This document shows, piece after piece, positions 1-64,000 of a DNA stretch of 64,000 bases. Source of the DNA: an endosymbiont of Escarpia spicata (GTDB lineage Bacteria; Pseudomonadota; Gammaproteobacteria; Chromatiales; Chromatiaceae); contig QFXE01000005.1 of the NCBI GenBank assembly GCA_003349915.1, positions 558,001 to 622,000 of the forward strand, given 5' to 3'. The notes below the pieces were generated by a model that was not told where the DNA came from, did no database searches, and saw nothing but the letters and a program-made list of their open reading frames with translations. Numbering within the stretch: the first letter of the stretch is position 1; each line of letters starts with the position of its first letter. A program made the translations under genes and the position numbers.

Positions 1-293
1 TGCTGAGCGGGTGATAGTGCCTGAAAAGCTGCCAGTATCTCCCCCTCGGGCAGCTGTAGTAAACGCGCATAGTTGCGCAAGTATCCCTGAACAAAAACCG
101 CACCGGGCAGGACATCGAAATCATCCCATTCCAACGACTCGATCATTGTCTCACTGAGGTGGAGCTGGGCGGCAACCTTCGCCTGATCCAGACCCAAGGA
201 CTGACGCGCTTTGCGCAGTCGCGCCCCAGGGCTTTCAATGGATTCTACCGTCGCTTCCGACTCACTTTCACTATTATTGGTAAGCACACTCAT
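1..293 (-). CDS. rodZ: RodZ-like helix-turn-helix protein, N-terminal part (cut by window edge)
   Basis: Reading the minus strand from the ATG at 293 gives [12 protein letters not shown], then a helix-turn-helix region with GARLRKARQSLGL and VFVQGYLRNYARLL, the typical N-terminus of RodZ/HTH_25 proteins. RodZ links MreB filaments to the inner membrane in rod-shape control. The membrane segment and periplasmic domain would lie beyond base 1. The start codon overlaps the pilW stop by one base (TAATG), so the two are probably translationally coupled. The order rlmN-pilW-rodZ is standard in gammaproteobacteria and supports the name. Confidence 0.85.
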   Translation of the reverse strand, partial: MSVLTNNSESESEATVESIESPGARLRKARQSLGLDQAKVAAQLHLSETMIESLEWDDFDVLPGAVFVQGYLRNYARLLQLPEGEILAAFQALSPAQ

Positions 294-1081
294 TATCGTT
301 CTATTTTATTGAGGAGCTGAACCTCAGGGGCGTCCGGAAACCTGTCCCTGAGCAGCTTTTTATATGCGGCGGCCTGCTCCCGGCCACCCAATGCATGCTC
401 GATCCGCACCCCTAGCCACAATGATCCTGCAGTTGGCTGAGCCGCTGAATTGTAACGTTCCAGATAACCCCGTGCCGGCAGATAGTTCCCCTGCTCCAAG
501 CTGGTTTCCGCCATTTGGTAGAGCGCCAGCGGATAGTCTTTATTGCTGGAGAGCGCCCGCCGATAATAGGATTCTGCCAGGGTCTTGTCGTCAGCCCGTT
601 CGGCACAGAGCCCTGCATTTGTCAGTGCGACCCATGGAGTGGGATAGAGCGGATTACTCACCGCGCGTTCAAACTCATCCTTCGCTTCTTGATAGCGTTT
701 CTGTTTGCAAAAGAAGCTGCCGCGGGCATTATGGATATAAGGATTTTTCGGCTGCAGTTTTACAGCCTCACTGTAGTGCGTTTCAGCCAATTGCGTCTCG
801 CCCAAACGTTCGTAGAAAATGGCGATTACATTGTGGATCTCGGCATTGTCAGGATCGACAACAAGCCCCTTCTTCAGCTTCTTCAGAGCAATCGCCGGTT
901 GGCCATCCTGCATATAAGCAATGCCCATCTGTAAATATATATCGGCCGGGCTCTCCTGCGTGCTCCTTCCCAGATCTCCAATATTATCCTGTTCCTGCCG
1001 AGTCTCCTGACCGGCGCAGGCACTCATCAACAACACGACTGACAACACGCTAAAAAGAGGCAGCCCACTTATGCCTTTCAT
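293..1081 (-). CDS. pilW: Type IV pilus biogenesis/stability lipoprotein PilW (PilF)
   Basis: A 262-residue protein with a signal peptide and a lipobox (LMSAC, Cys about 22), so it is predicted to be an outer-membrane-directed lipoprotein. The rest is a series of tetratricopeptide repeats (for example [19 protein letters not shown] and [20 protein letters not shown]). This matches PilW/PilF, the pilotin that helps the PilQ secretin assemble. The start overlaps the end of rlmN by four bases (ATGA), and the stop overlaps the rodZ start. Length and order fit the family. No oddities seen. Confidence 0.9.
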
Positions 1082-2172
1082 GAAGGATTTACCTGCAAAG
1101 GCTGTGATTGCCTGCGTTTGAGATCTCGGCGGCTACGATCCCGCACCTTACCCACCAATTGGCCGCAGGCGGCATCGATGTCGTCACCACGGGTCTTGCG
1201 GGTCATTGCGATAATACCCGAGCGTTTCAGCCGCTGGCGAAAGGCTTCGACACGTTCCGGCGGTGAGGTCTTATAGTCGCTGCCGGGGAACGGGTTGAAC
1301 GGAATCAGGTTGACCTTGGAGGGTGTCCCCTCAAGCAGGCGAATCAGCCCCTTGGCGTGTTTGATGCTGTCATTGATCCCATCAAGCATCACATATTCCC
1401 AGGTTACCTTGCGCCGCTTATCACCTTCTATGAAATCACGGCAGGCGGGAATCAGTTCTTCAAGGGGATATTTCCGGTTGATCGGCACCAATTCATCACG
1501 TAGCGCATTATCCGGCGCGTGCAGGGAGACGGCGAGGCTGACATCACTCACCTCCTTCAACTTCCTAAGGGCAGGCACAATCCCGGAGGTACTGATGGTC
1601 ACGCGGTATTTGGAGAGCATGTAGGCCAGATCGTCCTGCATGATGTCCATCGCGGTCACCACAGGGTCGAAGTTGGCCAGTGGCTCACCCATGCCCATCA
1701 TCACCACGTTGGTGGGGGAGTGACCCAGTTCCCGGGCCGCCACCCAGACCTGACCGATGATCTCCGCCACGCTCAGGTTGCGGTTGAACCCCTGCTGGGC
1801 GGTGGAGCAGAAGGAGCAGTCCAGAGCACAACCCACCTGCGAGGAGACACAGATGGTACTGCGCCCATCATCCGGGATATAAACGGTCTCGATGCGCTGG
1901 CCATCCTCAAGTTCCAATACCCACTTGCGGGTGCCGTCCCAGGATGGCTGTTCGAAAACCAGTTCGGGCAGACGCACCTCGGCCACGGCTTCCAGCTGTT
2001 CTCTCAGCCGCTTGGAGATATCGGTCATAGCCGTAAAATCAACCACGCCGTGTTTGTGAATCCACTTGAACACATTGCGGCCATGAAAGGCCTTTGATCC
2101 CAGGTCGACAAAAAAAGCCTCCATCGACTTAAGGTCGAGCTCCAGCAGATTAGTTTTTTGCACCACTTCCAA
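1078..2172 (-). CDS. rlmN: Dual-specificity 23S rRNA (A2503-C2) / tRNA (A37-C2) methyltransferase
   Basis: A 364-residue radical-SAM enzyme that methylates C2 of A2503 in 23S rRNA and A37 in some tRNAs. The CxxxCxxC cluster motif is CALDCSFC (about residues 115-122), and the C-terminal cysteine that forms the protein-RNA adduct is in DIDAACGQL (about 338). The motif [10 protein letters not shown] is also typical. It is the first gene of the rlmN-pilW-rodZ run. About 145 bases separate it from the upstream permease gene, so it probably has its own promoter. Confidence 0.95.
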
Positions 2173-2317
2173 ATGTCTTTCCGTAGCTGAATATTTGTGA
2201 AAAATTCGGGAGTTATCAACAGTTGAGTTTAACCGGAGCCGGTGAATCAGGCAATTCGTTAAAATCCACCCGTGCAGACAAAGTGTGATGCACCGTCAGC
2301 AGATACGAAAAAAAACG

Positions 2318-3007
2318 TTAAATAACCGACACGATCACAGCAGCACCCAACCCCACAGTGAGAAAACCCACCACCCCTTTCAGGCCGTTATGCGCCCATG
2401 TGAGAGAACGGGATGAGAAACGCAAAGGCAGACCGATCACAAGTGCCAAAAGCCCCATGCCGGCTATTGAACCGAAACCGAAAACCAGGATATAGAGCAG
2501 ACCTTCAAGAGGAGAGACCACTGTCTCCAGCGCCAGCAGGATCAGCGCGGCGGAACCCGCCATACCATGCATCATGCCGACAAAGAGTGCACGCAGGGGA
2601 AACCGCTCGGAGTGTTTGTGCAAATGAAGATCGGCATCATGCACGCCGCCGCCCTGATGGGAGTGGGCATGAAAATGGGTCAGCTCTCCGTGACTATGGG
2701 CGTGAAAGTGCACTCGCTCGCTTTTCAGACGACGCAAAACATCAACGCCCAGTAGAATCAGCATCACACCCACCGCCAATTCCAGGGTGCGAGCCAGAGA
2801 CTCCGGCATGATCAGGTCGAAAACCAGCACTACTCCAGCAAAGAGAAATAGCGTCAAGGTGTGCCCCAGACCCCAGACAACACCCTGCCTGGCTGTCTGT
2901 GCGAGCGTGCGGTTTTGAGTTGCCAGGGAAGCGACTGCAGCAACATGATCCGCTTCCATCGCATGCTGCAGGCCTATCAGAAACCCCAGTAGCAGAACTC
3001 CCAGCAC
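2318..3007 (-). CDS. NiCoT/UreH-type nickel-cobalt permease
   Basis: A 229-residue integral membrane protein with about six hydrophobic segments. The signature GLQHAMEADHVAAVASL holds the HxxxxDH motif of the NiCoT/UreH/HupE nickel-cobalt transporters. A histidine-rich cytoplasmic loop (HFHAHSHGELTHFHAHSH, about residues 100-130) fits metal handling. A second conserved block is MMHGMAGSAALILLA. The start is GTG at 3007. No urease or hydrogenase gene is in the window, so the physiological metal (Ni or Co) cannot be decided. Confidence 0.8.
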   Translation of the reverse strand: MLGVLLLGFLIGLQHAMEADHVAAVASLATQNRTLAQTARQGVVWGLGHTLTLFLFAGVVLVFDLIMPESLARTLELAVGVMLILLGVDVLRRLKSERVHFHAHSHGELTHFHAHSHQGGGVHDADLHLHKHSERFPLRALFVGMMHGMAGSAALILLALETVVSPLEGLLYILVFGFGSIAGMGLLALVIGLPLRFSSRSLTWAHNGLKGVVGFLTVGLGAAVIVSVI

Positions 3008-3164
3008 CTAATCGTCTCCCCTGCCTGCACAAAATCGACAATGCGGCGACAACGACCCGTGCAGATCTCAACCGTTGCGGCGTTGGCTATCCTTCGTTCC
3101 TCTTTGGGATCTCAAGGTTCAAGGTTCGGGATGATGTTGCGTGGCTTCTTTGCATGTGGCGAAC

Positions 3165-3224
3165 GTAGGGTGCGCTGTGCGCACCAGAATGAGCAGCAAT
3201 CAAGGTGCGCACAGCGCACCCTAC
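3165..3224. repeat. 60-bp palindromic intergenic repeat (GTAGGGTGCGC family)
   Basis: Two perfect 21-base inverted arms (3165-3185 and 3204-3224) start with GTAGGGTGCGC and end with GCGCACCCTAC, separated by an 18-base loop. Related copies lie at 23218-23283 and 36235-36398, with a half copy at 55594-55614. This one sits between the permease and lexA, in the gap 3008-3280. Confidence 0.85.
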
Positions 3225-3280
3225 AACCATCCTAACTTGAACTCCGGAACTTTAAAGATAGTATATACGGTACGACGCTA

Positions 3281-3922
3281 TTAGTTGTGTCTGAAACGGC
3301 TCGAAATCTCCAGTCCCTGGCGTAGAACACCGACACCCAATCCTTCAATCGTTAAATGCTGTTCCCGTAAATCAACCCTGATTGGCTCAAAATCAGCGTT
3401 CTCCGGCAACAGGACCACCAGATGCCGACGCTGAGCATCACGATGAAACCGCTTTACTGTCACCTCATCATCCAGACGCGCCACCACGATCTGGCCATTG
3501 TGCGCCTCGGAAGTGCGATGCACTGCGAGCAGGTCACCATCCATAATGCCCACATCCCGCATACTCGTACCCGACACCCTCAGCAAATAGTCTGCCGGTG
3601 GATGAAAAAGTTCCGGAGAGAAAGGGTAGCGCTCTTCAATATGCTCTTCTGCAAGAATCGGACTGCCTGCCGCGACCCGGCCAACCACGGGAATGCCTTC
3701 ATCCTGTTCCTCCGGCAACAATAACCGAATCCCGCGTGAGCGGCCCTTCAGCAGTTCAATGGCCCCCTTTTTCGCAAGTGCCCGCAGATGCTCCTCAGCC
3801 GCATTCACAGAGCGGAAACACAGAGCCTCTGCAATCTCCGCACGGGTTGGTGGAAAACCTGTCACCTCCAGGTGAGAACGAACCAACTCAAGAACCTCTG
3901 TCTGTCTTGGCGTCAACTTCAT
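3281..3922 (-). CDS. lexA: LexA repressor of the SOS response
   Basis: A 213-residue protein. The N-terminal winged helix ([31 protein letters not shown]) is followed by the self-cleavage domain: Ala85-Gly86 cleavage site in GRVAAGSP, catalytic Ser120 in SGTSMRD and Lys157 in DEVTVKRF. It represses DNA-repair genes until RecA filaments trigger its cleavage. A LexA box about 25 bases upstream of the start indicates autoregulation. The gene is divergent from the mltF-like gene, so the operator could also affect that gene. Residue count and motifs are normal for the family. Confidence 0.96.
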
Positions 3923-3947
3923 CGGGCTTGGCCTGTGATTATTTCCA

Positions 3948-3967
3948 TACTGTTATTATATACAGTA
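3948..3967. promoter_or_regulatory. LexA-binding SOS box
   Basis: The sequence contains CTGT (3950-3953), eight A/T-rich bases, and ACAG (3962-3965). This is the exact CTGT-N8-ACAG palindrome bound by proteobacterial LexA, with the flanking TA symmetrical as well. It lies 26 bases upstream of the lexA ATG. Confidence 0.9.
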
Positions 3968-4039
3968 TCAATTACGGCGCAAGAGAAGGATAGTCTGGAC
4001 AGGTATTTTGAGAATTATAACCACCTGAGCTTTTACAAA

Positions 4040-5511
4040 ATGGAATCTCCCATTCAAACAGAACCAGACCAACGCAACCATAAACCTGCCGACATAAAAC
4101 AGCTGGTCAGTCTGTTGCTGCTCGTCTACCTCCCTCTTGGCCTCTTTGCGGCGGATGGCACTTCCATACTCGAAACCGTCACCCGGCAATTCTCCGGTGA
4201 CCTTGTTGAGATGCGCACGCGTGCCGCTATTCGTGTACTGATCAGTCACAACCGCACCGGTTTTTTCTCCACAATGGCAACCGCAAAGGGTTTGAAGCCG
4301 AATTGCTGGAGAAATATAAAGAACACCTCAACAAAGACAATAAGCGAAACCAGATCAATACCGCCCTGGTATTTATTCCTGTTCCGTTCGATCAGTTGTT
4401 GCCTGCTCTACTCTCAGGCAAAGGGGACATCGCTGCAGCCGGGCTGACCATTACGCCGGATCGGGAAAAAATGGTCGCATTTACCAAACCCTATCTGCCC
4501 GACGTGCAGGAGATCATCGTGGCGGCAAAATCCACTGCGCCCATAACGTCCCACAATGACTTGGCGGGAAAGACCCTGCATGTACTGAAAGGCAGCAGCT
4601 ATGCAACACATCTGAAACAGATCAATCACCGATTCAGCAAAGAGAATCGGCTGCCGATCAAAATCATCGAAGTAAGTGAATATCTGCAGACCGAAGATCT
4701 GCTTGAAATGGTCAACGCCGGGGTCGTCGACTACACGGTCGCCGACGACCACATCGCCAGGATCTGGTCACAGGTGCTGAAAAATATTCAGCTATATCCA
4801 GGACACCCTATCCATTCCGGCAGTCAGCTTGCCTGGGCGGTGAGAAAGAACAACCCCAAACTACTGCAGAGCCTGAATGGCTATATCGGGAAGATCAAAA
4901 AGGGCAGTCTGCTCGGTAACATGATGTTCAAGCGTTACTACGAAAAGACCCGATGGATCAAAAACCCCCTGGAACCCAATGAACATGACCGTCTGAATCA
5001 AGTCAGCAGCCTCTTTAAAAAATATTCCGAACAGTATGATTTCGACTGGCTGGTCATTGCCGCTCAGGCTTATCAGGAGTCAGGGCTCGATCAACGCAAG
5101 CGCAATCCCTCCGGGGCTATCGGCATCATGCAGATACGCAAGGCAACAGCCGCCGACAAACATGTCGCCATTTCGGACATTGAGAAGCTGGAGAACAATA
5201 TTCACGCCGGTGTTAAATACCTGGCCTGGCTACGCAAACACTACTTCAGCGATCCCTCCATCTCACCGCAGGACAGCGTTTTTTTCAGCCTCGCCGCCTA
5301 CAATGCCGGCCCGGCAAAAGTACGCAAAATGCGCGCAAAAGCCGAAAAAATGGGGCTGGACAGGAATCGCTGGTTCCTCAATGTTGAGCACGCGGCGCTC
5401 AAAATCGTTGGGCAGGAAACCGTGCGTTATACACGTAACATCGTCAAATACTATACGGCATATCGATTGGCATTCGACCTGCACGAGGCAACCAAAAAAG
5501 CAAAGAAGTAG
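4040..5511 (+). pseudogene. mltF: MltF-like membrane-bound lytic transglycosylase, frameshifted
   Basis: The intact open frame 4303-5511 (402 aa) has a periplasmic solute-binding-like domain (GDIAAAGLTITPDREKMV) followed by an SLT transglycosylase domain (AAQAYQESGLDQ, with the catalytic Glu; GAIGIMQI; SLAAYNAGPAKV). It lacks the signal peptide. That is found in another frame from the ATG at 4040 (LVSLLLLVYLPLGLFAADG, then AAIRVLISHNRTGFF). The two frames join coherently (...TGFF / LHNGNRKGFEAELLEKY) if one T is added to the T6 run at 4261-4266. MltF cleaves peptidoglycan with 1,6-anhydromuramic acid formation. It may be a true frameshift mutation or a sequence error. The family assignment is firm. 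Confidence 0.8.
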
Positions 5512-5531
5512 GGGGGCAACCTGTCACAGCA

Positions 5532-5969
5532 TCAGGTTTCCAACCAAAAGGTCACAGGACCCTCATTGGTCAACTCAACCTGCATCTCCGCACCAAAGCG
5601 ACCACACGCCACATCCTCGTGAGCCTCCCGTGCACGACCGAGCAGGTAGCGAAAAAGAGCATCTCCCATTGCAGGGGGTGCCGCACTGGAAAAGCCGGGT
5701 CGTTTTCCTTTGTGCGTATCCGCCGCCAGGGTGAACTGAGGCACTAGCAAGAGACCGCCGCCTATATCACGCAACCCCAGATTCATGCGTCCGTTTTCAT
5801 CAGGGAAAACCCGGTAACCAAGCAGACGTTCCAATAGCCTGTCGGCCTTGGCCTCGTTATCGTCCCTCTGCACCCCGACCAGCACCAGCAGTCCATGGCC
5901 GATCTCTCCGATCACCTCCTGCTCTACCCTCACGCTGCCATTTGACACTCGCTGCAGCAGTCCAATCAT
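5532..5969 (-). CDS. dtd: D-aminoacyl-tRNA deacylase
   Basis: A 145-residue protein of the normal Dtd length. It hydrolyses D-aminoacyl-tRNA (and Gly-tRNA-Ala), preventing D-residue incorporation. The conserved blocks are LLQRVSNGSV at the N-terminus, the active-site VPQFTLAADT, and the C-terminal TNEGPVTFWL containing the cross-subunit Gly-Pro motif. It converges with the mltF-like gene, whose stop is only about 20 bases away. Confidence 0.95.
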   Translation of the reverse strand: MIGLLQRVSNGSVRVEQEVIGEIGHGLLVLVGVQRDDNEAKADRLLERLLGYRVFPDENGRMNLGLRDIGGGLLLVPQFTLAADTHKGKRPGFSSAAPPAMGDALFRYLLGRAREAHEDVACGRFGAEMQVELTNEGPVTFWLET

Positions 5970-6171
5970 TTCTGTCTCCGGGCAAAGCTGTGGGTTTCGC
6001 AGCTTTCGTTTTTAGAAAAGATACATGCCATGAAATCGAGAGTTTACCCTGGCAACTCCCAGGGAAACACCGCATATTTCACCTGCAACAGTCACAATGT
6101 TCAGAAAATTCCTACAAGAGATGAGGTCATTGCCCACACAAAATCTCACCGCTTTGTGTAAATCTGTACCC

Positions 6172-6261
6172 GTCGCCGGCAAGGATGCAGATGGAACGAC
6201 GAAATGCGCAGGAACGGCGCAGCTACGGAGAGAACACCTTTGCCAACCACAATCAGGCGAC
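6172..6261 (+). ncRNA. Candidate structured leader RNA upstream of the chemotaxis receptor
   Basis: Nested long-range complementarity is visible: GTCGCC (6172-6177) pairs with GGCGAC (6256-6261), and GGCAAGG (6178-6184) with CCTTTGCC (6237-6244). An internal GCGC/GCGC hairpin with ACGGCGCAGCTACGG resembles a compact aptamer. Six bases later comes an intrinsic terminator, and the receptor gene starts about 170 bases further on. This layout fits a riboswitch, but I could not match the conserved blocks of a known class. A divergent c-di-GMP-I aptamer is one idea to test. Confidence 0.35.
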
Positions 6262-6266
6262 TAAAG

Positions 6267-6298
6267 CCCCGACAGCATGGAATGCCGCCGGGGTTTTT
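6267..6298 (+). terminator. Intrinsic terminator in the receptor leader
   Basis: CCCCG (6267-6271) pairs with CGGGG (6289-6293). An inner GCAT/ATGC stem extends the hairpin, and TTTTT follows directly. It lies between the candidate structured RNA and the receptor gene, so it may be an attenuator, or simply the end of a small transcript. Confidence 0.7.
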
Positions 6299-6465
6299 CT
6301 TTTCTGCGAAGCTTGCAAACTCTTAGCATTCACCTTCGCACAATCAGCGCTAAAGAAAACAATATCCCCGCCGATAACAGGGTAAATTGGTACCCTCAAA
6401 CCCTGTACCAGTCAAAGCAAACAAAACAGTTTGGGTTAGTCATCCGGGAGCACGGAGACCTTAAC

Positions 6466-7668
6466 ATGAATCCCAAATACCCATATCCATGGATAGCACT
6501 GGGCGCCTTGCTTGCAGGCATTGTGAGCCAAACCTTAATCGATAACAGCTGGGTCTGGTTGGGTTTTCAGAGCGTCGCACTGAGCGCAATAGTCGCAGGC
6601 CTTATCCGCCACCATTTCCAGCAACAGCGTCAATCCGAGGCCATCAACAAGGCTGCCGCAACCCGAATCCAGCAGAGTGTGGAGTATGAAAGCCTGTTTG
6701 ATCAGGCCATGCAGGATGTCAACGCCCAGTTTCAGGCGGTGCATTCCGACCTTAACCATGTCGCCAATCTGGTGAACGATGCCATCAATCGCCTATCCAA
6801 TAACTTCGCCACGATCAACGACGAAAGCAACCGTCAGGAACAGACTTTGAGCAGCCTGGTCGATCAGTTGGTTCAATCTGTCAAGTCAGAAGAGACGAAC
6901 CAGCAGATCGCCGGCATCGAAGGCTTTGCACACGAAACTGAAAAGATTGTGGACAATTTTGCCACCACCATTCGCGGTGTCACAGAAGCCAACAAAACCA
7001 TCGTCGACCGCTTCACCAATATCAATACGGACGCAGATGGGGCGGTCAGTCTGCTCAAGGACGTGGACGACATCAGCGCACAAACCAACCTCCTGGCGCT
7101 AAACGCAGCAATCGAGGCCGCCCGGGCCGGTGACGCCGGGCGTGGTTTTGCCGTGGTTGCAGATGAAGTGCGAAACCTTTCACAGCGCACCACCAACTTC
7201 AACAACCAGATTAAGGAAAAATTAACAGCGATGCAGGAGGATATCCACAGTATCCGTTCCATCGTGGAAAAATCAGCCTCTACCGACATTTCAACCATCG
7301 ACGCATCCCAAGCAGCATTGAGCCAAATGTGGGACGACATGAGGTCGATCAATCAGGTCGTGCGCAACAATACGTCACAAATTGCAGCCATCACGCAGAA
7401 AACCCAGCAACAGGTAGCTGCGGGATTCACCTCACTCCAGGTAGACGACATGAGCAGGCAAATTCTGGAGCATTCACACCTTCGGCTTGAGCGACTCACA
7501 GAGGTAACCAACCAGATCAGCGGCATCCTGCAGCACCATCAGGGAGGCGAACCACCCCTGACAGAACTCTCATCAATACTGCAACAGATTCAGCAGGATT
7601 TCGGCAGACTCAAGGAGAAATCAGTACAAGCCAACGAAATGTCTAGCGGCGATGTAGATCTCTTCTGA
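6466..7668 (+). CDS. Methyl-accepting chemotaxis-type signalling protein
   Basis: A 400-residue protein from the ATG at 6466, preceded by GGAG (6454-6457). Two hydrophobic segments lie at the N-terminus ([15 protein letters not shown] and a following one), with only a short turn between them and no sizeable periplasmic sensor. The cytoplasmic coiled-coil holds the highly conserved MCP hairpin ([20 protein letters not shown], then [16 protein letters not shown], roughly residues 208-245). It would act with CheA/CheW, probably reporting a membrane or cytoplasmic signal. The C-terminal part after the hairpin is short and ends GDVDLF. No che genes are adjacent. Confidence 0.88.
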
Positions 7669-7688
7669 ATCCGGGCCGCTGACTGACT

Positions 7689-9521
7689 TCAGCCGCCCCG
7701 GGCCACTTTCTTCCGCTCGTGCTCCTTGAGATGCTTTTTGCGCAGGCGAATCGCACTGGGGGTAATCTCCACCAGCTCATCCTCCTCAATGAACTCCAGC
7801 GCCTGTTCCAGGGTAAATTTCAACGGCGGTGTAAGCATGATCGCATCATCCTTGCCTGATGCACGAACATTAGTGAGCTGCTTGCCTTTCAGCGGATTGA
7901 CCACAAGATCATTGGCCCGCGCATGTATACCCACCAGCTGCCCCTCATAGACCTCATCCCCCGGTGAAGCAAACATCTTGCCCCGTTCCTGCAGATTGAA
8001 CAGAGCGAACCCCAGCACCTTACCCTGACCGTTGGAGATCAGCACGCCGTTCTTACGCGGCGCGATACCACCGTGCTGAGCGGGACCATAATGGTCGAAT
8101 ACGTGATACATCAGGCCGGTGCCTGAGGTACTGGTCATAAACTCGGTCTGGAAGCCGATCAGGCCACGGGAAGGGATGACATAGTCGAGACGCACACGCC
8201 CCTGACCGTCAGGCACCATATCCTTAAGCTCGCCTTTGCGGGCACCCAAAGCCTCCATGATGGTTCCCTGATGCAGCTCCTCCACATCAACGGTCAACTG
8301 CTCATAAGGTTCGCAAACCTCACCGTCGACCTCACGAAAGATAACCTCGGGACGGGAGACCGCCAGCTCAAACCCCTCCCTGCGCATGGCCTCAAGCAGC
8401 ACCGAGAGGTGCAGCTCGCCACGACCGGAGACCTTGAACTTCTCAGGATCGGTACCTTCCTCCACCCGCAGGGCCACGTTGTGGATCAGCTCCCGCTCCA
8501 GCCTCTCCTTGAGCTGGCGGGAGGTCAGATATTTACCCTCCTTGCCGGCAAAGGGAGAGGCGTTGACCTGGAAGGTCATGGAGACGGTAGGTTCATCCAC
8601 GCTCAGAGGGGGCAAGTGTTCCACACTCTCAGGATCGCAAAGGGTATCGGAGACATTTGGCGCATCCATGCCCGTAATGGCAATGATATCGCCGGCCGTC
8701 GCCTCCTTGACCTCGTGCCGCTCAAGCCCCAGGTATCCATATACGATCCCGACCTTGGCCTTGTGCTCCTCGCCGTCGTACTTGACCACAACCACCTGCT
8801 GGTTGGGACGGATAGTCCCCCGTGCGACACGGCCCACGGCAATCGCGCCCACGTAGCTGTTGTAGTCAAGATTGGAGATCTGCATCTGCAGGGGGCCATC
8901 CGGGTCCACATCGGGCACCGGACAGTGCTTAACTATAGCCTCGAACAACGACGTCATGTCGCCCTCGCTTACATCTTCTTCATGACCGGCATAGCCATTG
9001 ATGGCCGAGGCATAGATGATCGGGAAGTCGAGTTGCTCGTCAGTAGCGCCCAAGCGGTCGAAGAGTTCGAACACCTGATCGATGACCCACTCGGGACGGG
9101 CGCCAGGCCTGTCTATCTTGTTGACCACCAAGATAGGGCGCAGACCATGATCGAAGGCCTTCTGGGTGACGAAGCGGGTCTGTGGCATCGGTCCTTCCTG
9201 AGCATCCACCAGCAGCAGTACCGAATCGACCATCGAGAGCACCCGTTCCACCTCGCCACCGAAGTCGGCATGGCCTGGGGTATCGACGATATTGATGCGG
9301 TAGTCGTTCCAGCGGATCGCAGTATTCTTGGAGAGAATAGTAATGCCGCGCTCCTTCTCCTGGTCATTCGAATCCATCACCCGCTCGACTTCGCCAAAGC
9401 GCTCCCCCAGGGTTCCTGACTGTTTCAGCAGTTCGTCCACCAGCGTGGTCTTGCCGTGGTCAACATGTGCGATGATGGCGATATTTCTGAGCTTTTCGAT
9501 CACTGATACAGTCCGGTCCAT
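7689..9521 (-). CDS. typA: Ribosome-associated GTPase TypA/BipA
   Basis: A 610-residue translational GTPase. The G1 motif is [11 protein letters not shown]3 is [12 protein letters not shown] and G4 is [10 protein letters not shown], followed by EF-G-like domains II, III and V and the BipA-specific C-terminal domain. It binds 70S ribosomes and helps 50S assembly and stress adaptation, especially at low temperature. It converges with the chemotaxis gene (about 20 bases between stops). It is divergent from the bat operon across an unusual 708-base gap. Confidence 0.96.
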
Positions 9522-10229
9522 AAAAAAGAGCGGGGATTATACCCAAAACCCTGCCGCTCTACGCCTCAATATTTCAGATTTGATATATTTCGGGAAGCTG
9601 GCTCTCCACTCTGAGAGGAATCCCTCCCAAAAAGATAAATCAATATGTTAGCGGATTTTCATCAGAATATTGCTTGAAAACAGCTGTAACCCGGCTTTGA
9701 AAAACGACTTCCCACTTATTCACATCATCTGTGGATAACTTTGTTGAAAAAATCGGGACATCACCCTGAAACCCGCATAAACATTGACTTCTCATTAGAT
9801 TGTAAAAAAAACAAACAATCCACTAACCAACTGAATATAAAGGAGAAAACAAATACACAAAAAATTTACACTCTGCCTGTTGACAAATCCCCCGCCACAG
9901 GAAGCGCGATAGGCATCGTGTGAATAAATCACCATGCAACATGCTGAAAAAGCGACTTTTCCACAAATTTCAAGCACAATTTTCGGGATGCTGGCGAAAG
10001 TGCATTCCGAAGTCTGCAAACCCCCGGATAGCTGGACAAAATCATCTACAGGAAATTAATAAGATTCTAATAATCAAATAACTCACAACACTTCTACTGC
10101 TTGCACTTTATCCGAATTGGCGACAGGATGACGCTGATTACAAGATTGTCATCAATGCATCAGGCGCCCACTAAGCGCACTGGGAAGCGCGATAGACAGA
10201 TAACGACCCATTATAAAAGTAGCTGCAGT
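9522..10229. other. AT-rich 708-bp gap with no supported gene; DnaA-box cluster inside
   Basis: No convincing coding frame. The stretch is strongly A/T-rich compared with its neighbours, with runs such as the A8 tract near 9806 and many TTAAT/AATAA words. It contains several DnaA-box matches (listed separately). It must also hold the promoters of typA (leftward) and the bat operon (rightward), which I cannot place with confidence. Confidence 0.6.
9716..9965. promoter_or_regulatory. Cluster of DnaA-box sequences (candidate origin or DnaA-regulated site)
   Basis: Three exact matches to the TTATNCACA box: TTATTCACA at 9716-9724, TGTGGATAA (reverse of TTATCCACA) at 9730-9738, and TGTGAATAA at 9919-9927. 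A near match, TTTTCCACA, lies at 9957-9965. They flank an AT-rich tract of about 180 bases. Flanking genes typA and moxR point away from it. It could be oriC, a datA-like titration site, or chance enrichment in AT-rich DNA. No dnaA, dnaN or gidA gene is nearby. Confidence 0.45.
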
Positions 10230-11186
10230 ATGAATCCTTCCGACCTCGACCCCCTCCGCGAACATCTGGCCTCCCGCATCATCGGGCAACAGAACTTCAT
10301 CGACGCGATGTTGATCTGCCTGCTCAGTGACGGACATCTATTGGTGGAGGGCCTGCCGGGCCTGGCCAAGACAACGGCGGTCAAAGCGTTGGCCGAGGCG
10401 ATCGAGGGTGACTTCCATCGCATCCAGTTCACCCCCGATCTGTTGCCCTCTGACCTCATCGGCACCGACATCTATCGCCACGAAAAGGGAGAGTTCGAGT
10501 TTCGCCAGGGACCGATCTTCCACAATATTCTGCTCGGTGACGAGATCAATCGTGCCCCTGCCAAGGTCCAGTCCGCGCTTCTTGAGGCGATGGCGGAACA
10601 TCAGATAACCGTCGGCCAGACGACCTATGCGCTGCCGCAGCTCTTCATGGTGCTGGCCACTCAGAATCCGATAGAGCAGGAAGGCACCTACCAACTGCCT
10701 GAGGCCCAGCTCGACCGATTCCTGATGCAGGCAAACGTGGAATATCCAAGCCGCGAAGAGGAGCTGCAGATTCTGGCATTGGACAGCAGCCAGATGACGG
10801 AAGCCCCCAAGCCCCCGTCAAAGCAGCTCTCTCAGCACGACCTGTTCGCAATCCGCCAGGAAGCGGCGGAACTCTACCTCGATCCAAAACTGAACAACTA
10901 CATCGTGGATCTGGTGCAGGCCACCCGCAATCCCAAGGCCTACGATGCCAATCTGGCCCGCTGGTGCCGGTTCGGCGCTTCTCCCCGTGCGAGTATCGCA
11001 CTGGCCCGTTGCGCCCGGGCACGGGCCTGGCTCGACGGCGAGGATTTCGTCGCCCCGCACCATATTCAGGCTGTGGCGCCACCGATTCTGCGTCACCGCA
11101 TCCTGCTGACCTTTGAAGCCGAGGCGGAGGGCATCACCACAGACGACTTCCTGGCGCGTCTGCTGGACATGGTCGCAATCCCTTAA
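10230..11186 (+). CDS. MoxR-family AAA+ ATPase of the Bat operon
   Basis: The conserved protein begins at the ATG at 10230 (MNPSDLDPLREHL, 318 aa). Earlier in-frame ATGs back to 10101 give an unconserved-looking leader. Walker A is GLPGLAKTT, the Walker B region is NILLGDEINRAPAKVQSALL, and sensor 1 is LATQNPIEQEGTYQLPEAQ. MoxR ATPases act as chaperones that load or remodel vWA-domain partners, here the BatA/BatB proteins encoded downstream. First gene of a seven-gene operon. Confidence 0.92.
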   Translation: MNPSDLDPLREHLASRIIGQQNFIDAMLICLLSDGHLLVEGLPGLAKTTAVKALAEAIEGDFHRIQFTPDLLPSDLIGTDIYRHEKGEFEFRQGPIFHNILLGDEINRAPAKVQSALLEAMAEHQITVGQTTYALPQLFMVLATQNPIEQEGTYQLPEAQLDRFLMQANVEYPSREEELQILALDSSQMTEAPKPPSKQLSQHDLFAIRQEAAELYLDPKLNNYIVDLVQATRNPKAYDANLARWCRFGASPRASIALARCARARAWLDGEDFVAPHHIQAVAPPILRHRILLTFEAEAEGITTDDFLARLLDMVAIP

Positions 11187-11217
11187 TCCCGCCGGTTGTC
11201 AGAGGAAGCGTCTCACC

Positions 11218-12129
11218 ATGAGTCTCTACCCCCATATCGACGACCTGCTGGAACTGCGGCATCAGGCCCATACCCTTGGTCTGGCTTCACACCACCTGGT
11301 CAACTCCAGTTTCAGCGGTCTCTACTCATCAGTGTTCCGTGGCACCGGTCTCGATTTCGAGGAGGTGCGCGAATACCGGGAGGGCGACGATATCCGCAAT
11401 ATGGAGTGGAACGTCACCGCCCGCACCAATGTTCCCCACCTCAAGATCTTCCGTGAGGAGCGGGAGCGCAGCGTAGTGCTCTGCGTGGACAAGGGGCCAC
11501 ACATGAGCTTTGGCACCCGCGGTACCTTCAAATCTATTCAGGCCGCCAAAGCTGCTGCCCTGCTCGGTTGGGCTGCCTCGCGACTCAATGATCGGGTCGG
11601 TGGCATGCTGTTCGGCGACGCCGGGATTGGCATGCAGTATATCCGTCCCACCAAGGGCCGCCGCGCCCTCTGGCGCCTGCTGCACACCCTCACCACTGAG
11701 GGCAGCCAGGAAAAACGACAGATCGACTGTCTCTCCGAAGCATTGCAGAAGGCGGACCGGGGTACCCCCACCGGCTCGCTGATCTTCGTTATTGCCGATA
11801 TGAATAGGGAGATAGCCGGTCTGGAGCAGACACTGGGACGTCTCTGCCAACACCACACACTGGTATTGATCCCGGTAGACGATCCCGCAGAAAGCGAAAT
11901 CCCTGAGATGGGCAGGGTCACCTTTGCAGGACCGGACGGGGAGCTGATAGAGATAGATACCCGCGATCAACAGGCCCGTGACCGCTACCGTGAGATCTGG
12001 CAGCAGCGCCGCAGCACACTCGAGGCACTCTGCAATCGTCTTGGTGTACCCTTGATGCCCGTCAGTACCGACGAAGAGATCCACATCACCCTGACTCGCG
12101 CACTTGCCCGTCACTTCGGCGCGCGTTAG
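11218..12129 (+). CDS. DUF58 domain protein (Bat operon)
   Basis: A 303-residue protein starting MSLYPHIDDLLELRH, with an AGAGG ribosome site at 11201-11205. The DUF58 signature GLDFEEVREYREGDDIRNMEWNVTAR is split across about residues 45-70, and a vWA-like fold follows (VVLCVDKGPHM). DUF58 proteins are always coupled to MoxR ATPases and are thought to form part of a MoxR-dependent assembly complex at the membrane. It starts 31 bases after the moxR stop. The exact biochemical role is unknown. Confidence 0.9.
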   Translation: MSLYPHIDDLLELRHQAHTLGLASHHLVNSSFSGLYSSVFRGTGLDFEEVREYREGDDIRNMEWNVTARTNVPHLKIFREERERSVVLCVDKGPHMSFGTRGTFKSIQAAKAAALLGWAASRLNDRVGGMLFGDAGIGMQYIRPTKGRRALWRLLHTLTTEGSQEKRQIDCLSEALQKADRGTPTGSLIFVIADMNREIAGLEQTLGRLCQHHTLVLIPVDDPAESEIPEMGRVTFAGPDGELIEIDTRDQQARDRYREIWQQRRSTLEALCNRLGVPLMPVSTDEEIHITLTRALARHFGAR

Positions 12130-12137
12130 TTGTTGAT

Positions 12138-12620
12138 ATGGACTCACTGCGCGACATTCACACAATCGACCCCGCCTCCTGGTGGCCCCTGGCCATCGGC
12201 TGGTGGCTCTCCGCCCTGGGCATCGTTCTCTTCGTTCTGCTCGTCATGTGGCTGCTGCGTCAACGCAGGCTCTATCCCCTCGGGCGCTGGCAGAAAGATG
12301 CCCGCCGTCGATTGCTGCAACTGAAACGCAAACTCAAAATTCAAGCCACCAAAGAGGTTGCCGGGGAGCTCTCTGAACTGCTACGCCGCATCGCCATCGC
12401 CCGCTGCGGGCGGCCCCATGCAGCGGCTCTGACCGGGGATGCCTGGTTGCTGTGGCTGAAGAAGAATGACAAATCAGGCTTTGACTGGCAGCAGAATGGC
12501 AAACTGCTGCTGCAACTCCCCTACGCCCCACCGGGACTCGATACCGATCGTGCCGCCCTTGGCCGCCTGATCGATGCCGCCATCCGCTGGGTCAGCAGTG
12601 AAGGAGCCTGTCATGTTTGA
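12138..12620 (+). CDS. DUF4381 membrane protein (Bat operon)
   Basis: 160 residues with one strong transmembrane helix (WWLSALGIVLFVLLVMWLL, about residues 22-42), then a basic cytoplasmic domain (RQRRLYPLGRWQKDARRRL) with KEVAGELSELLRRIAIARCG. This matches the small DUF4381 protein usually found between DUF58 and BatA. It starts nine bases after the DUF58 stop, and its last eight bases overlap batA. Function not known. Confidence 0.85.
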   Translation: MDSLRDIHTIDPASWWPLAIGWWLSALGIVLFVLLVMWLLRQRRLYPLGRWQKDARRRLLQLKRKLKIQATKEVAGELSELLRRIAIARCGRPHAAALTGDAWLLWLKKNDKSGFDWQQNGKLLLQLPYAPPGLDTDRAALGRLIDAAIRWVSSEGACHV

Positions 12621-13653
12621 ATTTCACTGGCCCTGGATGGCGCTGCTGCTGGTCCTGCCGTTCCTGATACGACTCTTCTGGCATCGCCCGAAGAGTGAGG
12701 AACAGGCGTTGACGGAGGGCAATCAGACCACCCTGCTTCACCCTTCACTAGCGCATCTGCAGGAGGCCTTTCAGACCCGCCGCCCCCGCACTCCCGTCAG
12801 CGCCCTGCTCTACCGGATCCTGCTCAGCCTGCTCTGGATCTCCCTGGTGCTCGCACTGATGCGCCCCCAGTGGCTCGAACCCTACACGGAGAATCGCACT
12901 GCCGGTTACGACCTGATGCTGGCAGTGGACGCCTCCCACTCCATGGACGCCCTCGACTTCACTGTCAAAGGCAAACAGGTGAGCCGCATGCAGGTGGTGA
13001 AAGGCGTCGTAGGTAAATTCATCGATGGACGCCAGGGAGACCGCATCGGCCTGGTTATCTTCGGCAGTCAGGCCTATGTATTATCACCTCTGAGCTTCGA
13101 CCGCCGGGCGGTAAGCAGCCTGCTCAACGAGGTGATTCCCACCATCGCCGGCAATGGTACGGCCATGGGTGATGCCCTCGGACTGGGCGTCAAAAAACTG
13201 CGTGATCGCCCGGAAGGCTCGCGGGTGCTATTACTGATCGCCGACGGCGAGAACACTGCAGGTACCATCCCCCCGCTGAAAGCGGCACAGTTAGCAGCTA
13301 GGGAAGGCATCCGTATCTACAGCATCGGCGTCGGCAGCGATCGTGAAGAGGTACCGATCATGGAGAACGGACGGCTGATCTATCGCAGCGACCTCGGCTT
13401 CAATGAAGAGGTGATGCGGCAGATTGCGGAAACCTCCGGCGGCGCCTACTTCCGGGGTACTGACACTGCGGCCCTGGAGAAGATCTACCAGCGTATCGAC
13501 GAGTTGGAGAAGACCGAAGCGGAGTCCCGCACCATCTTCATTCCACAGCCGCTCTACCACTGGCCCCTTGGCATCGGACTTATCTGCCTGCTGGTCATGG
13601 GACTCTTTCCTGAGGGTCGCAAACGCACCTTGAAGGGAGGCGGCTATGCCTGA
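12613..13653 (+). CDS. batA: vWA-domain membrane protein BatA
   Basis: 346 residues from the ATG at 12613, chosen for the AAGGAG ribosome site at 12601-12606. An earlier in-frame ATG exists at 12574 inside the preceding gene. Two N-terminal hydrophobic segments are followed by a von Willebrand A domain with a metal-binding MIDAS (AVDASHSMDALD, the DxSxS motif) and a C-terminal transmembrane helix (WPLGIGLICLLVMGLF). BatA/B (Bacteroides aerotolerance) proteins form a periplasm- or cytoplasm-facing complex remodelled by MoxR. It overlaps the next gene by eight bases. Confidence 0.92.
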   Translation: MFEFHWPWMALLLVLPFLIRLFWHRPKSEEQALTEGNQTTLLHPSLAHLQEAFQTRRPRTPVSALLYRILLSLLWISLVLALMRPQWLEPYTENRTAGYDLMLAVDASHSMDALDFTVKGKQVSRMQVVKGVVGKFIDGRQGDRIGLVIFGSQAYVLSPLSFDRRAVSSLLNEVIPTIAGNGTAMGDALGLGVKKLRDRPEGSRVLLLIADGENTAGTIPPLKAAQLAAREGIRIYSIGVGSDREEVPIMENGRLIYRSDLGFNEEVMRQIAETSGGAYFRGTDTAALEKIYQRIDELEKTEAESRTIFIPQPLYHWPLGIGLICLLVMGLFPEGRKRTLKGGGYA

Positions 13654-14671
13654 TGCAGCCTTCCATTTTGCCCGCCCGGAGTGGCTATTCGCCCTGCTTG
13701 GACTACTGCCTGTGCTCGGCTGGCTGATCTTCAGCGTCACCCGTCCCAGCAAGGGGCCAATCCATCTCTACGCCGATGAGCACTTGCTGCCCCACCTCAC
13801 CGGCGTACGGGAGCTTGAGGTCAATGAACGCTGGGGACGTTTCATCCGCTGGGCACTGTTGTGGATTCTTGCGGTGATCGCCATGGCCGGCCCCCGCTGG
13901 GACTACACTGACGTGGAGGCATTTACCCCCGGCAGCGACCTGATCATTCTAATGGACATCTCCCGCTCCATGGAGGTGGCCGACGTGCAACCCTCCCGTC
14001 TTGGCCGTGCCCGTCAGGAGATCCAGGATCTGGTACAGCTCAACCGGGAGGTCCGTATCGGCCTGATCGCTTTCGCTTCAGTCTCCCACATCGTCTCACC
14101 CATTACGGAAGACGGCCAGAGCATCCTCAACGCCCTGCCCGCTCTCTCCACCGACCTGACCCGGTTGCAGGGCAGCCGTCTCCATACTGCACTGGACAAG
14201 GCGGAACAGCTGCTCAAAGGGCAGCCCAGCGAGGGCGGACGCTCGATCCTGCTGATCAGTGACGGCGACTTCGATGAGCCCGACCTCGCCACTCGAGCCA
14301 AAGCCCTGGCGGCAGACGGTATCCGCCTGCATGTGCTCGGCATCGGCACCAGTGGCGGCGGCCCGGTACCCGCACCTACCGGCCAGAGCGACCTGATGCG
14401 CGACCGCGCAGGCAAGATTATCGAATCCCGGCTCAACGAGCCGTTGCTCAAACAGCTGGCATCAACCGGCAACGGCCACTATCTACAGGCAAATTTTCGC
14501 GATGATGACAGCCGCACCCTTCTCACCCTCGCTGCCTCCGACGCTGCAGAAGCGGTAGCCACTGATGAGAAGACCAGGATCTGGAACGAACGATTTTACT
14601 GGATGCTGATTCCACTAGTACTGCTGTTGCTGCCCACTTTTCGGCGCCAGCAAACGGAGGGGGGTCTATGA
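13646..14671 (+). CDS. batB: vWA-domain membrane protein BatB
   Basis: 341 residues, a paralogue of BatA. There are N-terminal membrane segments (WLFALLGLLPVLGWLIF), a vWA domain with MIDAS motif LMDISRSMEVADV and the adjacent LARLGR-type turn, and a C-terminal membrane helix (FYWMLIPLVLLLLPTF). It overlaps batA by eight bases and batC by four (ATGA), showing tight co-translation. In many bacteria BatB carries a C-terminal TPR, but here the TPR is a separate protein, BatC. Confidence 0.92.
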   Translation: MPDAAFHFARPEWLFALLGLLPVLGWLIFSVTRPSKGPIHLYADEHLLPHLTGVRELEVNERWGRFIRWALLWILAVIAMAGPRWDYTDVEAFTPGSDLIILMDISRSMEVADVQPSRLGRARQEIQDLVQLNREVRIGLIAFASVSHIVSPITEDGQSILNALPALSTDLTRLQGSRLHTALDKAEQLLKGQPSEGGRSILLISDGDFDEPDLATRAKALAADGIRLHVLGIGTSGGGPVPAPTGQSDLMRDRAGKIIESRLNEPLLKQLASTGNGHYLQANFRDDDSRTLLTLAASDAAEAVATDEKTRIWNERFYWMLIPLVLLLLPTFRRQQTEGGL

Positions 14672-16023
14672 ACAGGCGCTTCATCCCACTCCTCCCACTC
14701 CTGCTTCTGATTTGCGCCCCCACACAAGCAGAGTGGTTCCGCAACAGCGAACAGATCGCCGAGGACGCCTATCAGCAGGGGCACTATGAAGATGCGGCAA
14801 AGGATTTCAGCGACCCCTATCGCCGTGGTGTGGCCCAATACCGGGCGGGTGACTATGCTGCGGCGGCCGAAAGTTTTACCGCTGTTGAGCGGGACGAGGT
14901 TGAGCAGGATGCACGCTACAACCTGGGCAATGCGCGTTTCAGGTTGGAGGACTATCCAGGCGCTGTCGAAGCCTACGAGTCGGTCTTGGCAGATGAACCC
15001 AAACATGAGGACGCCGGTTACAACCTGGCGCTTACACGTACCCTGATGGCCAAGGAACAGCTCGAAGAGGATGAGTTGACCGAAGAAGAAAAGGCGGAGC
15101 AGGAAAAAAAGAAACAGGAAAAGAAAGAACAGCAAGGAGAGGAGGAGTCCGAGGAACAGAAGGAATCCGGCGAACAGGAGTCCGAAGAGCAACAGGAAGG
15201 AGAATCGGAGTCAGAGGAACAACAGGAGGGCTCTTCCGGCGAACAGCAGCAGGAGTCCCAATCCGGCGAGCAGAGCGAAGAGGAACAGCAGGGCGAGGGA
15301 GAGTCCGAAAGCGAGCAGGAAGGCGAGCAGCAGGGAGAACAGGATCAGGAGGGTTCATCCGAGGACGAGCAGCAGGGCCAACAGTCCGGAGAGCAAAAGG
15401 ACGAGAGCGAACAGCAGGATGAAGCGGGCCAGGAGAAGGATGACCCTGAACAGCAGGGTGAGGCTGGCGAAGAAGAGTCGGAAGAACCCAAGGCCGGCGA
15501 ACAACAGCAGGACGAAGGTGAAGGCGGCGAACAGGAGGACCGCACTGACCAGGCAGGGAAGTCCGAACAGGAGCAGACCGAAGCAAAGGATGCAGAGGCC
15601 AACCAGCAGGATGAACCGCAGGAAGATACTGCCGGAAAAGAGCCATCCCCCGAGGAAAAATCTGCTAGCCTTGGAGAATCACCGGATGAAGATTCAGCAG
15701 AGCAGGATCAACCTTCTGCCGGCAGACTGGGAGAGGAGAAGCAGGACCCGGAAACACTGCCACAGGGCCAACCAACCCCTGAAGCCGTCGATCAGGTCGA
15801 CCAGATGGGTGATATGTCGACCCCTGATGCCGACCAACAGCAAGGCGGAGGCCCCGGTGACGACAGCCAATCCCATATGAGTGGAGGCATGGCACTGATG
15901 GAGCAGTGGCTGGAACAGGTCGAGGGCGACCCTGCCCAGCTGATGCAAAAGCAGTTCAAACTCCAGGAGTACGACTATCTGCGCAGCAAAGGCGGCCGCG
16001 ATTTTGAGACGCGTCCCTGGTAG
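14668..16023 (+). CDS. batC: BatC: exported TPR protein with a very long acidic Glu/Gln tract
   Basis: 451 residues. A signal peptide (FIPLLPLLLLICAPTQA) leads into about three TPR units (YQQGHYEDAAKDF; YRAGDYAAAAESF; FRLEDYPGAVEAYE) up to about residue 125. After that, roughly 250 residues consist almost only of Glu, Gln, Ser, Gly and Asp, and a short ordered C-terminus follows (GGMALMEQWLEQVEGDPAQL, then KQFKLQEYDYLRSKG). The C-terminal motif is the conserved end of the BatB/BatC TPR family. The acidic tract is much longer than usual and probably disordered. It may bind metal or basic partners, which is inference. Confidence 0.85.
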   Translation: MNRRFIPLLPLLLLICAPTQAEWFRNSEQIAEDAYQQGHYEDAAKDFSDPYRRGVAQYRAGDYAAAAESFTAVERDEVEQDARYNLGNARFRLEDYPGAVEAYESVLADEPKHEDAGYNLALTRTLMAKEQLEEDELTEEEKAEQEKKKQEKKEQQGEEESEEQKESGEQESEEQQEGESESEEQQEGSSGEQQQESQSGEQSEEEQQGEGESESEQEGEQQGEQDQEGSSEDEQQGQQSGEQKDESEQQDEAGQEKDDPEQQGEAGEEESEEPKAGEQQQDEGEGGEQEDRTDQAGKSEQEQTEAKDAEANQQDEPQEDTAGKEPSPEEKSASLGESPDEDSAEQDQPSAGRLGEEKQDPETLPQGQPTPEAVDQVDQMGDMSTPDADQQQGGGPGDDSQSHMSGGMALMEQWLEQVEGDPAQLMQKQFKLQEYDYLRSKGGRDFETRPW

Positions 16024-16122
16024 CCCGCAAGATAAGCCTGGGTCGGAGCCGAGTAAATTTGACTCCGACACTAATAAATAAAAGATCAAATAAATACTGG
16101 AAACCATCGAGGTTCTCAGAGG

Positions 16123-17835
16123 ATGGATAAACGATTGCACGCTTTTCCAAGCATTTTGCTATTGCTGCTGTTGGCGGCCAATGCCGTAGCGGCACCCGGC
16201 GGCTACCCCGGTTATATGCCTTGGCAACCCCCAGTCAGCCAGTGGAACTATGCTCCACCGGATCAGCGCAGTAAGGGTACCCCCTCGCCGGAACTTCCCT
16301 CGCCAACCGTGCAACCCCCCTCTTACGGACCTGGCGGTTGGCCGGGCATGCAGCGCCCGGGATACAGTCAAACACCGTACTACAGTCAACAATCCCGCCC
16401 GCCTCGCCTGGAGATCAAACTCTCAGGAAGAACCCCCTATCTGCAGGAGAACCTGTTACTCCATCTCAACATCATCAGTGACGGCAACCTCAAAACCGCC
16501 ACACCACAATTGCCGCAAACCGACGCGCTCATATTCCAGAAGATCGAGGGCCCCACAGCCAGCTCCCGCACCCGTAAAGGAAATCAGGAGATCGTGACCG
16601 GATTTATCTACCAGGTGACGCCTCTGCGCCCAGGAAAGATCGAGATTCCGCCACTTCACGTTACTGGGACACTGGAACCTATGAGTGGATACGGCAGCGC
16701 TCCCAAGGCTTTCGATGCGACAAGTGATAAACCACTGAAACTCGATGTCAAAGATGCCGATCCTTCCATCAAGCCCTGGCTGCCGCTTGAACAGTTGACC
16801 CTCAATACGAGGCTACCGGAGAACACCCGCTTCGCTGCCGGGCAACCCACCAGCCTGACGATTGAAATCAAGGCAATCGGCGCGTCCGGTAATCTCCTGC
16901 CCAGTCTTGAACGCCAGCTGCAAAGCCCAGCCTTTCGGATTTACCGGGAGAAGACTCGCACCCAAACCAAACTTAGCAAGAGTGGCAAAAAGATTCGGGG
17001 AAGCCGCACCGAAACCTTCACGCTGGTCCCCCAGCATGGTGGTGACCTGCAACTACCCGAGTTGCGTATACCCTGGTGGAATATCAGAACAGGCATGCCG
17101 CAGCATGCCTCCGAGCCCGTCAAACCCATGGCTGTCAGTGGCAGTGGTTTAAGGGGGGAAGGGCTTTTCGGCCTGACCAAAACGAGCACGTTTTTCCCCG
17201 CCGGCTCCCCCGCCGCCTTCTGGATCCCACTGGCCGTGGCACTGGGTGTTATCTTCGGTTACTGGCTGGCGATCTGGATCGCCAATCGAAAACGTGAGGT
17301 GCAACCTCCCGCTGCATTTGCGCCGCTCACAATTGCACTGAAGAAGCCTTTCCTAAACATGGCACCTGCTTTCGCTCCGATCAGTGAAAAGCTTCGCGCC
17401 ACCACTGCCTGCCTCAATCCAATTACCAAGTGGCAACGACTGCGCCGTCAACTGGTCGGCATGCTGCCGCTGTCGATCCGTTTCTGGTTCTGCGTACGTT
17501 GCGTTGATCAGGAAAACGATCCTGACGTCTGGGGCTACACTCTGCGATTCCTGGCCAACAAACATATGGATATGCCTCCCAGGGCACCCTTTGCGAACAT
17601 TGCAGACCGCATCATCAATTTTCAGCCAAGATCCAATCCTCAGCGGGTGCGCAGCCTGATACACGATCTGGATCAGGCGATCTACGGCCACACTACCCTC
17701 GACTTCGAAGCCTGGAAACGGGAATTCAAGCGAGAGATACGACCCGGCATACCGCTGCTCCGCACTCGGCGCAGCGGAAAAAAGCATGGCAATGACAACC
17801 GCCTGCCGGAACTAAACCCCAAGGCTGCCGCATAG
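16123..17835 (+). CDS. batD: BatD oxygen-tolerance protein
   Basis: 570 residues: a signal peptide (ILLLLLLAANAVAA), a Pro/Tyr/Gln-rich linker, then BatD-type immunoglobulin-like domains beginning LEIKLSGRTPYLQENLLLHL and containing FIYQVTPLRPGKIEIPPLHV. A transmembrane helix (FWIPLAVALGVIFGYWLAIW, about residue 365) and a C-terminal cytoplasmic region follow. BatD closes the operon and is thought to present periplasmic domains to the BatA/B/MoxR machinery. It starts 99 bases after batC. That gap has no clear terminator, so co-transcription is likely. Confidence 0.88.
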   Translation: MDKRLHAFPSILLLLLLAANAVAAPGGYPGYMPWQPPVSQWNYAPPDQRSKGTPSPELPSPTVQPPSYGPGGWPGMQRPGYSQTPYYSQQSRPPRLEIKLSGRTPYLQENLLLHLNIISDGNLKTATPQLPQTDALIFQKIEGPTASSRTRKGNQEIVTGFIYQVTPLRPGKIEIPPLHVTGTLEPMSGYGSAPKAFDATSDKPLKLDVKDADPSIKPWLPLEQLTLNTRLPENTRFAAGQPTSLTIEIKAIGASGNLLPSLERQLQSPAFRIYREKTRTQTKLSKSGKKIRGSRTETFTLVPQHGGDLQLPELRIPWWNIRTGMPQHASEPVKPMAVSGSGLRGEGLFGLTKTSTFFPAGSPAAFWIPLAVALGVIFGYWLAIWIANRKREVQPPAAFAPLTIALKKPFLNMAPAFAPISEKLRATTACLNPITKWQRLRRQLVGMLPLSIRFWFCVRCVDQENDPDVWGYTLRFLANKHMDMPPRAPFANIADRIINFQPRSNPQRVRSLIHDLDQAIYGHTTLDFEAWKREFKREIRPGIPLLRTRRSGKKHGNDNRLPELNPKAAA

Positions 17836-18248
17836 AACCAATAAAACTAGAATTACAGCCACCTCGATCCATCGAGTCCACCAGGCGCAACAGTGCGAAA
17901 CAGGGGTTGGGTACACCGATTTATTTGCAACGTAATTACGTTTAGAGAAAGTGCTGAATAGTTACAATTGAAATTAAGCTTGATCCCGTGGTCACCGGGA
18001 ATTTAACACACGCCTTCTGAAACTCATTCCTTTCCCCGGTACACAAAAAGTGTATCTCAGGTTATTATCCGAGTTCATAAATATTTACAATTTGCGATGG
18101 GCTGCCGTCAGAGTACCCCTTTGCCAAAGAACGTCAGGATCATCCAGGGATTAACTGACGGAAAACGCGGGACAGATTCCGTTAAGCCGTGATCTGAATA
18201 GCCCAATATCATGAAATCACGCTAATCACATTTTTATACAGGGACAAG
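17836..18248. other. 413-bp intergenic stretch, nothing identified
   Basis: No coding frame, clear terminator or repeat was recognised. It must contain the end of the bat transcript and the promoter of the polysaccharide deacetylase gene. A/T content rises toward the right end. Confidence 0.5.
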
Positions 18249-19273
18249 ATGAATCTTAAACTGGCTACTCTAAAAATCTTGTATCGGATTGGTGCCCTAA
18301 GGGCTTTGCTTTTCCTCAAGAGAAAAAAATTACGATTTTTACGATTCACGGCGTCATGGATACCCAGGAGGAATCGTCCTCATGGGAGCCGCTTCGGCCG
18401 CAACTTGCACCTAAATATCTTGAGCAGACCCTCAAGCTCTTCAGTCGTTATTACAACTTTGTCACTATCGATGAAGCTGTTGCCATACTGGAAGGACGAC
18501 TACCGTCAAAGCCCAATTGTTGCGTCGTTACCTTCGACGACGGCTACAGAAACAATGCGGCCCATGCGCTGCCGATACTGCAGAAGTATGGCGTTCCTGC
18601 TGTCTTCTATGTCGCCACCGGCCACACTGAAGAGCAACGTCCCTTCTGGGTCGACCGCCTCGATTATGCGCTACAGTTTGCGAACATTGACGGGGAAACA
18701 ATTCGCTACAAAGAGACTGAAATTACCATCGATAAATCCAACAGAGGCACCTTGGCACGATCCTATTCCCGGCTGCGCGGCATTCTGAAACATGCCGATA
18801 TGCCGGACATAGAGATGCGCGACTACTTTGATCAGCTGGCGGAATCACTTGAAAAACAGAGTGGCATGAGCATCAAGCAGATTGTCAAAGATGATCCCTG
18901 GTCCGCCATTTTGACCTGGGACGAGATAGGCGATATCTCACGCTCCACCGAAATCACCATTGGCAGCCATACCGTAGATCACGTCCGGTTGGGCCAGACG
19001 GGGGCTGAAGCGTCGCGGGACCAGGTCGTCAGATCAAAAGAGGCAATAGAGAAGGTCATAGGGAAGAGTTGTCGCCATTTCTGCTATCCAAACGGCAGCT
19101 GGAATCAACAGGCCGTCGATATACTCAGAGAGACCGGATATGCATCGGCAGTAACCACTGATGAGGGAATCAACGATCCAGGTGCCGACCCTTTCAAGCT
19201 GAAAAGGATCTCGATTTCCGGAAAGAAGGATCCACTCTTCCTGCTGGCCAGTACCGCCGGGCTTTCCCGTTGA
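18249..19273 (+). pseudogene. Polysaccharide deacetylase (NodB/CE4 family), apparent frameshift
   Basis: The long frame 18356-19273 (305 aa) carries the CE4 signature VTFDDGYRNNAAHALPIL with the metal-binding Asp pair, GSHTVDHVRLG with the His pair, and HFCYPNGSWNQQ. Its first residue falls inside the conserved strand, because the ATG at 18249 starts a good N-terminus in another frame (MNLKLATLKILYRIGALRAL). The frames join as ...KRKKITIFTIHGVMDTQ if one A is added to the A7 run at 18323-18329. The enzyme removes acetyl groups from polysaccharide, probably in exopolysaccharide synthesis with the flippase downstream. The MDTQ start could still give a partly functional protein. Confidence 0.8.
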
Positions 19274-19479
19274 CCCACTCATGAACTGACTCCCGGATTT
19301 TCGGTCAGGTCCGTGTTATGCTCGACCGCCACTGAAAGCGTAGAAACTGAAATCCTTTTCACTCAGCGCTGAAACACTTGTCCAAACAAATGCGCTTCAA
19401 TCTGTGATCAAATGGATCATGCTCCAGCCAGATCCATATTTCGACAAGCGAAACAATTCTCTAAAAACGGTATAGCGCA

Positions 19480-21030
19480 GTGTCTGACTCAACAACTGAA
19501 AAAAAAGAGGACGTTTCAGGTCGCGACAGAATGATCTTGAATGTCATCACCAGCTGGGCGGGGTATCTTGTCTTCATCGTTGCGGGATTCGTCATGCCCA
19601 GAATGATAGACAACAACATCGGCCAGGAGGCACTGGGCATCTGGGATTTCTGCTGGTCACTCGTTGCCTATATGCGCCTAACCACCATGGGCCTGGGCTC
19701 GCAATTGAACCGCTATATCGCCAAGTATCGAGCCAGCGAAGAGTTCGACGAGATGCGCGGTACGATTTCCACCGTACTGGTGATCCAGGCGTTCATCGCA
19801 GTCATGGTGCTGCTCGTTGTCACAGCCCTCTACTTTATACTGCCCATCTTTTTCGCTGAAAAACTCGGCAGCAACCTGGAGGTAGCACAGGGGGTCATGC
19901 TGTTTCTGGGCGCAACCTTTGCTGCAGAGATGGCGTTGGAACCTGCCAAAGGAGTCATCACCGGTTATCACCGCTGGGGCATGCATAATGCCATCAGTTC
20001 AGGGTTTTATCTCATCACGGTAGTCGGCATGATTACCTCCCTGACAATGGGCGGGGAACTGGTCAGTATCAGCATCATCTATTTCGCCGTTACCCTGTTT
20101 GGCGAGATCATCCGTATGATCTATGCCCGTCATATCTGCCCTGAATTGAGATTTCACCTCCACTCAGCCACCTGGGTTCGTGCCAAAAAACTGATCCACT
20201 TTGGTGGAAAAACCTTCGCAGCTGCGATTGTGCCCATCATTCTGCTGCAAACCACCAGCATCTTTATCGTCAGTAATCTTGGGCCGGCTGCCTTGGCGGT
20301 GTTTACCCGGCCAGTGGCAATTGTCAGGCACATTGAGACATTCGTGCGTAAATTTACCTATGTTCTAATACCCACGGTAGGCGCACTGCATGGCGCCGGC
20401 AAAACCGAAGAACTGAAAGAGCTTCTGATCACCACAGCCCGATATGGCGTTGCCCTCACTACTCCCTTTCTGATTGCATTTGTCATCTACGGTGATGTCA
20501 TCATGACAGTCTGGATGGGCAGCGAGTATGTCAACATGTCGATCATTCTCATCCTGGCCGTTGCCTACTTCCTGCCGATTTCGATGGATCCGTTCTACCG
20601 TGTGCTGATGGGAATAAACATGCATGGTTTTATCGGCAAGTGGAGCATTATCATCACCCTTTCTTCACTTGTTATCGGCATTACCGCGCTCAATATCACT
20701 GGATGGACACTGGAAGGTGCAGCCCTCTTAATCGCAGTACCGATCTTTATCACCTTTGGGCTCCTGGTCCCCTACCACTCCTGCAAGGTTTTGGATGTCC
20801 CGCTCAGCTCATTCATTGTGAAGGTCTTCTTCACTCCCATACTGTCAGTCATTCCCTTTACTCTTTGGCTGCTGTTGGTGCGCCATTTGCTGGGTGACCG
20901 TTTTGTTGAAATCCTGATCTACGGCAGTTTGGGAGGTGGTATTATCCTGTTCATCATCTACTGGATCGTGCTCTTTCCCAAACCCTTTAAAACAAAGATC
21001 ACCAAGCGTATTCTCGCGTTTGCAAAATAG
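19480..21030 (+). CDS. Polysaccharide flippase / oligosaccharide exporter (MOP superfamily)
   Basis: 516 residues with about 12-14 hydrophobic segments and a GTG start. The beginning (ITSWAGYLVFIVAGFVMPRM, then GQEALGIWDFCWSLVAYM) is typical of Wzx/PST-type lipid-linked oligosaccharide flippases. A polar N-terminal tail of about 17 residues precedes the first helix. It probably moves an undecaprenyl-linked glycan across the inner membrane. The deacetylase about 200 bases upstream fits a cell-surface polysaccharide role, though no glycosyltransferases or polymerase are present here. Confidence 0.85.
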   Translation: MSDSTTEKKEDVSGRDRMILNVITSWAGYLVFIVAGFVMPRMIDNNIGQEALGIWDFCWSLVAYMRLTTMGLGSQLNRYIAKYRASEEFDEMRGTISTVLVIQAFIAVMVLLVVTALYFILPIFFAEKLGSNLEVAQGVMLFLGATFAAEMALEPAKGVITGYHRWGMHNAISSGFYLITVVGMITSLTMGGELVSISIIYFAVTLFGEIIRMIYARHICPELRFHLHSATWVRAKKLIHFGGKTFAAAIVPIILLQTTSIFIVSNLGPAALAVFTRPVAIVRHIETFVRKFTYVLIPTVGALHGAGKTEELKELLITTARYGVALTTPFLIAFVIYGDVIMTVWMGSEYVNMSIILILAVAYFLPISMDPFYRVLMGINMHGFIGKWSIIITLSSLVIGITALNITGWTLEGAALLIAVPIFITFGLLVPYHSCKVLDVPLSSFIVKVFFTPILSVIPFTLWLLLVRHLLGDRFVEILIYGSLGGGIILFIIYWIVLFPKPFKTKITKRILAFAK

Positions 21031-21072
21031 CGACGGCAGCATCCAACCACAGGAAGATTATCTTCACTGAAC

Positions 21073-22041
21073 ATGGGCCATTCTCCCTATCAAACGCTAG
21101 AGCACGCCATAACCTGTATCGACACAGGTTATCAACGGCCAGATCTCGCGGCCTGTTATATGGTCGAGGCGCAGGGGGAGTTGGCTTTTGTCGATACAGG
21201 CACAACCTATACCCTGCCTGTTATTCTCAAGCTGCTGGAAGCCCGTGGACTGACCACCGACCAGGTGAAGTACATCATCGTGACCCATGTTCATCTGGAT
21301 CACGCAGGGGGTGCTGGCGCACTGATGGAAAAGTGCCCAGAGGCGCAGCTTGTCGTCCACCCTTTTGGCGCCCGCCATATGGTCGACCCGACAAAGCTGA
21401 CTGCTGGCGCCACTGCCGTCTACGGTGAGGAACGCTTCCGTCAAGCCTTTGGCCGGCTGATTCCCATCCCACAGGAGAGAGTGATTGAGGCACCCGACGA
21501 GATTGTGATCGAACTCGGTGGCAGGTCTCTGCTCTGTCTCGATACCCCGGGCCATGCCCGGCACCACATCTGCATCTATGACGACAGGAGTAAAGGGCTC
21601 TTTACCGGCGATACCTTTGGTCTCTCTTATCGGGACCTGGATACCTCCAAGGGGGCTTTTATTCTGCCCACCACAACCCCGGTCCAGTTCGACCCAGCAG
21701 CTTGGCAGGCAACATTAAGCAGACTGAGTGAGATGAACCCCTCCAGCGCTTACCTCACCCACTATGGAAAAGTGAGCGACATGAACCGGCTGGCAGATGA
21801 CCTGCACCAGGCTATCGACGATTTTGCAGAGATTGCCCTGACCGTGGAACCAGAGAACCGCTGTGCCGGAATCCAGAAAAAATTATGGGAGTGGACCAAT
21901 AACGCGCTCATGAAGCACGGCTGTTCGCTAGGGGAACCCCGGCTCAAGGCACTGCTGGCCATGGATATCGAATTGAATGCCCAAGGGCTGGATGTCTGGC
22001 TGCAACGCAGGGAAAAAGAACAAGCCAGACAGCCCGGATAA
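21073..22041 (+). CDS. Metallo-beta-lactamase fold hydrolase
   Basis: 322 residues. The dizinc motif is THVHLDHAGG (HxHxDH), followed by the conserved His in DTPGHARHHI and the Asp in LFTGDTFGL, with the last His in YLTHYG. The C-terminal ~100 residues form a helical extension. Substrate is unknown: glyoxalase II-like, lactonase and other thiolester hydrolases share this core. It begins 42 bases after the flippase stop on the same strand, so it may share the transcript. The next gene is convergent. Confidence 0.8.
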   Translation: MGHSPYQTLEHAITCIDTGYQRPDLAACYMVEAQGELAFVDTGTTYTLPVILKLLEARGLTTDQVKYIIVTHVHLDHAGGAGALMEKCPEAQLVVHPFGARHMVDPTKLTAGATAVYGEERFRQAFGRLIPIPQERVIEAPDEIVIELGGRSLLCLDTPGHARHHICIYDDRSKGLFTGDTFGLSYRDLDTSKGAFILPTTTPVQFDPAAWQATLSRLSEMNPSSAYLTHYGKVSDMNRLADDLHQAIDDFAEIALTVEPENRCAGIQKKLWEWTNNALMKHGCSLGEPRLKALLAMDIELNAQGLDVWLQRREKEQARQPG

Positions 22042-22045
22042 AACC

Positions 22046-22486
22046 TTATCCTGAGATATTCCTGCAGGAGGTGTTTTTCGAACCGCTCATATCCCAGGCG
22101 TAAGTACAATCAAGGTGGCAAAGTACATTCACCAACCCACGTTCACCGCCTTCGATCATAACCGCCAGGGGTGAGCGCCTTTGTAACTTGGTATTGCGCT
22201 GACGCATCCAGCGCCGCCCCATATCCGGATTCAGCGGGTAGGTGGTACGAAGCGCATCGATTATACGGATCAGATGCTCAACTCGTTTGGTGAGGCCTGG
22301 ATTATTGGGTAAAGGCTGGTCACTCATATATCGTGCCATATGACGCGGCTTTCCTTCCAGGTCCAACAGCGCCATCATCTCTTCCGCCCTGAGTCCCCAG
22401 TTTTTCAGCATGTTCAGCACGCCACGCGTCATCTCCAGACGGTCATCCAAAGACAAATTCCCACTTTCTTGCGCTGTTTCGTTCAT
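22046..22486 (-). CDS. DUF2384 (MbcA/ParS/Xre-type antitoxin domain) protein, orphan
   Basis: 146 residues. The N-terminal helices (LEMTRGVLNMLKNWGLRAEE) resemble the Xre-like DNA-binding part. The C-terminal part (TKRVEHLIRIIDALRTTYP, then RWMRQRNTKLQRRSPLAVMI) resembles the toxin-binding domain of RES/Xre and MbcT/MbcA systems. No RES-domain toxin lies next to it. The neighbouring gene at 22607-23044 is on the same strand but not recognisably a toxin. It may be a stand-alone regulator. Confidence 0.65.
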   Translation of the reverse strand: MNETAQESGNLSLDDRLEMTRGVLNMLKNWGLRAEEMMALLDLEGKPRHMARYMSDQPLPNNPGLTKRVEHLIRIIDALRTTYPLNPDMGRRWMRQRNTKLQRRSPLAVMIEGGERGLVNVLCHLDCTYAWDMSGSKNTSCRNISG

Positions 22487-22606
22487 AGCCCACCAAATAT
22501 CGCTAATGAATTTCTTACCTGCTAACAGGGTTGTTAACGGCAGTCTAACACGGGAAAACGGGCTTATTTCCCACTAACAGACATGGATTTACAGGATAGG
22601 AAGGCG

Positions 22607-23044
22607 TTAGCCGCCAAACAGATTCCGCCACCAGCGCTTCCTATTTCCGGGAAGCACCTGGGTTGACGGCAGATCAACAGGCTGGATCTTGCTCATCACC
22701 CAACCCGGCAGAGGGGGATTATCACTATAACCACAGGAGACGCCCAGATTATTGGGATCATATATCTTGACGAAAGAGGGTGCAGTCAGATCGTCCGCAT
22801 AAACAATGCCGCAGTAATCCTCATCATGCTCTTTTCGCAACAGTTCATCGATTTCAGAGATAAAACGATTGAAGCCATCCGCATCAACCACCCCGGCGGG
22901 AGGTTGCTCGCCAACCGCATAGATATACCACCCCCCACCAGCATCCATACGCAACACTTCCCATAAACTATCCAGATGGTGCCAGCGTAATGCTGAGATA
23001 AAACTGCCACGAAAGGCGCGAAGATAGTCGTTCTCTTCATTCAT
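22607..23044 (-). CDS. Hypothetical protein, 145 aa
   Basis: Not recognised. The protein is acidic to neutral, rich in aromatic residues (SALRWHHLDSLWEVLRMD; GGGWYIYAVGEQPP), and ends with a basic tail (GNRKRWWRNLFGG). It has no signal peptide or membrane segment. The composition and a good open frame with an ATG start support a real cytoplasmic protein. It lies about 120 bases upstream of the DUF2384 gene on the same strand, so the two could be co-transcribed. Confidence 0.6.
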   Translation of the reverse strand: MNEENDYLRAFRGSFISALRWHHLDSLWEVLRMDAGGGWYIYAVGEQPPAGVVDADGFNRFISEIDELLRKEHDEDYCGIVYADDLTAPSFVKIYDPNNLGVSCGYSDNPPLPGWVMSKIQPVDLPSTQVLPGNRKRWWRNLFGG

Positions 23045-23217
23045 GATTTTTCGACTCTACCTATCTGGTTTGGGATTTCCTCGGATTAATACTCAACAAA
23101 CTTTCTATTGGTTTCAATAGACGGTCTGTAGCTGCAATTCTGCACAGTGACTAACCTAAGTTTCAGCGTTCGTGGGGATGGTTGGCATGGGGTGTGTTTT
23201 CTCAAAATGTGTCGAAC

Positions 23218-23283
23218 GCAGGGTGCAACCTGCGCACCATTATTGCTGTAACGGTTTATTCTGGTGCACGCGGCACACCCTAC
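23218..23283. repeat. Diverged copy of the GTAGGGTGCGC palindromic repeat
   Basis: Left arm 23218-23238 and right arm 23263-23283 are imperfect inverted copies of the arms at 3165-3224, with a different 24-base loop. It occupies the 318-base gap between two minus-strand genes. Nothing else was seen in that gap. Confidence 0.7.
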
Positions 23284-23362
23284 CAGATGCTCATTTGAGC
23301 GTGTCGGTTACTCGGCGACTGCATTAGTATCGTATACCATTCGTAGAATTCCGCCCCTCTGC

Positions 23363-24064
23363 TTACTTCTCTCTATCAAGAAAGACCAATGCCAACCGCC
23401 CTATGTATCCTTCCATATACTTCAGGAGAGCATAGATAAACATGACAATCCCAAGCATCTCACAGAGTTCTTCGAACGTGTAGACAACTACATAGGAGAC
23501 CGCCTCCCTCCTCTCAGAATATGTGTATTGGTCCCCAATAAAGTTGATTCCAATGGCACCGACAAGATAGACCACACCAGCCAGGATAAACAACTTGGCG
23601 GTCGGCTTTGGCAACCTTGTAAGAAATTTTCTATAGATCAATAGCATAGAAAACAGCAGCGGCACATAGACCCATAACCACGCATAGGAGATCAACCCGA
23701 TAGCCTTCAATTGACTGTGGACAGGTTCAAATATGCGATTATGGATATCGGTATACTCATCGATTGCAAGCAGGAGAAATATCACTGCCAGACCATACCA
23801 GTATTTGAAATCCACCTCTCCTCTACGATGGTGAACCCAGGCAATCAGAGTCAATAGCAGAGAACAGAACAGGACAGCGAATGAGGCATAGAATGACGGA
23901 ATACTCCACTCTCGGTTCAAGTTGAAGAGATGCACCAGGCCAAAAAGCCGGCTGTGACCAAAAAAATGGTGTGAAATTTGTCCCAACGTGTTAGCAATGG
24001 TCAAAAATGCGACAATCCACAACAGGACCCGGACGACCTTCTCTGCCGAAAATACGATTTGCAT
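23363..24064 (-). CDS. Hypothetical integral membrane protein
   Basis: 233 residues from the ATG at 24064 (MQIVFSAEKVVRVLLW). An earlier in-frame ATG at 24181 would overlap purC by 41 bases and is less likely. At least six hydrophobic helices (VLLWIVAFLTIANTLG; SFYASFAVLFCSLLLTLIAW; WYGLAVIFLLLAIDEY; and others) fill the sequence. A DEYTDIHNRIFEP motif sits at the end of one helix, and EELCEMLGIVMFIYALL near the end. No family was recognised. It is divergent from purC. Confidence 0.6.
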   Translation of the reverse strand: MQIVFSAEKVVRVLLWIVAFLTIANTLGQISHHFFGHSRLFGLVHLFNLNREWSIPSFYASFAVLFCSLLLTLIAWVHHRRGEVDFKYWYGLAVIFLLLAIDEYTDIHNRIFEPVHSQLKAIGLISYAWLWVYVPLLFSMLLIYRKFLTRLPKPTAKLFILAGVVYLVGAIGINFIGDQYTYSERREAVSYVVVYTFEELCEMLGIVMFIYALLKYMEGYIGRLALVFLDREK

Positions 24065-24140
24065 AGGAGAAACTGTGAGTATGGGAAGAAAGCTGATGTT
24101 GAGCGGGTTATAATACAGTTTTGTTGAACTGACAAGCACC

Positions 24141-25037
24141 ATGAATGAAGCAAATAATACCCTGTTTGAATCCAATCTCACCGGCCTGGAACAGGTTAGC
24201 CGGGGAAAAGTCCGCGATATCTATGCTGTCGACGACAATCATCTGTTGATCGTTACAAGTGACCGTCTATCCGCATTTGACGTCATTCTGCCACAAGCCA
24301 TACCCGGCAAGGGTGAAGTGCTGACCCGAGTGGCAAATTTCTGGTTTGAGCGGACCAGGGATCAGGTACCGAACCATCTGTCTGACATCCCACTTGAATC
24401 TGTCGTCCCAGACTCCAACCAGCGCTCGGCACTGGGTGACCGGGCAATCGTCGTACGCAAGCTCAAGCCTCTGCCGATCGAAGCTATCGTCAGGGGTTAT
24501 CTGATTGGCTCCGGCTGGAAAGATTATCAACGCAGCGGAGGGGTTTGCGGTATTCGGCTGCCGCAAGGACTGCAGCAGGCCGACAAACTGCCTGAGGCAA
24601 TCTACACTCCATCGACCAAGGCCGAAGTGGGTGAACACGATCAAAATATCAGTTTTGAGAAGACCGTAGACCTGATCGGTCAAGATCTTGCCGGGCAAGT
24701 ACGTGACCTGAGTCTTGGCATCTACACAGAAGCAGCCGACTTTGCCCGCGAAAAGGGCATTATCATTGCCGACACTAAATTTGAGTTTGGCCTTGATGAT
24801 CACGGCACCGTACACTTGATCGATGAAGTACTGACCCCTGATTCATCCCGTTTTTGGCCCGCAAGTGAATACCGCCCCGGCATCAGCCCCCCCAGCTTCG
24901 ACAAGCAGTTCGTGCGTGACTACCTGGAAACCCTTGATTGGGACAAAACCCCGCCGGGTCCTGAATTACCTGAAGAGATCATTCGAAAAACCGCAGAGAA
25001 ATACCGGGAGGCGGAGAAGCGTTTGACTGGCGCCTGA
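24141..25037 (+). CDS. purC: Phosphoribosylaminoimidazole-succinocarboxamide synthase (SAICAR synthetase)
   Basis: 298 residues. Joins aspartate to CAIR using ATP in purine synthesis. The N-terminal motif [19 protein letters not shown], the signature [20 protein letters not shown], and the C-terminal [11 protein letters not shown] and [14 protein letters not shown] are all present. Length fits the longer, yeast-like PurC form common in gammaproteobacterial autotrophs. The glutaredoxin gene follows 14 bases after the stop. Confidence 0.95.
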
Positions 25038-25051
25038 CCGGCTGGGAATAG

Positions 25052-25330
25052 ATGTTGAATCCTATGGTGAATAACAATTCAAACACCGCCAAGGTGGTAA
25101 TCTACACGACCCAGCGCTGTCCCCACTGCAAGCGCGCCAAAGAGTGGCTGAAGGCCAACAAGGTGCTGTTTTTGGAGTTTGATGTCGGCAAGGCTGGAAA
25201 AATGCAGAAACGCTTTTTCAACATGGGGGGACGAAGCGTACCGATGATCGTGGTCGGTGACCTGCAGTTGCCTGGTTTTGCCCCAAAGCAACTCAAGCAG
25301 GCGCTTGAGCATGCAGGGATACTTGCCTGA
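25052..25330 (+). CDS. Glutaredoxin-family protein
   Basis: 92 residues, with a redox-active CPHC (TTQRCPHCKRAKEWL, about residues 20-35) and the cis-Pro motif RSVPMIVVGD. It is a small cytoplasmic thiol-disulfide exchange protein. It lies 14 bases after purC, in the same orientation, and is followed by a strong terminator. An internal ATG at codon 5 (MVNNNS) is an alternative start. Confidence 0.88.
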   Translation: MLNPMVNNNSNTAKVVIYTTQRCPHCKRAKEWLKANKVLFLEFDVGKAGKMQKRFFNMGGRSVPMIVVGDLQLPGFAPKQLKQALEHAGILA

Positions 25331-25372
25331 ACGCTACGCTACTCGTATCGAAACCCAATATTTCAGACACAA

Positions 25373-25397
25373 AAAAGGGGCGCCAAACGCCCCTTTT
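25373..25397. terminator. Bidirectional intrinsic terminator between glutaredoxin and fba
   Basis: GGGGCG (25377-25382) pairs with CGCCCC (25388-25393) around the loop CCAAA, flanked by A4 on the left and T4 on the right. It can therefore stop transcripts from both converging genes. Confidence 0.9.
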
Positions 25398-25417
25398 CCT
25401 ACCTTGAATCCAGCCGA

Positions 25418-26482
25418 TCAGCTGACTTTTGGATCCAATTCGCCACTCGCATAGCGACCAAACATGGTCTCCAGTGAGGTCGCGGTCATCTTGGAAGCCA
25501 TACCGGCAGAACCGAATGCCTCGTAGCGATTCTTGCAGATATCGGACATACCTTTAGTCGCTTCCTTGAGAAACTTACGTGGGTCGAAGTTGCTCTTGTT
25601 CTCTTCCAGATGGCGACGGATAGAGCCCGTGGATGCCATACGCAGGTCGGTATCGATATTAACCTTGCGCACGCCGGATTTGATACCTTCAACGATCTCG
25701 TCAACCGGCACACCATAGGTCTGACCCATGTCGCCGCCGTAGCTGTTGATGATTTTCAGCCAGTCCTGGGGTACGGAAGATGAGCCATGCATAACCAGAT
25801 GGACGCCGGGAATGCGCTCGTGAATCTCTTTCACGCGGTCGATACGCAGGATCTTGCCCGTAGGCTCCTGGGTGAACTTGTAGGCGCCATGGGAAGTGCC
25901 GATAGCGATAGCCAGTGCATCAACACCGGTCTTGCTAACGAAGTCAGCAGCCTCATCAGGATCGGTCAGCAGCTGATCCATGTCCAGCTTGCCTTCTGCA
26001 CCGTGGCCGTCTTCTTCGCCCATCATGCCGGTTTCCAATGAACCCAGGCAGCCCAGCTCGCCCTCAACAGAGACGCCGCCGGCGTGAGCCATATCGACCA
26101 CATTCTTGGTGACATCCACGTTGTACTCATAGGTGGACGGGGTCTTGCCGTCGGACATCAGAGAGCCGTCCATCATGACCGAGCTGAAGCCGGACTGGAT
26201 GGAACGCAGGCAGATGTCCGGAGATGCACCGTGATCCTGATGCATGCAGACCGGGATGTGGGGATACATCTCGATTGCAGCCTCGATCAAGTGGCGCAGG
26301 AAGGGCTCTCCTGCATAGGAGCGGGCGCCGGCGGAACCCTGCAGGATGACAGGGCTGTCAACCGCATCTGCCGCCTGCATAATGGCGTGCACCTGTTCCA
26401 TGTTGTTGACGTTGAACGCTGGCAAGCCGTAGCTGTGCTCAGCGGCATGATCCAGAAGTTGGCGCAGGGAAATCAGGGCCAT
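25418..26482 (-). CDS. fba: Class II fructose-bisphosphate aldolase
   Basis: 354 residues, zinc-dependent aldolase of the CbbA/Calvin subtype. Zinc-binding and active-site blocks are [20 protein letters not shown] and [13 protein letters not shown], then [11 protein letters not shown] and [13 protein letters not shown]. It joins DHAP to glyceraldehyde-3-phosphate (or erythrose-4-phosphate in the Calvin cycle). Last gene of the tkt-gap-pgk-pyk-fba series, 66 bases after pyk. Confidence 0.95.
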
Positions 26483-26529
26483 GATAGCCTCCTTGAGTTG
26501 GTTTCTATAACTGGGTTAAACGCACTGCG

Positions 26530-26545
26530 AGAACCCGCGGGTTCT
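26530..26545 (-). other. Hairpin between pyk and fba
   Basis: AGAACCC (26530-26536) and GGGTTCT (26539-26545) form a perfect seven-base stem with a two-base centre. There is no clear T tract on the minus strand, so it looks more like a processing or stability hairpin than a terminator. Confidence 0.45.
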
Positions 26546-26548
26546 TGC

Positions 26549-27997
26549 CTAATTCTCTTTGGGCAGCACATGCTCACCCACTCGCATCACTTTCATGATA
26601 TTCGTTTGGCCTTCAACACCGGAGCGATCCCCCTTGGTGATGATTACCAGGTCGTTCTCACGAACCTCACCCCGGCGCAGCAGTTCGTCGATGACTTCTT
26701 CATTGACCTCGCCGATGTTGGTGCTGGCGACATCGAAGCTGACAGGATAGACGCCACGGTAGAGCGTGACTTTTCTGCGGGTCTCCACATTTCGGGTCAA
26801 GGCATAAATCGGGATACCTGAACTGATTCTCGACATCCACTTGGATGTGGAACCCGACTCAGTCAACGCGGCAATTGCCGTCACGCCGAGGTGGTTTGCA
26901 GTGTACATGGTCGCCATTGCAATGGCTTCATCCACGCGTCCGAAAACAGAGTCGATACGGTGCTGGGAGCGCCGCACGATTGCCTGTTTTTCAGCTTCGA
27001 CACAGACACGATCCATTGCAGCTATGACCTTGTGTGGATATTTACCCACAGATGTCTCGGCCGAAAGCATCACCGCATCCGTACCATCCAGCACGGAATT
27101 GGCCACATCAAAGACCTCGGCACGAGTCGGTATCGGGCTATCGATCATCGACTGCATCATTTGGGTCGCTGTGATCACCACGCAGTTCATCTTGCGTGCT
27201 ATTTTAATCAGGTTCTTCTGCACCGCGGGGAGTTCCGCATCACCAATTTCCACCCCCAGATCACCGCGTGCGACCATGATGGCATCAGACACCTCAATGA
27301 TCTCTTCGATACAGTCCAGTGCTTCAGCCCGTTCAATCTTGGCAATGATGCCACCCTTGCCGCCCGCCTCTTCCAGAAGCTTGCGCGCCTCGCTGACATC
27401 CTCCGCGCTACGCACGAACGAAACAGCAAGATAGTCAGCATCGATCTCTGCGGCGAACTTGATATCAGCGCGATCTTTTTCCGTCAACGCGGGAGCCGAC
27501 AGACCACCGCCCTGTTTATTGATGCCTTTGTTATTGGAGAGTTTGCCGCCAACAACAACCTTGCAGTGAATCTCCTGGCCATCAACCTCGGAGATCCAGA
27601 AAACAAGCGCTCCATCGTCCAGCAGCAGGGTATCGCCACGGGAGACATCATTGACAAGACCAGGATAGGTCAGGCCGACACGGATTCCATCACCATCCGT
27701 AAGCGGACAGCTCGCATCGAGTATAAATTCGTCTTCCTCGTCCAGCACGATGTAATCGTTTTTAAACCGGCCGATACGAATCTTGGGGCCCTGCAGATCG
27801 CAGAGTACGCCGACCTGCCTGCCGCTCGCACGGGAACGATCCCGAATCCGCTCAGCCCGGTCCAACTGAGAATCGTGCGAATCGTGCGAAAGGTTGAGCC
27901 GAACGACATCCACCCCCGCACGAATGATCTTATCCATCATTTTAGGGTCGTCGGTTGCCGGACCCAGGGTTGCAACAATCTTTGTTCGTCTTGGCAT
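26549..27997 (-). CDS. pyk: Pyruvate kinase
   Basis: 482 residues. Converts phosphoenolpyruvate and ADP to pyruvate and ATP. The start RRTKIVATLGPATDDPKMM and the catalytic signature IIAKIERAEALDCIEEII (Lys) are typical, as is VARGDLGVEIG. The allosteric C-terminal domain ends KGDRSGVEGQTNIMKV. It sits between pgk and fba in a carbon-metabolism gene run, as in many sulfur-oxidising gammaproteobacteria. Confidence 0.96.
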   Translation of the reverse strand: MPRRTKIVATLGPATDDPKMMDKIIRAGVDVVRLNLSHDSHDSQLDRAERIRDRSRASGRQVGVLCDLQGPKIRIGRFKNDYIVLDEEDEFILDASCPLTDGDGIRVGLTYPGLVNDVSRGDTLLLDDGALVFWISEVDGQEIHCKVVVGGKLSNNKGINKQGGGLSAPALTEKDRADIKFAAEIDADYLAVSFVRSAEDVSEARKLLEEAGGKGGIIAKIERAEALDCIEEIIEVSDAIMVARGDLGVEIGDAELPAVQKNLIKIARKMNCVVITATQMMQSMIDSPIPTRAEVFDVANSVLDGTDAVMLSAETSVGKYPHKVIAAMDRVCVEAEKQAIVRRSQHRIDSVFGRVDEAIAMATMYTANHLGVTAIAALTESGSTSKWMSRISSGIPIYALTRNVETRRKVTLYRGVYPVSFDVASTNIGEVNEEVIDELLRRGEVRENDLVIITKGDRSGVEGQTNIMKVMRVGEHVLPKEN

Positions 27998-28077
27998 AAC
28001 GCTCTTTAGCTAAGTTTCAGCGACAGGACCACGATCGGGCAACTGCCCGATGGTGCTTGATTACCGCTTCAACTTTG

Positions 28078-29259
28078 TTAGTCAGCTGCCCTTGCTTCAA
28101 GCATGGCAACCGCAGGCAGGGTCTTGCCTTCAAGGTACTCAAGAAAAGCACCACCCGCAGTGGAGATGTAGGTGACCTTGTCATAGATATCATATTTCTG
28201 GATAGCGGCAATCGTGTCGCCACCACCAGCCAGACTGAAACAATCGGAATCGGCAATGGCCATGGAAACCGTCTTGGTGCCCGCGCCGAACTGGTCGAAC
28301 TCAAACACGCCCACCGGGCCGTTCCAGACAACAGTACCAGCCTTGGCAATAATATCAGCCAACTCCTTGGCGGAGTCAGGGCCAATATCGAAGATCATGT
28401 CGTCATCTTCCACATCACCGGCTGCCTTCAGAGTGGCCTCAGCTGTTTCGCTGAATTCTTTACCGCAAACCACATCTGTGGCGATCGGAATGCTGGCACC
28501 GCGCTCCTTCATCTTTTCCACCAGCGCCTTGGCTGTGTCTACCAGATCGTCCTCGCAGAGAGATTTGCCGACGTTGTTGCCCATAGCCTTGAGGAACGTG
28601 TTGGCAATACCTCCACCGACCACCAACTGATCGACCTTCTCGGAGAGCGCCTCCAGTACAGTCAACTTGGTAGAGACTTTTGAGCCACCGACGATGGCTA
28701 CCATGGGGCGAGCCGGATTGGCCAGGGCCTTGGCCAGGTTGTCCAGTTCACTGGCCAGCAACAGACCCGCACAAGCAGTGGGCGCAAATTTGCCGGCACC
28801 GTGAGTTGAAGCCTGTGCACGATGCGCGGTACCGAAGGCATCCATTACGAACACGTCGCACAGAGCAGCGTATTTCTTTGCCAGATCTTCGTTGTCCTTT
28901 TTCTCACCCGCATTGAAACGTACGTTCTCGAACAATACGACTTCACCATCGGCAACCTCGGGAGCGCTGTCCAGGTAATCCTGGATCAGGCGGACGGTGG
29001 TTCCGAGCTTGCTGGACATGTCCTCAGCAATGGGCTGCATGGAATTCTCAGCATCCACCTCGCCCTCTGTGGGACGGCCACGATGGGACATGACCTGTAC
29101 CTTGGCGCCTGCCTTGACACAGTGTTCGATAGTCGGCATGGAAGCGGTAATACGAGCGTCGGAGGTAACCTTGCCGTCTTTGACAGGTACGTTCAGGTCG
29201 GCGCGGATAAGGACGCGCTTACCGGCGAGATCGAGATCGGTGAGCTTGATGAAAGACAT
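28078..29259 (-). CDS. pgk: Phosphoglycerate kinase
   Basis: 393 residues from the ATG at 29259 ([20 protein letters not shown]), preferred over the upstream ATG at 29298 because GGAG precedes it at the proper distance. Conserved blocks are the N-domain [11 protein letters not shown], the substrate-binding [11 protein letters not shown], and the C-terminal [13 protein letters not shown]. It reversibly phosphorylates 3-phosphoglycerate, in the Calvin cycle towards 1,3-bisphosphoglycerate. Downstream of gap across a 144-base gap with strong hairpins. Confidence 0.96.
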
Positions 29260-29350
29260 AACGGCACTCCGTAGGTTTGATTCAGAGAGATTTGGCAAAA
29301 CCGGGGCCTTGCCGAATACCTCTGGGAAAAGAGGAAAGGGCCAAGAGCCG

Positions 29351-29383
29351 AGGGCCGGGGGAAAACAACTCCCCCTCGGCCCT
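29351..29383. other. GC-rich intergenic hairpin between gap and pgk
   Basis: AGGGCCGGGGG (29351-29361) pairs with CCCCCTCGGCCCT (29371-29383) with one bulge. Further GGGCC/GGCCC words on both sides extend it. T-rich DNA follows on the minus strand. It may partly terminate or protect the gap transcript, setting gap above pgk, which is inference. Confidence 0.6.
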
Positions 29384-29403
29384 AGGCCCTGATTCCTCGG
29401 CCC

Positions 29404-30456
<1,053 letters not shown>

Positions 30457-30482
30457 TCATCAGACGCCCTGTAATTGCAGAA

Positions 30483-32471
30483 TCAGGCAGATACTTCGTC
30501 GATAGCAGCGACAACGTTTGCCACGGTGAAGCCAAACTCTTCAAACAACTGGCCTGCAGGTGCAGATTCACCGAAACGATCAACACCGATCACCTTGCCG
30601 TTCAAACCGACGTATTTGTACCAACTATCGGTGACGGCAGCCTCAACAGCCACGCGTGCGGTGCAGGCTGCAGGAAGCACGGACTCTTTGTAAGCAGCAT
30701 CCTGGGCGTCGAAGGCGTTGGTGCAGGGCATGGAGACCACGCGCACCTTCTTGCTCGACTCGGCTGCAGCCTTGACCGCCAGATCCACTTCGGAACCGGT
30801 GGCCACAACGATCACATCAGGCGTACCGTCACAGTCGACCAGCACGTAACCGCCCTTGGCGATGGCGGCAATCTGCGTTTCGCTGCGGTTCTGATGCTGC
30901 AAACCTTGACGGGAGAATATCAGGCAGGAAGGACCGTCTTTCTTCTCTACCGCGCTCTTCCAGGCCACTGCAGTCTCGACTGCATCACAGGGGCGCCATA
31001 CGCTCATGTTGGGAATCATACGCAGGGTCGGGATCTGCTCGACCGGCTGATGGGTCGGCCCATCCTCACCCAGACCGATAGAATCATGGGTATAGACGAA
31101 GATCGACTGAATCTTCATCAGCGCCGCCATGCGCAGAGCGTTACGGGCGTATTCGGAGAACATCAGGAAGGTCGCGCCGTAGGGCACGAAACCGCCGTGC
31201 AGGGTGACACCATTCATGATGGCGGACATGGCGAATTCACGTACACCGTAAGAGATGTAGTTGCCGTCGGCATGTCCTTCAGTAATCGCCTTGCAACCAG
31301 ACCAGGAGGTCAGATTGGAGGGGGTCAGGTCAGCGGAGCCACCGAGGAACTCAGGCAGCAGCGGGCCGTAACCATTTAGGGCGTTCTGAGAAGCCTTGCG
31401 GGTTGCAGGAGACTCGGCCTTGGCATTGACTTCGGCAACGAACTTGCTGGACGCCTCTTCCCAGTTGGCGGGCAGATCGCCAGCCATGCGGCGTTTAAGC
31501 TCGGCAGCCAGTTCAGGGTGCGCAGATTCATAGGCAGCAAACTTGTCATTCCATGCGGACTCGGCAGCAGCACCGGCATCCTTCGCGTCCCAACCGGCAT
31601 AAATGTCTTCTGGAATCTCGAACGGGCCGTGGCTCCAGCCCAACTGCTCGCGGGTCAGCTTGATCTCATCATCACCCAGCGGCGCGCCGTGGCAATCATG
31701 GGTTCCGGCCAGGTTCGGGCTACCGAAACCGATGGTGGTCTTGCAACAGATCAGCGTCGGCTTGTCAGAAACTGCCTTGGCCGCTTCGATTGCCGCATTC
31801 AGCGCGTCTGCGTCGTGACCGTCGACACCGGGAATAACGTGCCAGCCGTAAGAGTCGAAACGCTTGGGGGTATCATCGGTGAACCAGCCCTCGACGTGAC
31901 CGTCGATGGTGATGCCGTTGTCGTCCCAGAAGGCGACCAACTTGCCCAGACCCAGGGTACCGGCCAGAGAGCAGGCTTCGTGGGAGATACCCTCCATCAT
32001 GCAGCCGTCACCCATGAAGACATAGGTATTGTGGTCGACGATATCGTGGCCGTCTCGGTTGAACTGGGCTGCCAGAGTCTTCTCGGCCAAGGCCATGCCC
32101 ACGCCGTTGGTGATGCCCTGACCCAGGGGGCCGGTGGTGGTCTCGACGCCGGGAGCGTAACCGTACTCGGGGTGACCCGGAGTCCTGGCGTGCAGCTGAC
32201 GGAAGCTCTTCAGATCATCCATGCTGAGGTCGTAACCGGTCAGATGCAGCAGGGAGTAGATCAGCATGGAGCCGTGGCCGTTGGAGAGGATGAAACGGTC
32301 ACGATCCGCCCAGTCCGGGTTAGCCGGATTGTGCTTCATGTGGCTGTTCCACAGGGCTTCAGCGATGTCGGCCATACCCATGGGCGCGCCAGGGTGACCT
32401 GAATTGGCTTTCTGCACTGCATCCATGCTCAGGGCACGGATAGCGTTGGCAAGTTCTCTGCGTGAGGACAT
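30483..32471 (-). CDS. tkt: Transketolase
   Basis: 662 residues. Thiamine-diphosphate enzyme moving two-carbon units between sugar phosphates. Motifs: [17 protein letters not shown], the ThDP-binding [13 protein letters not shown] with the downstream Asn, and [19 protein letters not shown]. First of the five carbon-metabolism genes on the minus strand. An AGGAGAGG ribosome site lies just upstream of the ATG. Confidence 0.96.
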
Positions 32472-32770
32472 TGACCCCTCTCCTATTTGAAGTTACGAAA
32501 TCTCGTCTGTTTCCACTTGGCGACCAGCAAAGGCTACAAGCCTGATAGTCAGCCACCCGGCCGGGAACACTGTCACCAGCCACTGTTGTTCACATCGGTG
32601 TATGCCGGAAACTTCAAAATGAGAGGTTCTTGGCACCCCACCGCAGGGCAAAAGGTGAGCTATTCTCCCCTAAGCTAAAGCCGTCGGCAATTTAGCTGCC
32701 TTTATAGGGGCAATAAGCTGACTTGATGGGAAAATTTGAATATCCTGATATTGTAACCATGCCGGCCAGC
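32472..32770. other. Intergenic leader of tkt with a 7-bp hairpin
   Basis: No gene seen in these 299 bases. AGCTAAA (32673-32679) and TTTAGCT (32691-32697) form a perfect stem. It lies about 200 bases upstream of tkt and may belong to its leader or to the end of the redoxin transcript. No T tract follows, so it is not a standard terminator. Confidence 0.35.
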
Positions 32771-33328
32771 TCAGGATTCGAGCCATTTTATTGAACAACC
32801 CATGCTCGGAATCTGATCTGCGGGACCAGCGCCGGTTTCGGACACCAGCTTCATCGCCTCAAAAAGGTCGCGCCGCACACCCTCCGGCGCGGCATCTTTC
32901 CGACTCTCATCAAGACGCCCCCGATACTGCAGCTGCAGATCCGCGTTGTAACCGAAGAAATCCGGCGTGCAGACCGCACCGTAGGACTTGGCAATCTCCT
33001 GGCTCTCATCCCAGAGGTAGGGGAAGGGAAAATCGAACGCCTCGGCAACCCGCTGCATGTTTTCGAACGAGTCCTCCTCGTACTCCGCCGGATCGTTGGA
33101 CATAATGGCCACGCAATTGATGCCCAGGACTTTCAGCTCTCGCGCATCCCGCACAATGCGATCCCTGATCGACTTTACATAGGGACAGTGATTACAGATA
33201 AACATCACCAGCAGACCCTTCTCCCCATTGCAGGCGTCAAGTGTCCAAGTTTTACCGTCGACCCCCTGCAGATTAAAGTTTGGCGCAGACCTGCCGAAAT
33301 CACATACCGGCGTTTGTAGTGAAACCAC
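32771..33328 (-). CDS. Thioredoxin-fold redoxin family protein
   Basis: About 185 residues from a GTG at 33328 (VVSLQTPVCDFG), which I prefer to the TTG five codons earlier. It has the AhpC/TSA-like opening SAPNFNLQGVDGKTW and a CxxC-like site CNHCPYVKS. It is a predicted cytoplasmic thioredoxin-like or peroxiredoxin-related protein of the kind often annotated only as thioredoxin family. Electron donor and substrate are unknown. It is divergent from metK. Confidence 0.8.
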   Translation of the reverse strand: MVSLQTPVCDFGRSAPNFNLQGVDGKTWTLDACNGEKGLLVMFICNHCPYVKSIRDRIVRDARELKVLGINCVAIMSNDPAEYEEDSFENMQRVAEAFDFPFPYLWDESQEIAKSYGAVCTPDFFGYNADLQLQYRGRLDESRKDAAPEGVRRDLFEAMKLVSETGAGPADQIPSMGCSIKWLES

Positions 33329-33508
33329 TATTGAAACCCTCAATGCTTTGAATTGAAATCCGGGTCGGCATTATGCAAAAACCCCAGCTGGGTGTAAAAT
33401 CGCCGATCACTTTTTGACGGCATCTATTTTCATAGAGAAAATCATGCCGGTATAAACGCATCTTCAACACCCTTAATCTATAAGGGATTACGGAAGGAAC
33501 TCATTATA

Positions 33509-34681
33509 ATGGCGAGCGAATACATATTCACATCGGAATCGGTATCCGAGGGACATCCGGACAAGATGTCGGATCAGGTATCGGACGCAATCCTTGATGC
33601 CATTCTGGCCGAGGACAAACATGCCCGCGTGGCCTGCGAGACCCTGTTCAAGACCGGCATGGTTATGATCGCCGGCGAAATCACCACTCATGCCAAACCT
33701 GATTACGAAGCAGTAATGCGCCAGACTATCCGCGAGATCGGCTACACCAGTTCTGAAATGGGATTCGATGCCGATACCTGTGCCGTGATGACCGCCATCG
33801 GCATTCAGTCTCCCGACATCAACCAGGGTGTCGACCGCAGCAATCCCGAAGAGCAGGGCGCCGGCGACCAGGGCCTGATGTTCGGCTACGCCACCAACGA
33901 AACCGACGTATTGATGCCCGCCCCCATCACCTACGCCCACCGTCTGGTACAACGGCAGGCGGAAGTCAGAAAGCAGGGTGAACTCGCTTGGTTGCGCCCC
34001 GATGCCAAGAGCCAGGTCAGCCTCCACTATAAGGATGGCAAACCAATCAGCATTGATGCAGTTGTGCTCTCCACCCAGCACGCGGATACCCTGAGCGAAC
34101 AGGCGTTGCGCGACGCGGTGATGGACACCATCATCAAACCAGTACTCGACCCGACCGGACTGATCACCCCGGACACCAAAATTCACATCAACCCCACCGG
34201 CAAATTTGTGATTGGCGGCCCTATGGGAGACGCCGGATTGACCGGTCGCAAGATCATCGTCGACACCTACGGCGGTTCCGCCCGTCACGGTGGCGGAGCC
34301 TTTTCCGGCAAGGATCCCTCAAAGGTGGATCGCTCTGCCGCCTATGCCGGTCGTTATGTCGCCAAAAATATCGTTGCCGCCGGACTGGCAGATCGTTGCG
34401 AGATCCAGGTCTCCTACGCCATCGGCGTGGCTGAACCCACCTCGATCATGATCGACACCTTCGGCACCGGAAAGATCACTGACGAACGCATCACCGAACT
34501 GGTGCGCACACATTTCGACCTGCGGCCCTACGGCATCCTCAATATGCTCGACCTGCTGAATAGCGAGCAGATCAAATACCGCAAGACTGCAGCCTACGGT
34601 CATTTCGGCCGTGAAGACGAAGGCTTCACTTGGGAAAAGACCGATAAGGCAGATGCACTCAAGGCCGACGCAGGACTGTAA
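33509..34681 (+). CDS. metK: S-adenosylmethionine synthase
   Basis: 390 residues. Makes SAM from methionine and ATP. The motifs are the ATP-binding [29 protein letters not shown], and the P-loop-like [26 protein letters not shown] ribosome site precedes the ATG. It heads the metK-[SAH riboswitch]-ahcY-metF region, a full activated methyl cycle except for methionine synthase. Confidence 0.97.
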
Positions 34682-34707
34682 AACCAAGCATTTTTATTCC
34701 CCCCACT

Positions 34708-34777
34708 CCCCGAGGGGCGCTGCAGCGGAAACACTTCCGTCAGGCTCGGGAAGAGGGCAACTCAAAAAACGGCGCTC
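34708..34777 (+). promoter_or_regulatory. S-adenosylhomocysteine (SAH) riboswitch
   Basis: The region reads CCCGAGGGGCGCTGCAGCGG, then a small CGGA/TCCG hairpin, then GTCAGGCTCGGG. These are the core elements of the SAH riboswitch. CCCGAG (34709-34714) pairs with CTCGGG (34745-34750). The pseudoknot strand GGGCGC (34715-34720) can pair with GCGCTC (34772-34777). It sits just before ahcY, the gene this class normally activates when SAH builds up. The family is established; the assignment is by eye. Confidence 0.9.
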
Positions 34778-34800
34778 ATTTGTCTCTCGGAGATTGATAA

Positions 34801-36210
34801 ATGAACGCCGAATTTACTGACTACAAGGTAGCCGACATCTCTCTTGCCGACTTTGGTCGCAAGGAGATCGCTATCGCTGAAACTGAGATGCCTGGCCTGA
34901 TGGCCCTGCGCGAAAAGTATGGCGAGGAGAAGCCCCTTACCGGCGCACGCATCACCGGCTCCCTGCACATGACCATCCAGACTGCCGTGCTGATCGAAAC
35001 CCTGGTCACCCTAGGCGCTCAGGTTCGCTGGTGCTCCTGCAACATCTTCTCCACCCAGGACCATGCCGCCGCCGCCATCGCCGCAGACGGCATCCCGGTT
35101 TACGCCTGGAAAGGCGAAACCCTGGAGGAGTACTGGTGGTGCACCGAGCAGGTAATCAACTGGCCCGGCGACCAGCAGCCCAACATGATCCTGGACGATG
35201 GCGGCGACGCCACCCTGCTGGTTCACAAAGGCGTTGAATACAGCGACGCGGGTGCCGTCCCGGAGCCAAAAGATGACGACCCGGAGGAGTGGCAGATCAT
35301 CCTCGGTGTACTCAAACGCAGTTTGGCGGAAGACAACAAGCGCTATCACAGGATGGCCGAATCCATCAAAGGCGTTACCGAAGAGACCACCACGGGTGTG
35401 CATCGCCTCTACGAGATGTTCAATGAGGGCAAACTGCTGTTTCCCGCCATGAACGTCAACGATTCAGTTACCAAGTCCAAGTTCGACAACCTCTATGGCT
35501 GCCGCGAATCCCTGGTGGACGGCATCAAACGCGCCACCGACGTGATGATAGCGGGCAAGGTCGCTCTGGTCTGCGGATACGGAGACGTCGGCAAGGGTTC
35601 TGCCCAGTCCCTGCGTGGTTTGGGTGCCAATGTCTGGATCACCGAGATCGATCCGATCTGCGCCCTACAGGCGGCGATGGAGGGCTACCGTGTCGTTACC
35701 ATCGAAGACGCCCTGCCGGTTGCTGACATCTATGTCACCACCACCGGCAACAAGGACATCATCACTTACGAGCACATGGCCGGCATGAAAGATCAGGCCA
35801 TCGTCTGCAACATCGGTCACTTCGACAACGAGATCCAGGTGGAGAAGCTCAAGCAACATGAGTGGGTGAATGTGAAACCTCAGGTCGACCAGATCATCTT
35901 CCCCGATGGCCACCGCATCACCCTGCTGGCCGAGGGTCGCCTGGTTAACCTGGGCTGCGCCACTGGCCACCCGAGTTTCGTTATGTCCAACTCCTTTACC
36001 AACCAGGTACTGGCGCAGATCGAGTTTTTCACCAAGCCTGAGGACTACCCGGTGGGTGTCTACATTCTGCCGAAGAGACTGGACGAAGAGGTTGCCCGAC
36101 TACATCTTGAAAAGATCGGAGTCAGGCTGACCACCCTGTCACAGGAGCAGGCCGACTATATTGGCGTACCGGTTGATGGACCCTACAAAGCTGATCACTA
36201 TCGCTACTAA
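34801..36210 (+). CDS. ahcY: S-adenosylhomocysteine hydrolase (adenosylhomocysteinase)
   Basis: 469 residues. Splits SAH into adenosine and homocysteine using bound NAD. Blocks: [33 protein letters not shown], the Rossmann [18 protein letters not shown], and the C-terminal KADHYRY. The length includes the ~40-residue insertion typical of bacterial enzymes. An own GGAG site lies at 34789-34792, right after the riboswitch pseudoknot, so folding could expose or hide it. Confidence 0.97.
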
Positions 36211-36234
36211 TTCTGCTTTGTCAGGTTATCCTAT

Positions 36235-36398
36235 GTAAGTGCGCCTCGCGTACAATTGTGGATGCAAACGGAAAAACAACACCGCCTGATGCGCACAGCG
36301 CACCCTACAGAGGTTTTTGCTATGTAGGGTGCGCCTCGCGCACCATTGCGGATGTGAACGGAAAAACAATGCCGTTTGCTGTGCACTGCGCACCCTAC
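36235..36398. repeat. Two tandem copies of the GTAGGGTGCGC palindromic repeat
   Basis: Copy 1 spans 36235-36308 and copy 2 spans 36324-36398. Each has inverted arms of the family seen at 3165-3224, but with a longer shared loop including ACGGAAAAACAA. The copies are clearly duplicated from one another. They fill the 228-base gap between ahcY and metF. Confidence 0.8.
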
Positions 36399-36438
36399 AA
36401 AGTATTTCAGTAATTCGTATTAAGCCAAGGACATTCCA

Positions 36439-37278
36439 ATGACAACGAATCGATCCTTCAGTTTTGAGCTCTTCCCCCCCAAAACGGAGAAGGGATTCGA
36501 AAATCTGAAGACTGCCGTCAACCAGCTCAATGCACTGAATCCCGAGTTCTTTTCGGTCACCTACGGTGCCGGCGGCTCGACCCAGGATCGCACCTTTGCC
36601 AGTGTCGACTGGCTGCGAGAACAGCAGATCGAAACCGCGCCCCATCTCTCCTGTATCGGCTCCAGCCGTGAAGAGATTTTGCAGATACTCGATCGCTACC
36701 ATGAGCAGAAGATTCGGCGGCTTGTGGCGCTCCGGGGAGACCTGCCCTCAGGAGCCGGACTCGGCAGCCTGGGTGAACTCAACTATGCCAATGAACTGGT
36801 TGAAATGATCAAAGAGAGGTATGGCGACCATTTCTACATTGAGGTGGCTGCCTATCCTGAGTTTCACCCACAGGCGAACAGCGCAAAGGCCGATTTGAAA
36901 AACTTCAAGCGCAAAGTAGAAGCCGGTGCCGACGGAGCAATAACCCAATACTTCTATAACCCGGACGCCTATTTCTGCTTCGTGGAAGAGTGCAGCGACA
37001 TGGGTATAGACATCCCAATCGTGCCTGGCATCATGCCGATCACCAACTACGTGCAGTTGGCAAGATTTTCAGATGCCTGCGGCGCGGAGATCCCCCGCTG
37101 GGTACGCAGACGCCTGGAAAGTTTTGGAGACGACCTGGAGGGCATCCGGGCATTCGGCGCTGAGGTGGTAACTGAACTTTGCAGGCGACTGCTGGATGGC
37201 GGCGCACCGGGTCTTCATTTCTACACCATGAACCAGGCGACACCTACGCTGAAAATCTGGAATAATCTTGGGCTGTGA
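36439..37278 (+). CDS. metF: 5,10-methylenetetrahydrofolate reductase
   Basis: 279 residues, FAD enzyme making 5-methyl-THF for methionine synthesis. Conserved blocks: FSFELFPPKTEKGFENL, FSVTYGAGGSTQDRT, VALRGDLPSGAG, and the C-terminal GAPGLHFYTMNQA. It is the standard short bacterial form. It is separated from ahcY only by the tandem repeat, with the same orientation. Confidence 0.96.
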   Translation: MTTNRSFSFELFPPKTEKGFENLKTAVNQLNALNPEFFSVTYGAGGSTQDRTFASVDWLREQQIETAPHLSCIGSSREEILQILDRYHEQKIRRLVALRGDLPSGAGLGSLGELNYANELVEMIKERYGDHFYIEVAAYPEFHPQANSAKADLKNFKRKVEAGADGAITQYFYNPDAYFCFVEECSDMGIDIPIVPGIMPITNYVQLARFSDACGAEIPRWVRRRLESFGDDLEGIRAFGAEVVTELCRRLLDGGAPGLHFYTMNQATPTLKIWNNLGL

Positions 37279-37669
37279 CAGGATCTAATTACACGGGTGC
37301 GCGGAATCCGTAGCACCGTCGTTATGGATAAATTTGGGTAGCCGCGCGGCACCTGAAAGCAGGCATCCAACCTGTTGGCATGCGCTCAGAGCAGAGTAAG
37401 ACCTCGTCACTGAATCGCCCTTTTGGCCCGATTTTTTGGGAAATACCGACAGGTTACAAAGGGGCTTATGCCCGGCAAATAATTCTTTGACTTCTCTTGG
37501 AGATTGCCGGGTTTAATACTGTTTGGCTACAACTGCGTTGTTGTGTAGCTGGTAACCCGGTTGAATATGAAAGATACGCTTATTCGTAGATGCCGTCGAA
37601 ACAACGCAGGTTCATCAACAATCTCTCGCCGCGTTCTCCCCCACAACCACTGTAGCAATCAACCCACAG
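37279..37669. other. 391-bp gap with two consecutive hairpins, possible small RNA
   Basis: No gene was recognised. Hairpin 1: CCCGGCAA (37471-37478) with TTGCCGGG (37504-37511). Hairpin 2: GCTACA (37526-37531) with TGTAGC (37544-37549). They stand between two convergent genes and have no strong T tract. They might be terminator remnants, or part of a small RNA. Confidence 0.35.
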
Positions 37670-37918
37670 CTATGATTTCTGTAATTTTTTAAGCGCCTTC
37701 AAGCCCTTTTTTCGTTGCAGGTAGATGATATCCAGCGCCTTCTGAATGCGTTTATGCTCTTTCTCGTTCTTCTCTTTACCCAGTTTATCCTTAAGCGCAC
37801 GCTGCTGCTTCTTGAGCTTCTGCAAAACCTCTTTCATGCAGTCCTTCCGCTTACACTGCTTTAATTTATCAGCGTCAACGTACTCTTGAACCCTTTTAAG
37901 TAATTTTGGTATTTTCAT
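37670..37918 (-). CDS. Small lysine-rich coiled protein, function unknown
   Basis: 82 residues, about a third Lys/Arg, with predicted long helices (VLQKLKKQQRALKDKLG; IQKALDIIYLQRKKGLKALK) and two cysteines (QCKRKDCMKE). Not recognised as a named family. It starts 13 bases after the Na/Pi cotransporter gene on the same strand, so it is very likely in its operon. It might bind RNA, acidic phospholipid or polyphosphate, but this is speculation. Confidence 0.65.
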   Translation of the reverse strand: MKIPKLLKRVQEYVDADKLKQCKRKDCMKEVLQKLKKQQRALKDKLGKEKNEKEHKRIQKALDIIYLQRKKGLKALKKLQKS

Positions 37919-37931
37919 ACTATTCGTTTGA

Positions 37932-39739
37932 CTATAGCAGGTTACTATCCCGCTCTAGTACTTCAGCGATGTCTTCGTCATCCAGGGCGATTAAACGTTC
38001 TGCGTCTTTCATCGACTGCATACCCGTGGCAAAAAGGACCTCCCCCATCTGCACCAAATTCTTGGTCACATCATAGGCATAGGCTGCATCATTCATCAAG
38101 GAGGTGGCCATATGCGGAGTAATGCTCTCATCGCGAATAAGGGATTCAAGCGTACCGTTCACCGTCGTATCGTTCTCTTCCATCTCCACCTTCATGATGT
38201 CGAGTGAGAGGACACTGGTCGGGTCGTCCCCCTCCTGTTGCACCACACCCAAGCGGCGCAACACCGAACCCAGGTAGCTACGGATCCTGTTGTATTCAGC
38301 ACGGATATGATCGTTGTCCGAGACGATGTACTGGGACAGGTTCTTATGCATGTGCTTGGTATCTTTAATCGCCTCGACAATATCACGTCCGGCGGCACGC
38401 AGGGCAAAAAGTTCGTCCGCCTGCTCCGGTTCCATGGTTGACTGTGCGCGGCTGGTGAAATTGACTATTTCGCTGTAGAGACCTTTGACGTTCTTCTCGT
38501 ATTCGGCATCTATATCGATAGGCATGACTTTGGTGGATTCGGCAGCCACCTCATCCAGGTCTTTGTCCGAAACTATGTCGTGCCGGTGCAGACTGAGTCC
38601 ATGGGCAATAATTGCGAAGGCGTTATCGTAGAGATGCAGCGTCTCTTTCCGCACCGCTTCGATGGCAGTGTCAGGCAACTCGATGACGGAATCGTTCAAA
38701 TACTTAGGCTCCGCCACAGATACCACCTTCTCCGGCATCCGCTGCATCAGGAAATTCACCAGTGTATTGATGAACGGAAGCATTGCCAGAATCCCGATAA
38801 TATTGAAAATAGAGTGGAACACCGCAAGTTTCAAGGTGTAGTCATCGGCCGCGATACCAACGACACTACTGACCCAATCCACCCCGTCCGCGATCTGATA
38901 GAGGAAGATGATGGCAATGATCGCAGTCACCATATTGAAAACAAGATGGGCGCCTGCCAGACGCTTGCCCTGCACGTTCGAACTCATGGAGCCGAGGATC
39001 GCCGTTATGGTCGTACCGATATTGGCGCCAATCGCCAGCGCAAGGGCATTCTCATAAGTGATCTGCTGTGCCGCCAACGCTGTGATAATGATAACCAGGG
39101 TAGCGTGGCTTGACTGCATCACCACCGTGGCAAAGACGCCGATAAGGGTGAACAGGAGGATACCGGGGTAACCCGCCACCACAAATGCCGTCAGATCAAT
39201 GGTGTCACGGAAGGCCTCGAAGCCCTCCTTTGATGGATGCCGAGGAAGAGGAAGCCGAGCCCGGCCAGGATATAACCGAACCCTTTCAGATTCCTGGATT
39301 TCTGAAACACCAAAATAATGCCGAAAACCAGCATCGGCATGGCGTAGGCGGAGATTTTTACCTTCAAACCCAACCCGGCAATCAGCCAGGCACCCGTGGT
39401 CGTGCCCAGATTGGCGCCAAAAATGATACCAATACCAGCCGCCAGACCGATCAGTCCTGCGCCCAGGAAGGAGATGGTGATGACCGATACCAGCGAACTG
39501 GATTGCATGATCGTAGTGCTGACGACACCAAAACTGATTGCCTTCCAGGTGCCGTCAGTGGTTTTGCGAAGCAGGCGTTCCAGCAGACCGCCTGTGAACG
39601 CCTTGAAACCCTCTTCAAGGAAAAGCATGCCAAACAGGAAGATAGAGACACCGGCGGCTATCTCTTTGAAATTGGGGCTGATCCAGAATCCATAAGCAAG
39701 CATGAACAGAATGGTAGGTAGGACGATTTTCCCGATCAT
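37932..39739 (-). pseudogene. Na+/phosphate cotransporter with PhoU-like C-terminus, apparent frameshift
   Basis: Two frames make one protein. 39191-39739 encodes the first Na/Pi repeat (STTIMQSSSLVSVITISFLG, GANLGTTTGAW). 37932-39182 encodes the second repeat (VVMQSSHATLVIIITALAA, GANIGTTITA), more helices and a helical PhoU-like domain to the end. Reading continues as ...FLGIHQKEGFEAFRDTIDL if one A (T on the plus strand) is added to the T3 run at 39229-39231. The whole protein (about 600 aa) would be a normal NptA/YjbB-type phosphate transporter. As written, it is split. Confidence 0.85.
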
Positions 39740-39777
39740 TCTGGCAATTTCCCCAAAAAAAATGAAAAAAGGACACC

Positions 39778-39802
39778 GTGCGCCTCCTCAGTGGAGGCGC
39801 AC
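39778..39802 (-). terminator. Strong hairpin with T tract in the leader of the Na/Pi gene
   Basis: A perfect ten-base stem (GTGCGCCTCC against GGAGGCGCAC, loop of five). On the minus strand it is followed by T-rich DNA (T6 and T7 runs at about 39755-39770). It lies about 40 bases before the transporter start, so it may act as an attenuator or end the upstream phosphatase transcript. Confidence 0.6.
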
Positions 39803-39968
39803 CGAATGCATTTCGTATCAGACTTCTTTGCTATGTGGACGAGCAGCGCACGTCAGAAAATAGTTGCACTATTTCCGCTCAATTTGAGTGCGTTAGCTGG
39901 CGCTTGCAGGGGCTATATCCAAAAAGAACTTATTAGCCCATAGAAACTAAGTATAATTGTTTTGGGCT

Positions 39969-39997
39969 TTGTCATCAAACTGTAATAATACTGTAAC
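39969..39997. promoter_or_regulatory. Pho-box-like repeats (PhoB binding site)
   Basis: CTGTAAT (39980-39986), AATA, then CTGTAAC (39991-39997) follows the CTGTCAT-N4-CTGTCAT pattern of PhoB boxes. A third half-like TTGTCAT lies 11 bases before. It is in the 306-base gap upstream of the Na/Pi gene, but the half-sites read on the plus strand, opposite to that gene. Phosphate-starvation control is plausible because of the genes around. Confidence 0.5.
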
Positions 39998-40045
39998 AAT
40001 GGCCTGATTTTGATCCTCTCTGACCGAAAGACGCCTTTGACGGTC

Positions 40046-41500
40046 TCAATTTTCGATCGCGTTGATCAGCGGAATCAAATGCTCGACGGGGTAGTGAAAC
40101 GGATACAGCCGGCCACCCACCTGTGCCATAACACCGACCCATTGGTCATTACTGGCATAGATCACATAGTGATTATCGATGTCACCCACATTTTCCCAGA
40201 GGGTGTCATCACTGGTCATCGGCGTATGACCGACGATGACCGGGGTATCTGGAGCCAGATCGAAATATTTGCGGAATTTCTTCACTTCCCTTCTAAAATA
40301 CCCGGAGGGAGAGTTGGGGCGCCGAATGCGATTTTGGGTCACTTCCCGGATCAATTTCGGATGTTGGCGAATGTTGACCAATTCCTGACGCGAGGTGGAA
40401 CGGGTAGGCGGCCCGGCATGGCAGGCGATGAAATTCTTTGAATAGGCGATATAGGGAAGCTGCTCATAGAAACGTGCCATCTCGTTCCTGTACGCCTTGC
40501 CCCTGATCTTTACCAACGCCTTTTCCCACAGCATCCCCTGCGGCACACCCTGCTTTCCGATCTCCTCAGAAAAACTGTCGTGATTGCCCCGCAAATAGAA
40601 CACCTGCCGTGGAAAACGCAGCTTCAATTTGAAGATCAGATCCATAATCAGTATTGAGCTCTCCATCCGCTCAAGTTTCCCGGTGTCTTCGCAATGCACG
40701 GCATCACCCAGAATCACCAAAGCGGCATTGCCTTTCTTCAGCTCCTTGAGGAAACCACTCTGACTCAAAATCACCAGCAGATTATCCGCCTTGGTATGCA
40801 GATCTCCGAGAAGAATCGGTGTCGTTCCAGGGGGGAGCTCCACCACACCCCCGGGTTGCCCACTGTCATCCTCTACCCGGTATGCCTCCTTCTCCATCAC
40901 CTTGTTGACACGCCGTATCATCGACAGTGCATCATCAGCAGGCAGCATTTTGACAGGGCCGCCGAAAATGGAACGGAGCCGTTTCAGCTTGGCCAGTCTC
41001 CATTTGTTGATGCGGTGGAGCTGTTTATCCTTCAACAGGGGTGAAATACAGGCGTGATGCTTCGCATCTAAATTCTTGAATACCAAACTGCCGTTATCAT
41101 TGACGATGCTGAGATGGCGCTCCGCAATATTCTGCGGAAGGTTGAGCAGGTCCTTTTGCGCTGCATTGCCTTTTCCCAGGATAATTTTCTTACCCTCATT
41201 GATTGGGAGAAAACCGGACACTCCCTTGTAATAACTCTTGGGGTCAAACATGATATAGCGTCCCGTTTGAAACCCCTTCTGCGAGTGATTCATCGGCCGT
41301 TCCGGATAGATATGCAGGGTCTTTCCGTCGGGGCCGACATTAAGCTGTATCGGATAATTCTCCATCTGCAGGCGAACCTTCTTGTCTTCCAGGAGGTAGG
41401 CCTTCTTGAGATCCAGTTCTTTGCATTGCGCCAACCCGGAAAAACTCTCCTTGAGCCGTTTCATCAATCCCTTTTGCTGCTTGGAACTTTGTGTAGCCAT
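40046..41500 (-). CDS. PPP-type metallophosphatase with FHA-like N-terminal region
   Basis: About 484 residues from the ATG at 41500, with a TTG one codon earlier. All PPP-family metal motifs are present in order: GDLHTKADN, LGDAVHCED, RGNHDSFS, IACHAGPP, GHTPM. The N-terminal ~180 residues include ERHLSIVNDNGSLVFKNLD, which resembles a forkhead-associated (phosphothreonine-binding) domain. It probably dephosphorylates phosphoproteins or a nucleotide. It starts right after the P-loop ATPase stop, indicating one operon with it. Substrate unknown. Confidence 0.7.
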   Translation of the reverse strand: MATQSSKQQKGLMKRLKESFSGLAQCKELDLKKAYLLEDKKVRLQMENYPIQLNVGPDGKTLHIYPERPMNHSQKGFQTGRYIMFDPKSYYKGVSGFLPINEGKKIILGKGNAAQKDLLNLPQNIAERHLSIVNDNGSLVFKNLDAKHHACISPLLKDKQLHRINKWRLAKLKRLRSIFGGPVKMLPADDALSMIRRVNKVMEKEAYRVEDDSGQPGGVVELPPGTTPILLGDLHTKADNLLVILSQSGFLKELKKGNAALVILGDAVHCEDTGKLERMESSILIMDLIFKLKLRFPRQVFYLRGNHDSFSEEIGKQGVPQGMLWEKALVKIRGKAYRNEMARFYEQLPYIAYSKNFIACHAGPPTRSTSRQELVNIRQHPKLIREVTQNRIRRPNSPSGYFRREVKKFRKYFDLAPDTPVIVGHTPMTSDDTLWENVGDIDNHYVIYASNDQWVGVMAQVGGRLYPFHYPVEHLIPLINAIEN

Positions 41501-41503
41501 CAA

Positions 41504-42121
41504 TTATTGCTCAGGGTCAATGATTTGCAGGGGAACGTCGTCGGTATCTTCTCTCAGATAGACATTGAGACCACTCTGGTGCAGATAGAGGGCCACTTGC
41601 CGGTATACCTGAATCTGAGATTCTATGGTCTTCAGTTCGAGATCCACATCCACATGATGCGTACCCCGCTTGCTCCTCTCCAGCCGGCGCTCCAACAAGA
41701 GGGGGGCAGGAGGCAACAGGAACTCAAACACATAACGCCAACGCCAGTTGACGGAGAAAAAATAGCGTTTTTCCGGCGGTATTCTTATCCGCTCAAGATC
41801 GATCACCGGCCTGGCATCAGCTTCCAACCACTCTTTGTCGAAGAGGGCCAGTGCCTGCTCAAAGCCAACGAAGGGAAAACCAAGATGAATCTCGCGCGGG
41901 CGCAGGGAGAGACTTTGCGCCGTCCACCACTTGTTCTGCGTCAGATCGATATAACCCTCTTCCGACCAGCCACCGAGCTTACGGATCAGGCTGCTCTTTC
42001 CTGCACCGGGCGGCCCGGTGATCAACAACTGCCTAAAAGTGATATGCCCGGGGAAGGTGACGTCCTTTATGATCTGTACATCGTCGAGTGGAGCAGTTTC
42101 AAACGGCATCGTTATCGTCAT
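41504..42121 (-). CDS. P-loop ATPase/kinase-like protein
   Basis: 205 residues, with a clean Walker A, LLITGPPGAGKSSLIRKLGG (about residues 32-51). A basic region follows (LLERRLERSKRGTHH), but no clear family signature. The end VPLQIIDPEQ abuts the phosphatase gene. It may be a small-molecule or protein kinase working opposite to the phosphatase. Both genes lie between phosphate transporters, but a role in phosphate sensing is only a hypothesis. Confidence 0.65.
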   Translation of the reverse strand: MTITMPFETAPLDDVQIIKDVTFPGHITFRQLLITGPPGAGKSSLIRKLGGWSEEGYIDLTQNKWWTAQSLSLRPREIHLGFPFVGFEQALALFDKEWLEADARPVIDLERIRIPPEKRYFFSVNWRWRYVFEFLLPPAPLLLERRLERSKRGTHHVDVDLELKTIESQIQVYRQVALYLHQSGLNVYLREDTDDVPLQIIDPEQ

Positions 42122-42215
42122 ACTGTGGCAGTGGCCGGATACCGGCTGAATTTACCCGCCGAATAATAGCAAAAAGCAGGGCTCCGTAGAGGGAGCCCTG
42201 CCATCGGCGTATTAT

Positions 42216-43481
42216 TTAGCTGAAGATGCCTTTGAACAGGAAGAAGAAGGCCGCTGCCAAGATGCCACCTGCGGGCAGGGTTATAAACCAGGAGAGCACA
42301 ATATTACCGACCACGCGAAGGTCAATCGCTCCAACACCCCGCGCCAGGCCCACACCCATCACCGCACCAACGGCAATCTGGGTGGTGGATACCGGCAGAC
42401 CGGTTTTGGAGGCAAGTACCACAGTGGTCGCCGCCGCCAATGTGGCGCAGTAGCCACGGGTCGGCGTCAGCTCCGTTATCTTGGTACCGATGGTCTGCAT
42501 TACCTTGTAACCCATGGTAGCCAGACCAAGCACGATTCCGATGCCGCCAAGCACCAGGATCCAGAGAGGAAGACCCGCCTTCTGATTGATGTCACCAGTG
42601 TTCTGGACGACGGAGACTACTGCCGCCATGGGACCGATGCCGTTGGCCACATCATTGGAGCCATGAGCGAAGGCCATGGCACATGCGGTGAAAATCATCA
42701 TGGGGGTGAAGGCCTTCTCCACGCTGGCATAGTGGTAATCTTTGTCTGCGTTTTCATCGACCTGGATGCGGTTGATCAGTACCTTGCCGATAATGGCAAC
42801 AACAATGCCGAAAATCGTAGCCGCCACAAAGCTCTCCGCTACAGAAAACTCCAGATTGAGGTGCTTAAGCCCTTTGAACATGGTGACCAGGGAGACGATC
42901 CAGCCCACCAGGAAGATATAGACAGGCCCCCAGGTCTTCGCCTTGTCAAAGGGGTTATCTGTGTTGAGGATCAGTTTTCGGATACTGAGCATCAGCAATA
43001 ACGCGATAACCCCGCCGATCAGAGGCGATACGAGCCAGCTGGCGACGATGCTGCCGATCTTACCCCAGTTAACCGCATCCACACCGATGCCTGCCACGGC
43101 AAAACCGACAATGGCGCCAACAATGGAGTGCGTGGTGGAGACGGGCCAACCTCTGGTTGAGGCGATCATCAGCCAGATGCCTGCGGCAAGCAGCGCTGCC
43201 AACATGCCGTACACCAACAGTTCGGGCGAGCCACTGATACTGCTGGGATCAATGATGCCTTTGCGGATGGTTTTGGTCACGGTACCACCCGCGATGAAGG
43301 CCCCCGCAAACTCGAAGATAGCGGCAATGATAATGGCCTGTTTGACCGTGATGGCCCCGGAGCCAACCGGCATACCCATGGCATTGGCGACATCATTGGC
43401 ACCAATACCCCAACTCATATAAAGACCGAAAACGACGGCCATACCGATAAACAAAAAACCCCATTCGGAGATAATTTCCAT
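42216..43481 (-). CDS. pitA: Inorganic phosphate transporter PitA (PiT family)
   Basis: 421 residues from the ATG at 43481, with GAGGGG just upstream. The PiT signature appears twice: GANDVANAMG near the N-terminus and GSNDVANGIGPM in the second half, with GWPVSTTHSIVGAIVG and GLPVSTTQIAVGAVMG. About ten membrane helices are visible. It is a low-affinity, proton-coupled (or Na+-coupled) metal-phosphate importer. The DUF47 gene lies 115 bases upstream, the usual pairing. Confidence 0.95.
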   Translation of the reverse strand: MEIISEWGFLFIGMAVVFGLYMSWGIGANDVANAMGMPVGSGAITVKQAIIIAAIFEFAGAFIAGGTVTKTIRKGIIDPSSISGSPELLVYGMLAALLAAGIWLMIASTRGWPVSTTHSIVGAIVGFAVAGIGVDAVNWGKIGSIVASWLVSPLIGGVIALLLMLSIRKLILNTDNPFDKAKTWGPVYIFLVGWIVSLVTMFKGLKHLNLEFSVAESFVAATIFGIVVAIIGKVLINRIQVDENADKDYHYASVEKAFTPMMIFTACAMAFAHGSNDVANGIGPMAAVVSVVQNTGDINQKAGLPLWILVLGGIGIVLGLATMGYKVMQTIGTKITELTPTRGYCATLAAATTVVLASKTGLPVSTTQIAVGAVMGVGLARGVGAIDLRVVGNIVLSWFITLPAGGILAAAFFFLFKGIFS

Positions 43482-43596
43482 TGCTGGACCCCTCAGTATA
43501 CCCGTGGTAGGAGGCAACAAATCCCCCACACGCCGGGCGTATAGAACAAAAAATCGACAGAAACCTTACAACCTTAAGCTGAAGGCGATGATGCAA

Positions 43597-44277
43597 TCAG
43601 CGAGCAATCAATAGAAGCATACGGTCACCAACCTTCTCACCGTAATCCGCCAGGTCGCCAATCCACTGCAACATCTGGTACCAGAACATGACAGAGACGG
43701 GTTTAAGATCATCTTCCATCGCGAACAGGCTTTGAGCGAGCGCAATCCCCATGTCGTCGGTTTCATCTTCCAGCTTGCTGAGCGCTTCGACCATCTCCTG
43801 CACCCTGGTGGCATCGCGCCCCCGGAAGCCGCTTTCGATCAGCTCATCCAGCTCTTCGATGATGGTCGCAGCATGATTGCAGGTATCGATACAGCGTTGC
43901 ACAAAGGCGACCAATGGCTCAGCCATACCCTCCGGCACCGACATATCACGCTCAGTCATCAAGCCGGCGATATCCTGTGCTACATTGGCAATAGTGTCCT
44001 GCAGGTCCAGTAACTCAAGCAGATCACGGCGATCGACCGGCATGAACAGGCTTTTTGGCAAGTGAGCCCTCAAATCGTGCTTGAGGGTGTCCGCCTCGCC
44101 CTCTTTAGCAAAAATCTTCTCTTTCTGCTCGACAAGTGCCGTATTGTCTCCCGCCACCAGGGCATCAAACAGGGCAGGAACCTCAAGAACGCACTCGTTA
44201 ACGATGCGCATATGGGCCTGCAGTGGCTTGAATGGGCTGCTTCCCAGCAAGGAAGCAATTGGGTTGGTAGTCCGCAT
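43597..44277 (-). CDS. DUF47/PhoU-like regulator of the phosphate transporter
   Basis: 226 residues, helical, TIGR00153/DUF47 family. It begins MRTTNPIASLLGSSPFKPL, and the three-helix PhoU-like core includes LLELLDLQDTIANVAQDIAG and LSKLEDETDDMGIALAQ. These proteins are coded directly upstream of PitA and are thought to control its transport activity. It begins the operon with pitA. Its own promoter must be in the long gap to the right. Confidence 0.9.
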   Translation of the reverse strand: MRTTNPIASLLGSSPFKPLQAHMRIVNECVLEVPALFDALVAGDNTALVEQKEKIFAKEGEADTLKHDLRAHLPKSLFMPVDRRDLLELLDLQDTIANVAQDIAGLMTERDMSVPEGMAEPLVAFVQRCIDTCNHAATIIEELDELIESGFRGRDATRVQEMVEALSKLEDETDDMGIALAQSLFAMEDDLKPVSVMFWYQMLQWIGDLADYGEKVGDRMLLLIAR

Positions 44278-45213
44278 GTATGTCTCCGTATTACTTTGAA
44301 TTTAACATCGATAAATCAGTAGCGTGAACTCAAGCTTTTGCGTGCTGGGAGAAGACTGTCACCGCCATGCAGTTGACCCTTCCCTTTGCCGCAAGCAAAA
44401 GGCGACGCAAAGAAGCCCAGTCAGTGGATCTTCTTCATCCCTTAAAGTCAGACAAAAATTTCGTATCTCAAAAGGCTCCCCCCTTTTTTCGTTGGACGTC
44501 ACTGCCGCCGCGAAATGCGACAAGCAGTTTTAATACTTGCCATGACTCAGCCATAGCGCCTCCACCCTCTCCATCTCATATACGCTGGAGACAACAACCA
44601 AGGGGTTGGAACAAGGCCAACCTGCGGATTCCGTCGCTTGTAATCGACAGCCCTAAGGATCATCTTCATTGTATTGAGACGCGCCTGATGACTGGCATCC
44701 AAACGAATGATCGCCCAGAGAGCATGGTTGGTGCGGACAGGCCGTCACTCCCTGTTGCCGTGTTAAGTTGTTCTGTCATATTTGCCCCTCTGAAGCCAAA
44801 ACAACCCGCCTCACGAGCATTTTTCTCACGCTTTTTGAAATAGTTATTTTTCATGCACATATTACCCCTGTTAGTGCATTTCCGCATCAGGCAATGTAAT
44901 AAAACCGTAATATAACCGACATATTATTGAGCTGGGTCAATTAGCCAAGGGGAGTATCAAACTTGTAATGAGATCCGGTCATTACTCTGTCGATGGCATC
45001 TTAATGCCGGCATGCTGGATTGTAAGCAGAAAGGATTTTTTTCAGGAATGATACATCCTAGTTGACAGTAGGGTTGAGGGGTGGCGAGAATGGTCCTCTA
45101 CTTAAAAAGCGCGATGATAAAGAACAATGAAATGGAACCAAAGCCAAGCAATGGATCTTGCGGCTAAATCCATCTCCCATCGCAAAAGCAACTTCCTATC
45201 TCTCTGATATAAA
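44278..45213. other. 936-bp gap without a supported gene
   Basis: Several open frames exist in the centre (44324-44887) on both strands, but none has a recognisable protein, and their compositions look random. Minus-strand reading near 44560-44760 gives a segment (NHALWAIIRLDASHQARL) that looks protein-like but is soon interrupted by stops, so a decayed gene is possible. The right end is AT-rich. No repeat, tRNA or operator was identified. Confidence 0.45.
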
Positions 45214-46362
45214 GTGAATTTCGTGACTGCCAAACATTTATCTCTGGAAACAAAAATAATCACCCGCTGGCCCGACTTCGACCCACTCGCTGAGGAGTGG
45301 AACGGTCTGTTGCAGCGGTCTCGCTCCAACACGATCTTCCTTACCTGGGAGTGGCTGCAGACCTGGCGCGAGGTCACGCAAGAGGCCGCCAAGCCGTTTG
45401 TCGTCACCGTGCGCGATGAAGATGGACGACTGGTTGGAGCGGTACCGTTTTATGTCTCGGAACTGCGCCTGCTAAAAGTGCTCCCGTTCCGCACCCTGCG
45501 TATGATGGCGGATCATGCAACCGGCTCCGAGTACGCTGACTGGATCGTCGACCCGGATGTGGAGAAGGCGGCCCTGTCTGCCATTGCGGATGCCCTGCTG
45601 GCTGCAAAGTCGGATTGGGATACCATCTGGATGCCCCGCATGGCGGGCTGGACCGGGGCCATGGAGAGAATCAAGGCAGCTTGCGAAGAGAAGGGTCTGT
45701 TACACCACTCGCGTTCCACCGTCTTCAGCTACTTCGATCTCCCTGACTCGATGAAGCTCTATGAAGAGAGTTTCTCCTCCAAACGTCGACAGCAGATGCG
45801 CCGCAAGCGCCGCAAATTACTCAATACCGAAGGTGTCGAGGTGGTACTCTGTGAAAAACCAGAGGATCTCCCCCGATTCATCGAGACCCTGTTCGAACTG
45901 CACTATCGACGCTGGCAGCTCGATGGCCAGGAAGGCGCCTTTCGTCGCAAGCCCTACGAGGCTGAATTCTATCGTCAATTTTCCCGCATCGCCCTGAAGA
46001 ACGACTGGCTGTGGCTGATCGCACTCACTGAGCACGGGGAGATCAAATCGATCCAGATCGGCTACGTCTACGATGGTGTCTTTCTGCAGCTGCAGGAGGG
46101 TTTTGATCCCGACTATGTGCAAGGCTCAGGCAATGTGCTGCGTACTGAAGTGATTGAGCGGCGCATTGATGCAGGCATCTCCGGTTATGACTTTCTGGGT
46201 GGCGGAAGCGAGCATAAACGGCGATGGGGAGCGGCTGAGCGGGATGGCTACGATCTATTCATCGCCCACCCGTCAAAGCTGAAGAACAAGCTGCTTTTCT
46301 CCAAAGAGATCTGGCCCTCAGGCCGCTACATCGACGAGATTGGTTTGCTGGGCGGCAGCTGA
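45214..46362 (+). CDS. CelD/BcsL-type GNAT-fold acetyltransferase-like protein
   Basis: 382 residues with a GTG start. The N-terminal part (FLTWEWLQTWREVTQE, then VGAVPFYVSELR) and the core LPRFIETLFELHYRRWQLDG, then IGYVYDGVFLQLQEGFDPDY and VIERRIDAGISGYDFLGGGS, are typical of the Acetyltransf_6 (CelD-like) family used in exopolysaccharide synthesis. Probably transfers an acyl group to a surface glycan. The phosphoesterase gene begins six bases after its stop, so they are cotranscribed. Confidence 0.8.
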   Translation: MNFVTAKHLSLETKIITRWPDFDPLAEEWNGLLQRSRSNTIFLTWEWLQTWREVTQEAAKPFVVTVRDEDGRLVGAVPFYVSELRLLKVLPFRTLRMMADHATGSEYADWIVDPDVEKAALSAIADALLAAKSDWDTIWMPRMAGWTGAMERIKAACEEKGLLHHSRSTVFSYFDLPDSMKLYEESFSSKRRQQMRRKRRKLLNTEGVEVVLCEKPEDLPRFIETLFELHYRRWQLDGQEGAFRRKPYEAEFYRQFSRIALKNDWLWLIALTEHGEIKSIQIGYVYDGVFLQLQEGFDPDYVQGSGNVLRTEVIERRIDAGISGYDFLGGGSEHKRRWGAAERDGYDLFIAHPSKLKNKLLFSKEIWPSGRYIDEIGLLGGS

Positions 46363-46367
46363 AATCA

Positions 46368-47204
46368 ATGGGGACTATCGCCCTCTTTTCTGATGTTCAT
46401 GGCAACATCGATGCCTTACAGCGCGTATTGGACGACATTGAGTCCGTAGGAGCGGAACGGATCATCTGCCTCGGCGACCTTGCCTCCTACAATGCAGATC
46501 AGCACACCTGCATGGAGCTGCTACGAAGCCGGGATATCGAGTGGATCGCAGGCAATCACGACCTGATCGCCGCAGGCCTGCTGGCCCCACTGGCATGCAG
46601 TCCCTACACACTCTACTCCTCAACCCAGGCAAGAAAACGGCTCAAGCCTGAATGGCGGAAGTACATCCGCACGCTTCCCTTGATGATCGTAGAGGAGAAA
46701 TTCTGTGCCTTTCACGGCTCTCCGGACAAGGTTGATGAGTACTTGTCCCGGGAAGAGCGATTACGCAAGGCCGTTAGAATCATCAGCGAAAGAGGGCTAC
46801 CCCCGCTGGCATTCTTCGGGCACACCCATCTCACCAAGGCGACCCGGATTCAGGAAGACGGCAGGTTGATTCCCTTGGGAGACGGCGAGATAGAACTCCA
46901 GGATGATGGAGTGCTCCTGGTCAATGTAGGGACAGTTGGCGAGCCCAGGGGCAAGGTAAAATGGGCCAGTTATGTGCTTTATGATCCCGATGCAGGAAAG
47001 GTAACATTCCGCAGAGTGGAGTTTGATCATGAAACATCCTGGCAACGCTCCATAGAGCACAAGTGGCGCCGGAAGCACTCAAATGGGTTTAGCGGATTAT
47101 ACGACAGGTTTCGGCGTAAGGCAGGACGCCTGCGTCACCGGCTCTTCCCCCGCACGGCGGATGATTCCAGCCTCGATGCACTGAAACAGCGCATGGACGC
47201 CTGA
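46368..47204 (+). CDS. Calcineurin-like metallophosphoesterase
   Basis: 278 residues. Motifs in order: FSDVHGNIDALQ (D-x-H), CLGDLASYN (GD), IAGNHDLIA (GNHD), CAFHGSPD, and the final GHTHLTK (GH). It belongs to the YfcE/MJ0936-like class of dimetal phosphodiesterases. Substrate is unknown. The C-terminal 50 residues are strongly basic (HKWRRKHSNGFSGL, RFRRKAGRLRHR). It is cotranscribed with the CelD-like gene and converges on the kinase/ATP-grasp gene. Confidence 0.82.
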   Translation: MGTIALFSDVHGNIDALQRVLDDIESVGAERIICLGDLASYNADQHTCMELLRSRDIEWIAGNHDLIAAGLLAPLACSPYTLYSSTQARKRLKPEWRKYIRTLPLMIVEEKFCAFHGSPDKVDEYLSREERLRKAVRIISERGLPPLAFFGHTHLTKATRIQEDGRLIPLGDGEIELQDDGVLLVNVGTVGEPRGKVKWASYVLYDPDAGKVTFRRVEFDHETSWQRSIEHKWRRKHSNGFSGLYDRFRRKAGRLRHRLFPRTADDSSLDALKQRMDA

Positions 47205-47216
47205 TCCAGTGTGGTT

Positions 47217-47445
47217 AAGGAGCCTCTGAATAAGTCTGGGCCGTTCAGATTGTGAGATGAAATGCGCTGATTTGAGGCGGAAATCGCACGTAATAGCAGG
47301 CTATTGCGAAGATTTCCAACGAAAAACCTGTCTGGAACAGGTTTTCGCGTTAGCCCCGAAGGGGTGTGGCCCATGGAGGGGCTACACAAGAAGCAGTGCA
47401 TTTCAGCCGCAAGCTGTAGGTCCATGACTTGTTCAGAGGCTCCTT
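47217..47445. mobile_element. 229-bp MITE-like element with 20-bp terminal inverted repeats
   Basis: Left end AAGGAGCCTCTGAATAAGTC (47217-47236). Right end (47426-47445) is its reverse complement with one mismatch. The inside has no transposase gene. The GGAGCCTCTGAA ends resemble those of IS5-type elements, so a non-autonomous derivative is likely. It sits between two convergent stop codons, where an insertion harms no gene. I could not define a target duplication with certainty. Confidence 0.75.
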
Positions 47446-47459
47446 GACAGGCGGAAGGA

Positions 47460-49886
47460 CTACTTCAGCTTCCCGATGCTGTGTTTCATGTAGTCGAAGG
47501 TCTTCACCAAAAACGGCATGGGATCGCGCCACTCGAACATAGCGTAGACCTTCGGCCGCATCAAAGAGCTTAGCCATTGCCAGGTGGTGAGCTGGCCGGA
47601 CGGGCGGTAGTCTTTGACGAATGAACGAAAATCGCGGCCCAGATGTAACCAACGCAAGTCGTCTTTATAGTCACCCGGCACCTCCAGGGGCAGATCGCAC
47701 AGATCCCGATAGACAAGTTCCGCCAGATTAATGCCTGCCCGCGCGCCCAAATGATTCCATAAGGTGAAGCGCAGGTTAATCTCTAAAACGAAATAGCGGC
47801 CACTGTCGACATCCTTCTTGAAGTCGATCTTCATGACACCGCGAATGCCAAGCTTCTCAGCCACTTCCAGTCCGAGTCGCGTGACTTCGTCATCGCGAAT
47901 CAGGCCGACGTAGCTACTTTCCCCACCCATGGAGGGATAAGTCCTGATCTTTTTTCCAACATATGAAGCCACCGGCTTGCCGTCACGACCGACGAAGGTA
48001 TGGAAGGAATAAATCTCCTCCTCGCCGCCACGAATAAACTCCTGCACAACGAATTTATCGGTGAACTTGCGGATACCGGACAAGGCATGTTCGCACTCCT
48101 CACGATTCTGCGCCAGCAGCACCTTCTGCGGCATGTCTCCTGCGTCTTTTACCGCCTCCGATTCAAACCAACCCAAGTGGGAGTCAGGTTTGAAGACGCA
48201 AGGGTAACCGATGCGCTCTTCGATCTGAGCACAATCGAGGGAAGGGGACTCCACCAAGCCGTTGGGTACAGGCAGCTCATACTCCAAAGCAAGCTTGGCA
48301 AATGCCATCTTGTCCGAACACTCTTCCAGTATCCGCTGTTCAGGCATGGTGAAACGGAAATATTCAGACAGAACACTCCGGTGCCTGGTAACAAAAAAGA
48401 GGACCGGCTTCTCGGGATAACTTTTTGCCAGTTCGATCAGGCGCTCAAGAAACAGCGCCTCGTTCTCCATCAGATCTTCCATGGTCAGACCGACCCCACG
48501 ATAATATCGGGAGTAGGCGCTGGGATCCTTGGGCGCACGGGGAATCAGAACGAAGGGAATACCCGTTCCTTCTAATTGCCGTAGCAGTAGACAGCGGCGG
48601 CCGGACAATATGGGGGGTTTAACCCCAATTTTGTCACCGTCCTTCGGCAGCAGGGGGAGTTTTACCCAAAAACAGGTTCCCTCACCCAATCGACTTCTAA
48701 CCCCGATATCACCCCCCATCAGGCGCGCCAGATCACGAGCCACCGTGGTTCCGAGGCCTGTTCCACCGAAGCGACGACTGGTCGACACATCCGCCTGCCA
48801 GAACATCTCGAATATATTCTCCAGCTTCTCAGCCGGAATGCCGATCCCGGTGTCCTCCACCTCAAGCCGAACATGCGGCACCGTTACCATCTCGTCACCC
48901 GGCACCAACAAGACACGCAGAATCACCTCTCCCTCATCGGTGAACTTGATCGCATTACCCACCAGATTGAAGAGAATCTGAGAGAGCCGCAGTTCATCTC
49001 CCAACAACTCTCTGGGTAGCCGCGCATCCACCTGACAGATCAACTCAACCTGCTTCTCCTGCGCCTCTGTTGCCAGGGTTGAAGTGACACCACGCAGCAG
49101 CTCCCGGACTTCAAAGGCACTGCTTTCCAGCTCCAGCTTGTTGGCATCGATCTTGGAAAAATCGAGAATATCTCCAATCAATGCCCGCAACAGATGAGCA
49201 GAGGCCTTGATTGAGTGCAGATACTCCTGCTGCTCTGAATCCAGACGGGTGGACTGCATCAACCGCGACATACCTATCACCCCAATCAACGGGGTACGCA
49301 GTTCATGGGTCATGGTGGCGAGAAAATCCCCCCGTGCCTTGTTTGCCTGTTCCGCCTCCTGCCGCGCCTCATGCAGCTTGCGCAGCAGGGAGTATTGGTA
49401 CATCGGCAGCACCACCAGCAGCAGCAGGAAGAAAAAGGCCTCGAAGGTGTGCTGCTGCCACTCATCCAGAGCGATCAACACAACATTGTAGGCGAAGACG
49501 CTAAGGATGGAGGCTACCTTCAACAGCCGCTTGCCATAGCGGGTACCGTAGGAGACGAATATCCAGATGTAGAGCAGATAGAAGGGGCTGATCGCCTCGT
49601 TGGTGAGAAATATTGCCAGACTGACGGCAACGATATCGGAAACAACTGTGACGTAGCGACGCGCCGGCATCTCCGGCACATAGTAGATACTGACCAGCAG
49701 GCCCAGAAAGACCAGAATGAAGAAACCGAAAAAGAGATAGTACTGGCCGACATCGACCGCATAGTAGTCGGTCCAGGCGCCAAGCCCGATATAACCGACA
49801 CTGAAGCCCCAGATCGCCAGCCTCACCCAGGCCGACTGGTACTCCGAATTGCGCAGCAACTCCCTGGAAAAAAGGCGAGACAACAT
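47460..49886 (-). CDS. Membrane histidine kinase fused to an ATP-grasp ligase domain
   Basis: 808 residues in one frame. Residues 1-165: about six membrane helices resembling the RpfC-type input region. Residues 183-250: HisKA, with the phospho-acceptor His194 in TMTHELRTPL. Residues 295-410: HATPase with N box FNLVGNAIKFTDEG, G1 EDTGIGIPAEKL and G2 GGTGLGTTVA. A linker follows instead of the usual receiver domain (LSGRRCLLLRQL). Residues about 520-735: ATP-grasp, with YPCVFKPDSHLGW, FVVQEFIRGGEEE and VLEINLRFTLWNHLG. ATP-grasp enzymes join a carboxylate to an amine. This fusion is unusual, and both catalytic halves look intact. Product unknown. Confidence 0.85.
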   Translation of the reverse strand: MLSRLFSRELLRNSEYQSAWVRLAIWGFSVGYIGLGAWTDYYAVDVGQYYLFFGFFILVFLGLLVSIYYVPEMPARRYVTVVSDIVAVSLAIFLTNEAISPFYLLYIWIFVSYGTRYGKRLLKVASILSVFAYNVVLIALDEWQQHTFEAFFFLLLLVVLPMYQYSLLRKLHEARQEAEQANKARGDFLATMTHELRTPLIGVIGMSRLMQSTRLDSEQQEYLHSIKASAHLLRALIGDILDFSKIDANKLELESSAFEVRELLRGVTSTLATEAQEKQVELICQVDARLPRELLGDELRLSQILFNLVGNAIKFTDEGEVILRVLLVPGDEMVTVPHVRLEVEDTGIGIPAEKLENIFEMFWQADVSTSRRFGGTGLGTTVARDLARLMGGDIGVRSRLGEGTCFWVKLPLLPKDGDKIGVKPPILSGRRCLLLRQLEGTGIPFVLIPRAPKDPSAYSRYYRGVGLTMEDLMENEALFLERLIELAKSYPEKPVLFFVTRHRSVLSEYFRFTMPEQRILEECSDKMAFAKLALEYELPVPNGLVESPSLDCAQIEERIGYPCVFKPDSHLGWFESEAVKDAGDMPQKVLLAQNREECEHALSGIRKFTDKFVVQEFIRGGEEEIYSFHTFVGRDGKPVASYVGKKIRTYPSMGGESSYVGLIRDDEVTRLGLEVAEKLGIRGVMKIDFKKDVDSGRYFVLEINLRFTLWNHLGARAGINLAELVYRDLCDLPLEVPGDYKDDLRWLHLGRDFRSFVKDYRPSGQLTTWQWLSSLMRPKVYAMFEWRDPMPFLVKTFDYMKHSIGKLK

Positions 49887-50051
49887 CTGTTTTATTCCCT
49901 ATTCATTCTCAATAAAGAGATGTTTTTCTTTCAGATTGATCAAGAAAAACCTCCATCTGCCGAAAGCTAACATAGATTGCTGCTGCTGTCCGTCCAATGC
50001 GGGAACAGACAGCATCCAGCCCGGGAACACGCAAGGAGCATTAAATTCAGT

Positions 50052-50444
50052 ATGTATATCAAGAAACCCTTTCAACACGATGAGGACGGACAAAACACAG
50101 AGGATGACCGCCGCCAGATCAAACGTCGCCATCTCATCTACTATCTGCGTGTCTGGGATACCGATTACGAACAGCTGCTTGGGCATGTTGTCGATATCTC
50201 GAGCGAGGGATTGATGCTGCTCAGTGACCAGCAGATCCCCAAAGACAAAGAGTTTTCGATGGAAATCCGTCTGCCGGATCTCGAAGGTAACCCGCAAAAG
50301 ATTGATTTCCGGGCAGCCTGCCGCTGGAGTAGCAACGACATCAATCGGTCATTCTACGATTCTGGTTTTAGTTTCCTGAACAGCGCCCCTGAGGCGATCG
50401 ATACCGTGCGGCAGTTGATCAAGGAGTATGGTTTCAGGGACTGA
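50052..50444 (+). CDS. PilZ-domain c-di-GMP receptor
   Basis: 130 residues from the ATG at 50052 (MYIKKPFQHD). The PilZ signature is present: an Arg-rich RRQIKRRHLIYYLRVWD (RxxxR) and, about 40 residues on, DISSEGLML (D/NxSxxG). These bind cyclic di-GMP. It is a single-domain protein, so probably an adaptor linking the second messenger to motility, pili or exopolysaccharide synthesis. It is divergent from the kinase/ATP-grasp gene, about 165 bases apart. Confidence 0.9.
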   Translation: MYIKKPFQHDEDGQNTEDDRRQIKRRHLIYYLRVWDTDYEQLLGHVVDISSEGLMLLSDQQIPKDKEFSMEIRLPDLEGNPQKIDFRAACRWSSNDINRSFYDSGFSFLNSAPEAIDTVRQLIKEYGFRD

Positions 50445-50457
50445 GTCCCAGGACTTT

Positions 50458-51399
50458 TCAGTTTTCCGGCCACAATCCACGGATAGCCGCAATACCTTGG
50501 GCGCCACGCCGCCTTGCCTCAGCCATCGCTTCCAACCGCATCCCCCCCAGCGCATAGACTGGAAGATTGGCTTGATCAACCCACGCCTCAAACCGTTCCC
50601 ACCCCAATGGCTCCACATCAGGATGGCTGGCCGTCGGCAGCACAGGAGACAGTAGCGCGTAGTCCAGCCCCAAGTCGACAGCGCGGGCAAGTTCCTCCGG
50701 ATCATGACAGGAAGCCCCCACCAGGTCTGCGTTGGCAGGACGTCGTTGCAGTGACATCAATGTATGTCGATTGAGATGCAGACCATCCGCCAGCCCGGCC
50801 CAGTCCAGGACGCTGTCCGGACGATTCAGAATGAGGCGGGCACTCACATTTCCAGTAGTTTTCCTGGCTGCATCAACCAGCGCCCGGTAATCCTGATCTG
50901 ATAGTTCATGGGCGCGCAACTGGACGATACGCACGCCCTGTTGCAAAACATGCTCAAGGCGCTGCAGAAACTGTTCCGGCCGTGATGAGTCTGTGCCGGT
51001 GATGAGATAACGGGAAGGCAGCTGAAGCGCCGTAATGACAGGTCGATCCGCCGCAGGAAAAACCTCCGGACGCATCTCCTGGGGTCTGCACCAACGAAGC
51101 GGCTGGCCCTCGACGCCCCGGGGCGTTCCCGCAAAGGCACTCACACGGTGGACATCAAGGAGCACGGAACGAGTTTCATAGTGATGGGTGATGCGAATCA
51201 GTGGTTCAGACCGCAACGGCCGGACGTCGAGCTCCTCCAGCAGTTCCCGTTCCAGTGCCTGCAGCGGCGACTCGCCCGCTTCCAGTTTGCCGCCGGGAAA
51301 CTCCCAGAGTCCACCCTGATGCACATGTTCCGGACGCCGGGCGATCAATATCCGTCCCTGGTCATCTTCGATAGCTGCGGCGGCGACGTGGATCAGCAT
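50458..51399 (-). CDS. Nudix hydrolase fused to a thiamine-phosphate-synthase-like (TenI) domain
   Basis: 313 residues from the ATG at 51399. The first half is MutT-like: the Nudix box GGKLEAGESPLQALERELLE, then ELDV, fits GX5EX7REUXEEXGU. It would clean up oxidised nucleotides such as 8-oxo-dGTP. The second half, from about residue 130, is a TIM barrel (RYLITGTDSS; IVQLRAHELSD; LVGASCHDPEELARA; YALGGM), as in ThiE/TenI. The combination is well known in gammaproteobacteria beside argJ and secA. It ends 13 bases from the convergent PilZ gene. Confidence 0.9.
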   Translation of the reverse strand: MLIHVAAAAIEDDQGRILIARRPEHVHQGGLWEFPGGKLEAGESPLQALERELLEELDVRPLRSEPLIRITHHYETRSVLLDVHRVSAFAGTPRGVEGQPLRWCRPQEMRPEVFPAADRPVITALQLPSRYLITGTDSSRPEQFLQRLEHVLQQGVRIVQLRAHELSDQDYRALVDAARKTTGNVSARLILNRPDSVLDWAGLADGLHLNRHTLMSLQRRPANADLVGASCHDPEELARAVDLGLDYALLSPVLPTASHPDVEPLGWERFEAWVDQANLPVYALGGMRLEAMAEARRRGAQGIAAIRGLWPEN

Positions 51400-51406
51400 C
51401 AATCCA

Positions 51407-52609
51407 TCAGGTTCGGTATTCAGCGTTGATCTTGACGTAGTCGTAGGAGAGATCGCAAGTCAGAATCCGAGCTGCGGCTTGACCACGGCCCAGTTTCACG
51501 CCGATGGTGAATTCGGCACGATCCATCACCTGCTGTCCCGCCGCTTCGGTATAGTCTGCGGCACGTCCTCCGTTCCGAACGATACATACGTCATCGAGCC
51601 AGATCTCCACCTGATCAATGGCCAAATCTTCCAGACCAGCCCGCCCCACTGCGGCGAGAATACGCCCCCAGTTGGGGTCGGAGGCAAAAAGCGCAGTCTT
51701 GACCAGAGGGGAGTGAGCGATGGTATAGGCAACCGATCTCGCCTCATGCTCACTGGTTGCGGATTCCACCAGCACTTCGACCAGCTTGGTTGCGCCCTCG
51801 CCGTCCCGCACTATCTCCCGCGCAAGAGACATGCAGACATCGGTGACCGTCTGACTCAGTTTCCGGTATGCCTCAGAGTCGGCATCAGACACTAATTCAA
51901 CCCCGGCCTTGCCACTGGCCAGCAGCATGCAGGCATCATTGGTGGAGGTATCCCCGTCCACGGTAATGCTATTGAAGGAGGGCTGGACAGCATCACGCAG
52001 GCACTGCTGCAACAGCGAAACATCCACTGCGAGATCCGTTGCCAAATAGGCCAACATGGTGGCCATATCGGGCCGAATCATGCCGGAGCCCTTGGCAATA
52101 CCGGTCACGGTGATGCTCTCCCCCGCCAGGTCAAACTGCCGGGATACCACTTTGGGACGGGTATCGGTGGTCATAATCGCCACCGCAGCCGCCTCCCACG
52201 ATGCCTCATCCAACGACTCAATCGCTTTCGGTAGCGCCTGTTCGATGCAATCGACCGGCAGATTCTCACCAATCACACCGGTGGAGAATGGCAGAACCTG
52301 GGCAGCCTTACAGCCGGTAACCTCAGCCAATGCCGCACAGGAACGTTGCGCATCCAACAAACCCTGGTCGCCGGTGCCGGCATTGGCATTTCCTGAATTG
52401 ATCAGCAGATAACGAGGGGCTTCTGCCCCCATATGCTGTTTGGCCACATGCACCGGGGCTGCGCAAAATGCGTTACGGGTAAAGAGGCCGGCGCAACTCC
52501 CCCCCTCAGGTAAAGCTATGACAAGCAGGTCATTCCTGCCGGGATACTTGATGCCCGCTGCCGCCACCCCCAGGCGAATGCCGGGGACAGAGTAGACGTC
52601 ATCCCCCAT
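51407..52609 (-). CDS. argJ: Bifunctional ornithine acetyltransferase / N-acetylglutamate synthase
   Basis: 400 residues from the ATG at 52609 (MGDDVYSVPGIRLGVAAAG). The earlier ATG at 52633 would overlap secA. It has the self-cleavage region GDTSTNDACMLLASG, in which the Thr becomes the N-terminal nucleophile of the beta chain. Transfers acetyl from N-acetylornithine to glutamate in arginine synthesis. Starts two bases after the secA stop, so is cotranscribed with secA. Confidence 0.95.
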   Translation of the reverse strand: MGDDVYSVPGIRLGVAAAGIKYPGRNDLLVIALPEGGSCAGLFTRNAFCAAPVHVAKQHMGAEAPRYLLINSGNANAGTGDQGLLDAQRSCAALAEVTGCKAAQVLPFSTGVIGENLPVDCIEQALPKAIESLDEASWEAAAVAIMTTDTRPKVVSRQFDLAGESITVTGIAKGSGMIRPDMATMLAYLATDLAVDVSLLQQCLRDAVQPSFNSITVDGDTSTNDACMLLASGKAGVELVSDADSEAYRKLSQTVTDVCMSLAREIVRDGEGATKLVEVLVESATSEHEARSVAYTIAHSPLVKTALFASDPNWGRILAAVGRAGLEDLAIDQVEIWLDDVCIVRNGGRAADYTEAAGQQVMDRAEFTIGVKLGRGQAAARILTCDLSYDYVKINAEYRT

Positions 52610-52611
52610 GA

Positions 52612-55428
52612 TCAGGCGATGCGCCCATGACACTGCTTGTATTTCTTACCGGAACCACATGGACAGGGTTCATTGCGCCCGATCTTGCGTCCCTCACGCA
52701 CAAACGGCTGATGCTCTTCCTCTGCAGCAGCTGCCTGTTGCGGTGCCGCCTGCTCCTCTTCGGTCAGGCCATGAAACTCTTCATGCTTGAACTCAAAATC
52801 GCTGCCCTGCTGAGAGTGGTCCTGCAACGCCATCTCTTCCGGCATCTGTACCTGAACCTTGGAGAGGACGCCCACGACTTCGGTTTTGATGCCGTCCAGC
52901 ATGTTGGAAAACATCTCGAAGGCTTCGCGTTTGTACTCCTGCTTGGGATTTTTCTGCGCATAACCACGCAGGTGAATACCCTGGCGCAGATAGTCCATTG
53001 CCGCCAGATGCTCTTTCCAGATACCGTCGAGAGTCTGCAGCATCACGCCCTTCTCGAACTGACGCATCCCCTCGACACCAACGAAACCCTCTTTCTTCTG
53101 ATACTCAGCTGTGAGCGTCTCCTCAATACGTGCGAGGAGAGTCTCTTCGTGCAGATCATGGTCATCGTCCAGCCACTGCTGGATCGGCCACTCTCCACTA
53201 AACTCATCAGCCAATGCCTGACTCAGCCCCGGCACATCCCACTGCTCTTCAAGACTCTCTCGGGGGATATGCTGGTGCATGACATCATCCACCACGTCGG
53301 CGCGCAGACTGGTAATGGTCTCGGAGATATCCTCCGTCTCCATCAGTTCGTTACGCTGCTGATAGACCACCTTGCGCTGGTCACTGGCCACATCATCGTA
53401 TTCGAGCAGCTGTTTGCGGATATCGAAGTTGCGTCCCTCAACCTTGCGCTGCGCATTTTCGATCGCCTTGGTTACCCAGGGATGCTCGATTGCCTCGCCC
53501 TTCTCCATGCCCAGCCGTTTCATGATGCCACCCACCTTATCGGAGGCGAAAATACGCATCAGGCTGTCGTCCAGCGAAAGATAGAAGCGGCTGGAGCCAG
53601 GATCACCCTGGCGGCCGGAACGGCCCCGCAACTGGTTATCGATACGACGGGACTCATGACGCTCTGTACCCACCACGTGCAGACCCCCAGACTCAAGGAT
53701 CTGTTTGTGTACCAACCCCCACGCCTCAGACATCTCATCGACTTTTGCCTTGTCCGGGTCTTCCCCCAACACGGCCAACTGAGTCTCAAGATTGCCGCCC
53801 AACACGATATCTGTACCTCGGCCCGCCATGTTGGTGGCGATGGTCACTGCTCCCGGCACGCCGGCCTGAGCCACAATCTCGGCCTCCTGCTCGTGGTGCT
53901 TGGCGTTCAGTACCTTATGATTGACACTGGCCTGCTGAAGTAGATTGGAGACCAGTTCCGAGGTCTCGATAGAGGCGGTACCCACCAGCACCGGCTGGCC
54001 CCGCTTCACGCAATCCTGCACATCTTCGAGGATCGCCTGATATTTCTCGTCCGGTGTAAGAAAAATCAGGTCACCCTTGTCATCGCGAATCATGGGCATG
54101 TTGGTGGGGATGACCACTACTTCCAATCCATAGATCTGCTGAAACTCGAAGGCCTCGGTATCGGCAGTACCCGTCATACCCGACAGTTTCTCGTAGAGAC
54201 GGAAATAGTTCTGGAAGGTGATTGAGGCAAGCGTCTGATTCTCATGCTGAATCTCCACGCCTTCTTTGGCCTCGACTGCCTGGTGCAGCCCATCAGACCA
54301 GCGGCGGCCATGCATGGTACGACCGGTAAATTCGTCAACAATAACGATCTGCCCATCCTTGACGATATACTCCACATCCTTCTGGAACAAGGCATGGGCG
54401 CGCAGCGCTGCATTCACATGGTGCATCAACATGATATTGGCTGAATCGTAGAGGCTTGCGCCCTCTGCCAGCAGCCCGGCCTCAGTCAGCATATCTTCCA
54501 CATGCTGATGCCCCTCTTCGCTGAGATAGGTCTGGCGCGCCTTCTCATCCACCGAAAAGTCGCCTGGACCAAAATCCGGCTGCCCCTCGTCGTTGGTGAT
54601 AGGATCCTGCCGTGTCAGCTGCGGAATGATCTTATCGACCGCCTGGTAAAGATCGGAACTGTCGTCAGTGGGACCGGAGATAATCAGCGGTGTTCGCGCC
54701 TCATCAATGAGGATGGAATCCACCTCGTCCACGATGGCATAGAAAGGCGGACGCTGTACCCTTTGCTCTCCGCTGAACGCCATATTGTCGCGCAGATAGT
54801 CGAAGCCGAATTCATTGTTGGTGCCGTAGGTCACATCGGCGGCATAAGCCGCTTTACGCTCAACGGGACGCAAGTGCAGGAAACCACCCGTGGAACCAGA
54901 GTGTTCGGGATCATATAGGTAGGACGCGCTATCAGGCCCCCCTCCTCCGGAGGAGTTGATGACACCCGTACTCAGCCCCAGAAAGTGGTAGATTCTGGCC
55001 ATCCAGGCTGCATCACGACGGGCCAGATAGTCGTTCACCGTCACCACATGTACGCCCTTGGCGGGCAAGGCATTGAGATAGACTGCCAGGGTGGCGACCA
55101 AGGTCTTGCCTTCACCGGTCCGCATCTCGGCGATCTTGCCCTGGTTGAGCACCATGCCGCCGATCAGCTGCACATCGAAGTGGCGCATCTGCATCACCCG
55201 GCGCCCCGCCTCACGCACAACGGCAAAGGCCTCACTCAGGAGTGTGTCGAGAGACTCTTCCTTCTCCAGGCGTTCGCGAAACTCCTGAGTTTTGGCACTC
55301 AGCGCTTCGTCCGAAAGCGCCTCCATATCCGCTTCCAGCGCACTAATCTTGGTGACATTCTTGCTCATCCGCTTGACCATGCGATCATTACGGCTGCCGA
55401 AAACCTTCTTGAATATGTTGGTGACCAT
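52612..55428 (-). CDS. secA: Preprotein translocase motor SecA
   Basis: 938 residues from the ATG at 55428 ([16 protein letters not shown]). An extra 13-residue N-terminal extension from 55467 is less likely. The ATPase motifs are [13 protein letters not shown] (Walker A) and [16 protein letters not shown] (DEAD), and RGSAGRQG-like arginine fingers lie in [15 protein letters not shown]. The C-terminus has the zinc-binding [14 protein letters not shown] for SecB and phospholipid contact. Powers SecYEG export. Followed directly by argJ. Confidence 0.97.
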
Positions 55429-55593
55429 GTAGTTATTGGCGTCCGTGAAAAATGCGAAATCGGGCAATCATACCCCATGCCATCGGTTTCATGAAGCAAG
55501 AGGGGAGGAGATGGGGGTGGGGCACGGCTTTAGTGCCGAATCAGACCCCACAACACCGGATATGTGGGTCAATCTGCGGAATTCAAGCTACCT

Positions 55594-55614
55594 GGTGCGC
55601 ACAGCGCACCCTAC
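55594..55614. repeat. Half copy of the GTAGGGTGCGC repeat family
   Basis: This 21-base stretch is identical to the right arm of the palindrome at 3204-3224 (ends GCGCACCCTAC). The matching left arm is missing. It lies between secA and the M23 peptidase gene, and looks like a decayed copy. Confidence 0.7.
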
Positions 55615-55643
55615 CTTATGATTACGGTTGGAGAGCGCAGGAA

Positions 55644-56582
55644 TCAGGCCCGGGCTTCTGTGCGTTTGGTGCGGATATACTTGGTGGGATTGACGGTTTT
55701 ACCATTTCGCAGCACCTCAAAATGAACGTGAGGGCCTGTGGAACGGCCGGTTGAGCCCATGCTGCCGATGGTCTGGCCCTGTTGAACCCGGTCACCGATT
55801 TTGACGTTGATCTTCGAGTTGTGGCCATAGCGGGTGACATAACCTTTGCCGTGGTTGATCTCAATCAGATAACCATAACCGCTCTGCTCGCCCGCCTTGG
55901 TCACCACGCCTGCCGCTACCGCAACGACATCCGAGTCTTTCTTTCCGGCGAAGTCCATCCCCTTGTGCATGGTGCGCTTGCCGGTAAACGGGTCGTTGCG
56001 CATGCCATAGTATGAAGAGATCCACCCCTTGGCCACGGGACGACCGGCCGGGTGTACGGATTTCTCCAACTCCGAGTTCATAATCAGATCTTCCAGCAAC
56101 ATCAACTGCTGCTCCCTGTTCGCGATAAGCACTTCCAGACTGTCCATGTCCTTCAGGATCTCCGGCAGCACCGACTGGGATTTCGCCACTTCAGCCACTA
56201 CCGGGCCACCCACCGCTGACGGCGCCTCGAAACTGAACTCACCCTTATCCAGGCTGCCGATATCCACCAGACGCTGCCCAAGGGCATCCAGCCTCAGCAA
56301 ATTGGCCTGCAACTGCCCCAGCCGCATAGCCAAGCCGTCGATGCGCTCTTGGGCATCGGTCCTGGTATCTTCCAGTGCACGACGCTCCTGAGTGAAGGTA
56401 TCTCTCAGCGAACGCACCAGCTGGTGCTCAGGAAAAGTCACGTCCTGCACACCCATTCTGTAACCGGTCCAAAGCATGCCTGCGCCAAAGACGCAAAGCA
56501 GTCCAAGCAGGGTGATTGCCGATAGACAACGTCCTGTGGTGCTACAGCTTTTTCCGATGCCACGCAGGTAGATGATCTTCAT
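55644..56582 (-). CDS. M23-family (LytM) peptidase, membrane-anchored
   Basis: 312 residues: one N-terminal transmembrane helix (AITLLGLLCVFGAGMLW), a coiled coil (about 60-165; QERRALEDTRTDAQERID), then the LytM domain. The zinc ligands are present: HKGMDFAG (HxxxD) and GPHVHFEV (HxH). This is a peptidoglycan endopeptidase of the MepM/NlpD type. The position next to secA is common. It is divergent from the dciA gene. Confidence 0.9.
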   Translation of the reverse strand: MKIIYLRGIGKSCSTTGRCLSAITLLGLLCVFGAGMLWTGYRMGVQDVTFPEHQLVRSLRDTFTQERRALEDTRTDAQERIDGLAMRLGQLQANLLRLDALGQRLVDIGSLDKGEFSFEAPSAVGGPVVAEVAKSQSVLPEILKDMDSLEVLIANREQQLMLLEDLIMNSELEKSVHPAGRPVAKGWISSYYGMRNDPFTGKRTMHKGMDFAGKKDSDVVAVAAGVVTKAGEQSGYGYLIEINHGKGYVTRYGHNSKINVKIGDRVQQGQTIGSMGSTGRSTGPHVHFEVLRNGKTVNPTKYIRTKRTEARA

Positions 56583-56709
56583 TTATCCAGTTCTATCCGG
56601 GATTTTCAGGGGGAACTACGACGTTTATCGACCACTTAAGCCGAAACCTTTAGGCCTTTCTCTGCCAATTGCGATGGCATACAGCCACGCATTCTCCTAT
56701 GATTTGCCC

Positions 56710-57156
56710 ATGCAAATCAAGATGAAGTCACTGGGAGAGCTGTTTGACTCCCGGGAATCGATCAAAACCCTGAACAAAAAACTGGCACAGCATGCGGCGC
56801 TATTGGACAGAATTCGCCAGCTGCTGCCCAAACCCCTGGGCGAGCATTGCATCGGAGCTGTACCGCATGAAACCCGGCTGGTGCTGTTTGTTGACTCACC
56901 CGCCTGGGCCAGCCGCTTCCGTTACCTGGGGCGGGATCTGCAGGAGAAACTCAAGGCCGAGGGGGTGTCGCTGGAGAGTATCAGGATCAAGGTATTCCTG
57001 CCCCAATCGGCACCAACCGGACAACATCACCCAGCGGAACCACTGACCCTTTCCAAAGAGAGCGCCGAAATGATTCGCAGTACCGCCGAGTGCACCGAAT
57101 CTGCCGAATTGCGGGAGGCGCTGCTGCGTCTTAGCAGACATGGGGGGAGTTTATAG
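56710..57156 (+). CDS. DciA-like DUF721 protein (putative helicase loader)
   Basis: About 148 residues starting at 56710 (MQIKMKSLGELFDS), or at 56722. Longer frames back to 56572 overlap the M23 start. The core RIRQLLPKPLGEHCIGAVPH, then LVLFVDSPAWASRFRYL and LQEKLKAEG, is the DUF721 fold. DciA loads the replicative helicase DnaB in bacteria lacking DnaC/DnaI. The typical neighbours (M23 peptidase, secA) support the call. Confidence 0.8.
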   Translation: MQIKMKSLGELFDSRESIKTLNKKLAQHAALLDRIRQLLPKPLGEHCIGAVPHETRLVLFVDSPAWASRFRYLGRDLQEKLKAEGVSLESIRIKVFLPQSAPTGQHHPAEPLTLSKESAEMIRSTAECTESAELREALLRLSRHGGSL

Positions 57157-57213
57157 CGGTTGCCTCCGCTGGAAGGCCTTGTTAAAGGCATATTCTTACT
57201 CTACGCTAGCCAT

Positions 57214-57234
57214 ATGCGCATAATTAATGCGCAT
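57214..57234. promoter_or_regulatory. Operator-like palindrome upstream of ccdAB
   Basis: Two copies of the self-complementary word ATGCGCAT (57214-57221 and 57227-57234) flank AATTA, so the whole 21 bases form a palindrome. It lies about 30 bases ahead of the ccdA start. Toxin-antitoxin pairs usually repress themselves through such sites. Confidence 0.55.
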
Positions 57235-57261
57235 GATGCCTGCATAATGAGATACGTAGCT

Positions 57262-57507
57262 ATGATACATGCTTATAATTATTTGGCGCCAAAAAAGCCT
57301 GCGAACCTTAGCGTTAACAGTGACTTGCTTGCCAAAGCCAAGCGCCTGAAACTCAACCTTTCCGCCACCCTGGAAAATGCCCTTGCTGATGAGGTGCGAA
57401 AGGCAGAACGAACTCAGTGGCTACAAAAAAACCAAAATGCCATTGAAGCTTCAAACCGCCTTGCAGAGGAAAAAGGGTTCTTTGCAGACTCGTACAAGAC
57501 TATCTGA
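57262..57507 (+). CDS. ccdA: CcdA-type antitoxin
   Basis: 81 residues from the ATG at 57262 (MIHAYNYLAPKKPANLSVNS). The N-terminal half has a ribbon-helix-helix pattern (KPANLSVNSDLLAKAKRLKL). The C-terminal half (WLQKNQNAIEASNRLAEEKG) is the part that binds CcdB. An earlier in-frame ATG at 57160 is unlikely. The stop overlaps the toxin start (TGATG). Confidence 0.85.
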   Translation: MIHAYNYLAPKKPANLSVNSDLLAKAKRLKLNLSATLENALADEVRKAERTQWLQKNQNAIEASNRLAEEKGFFADSYKTI

Positions 57508-57824
57508 TGAGCCAATTTACGCTGTACGAGAACAAGAACGCCGATTCCAATGAGACCTATCCTTATTTCATCGATGTTCAAAATGACCTTCTCGATTCTC
57601 TAAATACTCGCCTCGTTATACCTCTTACACCTTCGAAATACCTGGGTGATGTAAATATTGGCAATCTGTGCCCGATAACTTCCATCAATGGCACGCAATT
57701 TGTGCTCCTGACCCACCAAATGACCAACGTTCCTGTTGCTGCACTTCAGGCACCAGTCGATTCCCTGGAACATCTCAGAGAAGAAATAGTGGCGGCGATC
57801 GATTTTCTGGTTACTGGCATTTAA
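57507..57824 (+). CDS. ccdB: CcdB-type gyrase-poison toxin
   Basis: 105 residues, typical length. MSQFTLYENKNADSNETYPY and FIDVQNDLLDSLNTRLVIPL are the CcdB beginning. The gyrase-binding C-terminus is LREEIVAAIDFLVTGI. CcdB traps DNA gyrase in its cleavage complex. The chromosomal copy may stabilise the adjacent region or work as a stress module. One-base overlap with ccdA. Confidence 0.88.
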   Translation: MSQFTLYENKNADSNETYPYFIDVQNDLLDSLNTRLVIPLTPSKYLGDVNIGNLCPITSINGTQFVLLTHQMTNVPVAALQAPVDSLEHLREEIVAAIDFLVTGI

Positions 57825-57945
57825 CTGACTATGAACCAGCCACCTGTCTTCCTGAATTCCGCTGTGCTTCATCCAGGCCGTATTTATTCCATGCTTTCGG
57901 ATGACACCCGGTTTGGTTTTTATTCGGCAACTGCCCAGTTCAACG

Positions 57946-58026
57946 TGTAGGCCCGATCAAGCGCGGCGGATCGGGCGTTTTCGCATTGGCAAGCTGCCGG
58001 TTCCACTGCGCTTGAACCGGCCTACA
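57946..58026. repeat. BIME/REP-like composite palindrome
   Basis: The outer arms TGTAGGCC (57946-57953) and GGCCTACA (58019-58026) enclose two inner hairpins: CCCGATC/GATCGGG (57952-57958 and 57969-57975) and GCCGGTTC/GAACCGGC (57996-58003 and 58014-58021). This resembles the paired REP units in enterobacteria. It separates the ccdAB pair from the DGR target gene. Confidence 0.6.
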
Positions 58027-58126
58027 TCAATTTGGGGGTTTTTCCTGGTATTCCTGCCCGCCCCGCCTGACCGATGCTTCGTCCCTCAGCGTCTGTCCGG
58101 CGTGGCTCCCCTTGCCGCACTCCGCG

Positions 58127-58960
58127 CTACCCGCTCTTTTGACCTCGGGCAAGACGCAAGCCAATGAAGTGGTAGCGGCTGCCGGGAACGAGGAAGTCGC
58201 GGTAGGCAGAACGCAGGGACCTGCCGCCGTTGATCCAGGAGCCGCCACGCAAAACACGGGACTCGCCTCCTGGCGGCCCCACAGGATCTACCACCTCACC
58301 CTCTGGGTAGTCACCGTACCAGTCTGCGCACCACTCCCAAACATTGCCGTGCATCTGGTGCAGACCCCAAGTGTTTACCCCTTCCGCCAAGGCTTTGACC
58401 TCTATTGTCTCCTCCCTGTACTGGCCTTTCGGCCCGTCTCCATAGGGATAGCGGCCATTATAGTTGGCCTGATCCGTAGGTATCTGCTCCCCGGCGGCAA
58501 AGGGCGTCTCTGTACCGGCGCGACAGGCGTACTCCCATTCAGACTCTGTCGGCAGGCGGAGGTTCGGGTCCGGCTGTTGTTGGCTCAGCCTGTCGAGAAA
58601 CCCCGCCACATCCTGCCAGCTCACCCGCTCCACTGGCCGATCCTCTCCTTTGAAATGGCTCGGATTGCCTCCCATCACCGCCTCCCACAGGCGTTGGGTA
58701 CAGGCAGTATCCGCCAACCAGTAGCCTTGAGTAATCGTCACCTGATGTTGGGTTTCATCGTCACTACGCTCTGCTTCCGTCTCCGGTGAACCCATCAGAA
58801 AGGTGCCGGGATAGACCCAGCGCAGGCGCTGGGTCACGCCGGATATCTCGAACTCGGCATAGTGGCCATAATCATCCTCACCCCATCCACTTGCCCATGC
58901 CGGGGGAAACGGCTGGGGAAACTGGCTCATGGGTGACGGGTTTTCAGACAGACTGGTCAT
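58127..58960 (-). CDS. DGR target protein 2: FGE-sulfatase (C-type-lectin-fold) protein with variable C-terminus
   Basis: 277 residues, nearly all FGE-sulfatase/SUMF1 domain: GTFLMGSPETEAERSDDE, GYWLADTACTQRLWEAVMGG, VSWQDVAGFLDRL, LRLPTESEWEYACRAGTETP, MHGNVWEWCADWYGD, then RVLRGGSWINGGRSLRSAYR to the end. The variable repeat VR1 codes the last ~40 residues. FGE/CLec folds are the usual ligand-binding domain of DGR targets. The domain is closely related to the C-terminal third of the protein ending at 60831. It has no signal peptide, so it is probably cytoplasmic. Last gene of the DGR cassette. Confidence 0.88.
   Translation of the reverse strand: MTSLSENPSPMSQFPQPFPPAWASGWGEDDYGHYAEFEISGVTQRLRWVYPGTFLMGSPETEAERSDDETQHQVTITQGYWLADTACTQRLWEAVMGGNPSHFKGEDRPVERVSWQDVAGFLDRLSQQQPDPNLRLPTESEWEYACRAGTETPFAAGEQIPTDQANYNGRYPYGDGPKGQYREETIEVKALAEGVNTWGLHQMHGNVWEWCADWYGDYPEGEVVDPVGPPGGESRVLRGGSWINGGRSLRSAYRDFLVPGSRYHFIGLRLARGQKSG
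58144..58270 (-). repeat. DGR variable repeat 1 (VR1)
   Basis: 127 bases aligned without gaps to the template repeat 59124-59250 (offset 980). I count 17 differences at template adenines (T on the plus strand, for example 59147, 59148, 59154, 59168, 59198) and one other (59137, inside the homology block at the 3' end). Variable codons include AAC to AGC, GAC, TTC, TAC and CTC. Confidence 0.93.
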
Positions 58961-59123
58961 GACTGTGATGGCTTTGTGGATAGGCGATCATCCGATGGGC
59001 TTTCGAACTGCATCCGCTAACCCTACTCGCGCACCGGTGACCCTTTGGTTTTTGCCGCATGGCCAAAAGCCGGGCGGACAGGATGGCACTCTGGTCAAAA
59101 TACGCCATCCGGCGCAGATCGAG

Positions 59124-59250
59124 CTCGGGCAAGACGGAAGCCAATGTTGTGGTTGCGGTTGCCGGGATCGTTGATGTTGCGGTAGGCAGAACGCAGGTTC
59201 CTGCCGTTGTTGATCCAGGAGCCGCCACGCAAAACACGGTTCTCGCCTTT
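59124..59250 (-). repeat. DGR template repeat (TR)
   Basis: The noncoding template lies just after the reverse transcriptase stop (59274), on the same strand. Its codons, if read in the VR frame, are rich in AAC (INNGRNLRSAYRNINDPGNR, then NHNIGFR), the typical design that lets adenine mutation give many residues but avoids stops. It ends in the block GGCTTCCGTCTTGCCCGAG, shared with VR2 exactly and with VR1 except for one base. This block is the likely initiation-of-homology element. Confidence 0.93.
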
Positions 59251-59273
59251 ACGAATCCCACCCACCCTTGTGT

Positions 59274-60281
59274 TTATACATCAACAGGTGCATCACGTAA
59301 AAGCACGCTTCGTCGCCAGGCATGACTTTCAGCCCCTTGAAGAATGGCATGAACAGATGCATAGCGGTTTTGCAGCTCAAGGGCGCTGATCTCTCCCGCT
59401 TCCCAAGCGTCCTCCCAATATTGCCGTCTCTCACGATAGCGTCGCTTGCGTCGTGGACTCAGGCCGATGCCAGACGGCTTTATGCGATAGCCGCAATAGG
59501 TAACACCAAAATCACTTCGGTTAATCTGTATGTTGCCTTTGACAGTTAATCGACACTCCTTCTCGATATGTGTTCTCACGGACTCCAGCGTCTGTGCTGC
59601 ATTCTGGCGGCTGTCGCACCACCAGATAATATCGTCCATATAGCGCAGCGACGCTCGCACTTGTGAGTGACCAAGCAACAGCCGGTCCAACCTGTCGAGA
59701 TAGTAGTTGGCGAAATACTGCGAGGTGAGCGAGCCGATGGGCAAGCCCCGTTTACTACCTACATCGTGGCTTTCGATAATTCGTCGTAACAGATTCAGAA
59801 ATTCATCACCTTTGAAACGACGCTGCAACAGTGAAAAGAGTCTGGCATGGCAGATCGAATTAAAATAGCTGTCGATGTCTATCTTTACATACCAGGGGTA
59901 ACGGCGCATTGCCGCCAACACCGCCCCGGCCACCTTATGCACACCTCGCCCAGGCAGACAGGCATAGGTGGTCGGCGCCATGGCCTTTTCAAACAGAGGA
60001 CCGGCAAGATTCATGATGGCGTGGTGGACCACACGATCCTCAAAGCAGGCTGCATGAATCAGTCGCCGTTTCGGATCATGGATGACAAACTGTTTGTATC
60101 GGCCATAGGGCGCCCTGCCGTCAAGGATGTCTGCACCAAGTTGTTCCAGGTTTGCATCCAGATCACTGAAGAACGCGGCAACTTTCGGCCGCCCATGCTT
60201 ACCCCGCCCGGCTTTCCAAGCGGCCAAAACCAGATTATTCAGCTCCCCGATCACCTCAATATCGATGCGGGTTCTTCTCAT
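59274..60281 (-). CDS. DGR-type reverse transcriptase
   Basis: 335 residues from the ATG at 60281, which overlaps the HRDC-gene stop (ATGA). A longer frame to 60314 is less likely. RT motifs: WYVKIDIDSYFNSI (motif with catalytic Asp, about 130-143), LPIGSLTSQYFANYYLD (the SQ version diagnostic of DGR RTs, about 180-196) and the catalytic YMDDI (214-218), then the thumb CGYRIKPSGIGLSPRRKRR. It copies the TR RNA into cDNA with errors at adenine. There is no group II intron maturase domain. Confidence 0.95.
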   Translation of the reverse strand: MRRTRIDIEVIGELNNLVLAAWKAGRGKHGRPKVAAFFSDLDANLEQLGADILDGRAPYGRYKQFVIHDPKRRLIHAACFEDRVVHHAIMNLAGPLFEKAMAPTTYACLPGRGVHKVAGAVLAAMRRYPWYVKIDIDSYFNSICHARLFSLLQRRFKGDEFLNLLRRIIESHDVGSKRGLPIGSLTSQYFANYYLDRLDRLLLGHSQVRASLRYMDDIIWWCDSRQNAAQTLESVRTHIEKECRLTVKGNIQINRSDFGVTYCGYRIKPSGIGLSPRRKRRYRERRQYWEDAWEAGEISALELQNRYASVHAILQGAESHAWRRSVLLRDAPVDV

Positions 60282-60739
60282 TGTGACGGCTTCTGTTTTT
60301 CCACTGCCCCACACAGTGTTTCGATGAAGAACGCACCAAATTTGTCGATTTTTGCCTTTCCGATACCCTCGATATTTCTCAAGGCAGCCAGGCTATCTAC
60401 ACGGTTTCGTACCATTTCCGCTAACTGTTCGTTGTTAAATACCGCATAGGCATGTATCCCCTCAGCTTCAGCCAACTGCTTTCTTTGGTTGCGTAATATG
60501 GCGTAGAGGGCAAAATCCTGCTCATTGAGCACCTCCCGATAGTCAACACTTGGCTTATTGCCGCGCTTTGCCTCTCCCTGCTGCACATAAGTGACGCAGA
60601 TCGACCAGAAGCTGCTCTCACCCGCCGCCACGAACTGCTTCTCTACGGCAACAATCCGCATGCTACCGCAAAATCGGTTGAGTGCCTCCTGTCCCGGTTC
60701 CGGGAAGCGTGCATCTATCGTGAAAAATTGATATTTCAT
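60278..60739 (-). CDS. HRDC-domain DGR accessory protein
   Basis: 153 residues. A short N-terminal domain (MKYQFFTIDARFPEPGQEAL) is followed by an HRDC domain (about 72-146: ALYAILRNQRKQLAEAEGIH, NNEQLAEMVRNR, LRNIEGIGKAKIDKFGAFF), a nucleic-acid-binding fold of RecQ and RNase D. An HRDC accessory gene in place of avd is known from a subset of DGRs. It is translated with the RT (four-base overlap), so probably takes part in retrohoming. The exact role is unknown. Confidence 0.85.
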   Translation of the reverse strand: MKYQFFTIDARFPEPGQEALNRFCGSMRIVAVEKQFVAAGESSFWSICVTYVQQGEAKRGNKPSVDYREVLNEQDFALYAILRNQRKQLAEAEGIHAYAVFNNEQLAEMVRNRVDSLAALRNIEGIGKAKIDKFGAFFIETLCGAVEKQKPSQ

Positions 60740-60830
60740 TTCAATTCCTGAAGGCTACCTCCGCCACACCTGACCGATGCTTCGTCCCTCAGCATCTGTC
60801 CGGCGCGGCTCCCCCTTGCCGCGCTCCGCG

Positions 60831-63176
60831 CTACCGGCCATTTTGACCTCGGGCAAGACGGAAGCCAATGTTGAGGTAGCGGGAGCCGGGATCGTCGATG
60901 CCGCGGCAGGCAGAACGCAGGTTCCTGCCGCCGCTGACCCAGGAGCCGCCACGCAAAACACGGAACCCGCGGAGCACGCCTTTAGGCGGCCCCACCGGAT
61001 CTTCGTCCTCACCCTCTGGGTAGTCACCGTACCAGTCTGCACACCACTCAATAACATTCCCGTGCATCTGGTGCAGGCCCCAAGTATTTATCCCTTCCGC
61101 CAGGGCTTTGACTTCTATTGTCTCCTCCCTGTATGGGCCTTTCGGACCATCATTGTAAGGGTAGTTACCATCGTAATTGGCCTGTTCCGTAGATATCTGC
61201 TCCCCGGAGGCAAAGGGCGTCTCTGTACCGGCACGACAGGCATACTCCCATTCAGCCTCTGTCGGCAGCCGGAGGCCCGGATCCGGCTGTTGCTGGTTCA
61301 GCCTATCGAGAAATCCCGCCACATCCTGCCAACTCACGCTCTCCACAGGCCGATCCTCTCCCTTGAAACGACTCGGGTTGTTTCCCATCACCACCTCCCA
61401 TAATCCCTGGGTGCAGGCTGTATCCGCCAGCCAGTAGCCTTGAGTAATCGTCACTTGGTGTTGGAATTCGTCGTCATCACGCTCAAGCTCCGCTTCCGGT
61501 GAACCCATCATGAAGCTGCCGGGGTTGACCCAGCGCATGCGTTGGGTCACGCCGGATATCTCAAACTCAGCATAGAGACCGAAGTGATCGCATCCCATGA
61601 CCGAGGCCCATTCAGGGCGTAGCCTGGATGTCAGGAATAGCTGTTCAGTATCGCTGCGCAGCAGAATGTTCCCTGGATAGGGCGGCAGGGTCAGTGCTTG
61701 CGGCAGATTGGCGGGATCAATACTGCCCGTGACGGGGGTGGCCAATCCAGGGGCCTCGATCTGCCATTGGAGATAGTCTCCAGCGGTGAAGCTGGCAATG
61801 GGGCTGCCTCTTGAGTATGCCGCCGGTATATTCACGTCAGACAACACCCCGATCACCAGTTGATCCGCCTGTTGCCGCAATTGCACCTGACGGGGCGCAT
61901 GACCCTGCATCAGCCAATGGGCGGATAACAGGTCCACACCTGCAGGTGGGTCCAGGGTTTCCCCCCGCTGTTCCGCAACCCGCCTGACTGCCACCCAGGC
62001 AGCGGTCAGCAGCGGGTCACCGCGCTCCCACATGGCGTTGTGATGGCGTTCCACCGAACGGCCCACCCAATTGCCCATGGCTGTATCGTGAGGATTATTC
62101 AGCAGCGTCCTGATCTCCCGCTCCATGTGGTGTTCGTAAACCGGGCTGACCTTGACCCCCAGCTCGGCGCAGTAGCGCATCTCGGTAGCGAGAACGACCG
62201 GGGGCAGTCCGGCGTGATGGGCCGCCAGCAGTTGCGACAACATCGCTTTGCAGGCTGGATCCAGTTCCCGGTATTTTTCACGATGCTCCTCCACTGCATG
62301 ATCCTTAAAGGCAAAACCGGCGAGGGCCGAATCGACGCCTTCGTGTTGCCATATCTCAGCCTCGTTTCCCACATCGGCCTGATCCGTAGATAACAGATAA
62401 CGGGCAGCCCGTAACAGCGCAGGTTCTACCCGGATGGCCGGGGCCAGCAGATCAAGCAAGTTTGCCACACCATCGATATCCGGGCCGAGACGCCTCCCCA
62501 TGATCCGGCTGTTCCCGGGCAGTTTGCCCGGCAGGGGTACGCCGCGATCCCAAACCACCTGGGTAAAGAGCCGGGAGAGATGCTTGTCCCAGAGACGGGA
62601 AGGGGTGGGCGTCAGCACCCACGGGGTGATTCCCCTGGCCCTGAGCCCTCGGCCAAAACGCCGCCAACCGTTTTTGCTCAACGCCAGTTGGTCGTACTGG
62701 CCAAGATCGCTGAGAATCAGCAGCGGCGTCCCTGACGGAGGCAGATGACAACCTTGCGGCGGCTCATCCAGCTCATCCACCTGAAGTCCCTGCCTGCCAC
62801 GCAGCCGTACCAGGGCGCGTTTCAGATCTCCAAAATCATCCCAGAATGGAGCCAGCCGGTGGCTGACATCAATGATCAGACGGCATTCACCGGACCAGGT
62901 ATGTCGCTGAAGGTAGGGGATCCGGTGCAGTGTCCGGCCTCGCACCAGTTCCCCAACCAGCGCCGGCAGGTCGGGTTCGTTGGTGGCTTGCCTGTCACCA
63001 AGAACCAAACGCAGGAAAGGCCAAAGACGCCGCCAGGGTGCAAGCGGCGATTTTTCCGGGGGGACATAAGCAAAATCCGGAGCAGACTCCTCCGGGGAAA
63101 GGGGCACAGCGTTGGTGAACCAGGCTGGCACCTCGCGGTTTGAGTTGTCTCTGTCCCGTTGCCGGTGACGCTGCAT
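60831..63176 (-). CDS. DGR target protein 1: vWA-like plus FGE-sulfatase protein (conflict-system type)
   Basis: 781 residues from the first ATG (63176), but the coding frame runs on upstream to about 63464. Approximate layout: a linker (1-60), a vWA-like domain with ECRLIIDVSHRLAPFWDDF and GTPLLILSDLGQYD (about 95-290), a middle helical domain, and a C-terminal FGE-sulfatase domain (about 520-781) with GSFMMGSPEAELERDDDEF, LPTEAEWEYACRAGTETP and MHGNVIEWCADWYGDY. VR2 forms its last ~40 residues. A MoxR ATPase directly upstream and a vWA-like domain match the MoxR-vWA conflict systems. Binding target unknown. Confidence 0.85.
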   Translation of the reverse strand: MQRHRQRDRDNSNREVPAWFTNAVPLSPEESAPDFAYVPPEKSPLAPWRRLWPFLRLVLGDRQATNEPDLPALVGELVRGRTLHRIPYLQRHTWSGECRLIIDVSHRLAPFWDDFGDLKRALVRLRGRQGLQVDELDEPPQGCHLPPSGTPLLILSDLGQYDQLALSKNGWRRFGRGLRARGITPWVLTPTPSRLWDKHLSRLFTQVVWDRGVPLPGKLPGNSRIMGRRLGPDIDGVANLLDLLAPAIRVEPALLRAARYLLSTDQADVGNEAEIWQHEGVDSALAGFAFKDHAVEEHREKYRELDPACKAMLSQLLAAHHAGLPPVVLATEMRYCAELGVKVSPVYEHHMEREIRTLLNNPHDTAMGNWVGRSVERHHNAMWERGDPLLTAAWVAVRRVAEQRGETLDPPAGVDLLSAHWLMQGHAPRQVQLRQQADQLVIGVLSDVNIPAAYSRGSPIASFTAGDYLQWQIEAPGLATPVTGSIDPANLPQALTLPPYPGNILLRSDTEQLFLTSRLRPEWASVMGCDHFGLYAEFEISGVTQRMRWVNPGSFMMGSPEAELERDDDEFQHQVTITQGYWLADTACTQGLWEVVMGNNPSRFKGEDRPVESVSWQDVAGFLDRLNQQQPDPGLRLPTEAEWEYACRAGTETPFASGEQISTEQANYDGNYPYNDGPKGPYREETIEVKALAEGINTWGLHQMHGNVIEWCADWYGDYPEGEDEDPVGPPKGVLRGFRVLRGGSWVSGGRNLRSACRGIDDPGSRYLNIGFRLARGQNGR
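60848..60970 (-). repeat. DGR variable repeat 2 (VR2)
   Basis: Aligned without gaps to TR 59124-59246 (offset 1724). I count 15 differences, all at template adenines (T on the plus strand), and none elsewhere. After 60970 a non-adenine change (C to G) and further divergence mark the upstream border. VR2 encodes RVLRGGSWVSGGRNLRSACR, then GIDDPGSRYLNIGFRLAR. Confidence 0.93.
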
Positions 63177-63403
63177 GTACCAGAAGCAGGCCTTGGGTGT
63201 TTGTCTGGATGTGCCTTTCCCTGTAACGGCTTGGGCGGCACCTTCACCTGTGGCCTCGATAATGGTGACTGGCTTCTCTTCACCATCGTCTTTGGCCGCT
63301 CCAGGAACCTTTTCATAGCCCAGGAACCGGGCAAAATGCTCCAGTCCTGCATCGCCGTAATCTGCCAGGGCATCGATCAGCTCTGCCCGGCCAGGCTGGG
63401 TGC

Positions 63404-63424
63404 GCCGGAAGGCGGAAGGCGGAA
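63404..63424. repeat. Three near-tandem copies of a 7-bp unit at the target 1 N-terminus
   Basis: GCCGGAA (63404-63410), GGCGGAA (63411-63417) and GGCGGAA (63418-63424). The unit length is not divisible by three, so a change of copy number moves the reading frame. It lies between the ATG at 63450 and the target 1 coding frame. Removing one unit puts this ATG exactly in frame. Confidence 0.7.
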
Positions 63425-63464
63425 GGTGCGCTATAGGATGCCTTGCCCATTCAGGATCACCCCG

Positions 63465-64000
63465 TCAATCAGCATCCGATTCCAGGTAGGGGGATTTTTT
63501 CAGCGCATAGTCCTTGATCTTGTGCAGCACCTCCATTTGGTCACGCTCACTATCGGCCATGCCGCTCACTGCCCTCAACATGTCGAGGTATTCAGCCTGT
63601 CCCGGCGGGGTGATGCCGAAATCCTGCGCTGCAAGACGATCTTCCTGAAGCAGCTCCGCTGCCTCTTTCAGCACATTCTCTTTGCAGTCATCCCCGAAAT
63701 GGAGCCGCCCCCTTTCAATCAGGTATTCGACCAAACCGGACTCATCTTTCGGTAGTTCGAGTCTCAGCACCATGCAGCGACGCAAGAAAGCCGCGGGGAG
63801 TTCCCGCTCTTCATTGGTGGTGACTACCACCAGCGGCGGGTTCTCCTGTTGCTGCTTGATGGTCTTGTGAATGTAGGGCACGGTGAATGCGCCGTTGCCA
63901 AGGCTCTCCAGCAGGCCGTTTGGAAGGTCAGCGTCCGCCTTGTCAATCTCGTCGATCAACAGCACACTGCCCTCACCCGGCTGCCACTTCGAAGGTCTTT
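63465..64000 (-). CDS. MoxR-type AAA+ ATPase, C-terminal part (cut by window edge)
   Basis: The visible minus-strand coding sequence enters from beyond 64000. It has the Walker B-like GSVLLIDEIDKADADLPNGL, sensor 1 PLVVVTTNEERELPAAF and the arginine finger area LRRCMVLRLELPK. It is a different protein from the bat-operon MoxR. It lies directly upstream of target 1 with the same orientation, and the stop TGA (63467-63465) is followed by C. In conflict systems this ATPase is thought to operate with the vWA/FGE partner. Confidence 0.85.
   Translation of the reverse strand, partial: RPSKWQPGEGSVLLIDEIDKADADLPNGLLESLGNGAFTVPYIHKTIKQQQENPPLVVVTTNEERELPAAFLRRCMVLRLELPKDESGLVEYLIERGRLHFGDDCKENVLKEAAELLQEDRLAAQDFGITPPGQAEYLDMLRAVSGMADSERDQMEVLHKIKDYALKKSPYLESDAD

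What the first reader, a model, noticed from the sequence alone, without database searches (positions are those of the whole stretch)
58127..64000. Complete diversity-generating retroelement coupled to a MoxR/vWA conflict-type module
Seen: an RT with the diagnostic SQ motif and YMDD, an HRDC accessory gene, an A-rich template repeat, and two FGE-fold target genes whose C-terminal ends are variable copies of the template. A MoxR-type AAA+ ATPase sits directly upstream of the larger target. Known: DGRs accelerate change in ligand-binding proteins, and MoxR-vWA-FGE sets have been proposed as NTP-dependent conflict or signalling systems. Inferred: the cell could use the retroelement to keep changing what the ATPase-linked sensor recognises. 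Whether this exact configuration is described I cannot determine.
Basis: partly seen in the sequence, partly recalled or inferred. Interest (0 to 1): 0.92.

Follow-up and report, generated by a model that had tools for sequence, protein, structure and literature searches.

The report
Self-mutating sensor beside defence-type genes
A bacterium carries a genetic cassette that deliberately scrambles the binding ends of two proteins, one of them part of a likely alarm-and-defence module; this kind of cassette was already described, but two unexplained parts of the module are clarified here.

Summary
Window 58127-64000 (minus strand) carries a complete diversity-generating retroelement (DGR): reverse transcriptase, HRDC gene, a template of about 126 nt and two FGE-fold targets whose ends are adenine-mutated copies of it (13/24 and 12/24 A changed, 1/91 and 0/91 non-A). 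The rest of MoxR and a TIR protein lie just past the window edge. The arrangement is in print: Kaur 2020 tied DGRs to MoxR-vWA systems; Dore 2024 described clade 5A loci of this layout and called the large target's N-terminus 'without predicted domains'. Added here: (1) that N-terminus looks like a divergent vWA component (profile score 41.6, controls at most 20; best structure matches are vWA domains, Z to 10.2); (2) the gene before MoxR has a shared, unnamed C-terminal region behind interchangeable effectors, not detectably VMAP-C; (3) in 47 of 47 loci compared, two VRs agree at non-A sites far better than their flanks but differ at A sites, a mark of template copying. In this window the large target's conserved N-terminal stretch is out of frame with the only upstream ATG, across three copies of a 7-bp repeat. 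Function is untested.

The parts
58060..58106 (-). hairpin-forming sequence downstream of VR1
   Evidence: DNA fold of 58050-58145, z -2.52; stretch after TR z 0.43
58127..58960 (-). short DGR target, 277 aa, FGE/C-type-lectin fold
   Evidence: Pfam FGE-sulfatase E 1.8e-41; best solved relative by sequence is TvpA 2y3c, E 1.2e-26
58134..58259 (-). VR1, variable repeat at the end of the short target
   Evidence: TR-VR comparison
59114..59239 (-). TR, template repeat, just downstream of the RT gene
59274..60314 (-). DGR reverse transcriptase (346 aa from GTG; a start at the internal ATG 60281 is equally possible)
   Evidence: RVT_1 E 3.6e-16; SQ and YMDD motifs in the translation
60278..60739 (-). 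HRDC accessory protein, 153 aa
   Evidence: Pfam HRDC E 1e-16
60763..60809 (-). hairpin-forming sequence downstream of VR2
   Evidence: DNA fold of 60755-60850, z -3.75
60831..63176 (-). large DGR target, 781-aa ORF: vWA-like domain, helical and beta regions, C-terminal FGE domain
60838..60963 (-). VR2, variable repeat at the end of the large target
60843..61583 (-). FGE/C-type-lectin domain of the large target (residues 532-778)
62529..62927 (-). divergent vWA-like domain (residues 84-216)
63177..63464 (-). open frame upstream of the 781-aa ORF, holding a conserved N-terminal stretch (GRAEL...LGYEK...FW) but no ATG/GTG/TTG in frame
63406..63426 (-). three perfect copies of a 7-bp unit between the only upstream ATG and the conserved stretch, which are in different frames
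63465..64000 (-). MoxR-type AAA+ ATPase, 3' part; the whole gene (323 aa) and the TIR gene that overlaps it by 4 nt extend past the window edge (L004:6465-7436 and 7433-8857)
   Evidence: AAA_5 E 2.4e-10; TIR_2 E 3.7e-11; coordinates

Best explanation
A cellular DGR diversifies the sensor of a three-part alarm system. Shown by sequence: both VRs are adenine-mutated copies of the TR that follows the RT gene, and they form the end of an FGE/C-type-lectin domain. Shown by comparison, with moderate strength: the large target is a divergent vWA component fused to that domain; it follows MoxR, and MoxR follows a gene made of an effector (here TIR) plus a shared C-terminal region. Inferred: the RT with the HRDC protein copies TR into VR with random bases at A, aided by the hairpins after each VR; ligand binding by the variable domain is passed through the vWA-like domain to the MoxR ATPase, which releases the TIR effector (perhaps NAD+ destruction; a glutamate stands at residue 82 where the catalytic one is expected, recalled), stopping infection or killing the cell. 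The short target would be a second receptor or a decoy.
For: A-restricted change, and the same in 118 TR-VR pairs from 65 of 82 loci scored neutrally: A 1809/3277, C 171/5156, G 63/4498, T 48/2222; 25 candidate pairs fell below the score limit. Copying from TR: in this locus flank 53/389 differences, VR non-A 1/99, VR A 17/27; 47 of 47 loci compared agree. Layout: of 80 RT relatives 46 have the N-terminal extension and 42 have MoxR with it in the fetched stretch; of the 53 with at least 3.5 kb upstream of the RT, 43 have the extension (my subtraction from the list). vWA. Third component: shared C-terminal region in 32 of 50 upstream ORFs at over 60 bits, 37 of 50 with weak ones; Pfam effectors in 30 scanned: TIR_2 11, Trypsin_2 4, Metallophos 3, SIR2_2, CHAT, GT4-conflict, PNP_UDP_1 1 each; in ten scanned singly some match effector ends of named anti-phage families. 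Hairpins: z below -2 in 67 of 114 stretches after VR, 6 of 63 after TR, 11 of 130 random. The end of the model aligns to the end of TvpA (residue 329), whose VR is 285-329 (PMC6328139 passages).
Confidence: 0.58

Rival explanations
1. The MoxR-vWA-FGE protein is an effector, not a sensor: the partner protein senses invasion and MoxR releases a hypervariable binding protein that acts on the invader (the Kaur 2020 direction).
For: Kaur 2020 lists the FGS domain among effectors (passages); gene order partner-MoxR-vWA is the same.
Against: The partner here carries the enzyme-type effectors (TIR, trypsin, phosphoesterase, SIR2), which fits the opposite direction; Dore 2024 argues for targets as sensors.
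Confidence: 0.2
2. The diversified proteins are surface adhesins or receptors, and the MoxR/TIR neighbours are a separate system.
For: The FGE domain's best structural match is the Treponema variable protein TvpA; display of DGR targets on surfaces elsewhere is recalled.
Against: The large target fuses a vWA-type component to the FGE domain, and the extension is present in 43 of 53 loci with enough upstream DNA; no signal peptide is apparent by eye (no predictor was run).
Confidence: 0.1
3. The locus is a decaying or currently switched-off copy: the large target has lost its start, and VR differences are fossils.
For: Conserved N-terminal stretch out of frame with the only upstream ATG; in 49 of 51 loci the target ORF covers the start of the extension profile (position 21 or lower), against 66 here and 121 in L094.
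Against: 0-1 non-A differences from TR in 91 sites, against 53/389 between the flanks, point to recent copying; the other genes of the locus are open reading frames; the second locus of the genome has an uninterrupted large target.
Confidence: 0.12

Closest known systems
Clade 5A DGR loci, e.g. Thiohalocapsa PB-PSB1 DGR 8 (Dore et al. 2024, PMC10907252; abstract, sections 5, 6, 13 and passages seen; supplement not seen)
   Different: They report no domain in the extension and no VMAP (DGR 8 has a helix-turn-helix gene instead); here the extension looks vWA-like and the partner gene carries a shared C-terminal region. Whether the window RT falls in their clade 5A was not tested on their tree
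MoxR-vWA VMAP ternary conflict systems with DGR (Kaur et al. 2020, PMC7159879; 12 passages and section 9 part 1 of 2 seen); examples fetched here: Nostoc pn2 L185, Acaryochloris pREC1 L183
   Same: Order partner, MoxR, vWA-type component fused to FGE, second FGE protein, DGR genes
   Different: Window partner lacks detectable VMAP-C; its vWA is not recognised by Pfam; HRDC instead of Avd
Treponema denticola TvpA DGR protein (PDB 2y3c)
   Different: TvpA is a single-domain protein (PMC6328139, passages), not fused to a vWA component
Bordetella phage BPP-1 DGR (Guo et al. 2011, PMC3240598; abstract and passages seen)
   Same: A-directed TR to VR copying and a hairpin after VR
   Different: Phage element; hairpins there have 7-10 bp stems and 4-nt loops, here they are longer and less regular

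Membership tests
Diversity-generating retroelement | RT with SQ and YMDD motifs | tested here: met
Diversity-generating retroelement | TR and VR differing almost only at TR adenines | tested here: met
   13/24 and 12/24 A, 1/91 and 0/91 non-A
Diversity-generating retroelement | accessory gene (Avd or HRDC; the list is recalled) | tested here: met
   HRDC, E 1e-16
Diversity-generating retroelement | VR in the ligand-binding end of a C-type-lectin target | tested here: met
   exposure of each residue was not computed
Diversity-generating retroelement | hairpin downstream of VR | tested here: met
   z -2.52 and -3.75 after VRs, 0.43 after TR; 67 of 114 against 6 of 63
Diversity-generating retroelement | actual retrohoming | not testable with these tools
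   no reads or strains at hand
MoxR-vWA VMAP ternary system | MoxR-type AAA+ ATPase between the other two genes | tested here: met
MoxR-vWA VMAP ternary system | vWA component recognised by Pfam | tested here: not met
   0 of 45
MoxR-vWA VMAP ternary system | component with vWA fold related to canonical vWA components | tested here: met
MoxR-vWA VMAP ternary system | third component with VMAP-C domain | tested here: not met
   no VMAP-C in the Pfam tally of 30; hhalign 10.8
MoxR-vWA VMAP ternary system | N-terminal MoxR motifs reported for VMAP systems | not tested
   motifs read in PMC7159879 section 9 only
Clade 5A DGR loci | RT groups in clade 5A | not tested
   the published tree was not at hand; own RT tree is
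Clade 5A DGR loci | MoxR, long-extension target and short target with DGR | tested here: met

The most novel reading that the evidence does not exclude
Loci of this type are complete but unrecognised ternary systems: a hidden vWA component acts as a DGR-diversified sensor, and the partner gene belongs to a new adaptor family, a common C-terminal 'socket' into which TIR, trypsin, phosphoesterase, SIR2, CHAT and glycosyltransferase effectors have been plugged. In this genome the sensor may in addition be switched by copy-number change of a 7-bp repeat at its start.
Probability: 0.42. Interest if true: 0.66.

Novelty: new member of a known kind. Interest (0 to 1): 0.5.

Why it matters
If right, it ties a group of DGRs whose large targets had no known N-terminal domain to the MoxR-vWA conflict systems, so that one model (diversified sensor, ATPase switch, swappable effector) can be tested across many bacteria. 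It also points to a partner domain to clone and solve when asking whether bacteria use mutating receptors as an immune repertoire.

Tried and rejected
Searching public genomes with the N-terminal extension alone failed for lack of conserved stretches; the RT alignment was used instead. A plasmid search with the window's extension found nothing, although two Streptomyces plasmid MoxR stretches hold profile-level relatives and no RT, HRDC or FGE match. VMAP-C was sought in 19 genomes (one weak match below the cut-off) and 369 genomes of the class (0); no control genome rang, so absence is not shown. The simple hairpin count (at least 10 bp, MFE below -20) separated VR (111 of 115) from TR (42 of 63) poorly, and the motif GGACAG...GGTCAG occurs in only 10 of 115 VR stretches; only z-scores are used. 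The first, A-tolerant TR-VR scoring held self-matches and was replaced by neutral scoring. Foldseek alone did not single out vWA. A search for the source of the DS8/DS9 anti-phage names found no paper. Residue exposure of variable sites was not computed: the model's coordinates were not among the files. No second strain of the species was found in the calls made.

Full report
What is there. On the minus strand, in gene order, lie a TIR-domain protein and a MoxR-type ATPase (overlapping by 4 nt; the first outside the window, the second cut by its edge), a 781-aa target, an HRDC gene, the DGR reverse transcriptase, the template repeat and a 277-aa target. TR 59114-59239, VR1 58134-58259 and VR2 60838-60963 differ at 13/24 and 12/24 TR adenines but at 1/91 and 0/91 other bases over 115 nt. 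A second locus of the same layout with another effector sits on contig C8: Trypco2, trypsin-type protein (27.2 bits, just under the Pfam cut-off of 27.6), MoxR, 803-aa target, HRDC, RT, TR, second target.

More than chance, and recent. Of 462 RT-encoding stretches the best 80 were kept. With both loci of this genome, 65 of 82 loci gave 118 TR-VR pairs under neutral scoring: A changed 1809/3277, C 171/5156, G 63/4498, T 48/2222; 25 candidates below the limit were dropped. In the 47 loci with two usable VRs (the first two found, in some loci both in one protein) and enough flank, the stretch before the VR differs at 3731/17784 aligned sites, VR non-A sites at 64/4692 and VR A sites at 749/1290; in 47 of 47 the VR non-A rate is below the flank rate. 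For the window the figures are 53/389, 1/99 and 17/27. This is what repeated copying from TR would leave. VRs were found by their likeness to TR, which favours low non-A divergence.

The partner gene. The ORF before MoxR carries a shared C-terminal region of about 305 aa in 32 of 50 upstream ORFs at more than 60 bits, 37 of 50 with weak ones (the search was iterative, so drift is possible in the weak ones). In front of it, 30 scanned proteins bear TIR_2 (11), Trypsin_2 (4), Metallophos (3), SIR2_2, CHAT, GT4-conflict or PNP_UDP_1 (1 each), by tally at E 0.01. In ten scanned singly, NCBIfam matches were to effector ends of families such as retron-TIR, DS8/DS9 and Dsr2. No family recurs in the Pfam or NCBIfam tallies that is not an effector name, though matched regions were seen only for the first member and for those ten. 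By profile it does not match VMAP-C (10.8; reversed controls 12.9 and 13.2).

Hairpins. Stretches after VR1 and VR2 fold better than shuffles (z -2.52 and -3.75), that after TR does not (0.43); over the loci z is below -2 in 67 of 114 stretches after VR, 6 of 63 after TR and 11 of 130 random ones. Six or more T follow within 12 nt in only 5 of 114, so most do not look like terminators. Guo 2011 shows such a structure is needed in BPP-1 (passages). Pair counts between two VRs of a locus are mixed: 57 compensatory, 37 one-sided, 174 broken (40 loci).

A caution on the sensor gene. In 49 of 51 loci with MoxR and extension the target ORF reaches the first part of the extension profile (position 21 or lower); in the window it begins at position 66, in L094 at 121. 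The missing stretch is present upstream in frame (GRAEL...LGYEK...FW) without ATG, GTG or TTG, and the only upstream ATG between the MoxR stop and that stretch is in another frame, with three copies of a 7-bp unit between. Slippage-driven switching, an unusual start codon, or plain damage are all open. A unit repeated three times and not a multiple of three long was seen near the target start in 1 of 51 loci, this one; L096 has a 6-bp one.

Insertion. In sister genome G005 the flanks lie about 110 bp apart instead of about 8.9 kb; G001 has some 4 kb of other content there, and in G002-G004 the two flanks are on different contigs. Of 92 genomes searched, this one included, 10 have a related RT at E 1e-20.

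Known or new. Kaur 2020 states that about 80% of cyanobacterial and gammaproteobacterial VMAP systems are tied to DGRs, mostly with vWA fused to the FGE-type domain (passage). Dore 2024 describes the clade 5A layout and proposes targets as sensors. The locus is therefore a new member of a known kind. The vWA nature of the extension and the shared partner region were not mentioned in the parts of those two papers that I saw; their supplements were not seen. Searches listed no other paper on this combination that I opened.

Noticed in passing
57160-57824: A CcdA/CcdB toxin-antitoxin pair (Pfam E 5.5e-26 and 3.5e-33) lies beside the short target, inside the stretch missing in sister genome G005; the matching DNA is present in G004.
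   Followed up: partly
57141 to L004:9013: The gap between dciA/peptidase M23/secA and lpxC/ftsZ looks like a variable insertion site in the genus: nearly empty in G005, other content in G001; flanks on different contigs in G002-G004.
   Followed up: partly
L005 (G000:C8:10000-29000): Second DGR locus of the genome with Trypco2 and a trypsin-type partner instead of TIR.
   Followed up: partly
L176, L177 (Streptomyces plasmids): TIR protein, MoxR and relatives of the N-terminal extension without RT, HRDC or FGE matches in the stretch, followed by a CHAT/TPR or TPR protein.
   Followed up: no
L003 (G000:C17): A third reverse transcriptase reading frame (525 aa open frame, RVT_1 E 2.5e-10), kind not determined.
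   Followed up: no
34706-34784: SAH riboswitch aptamer, 62.7 bits.
   Followed up: no
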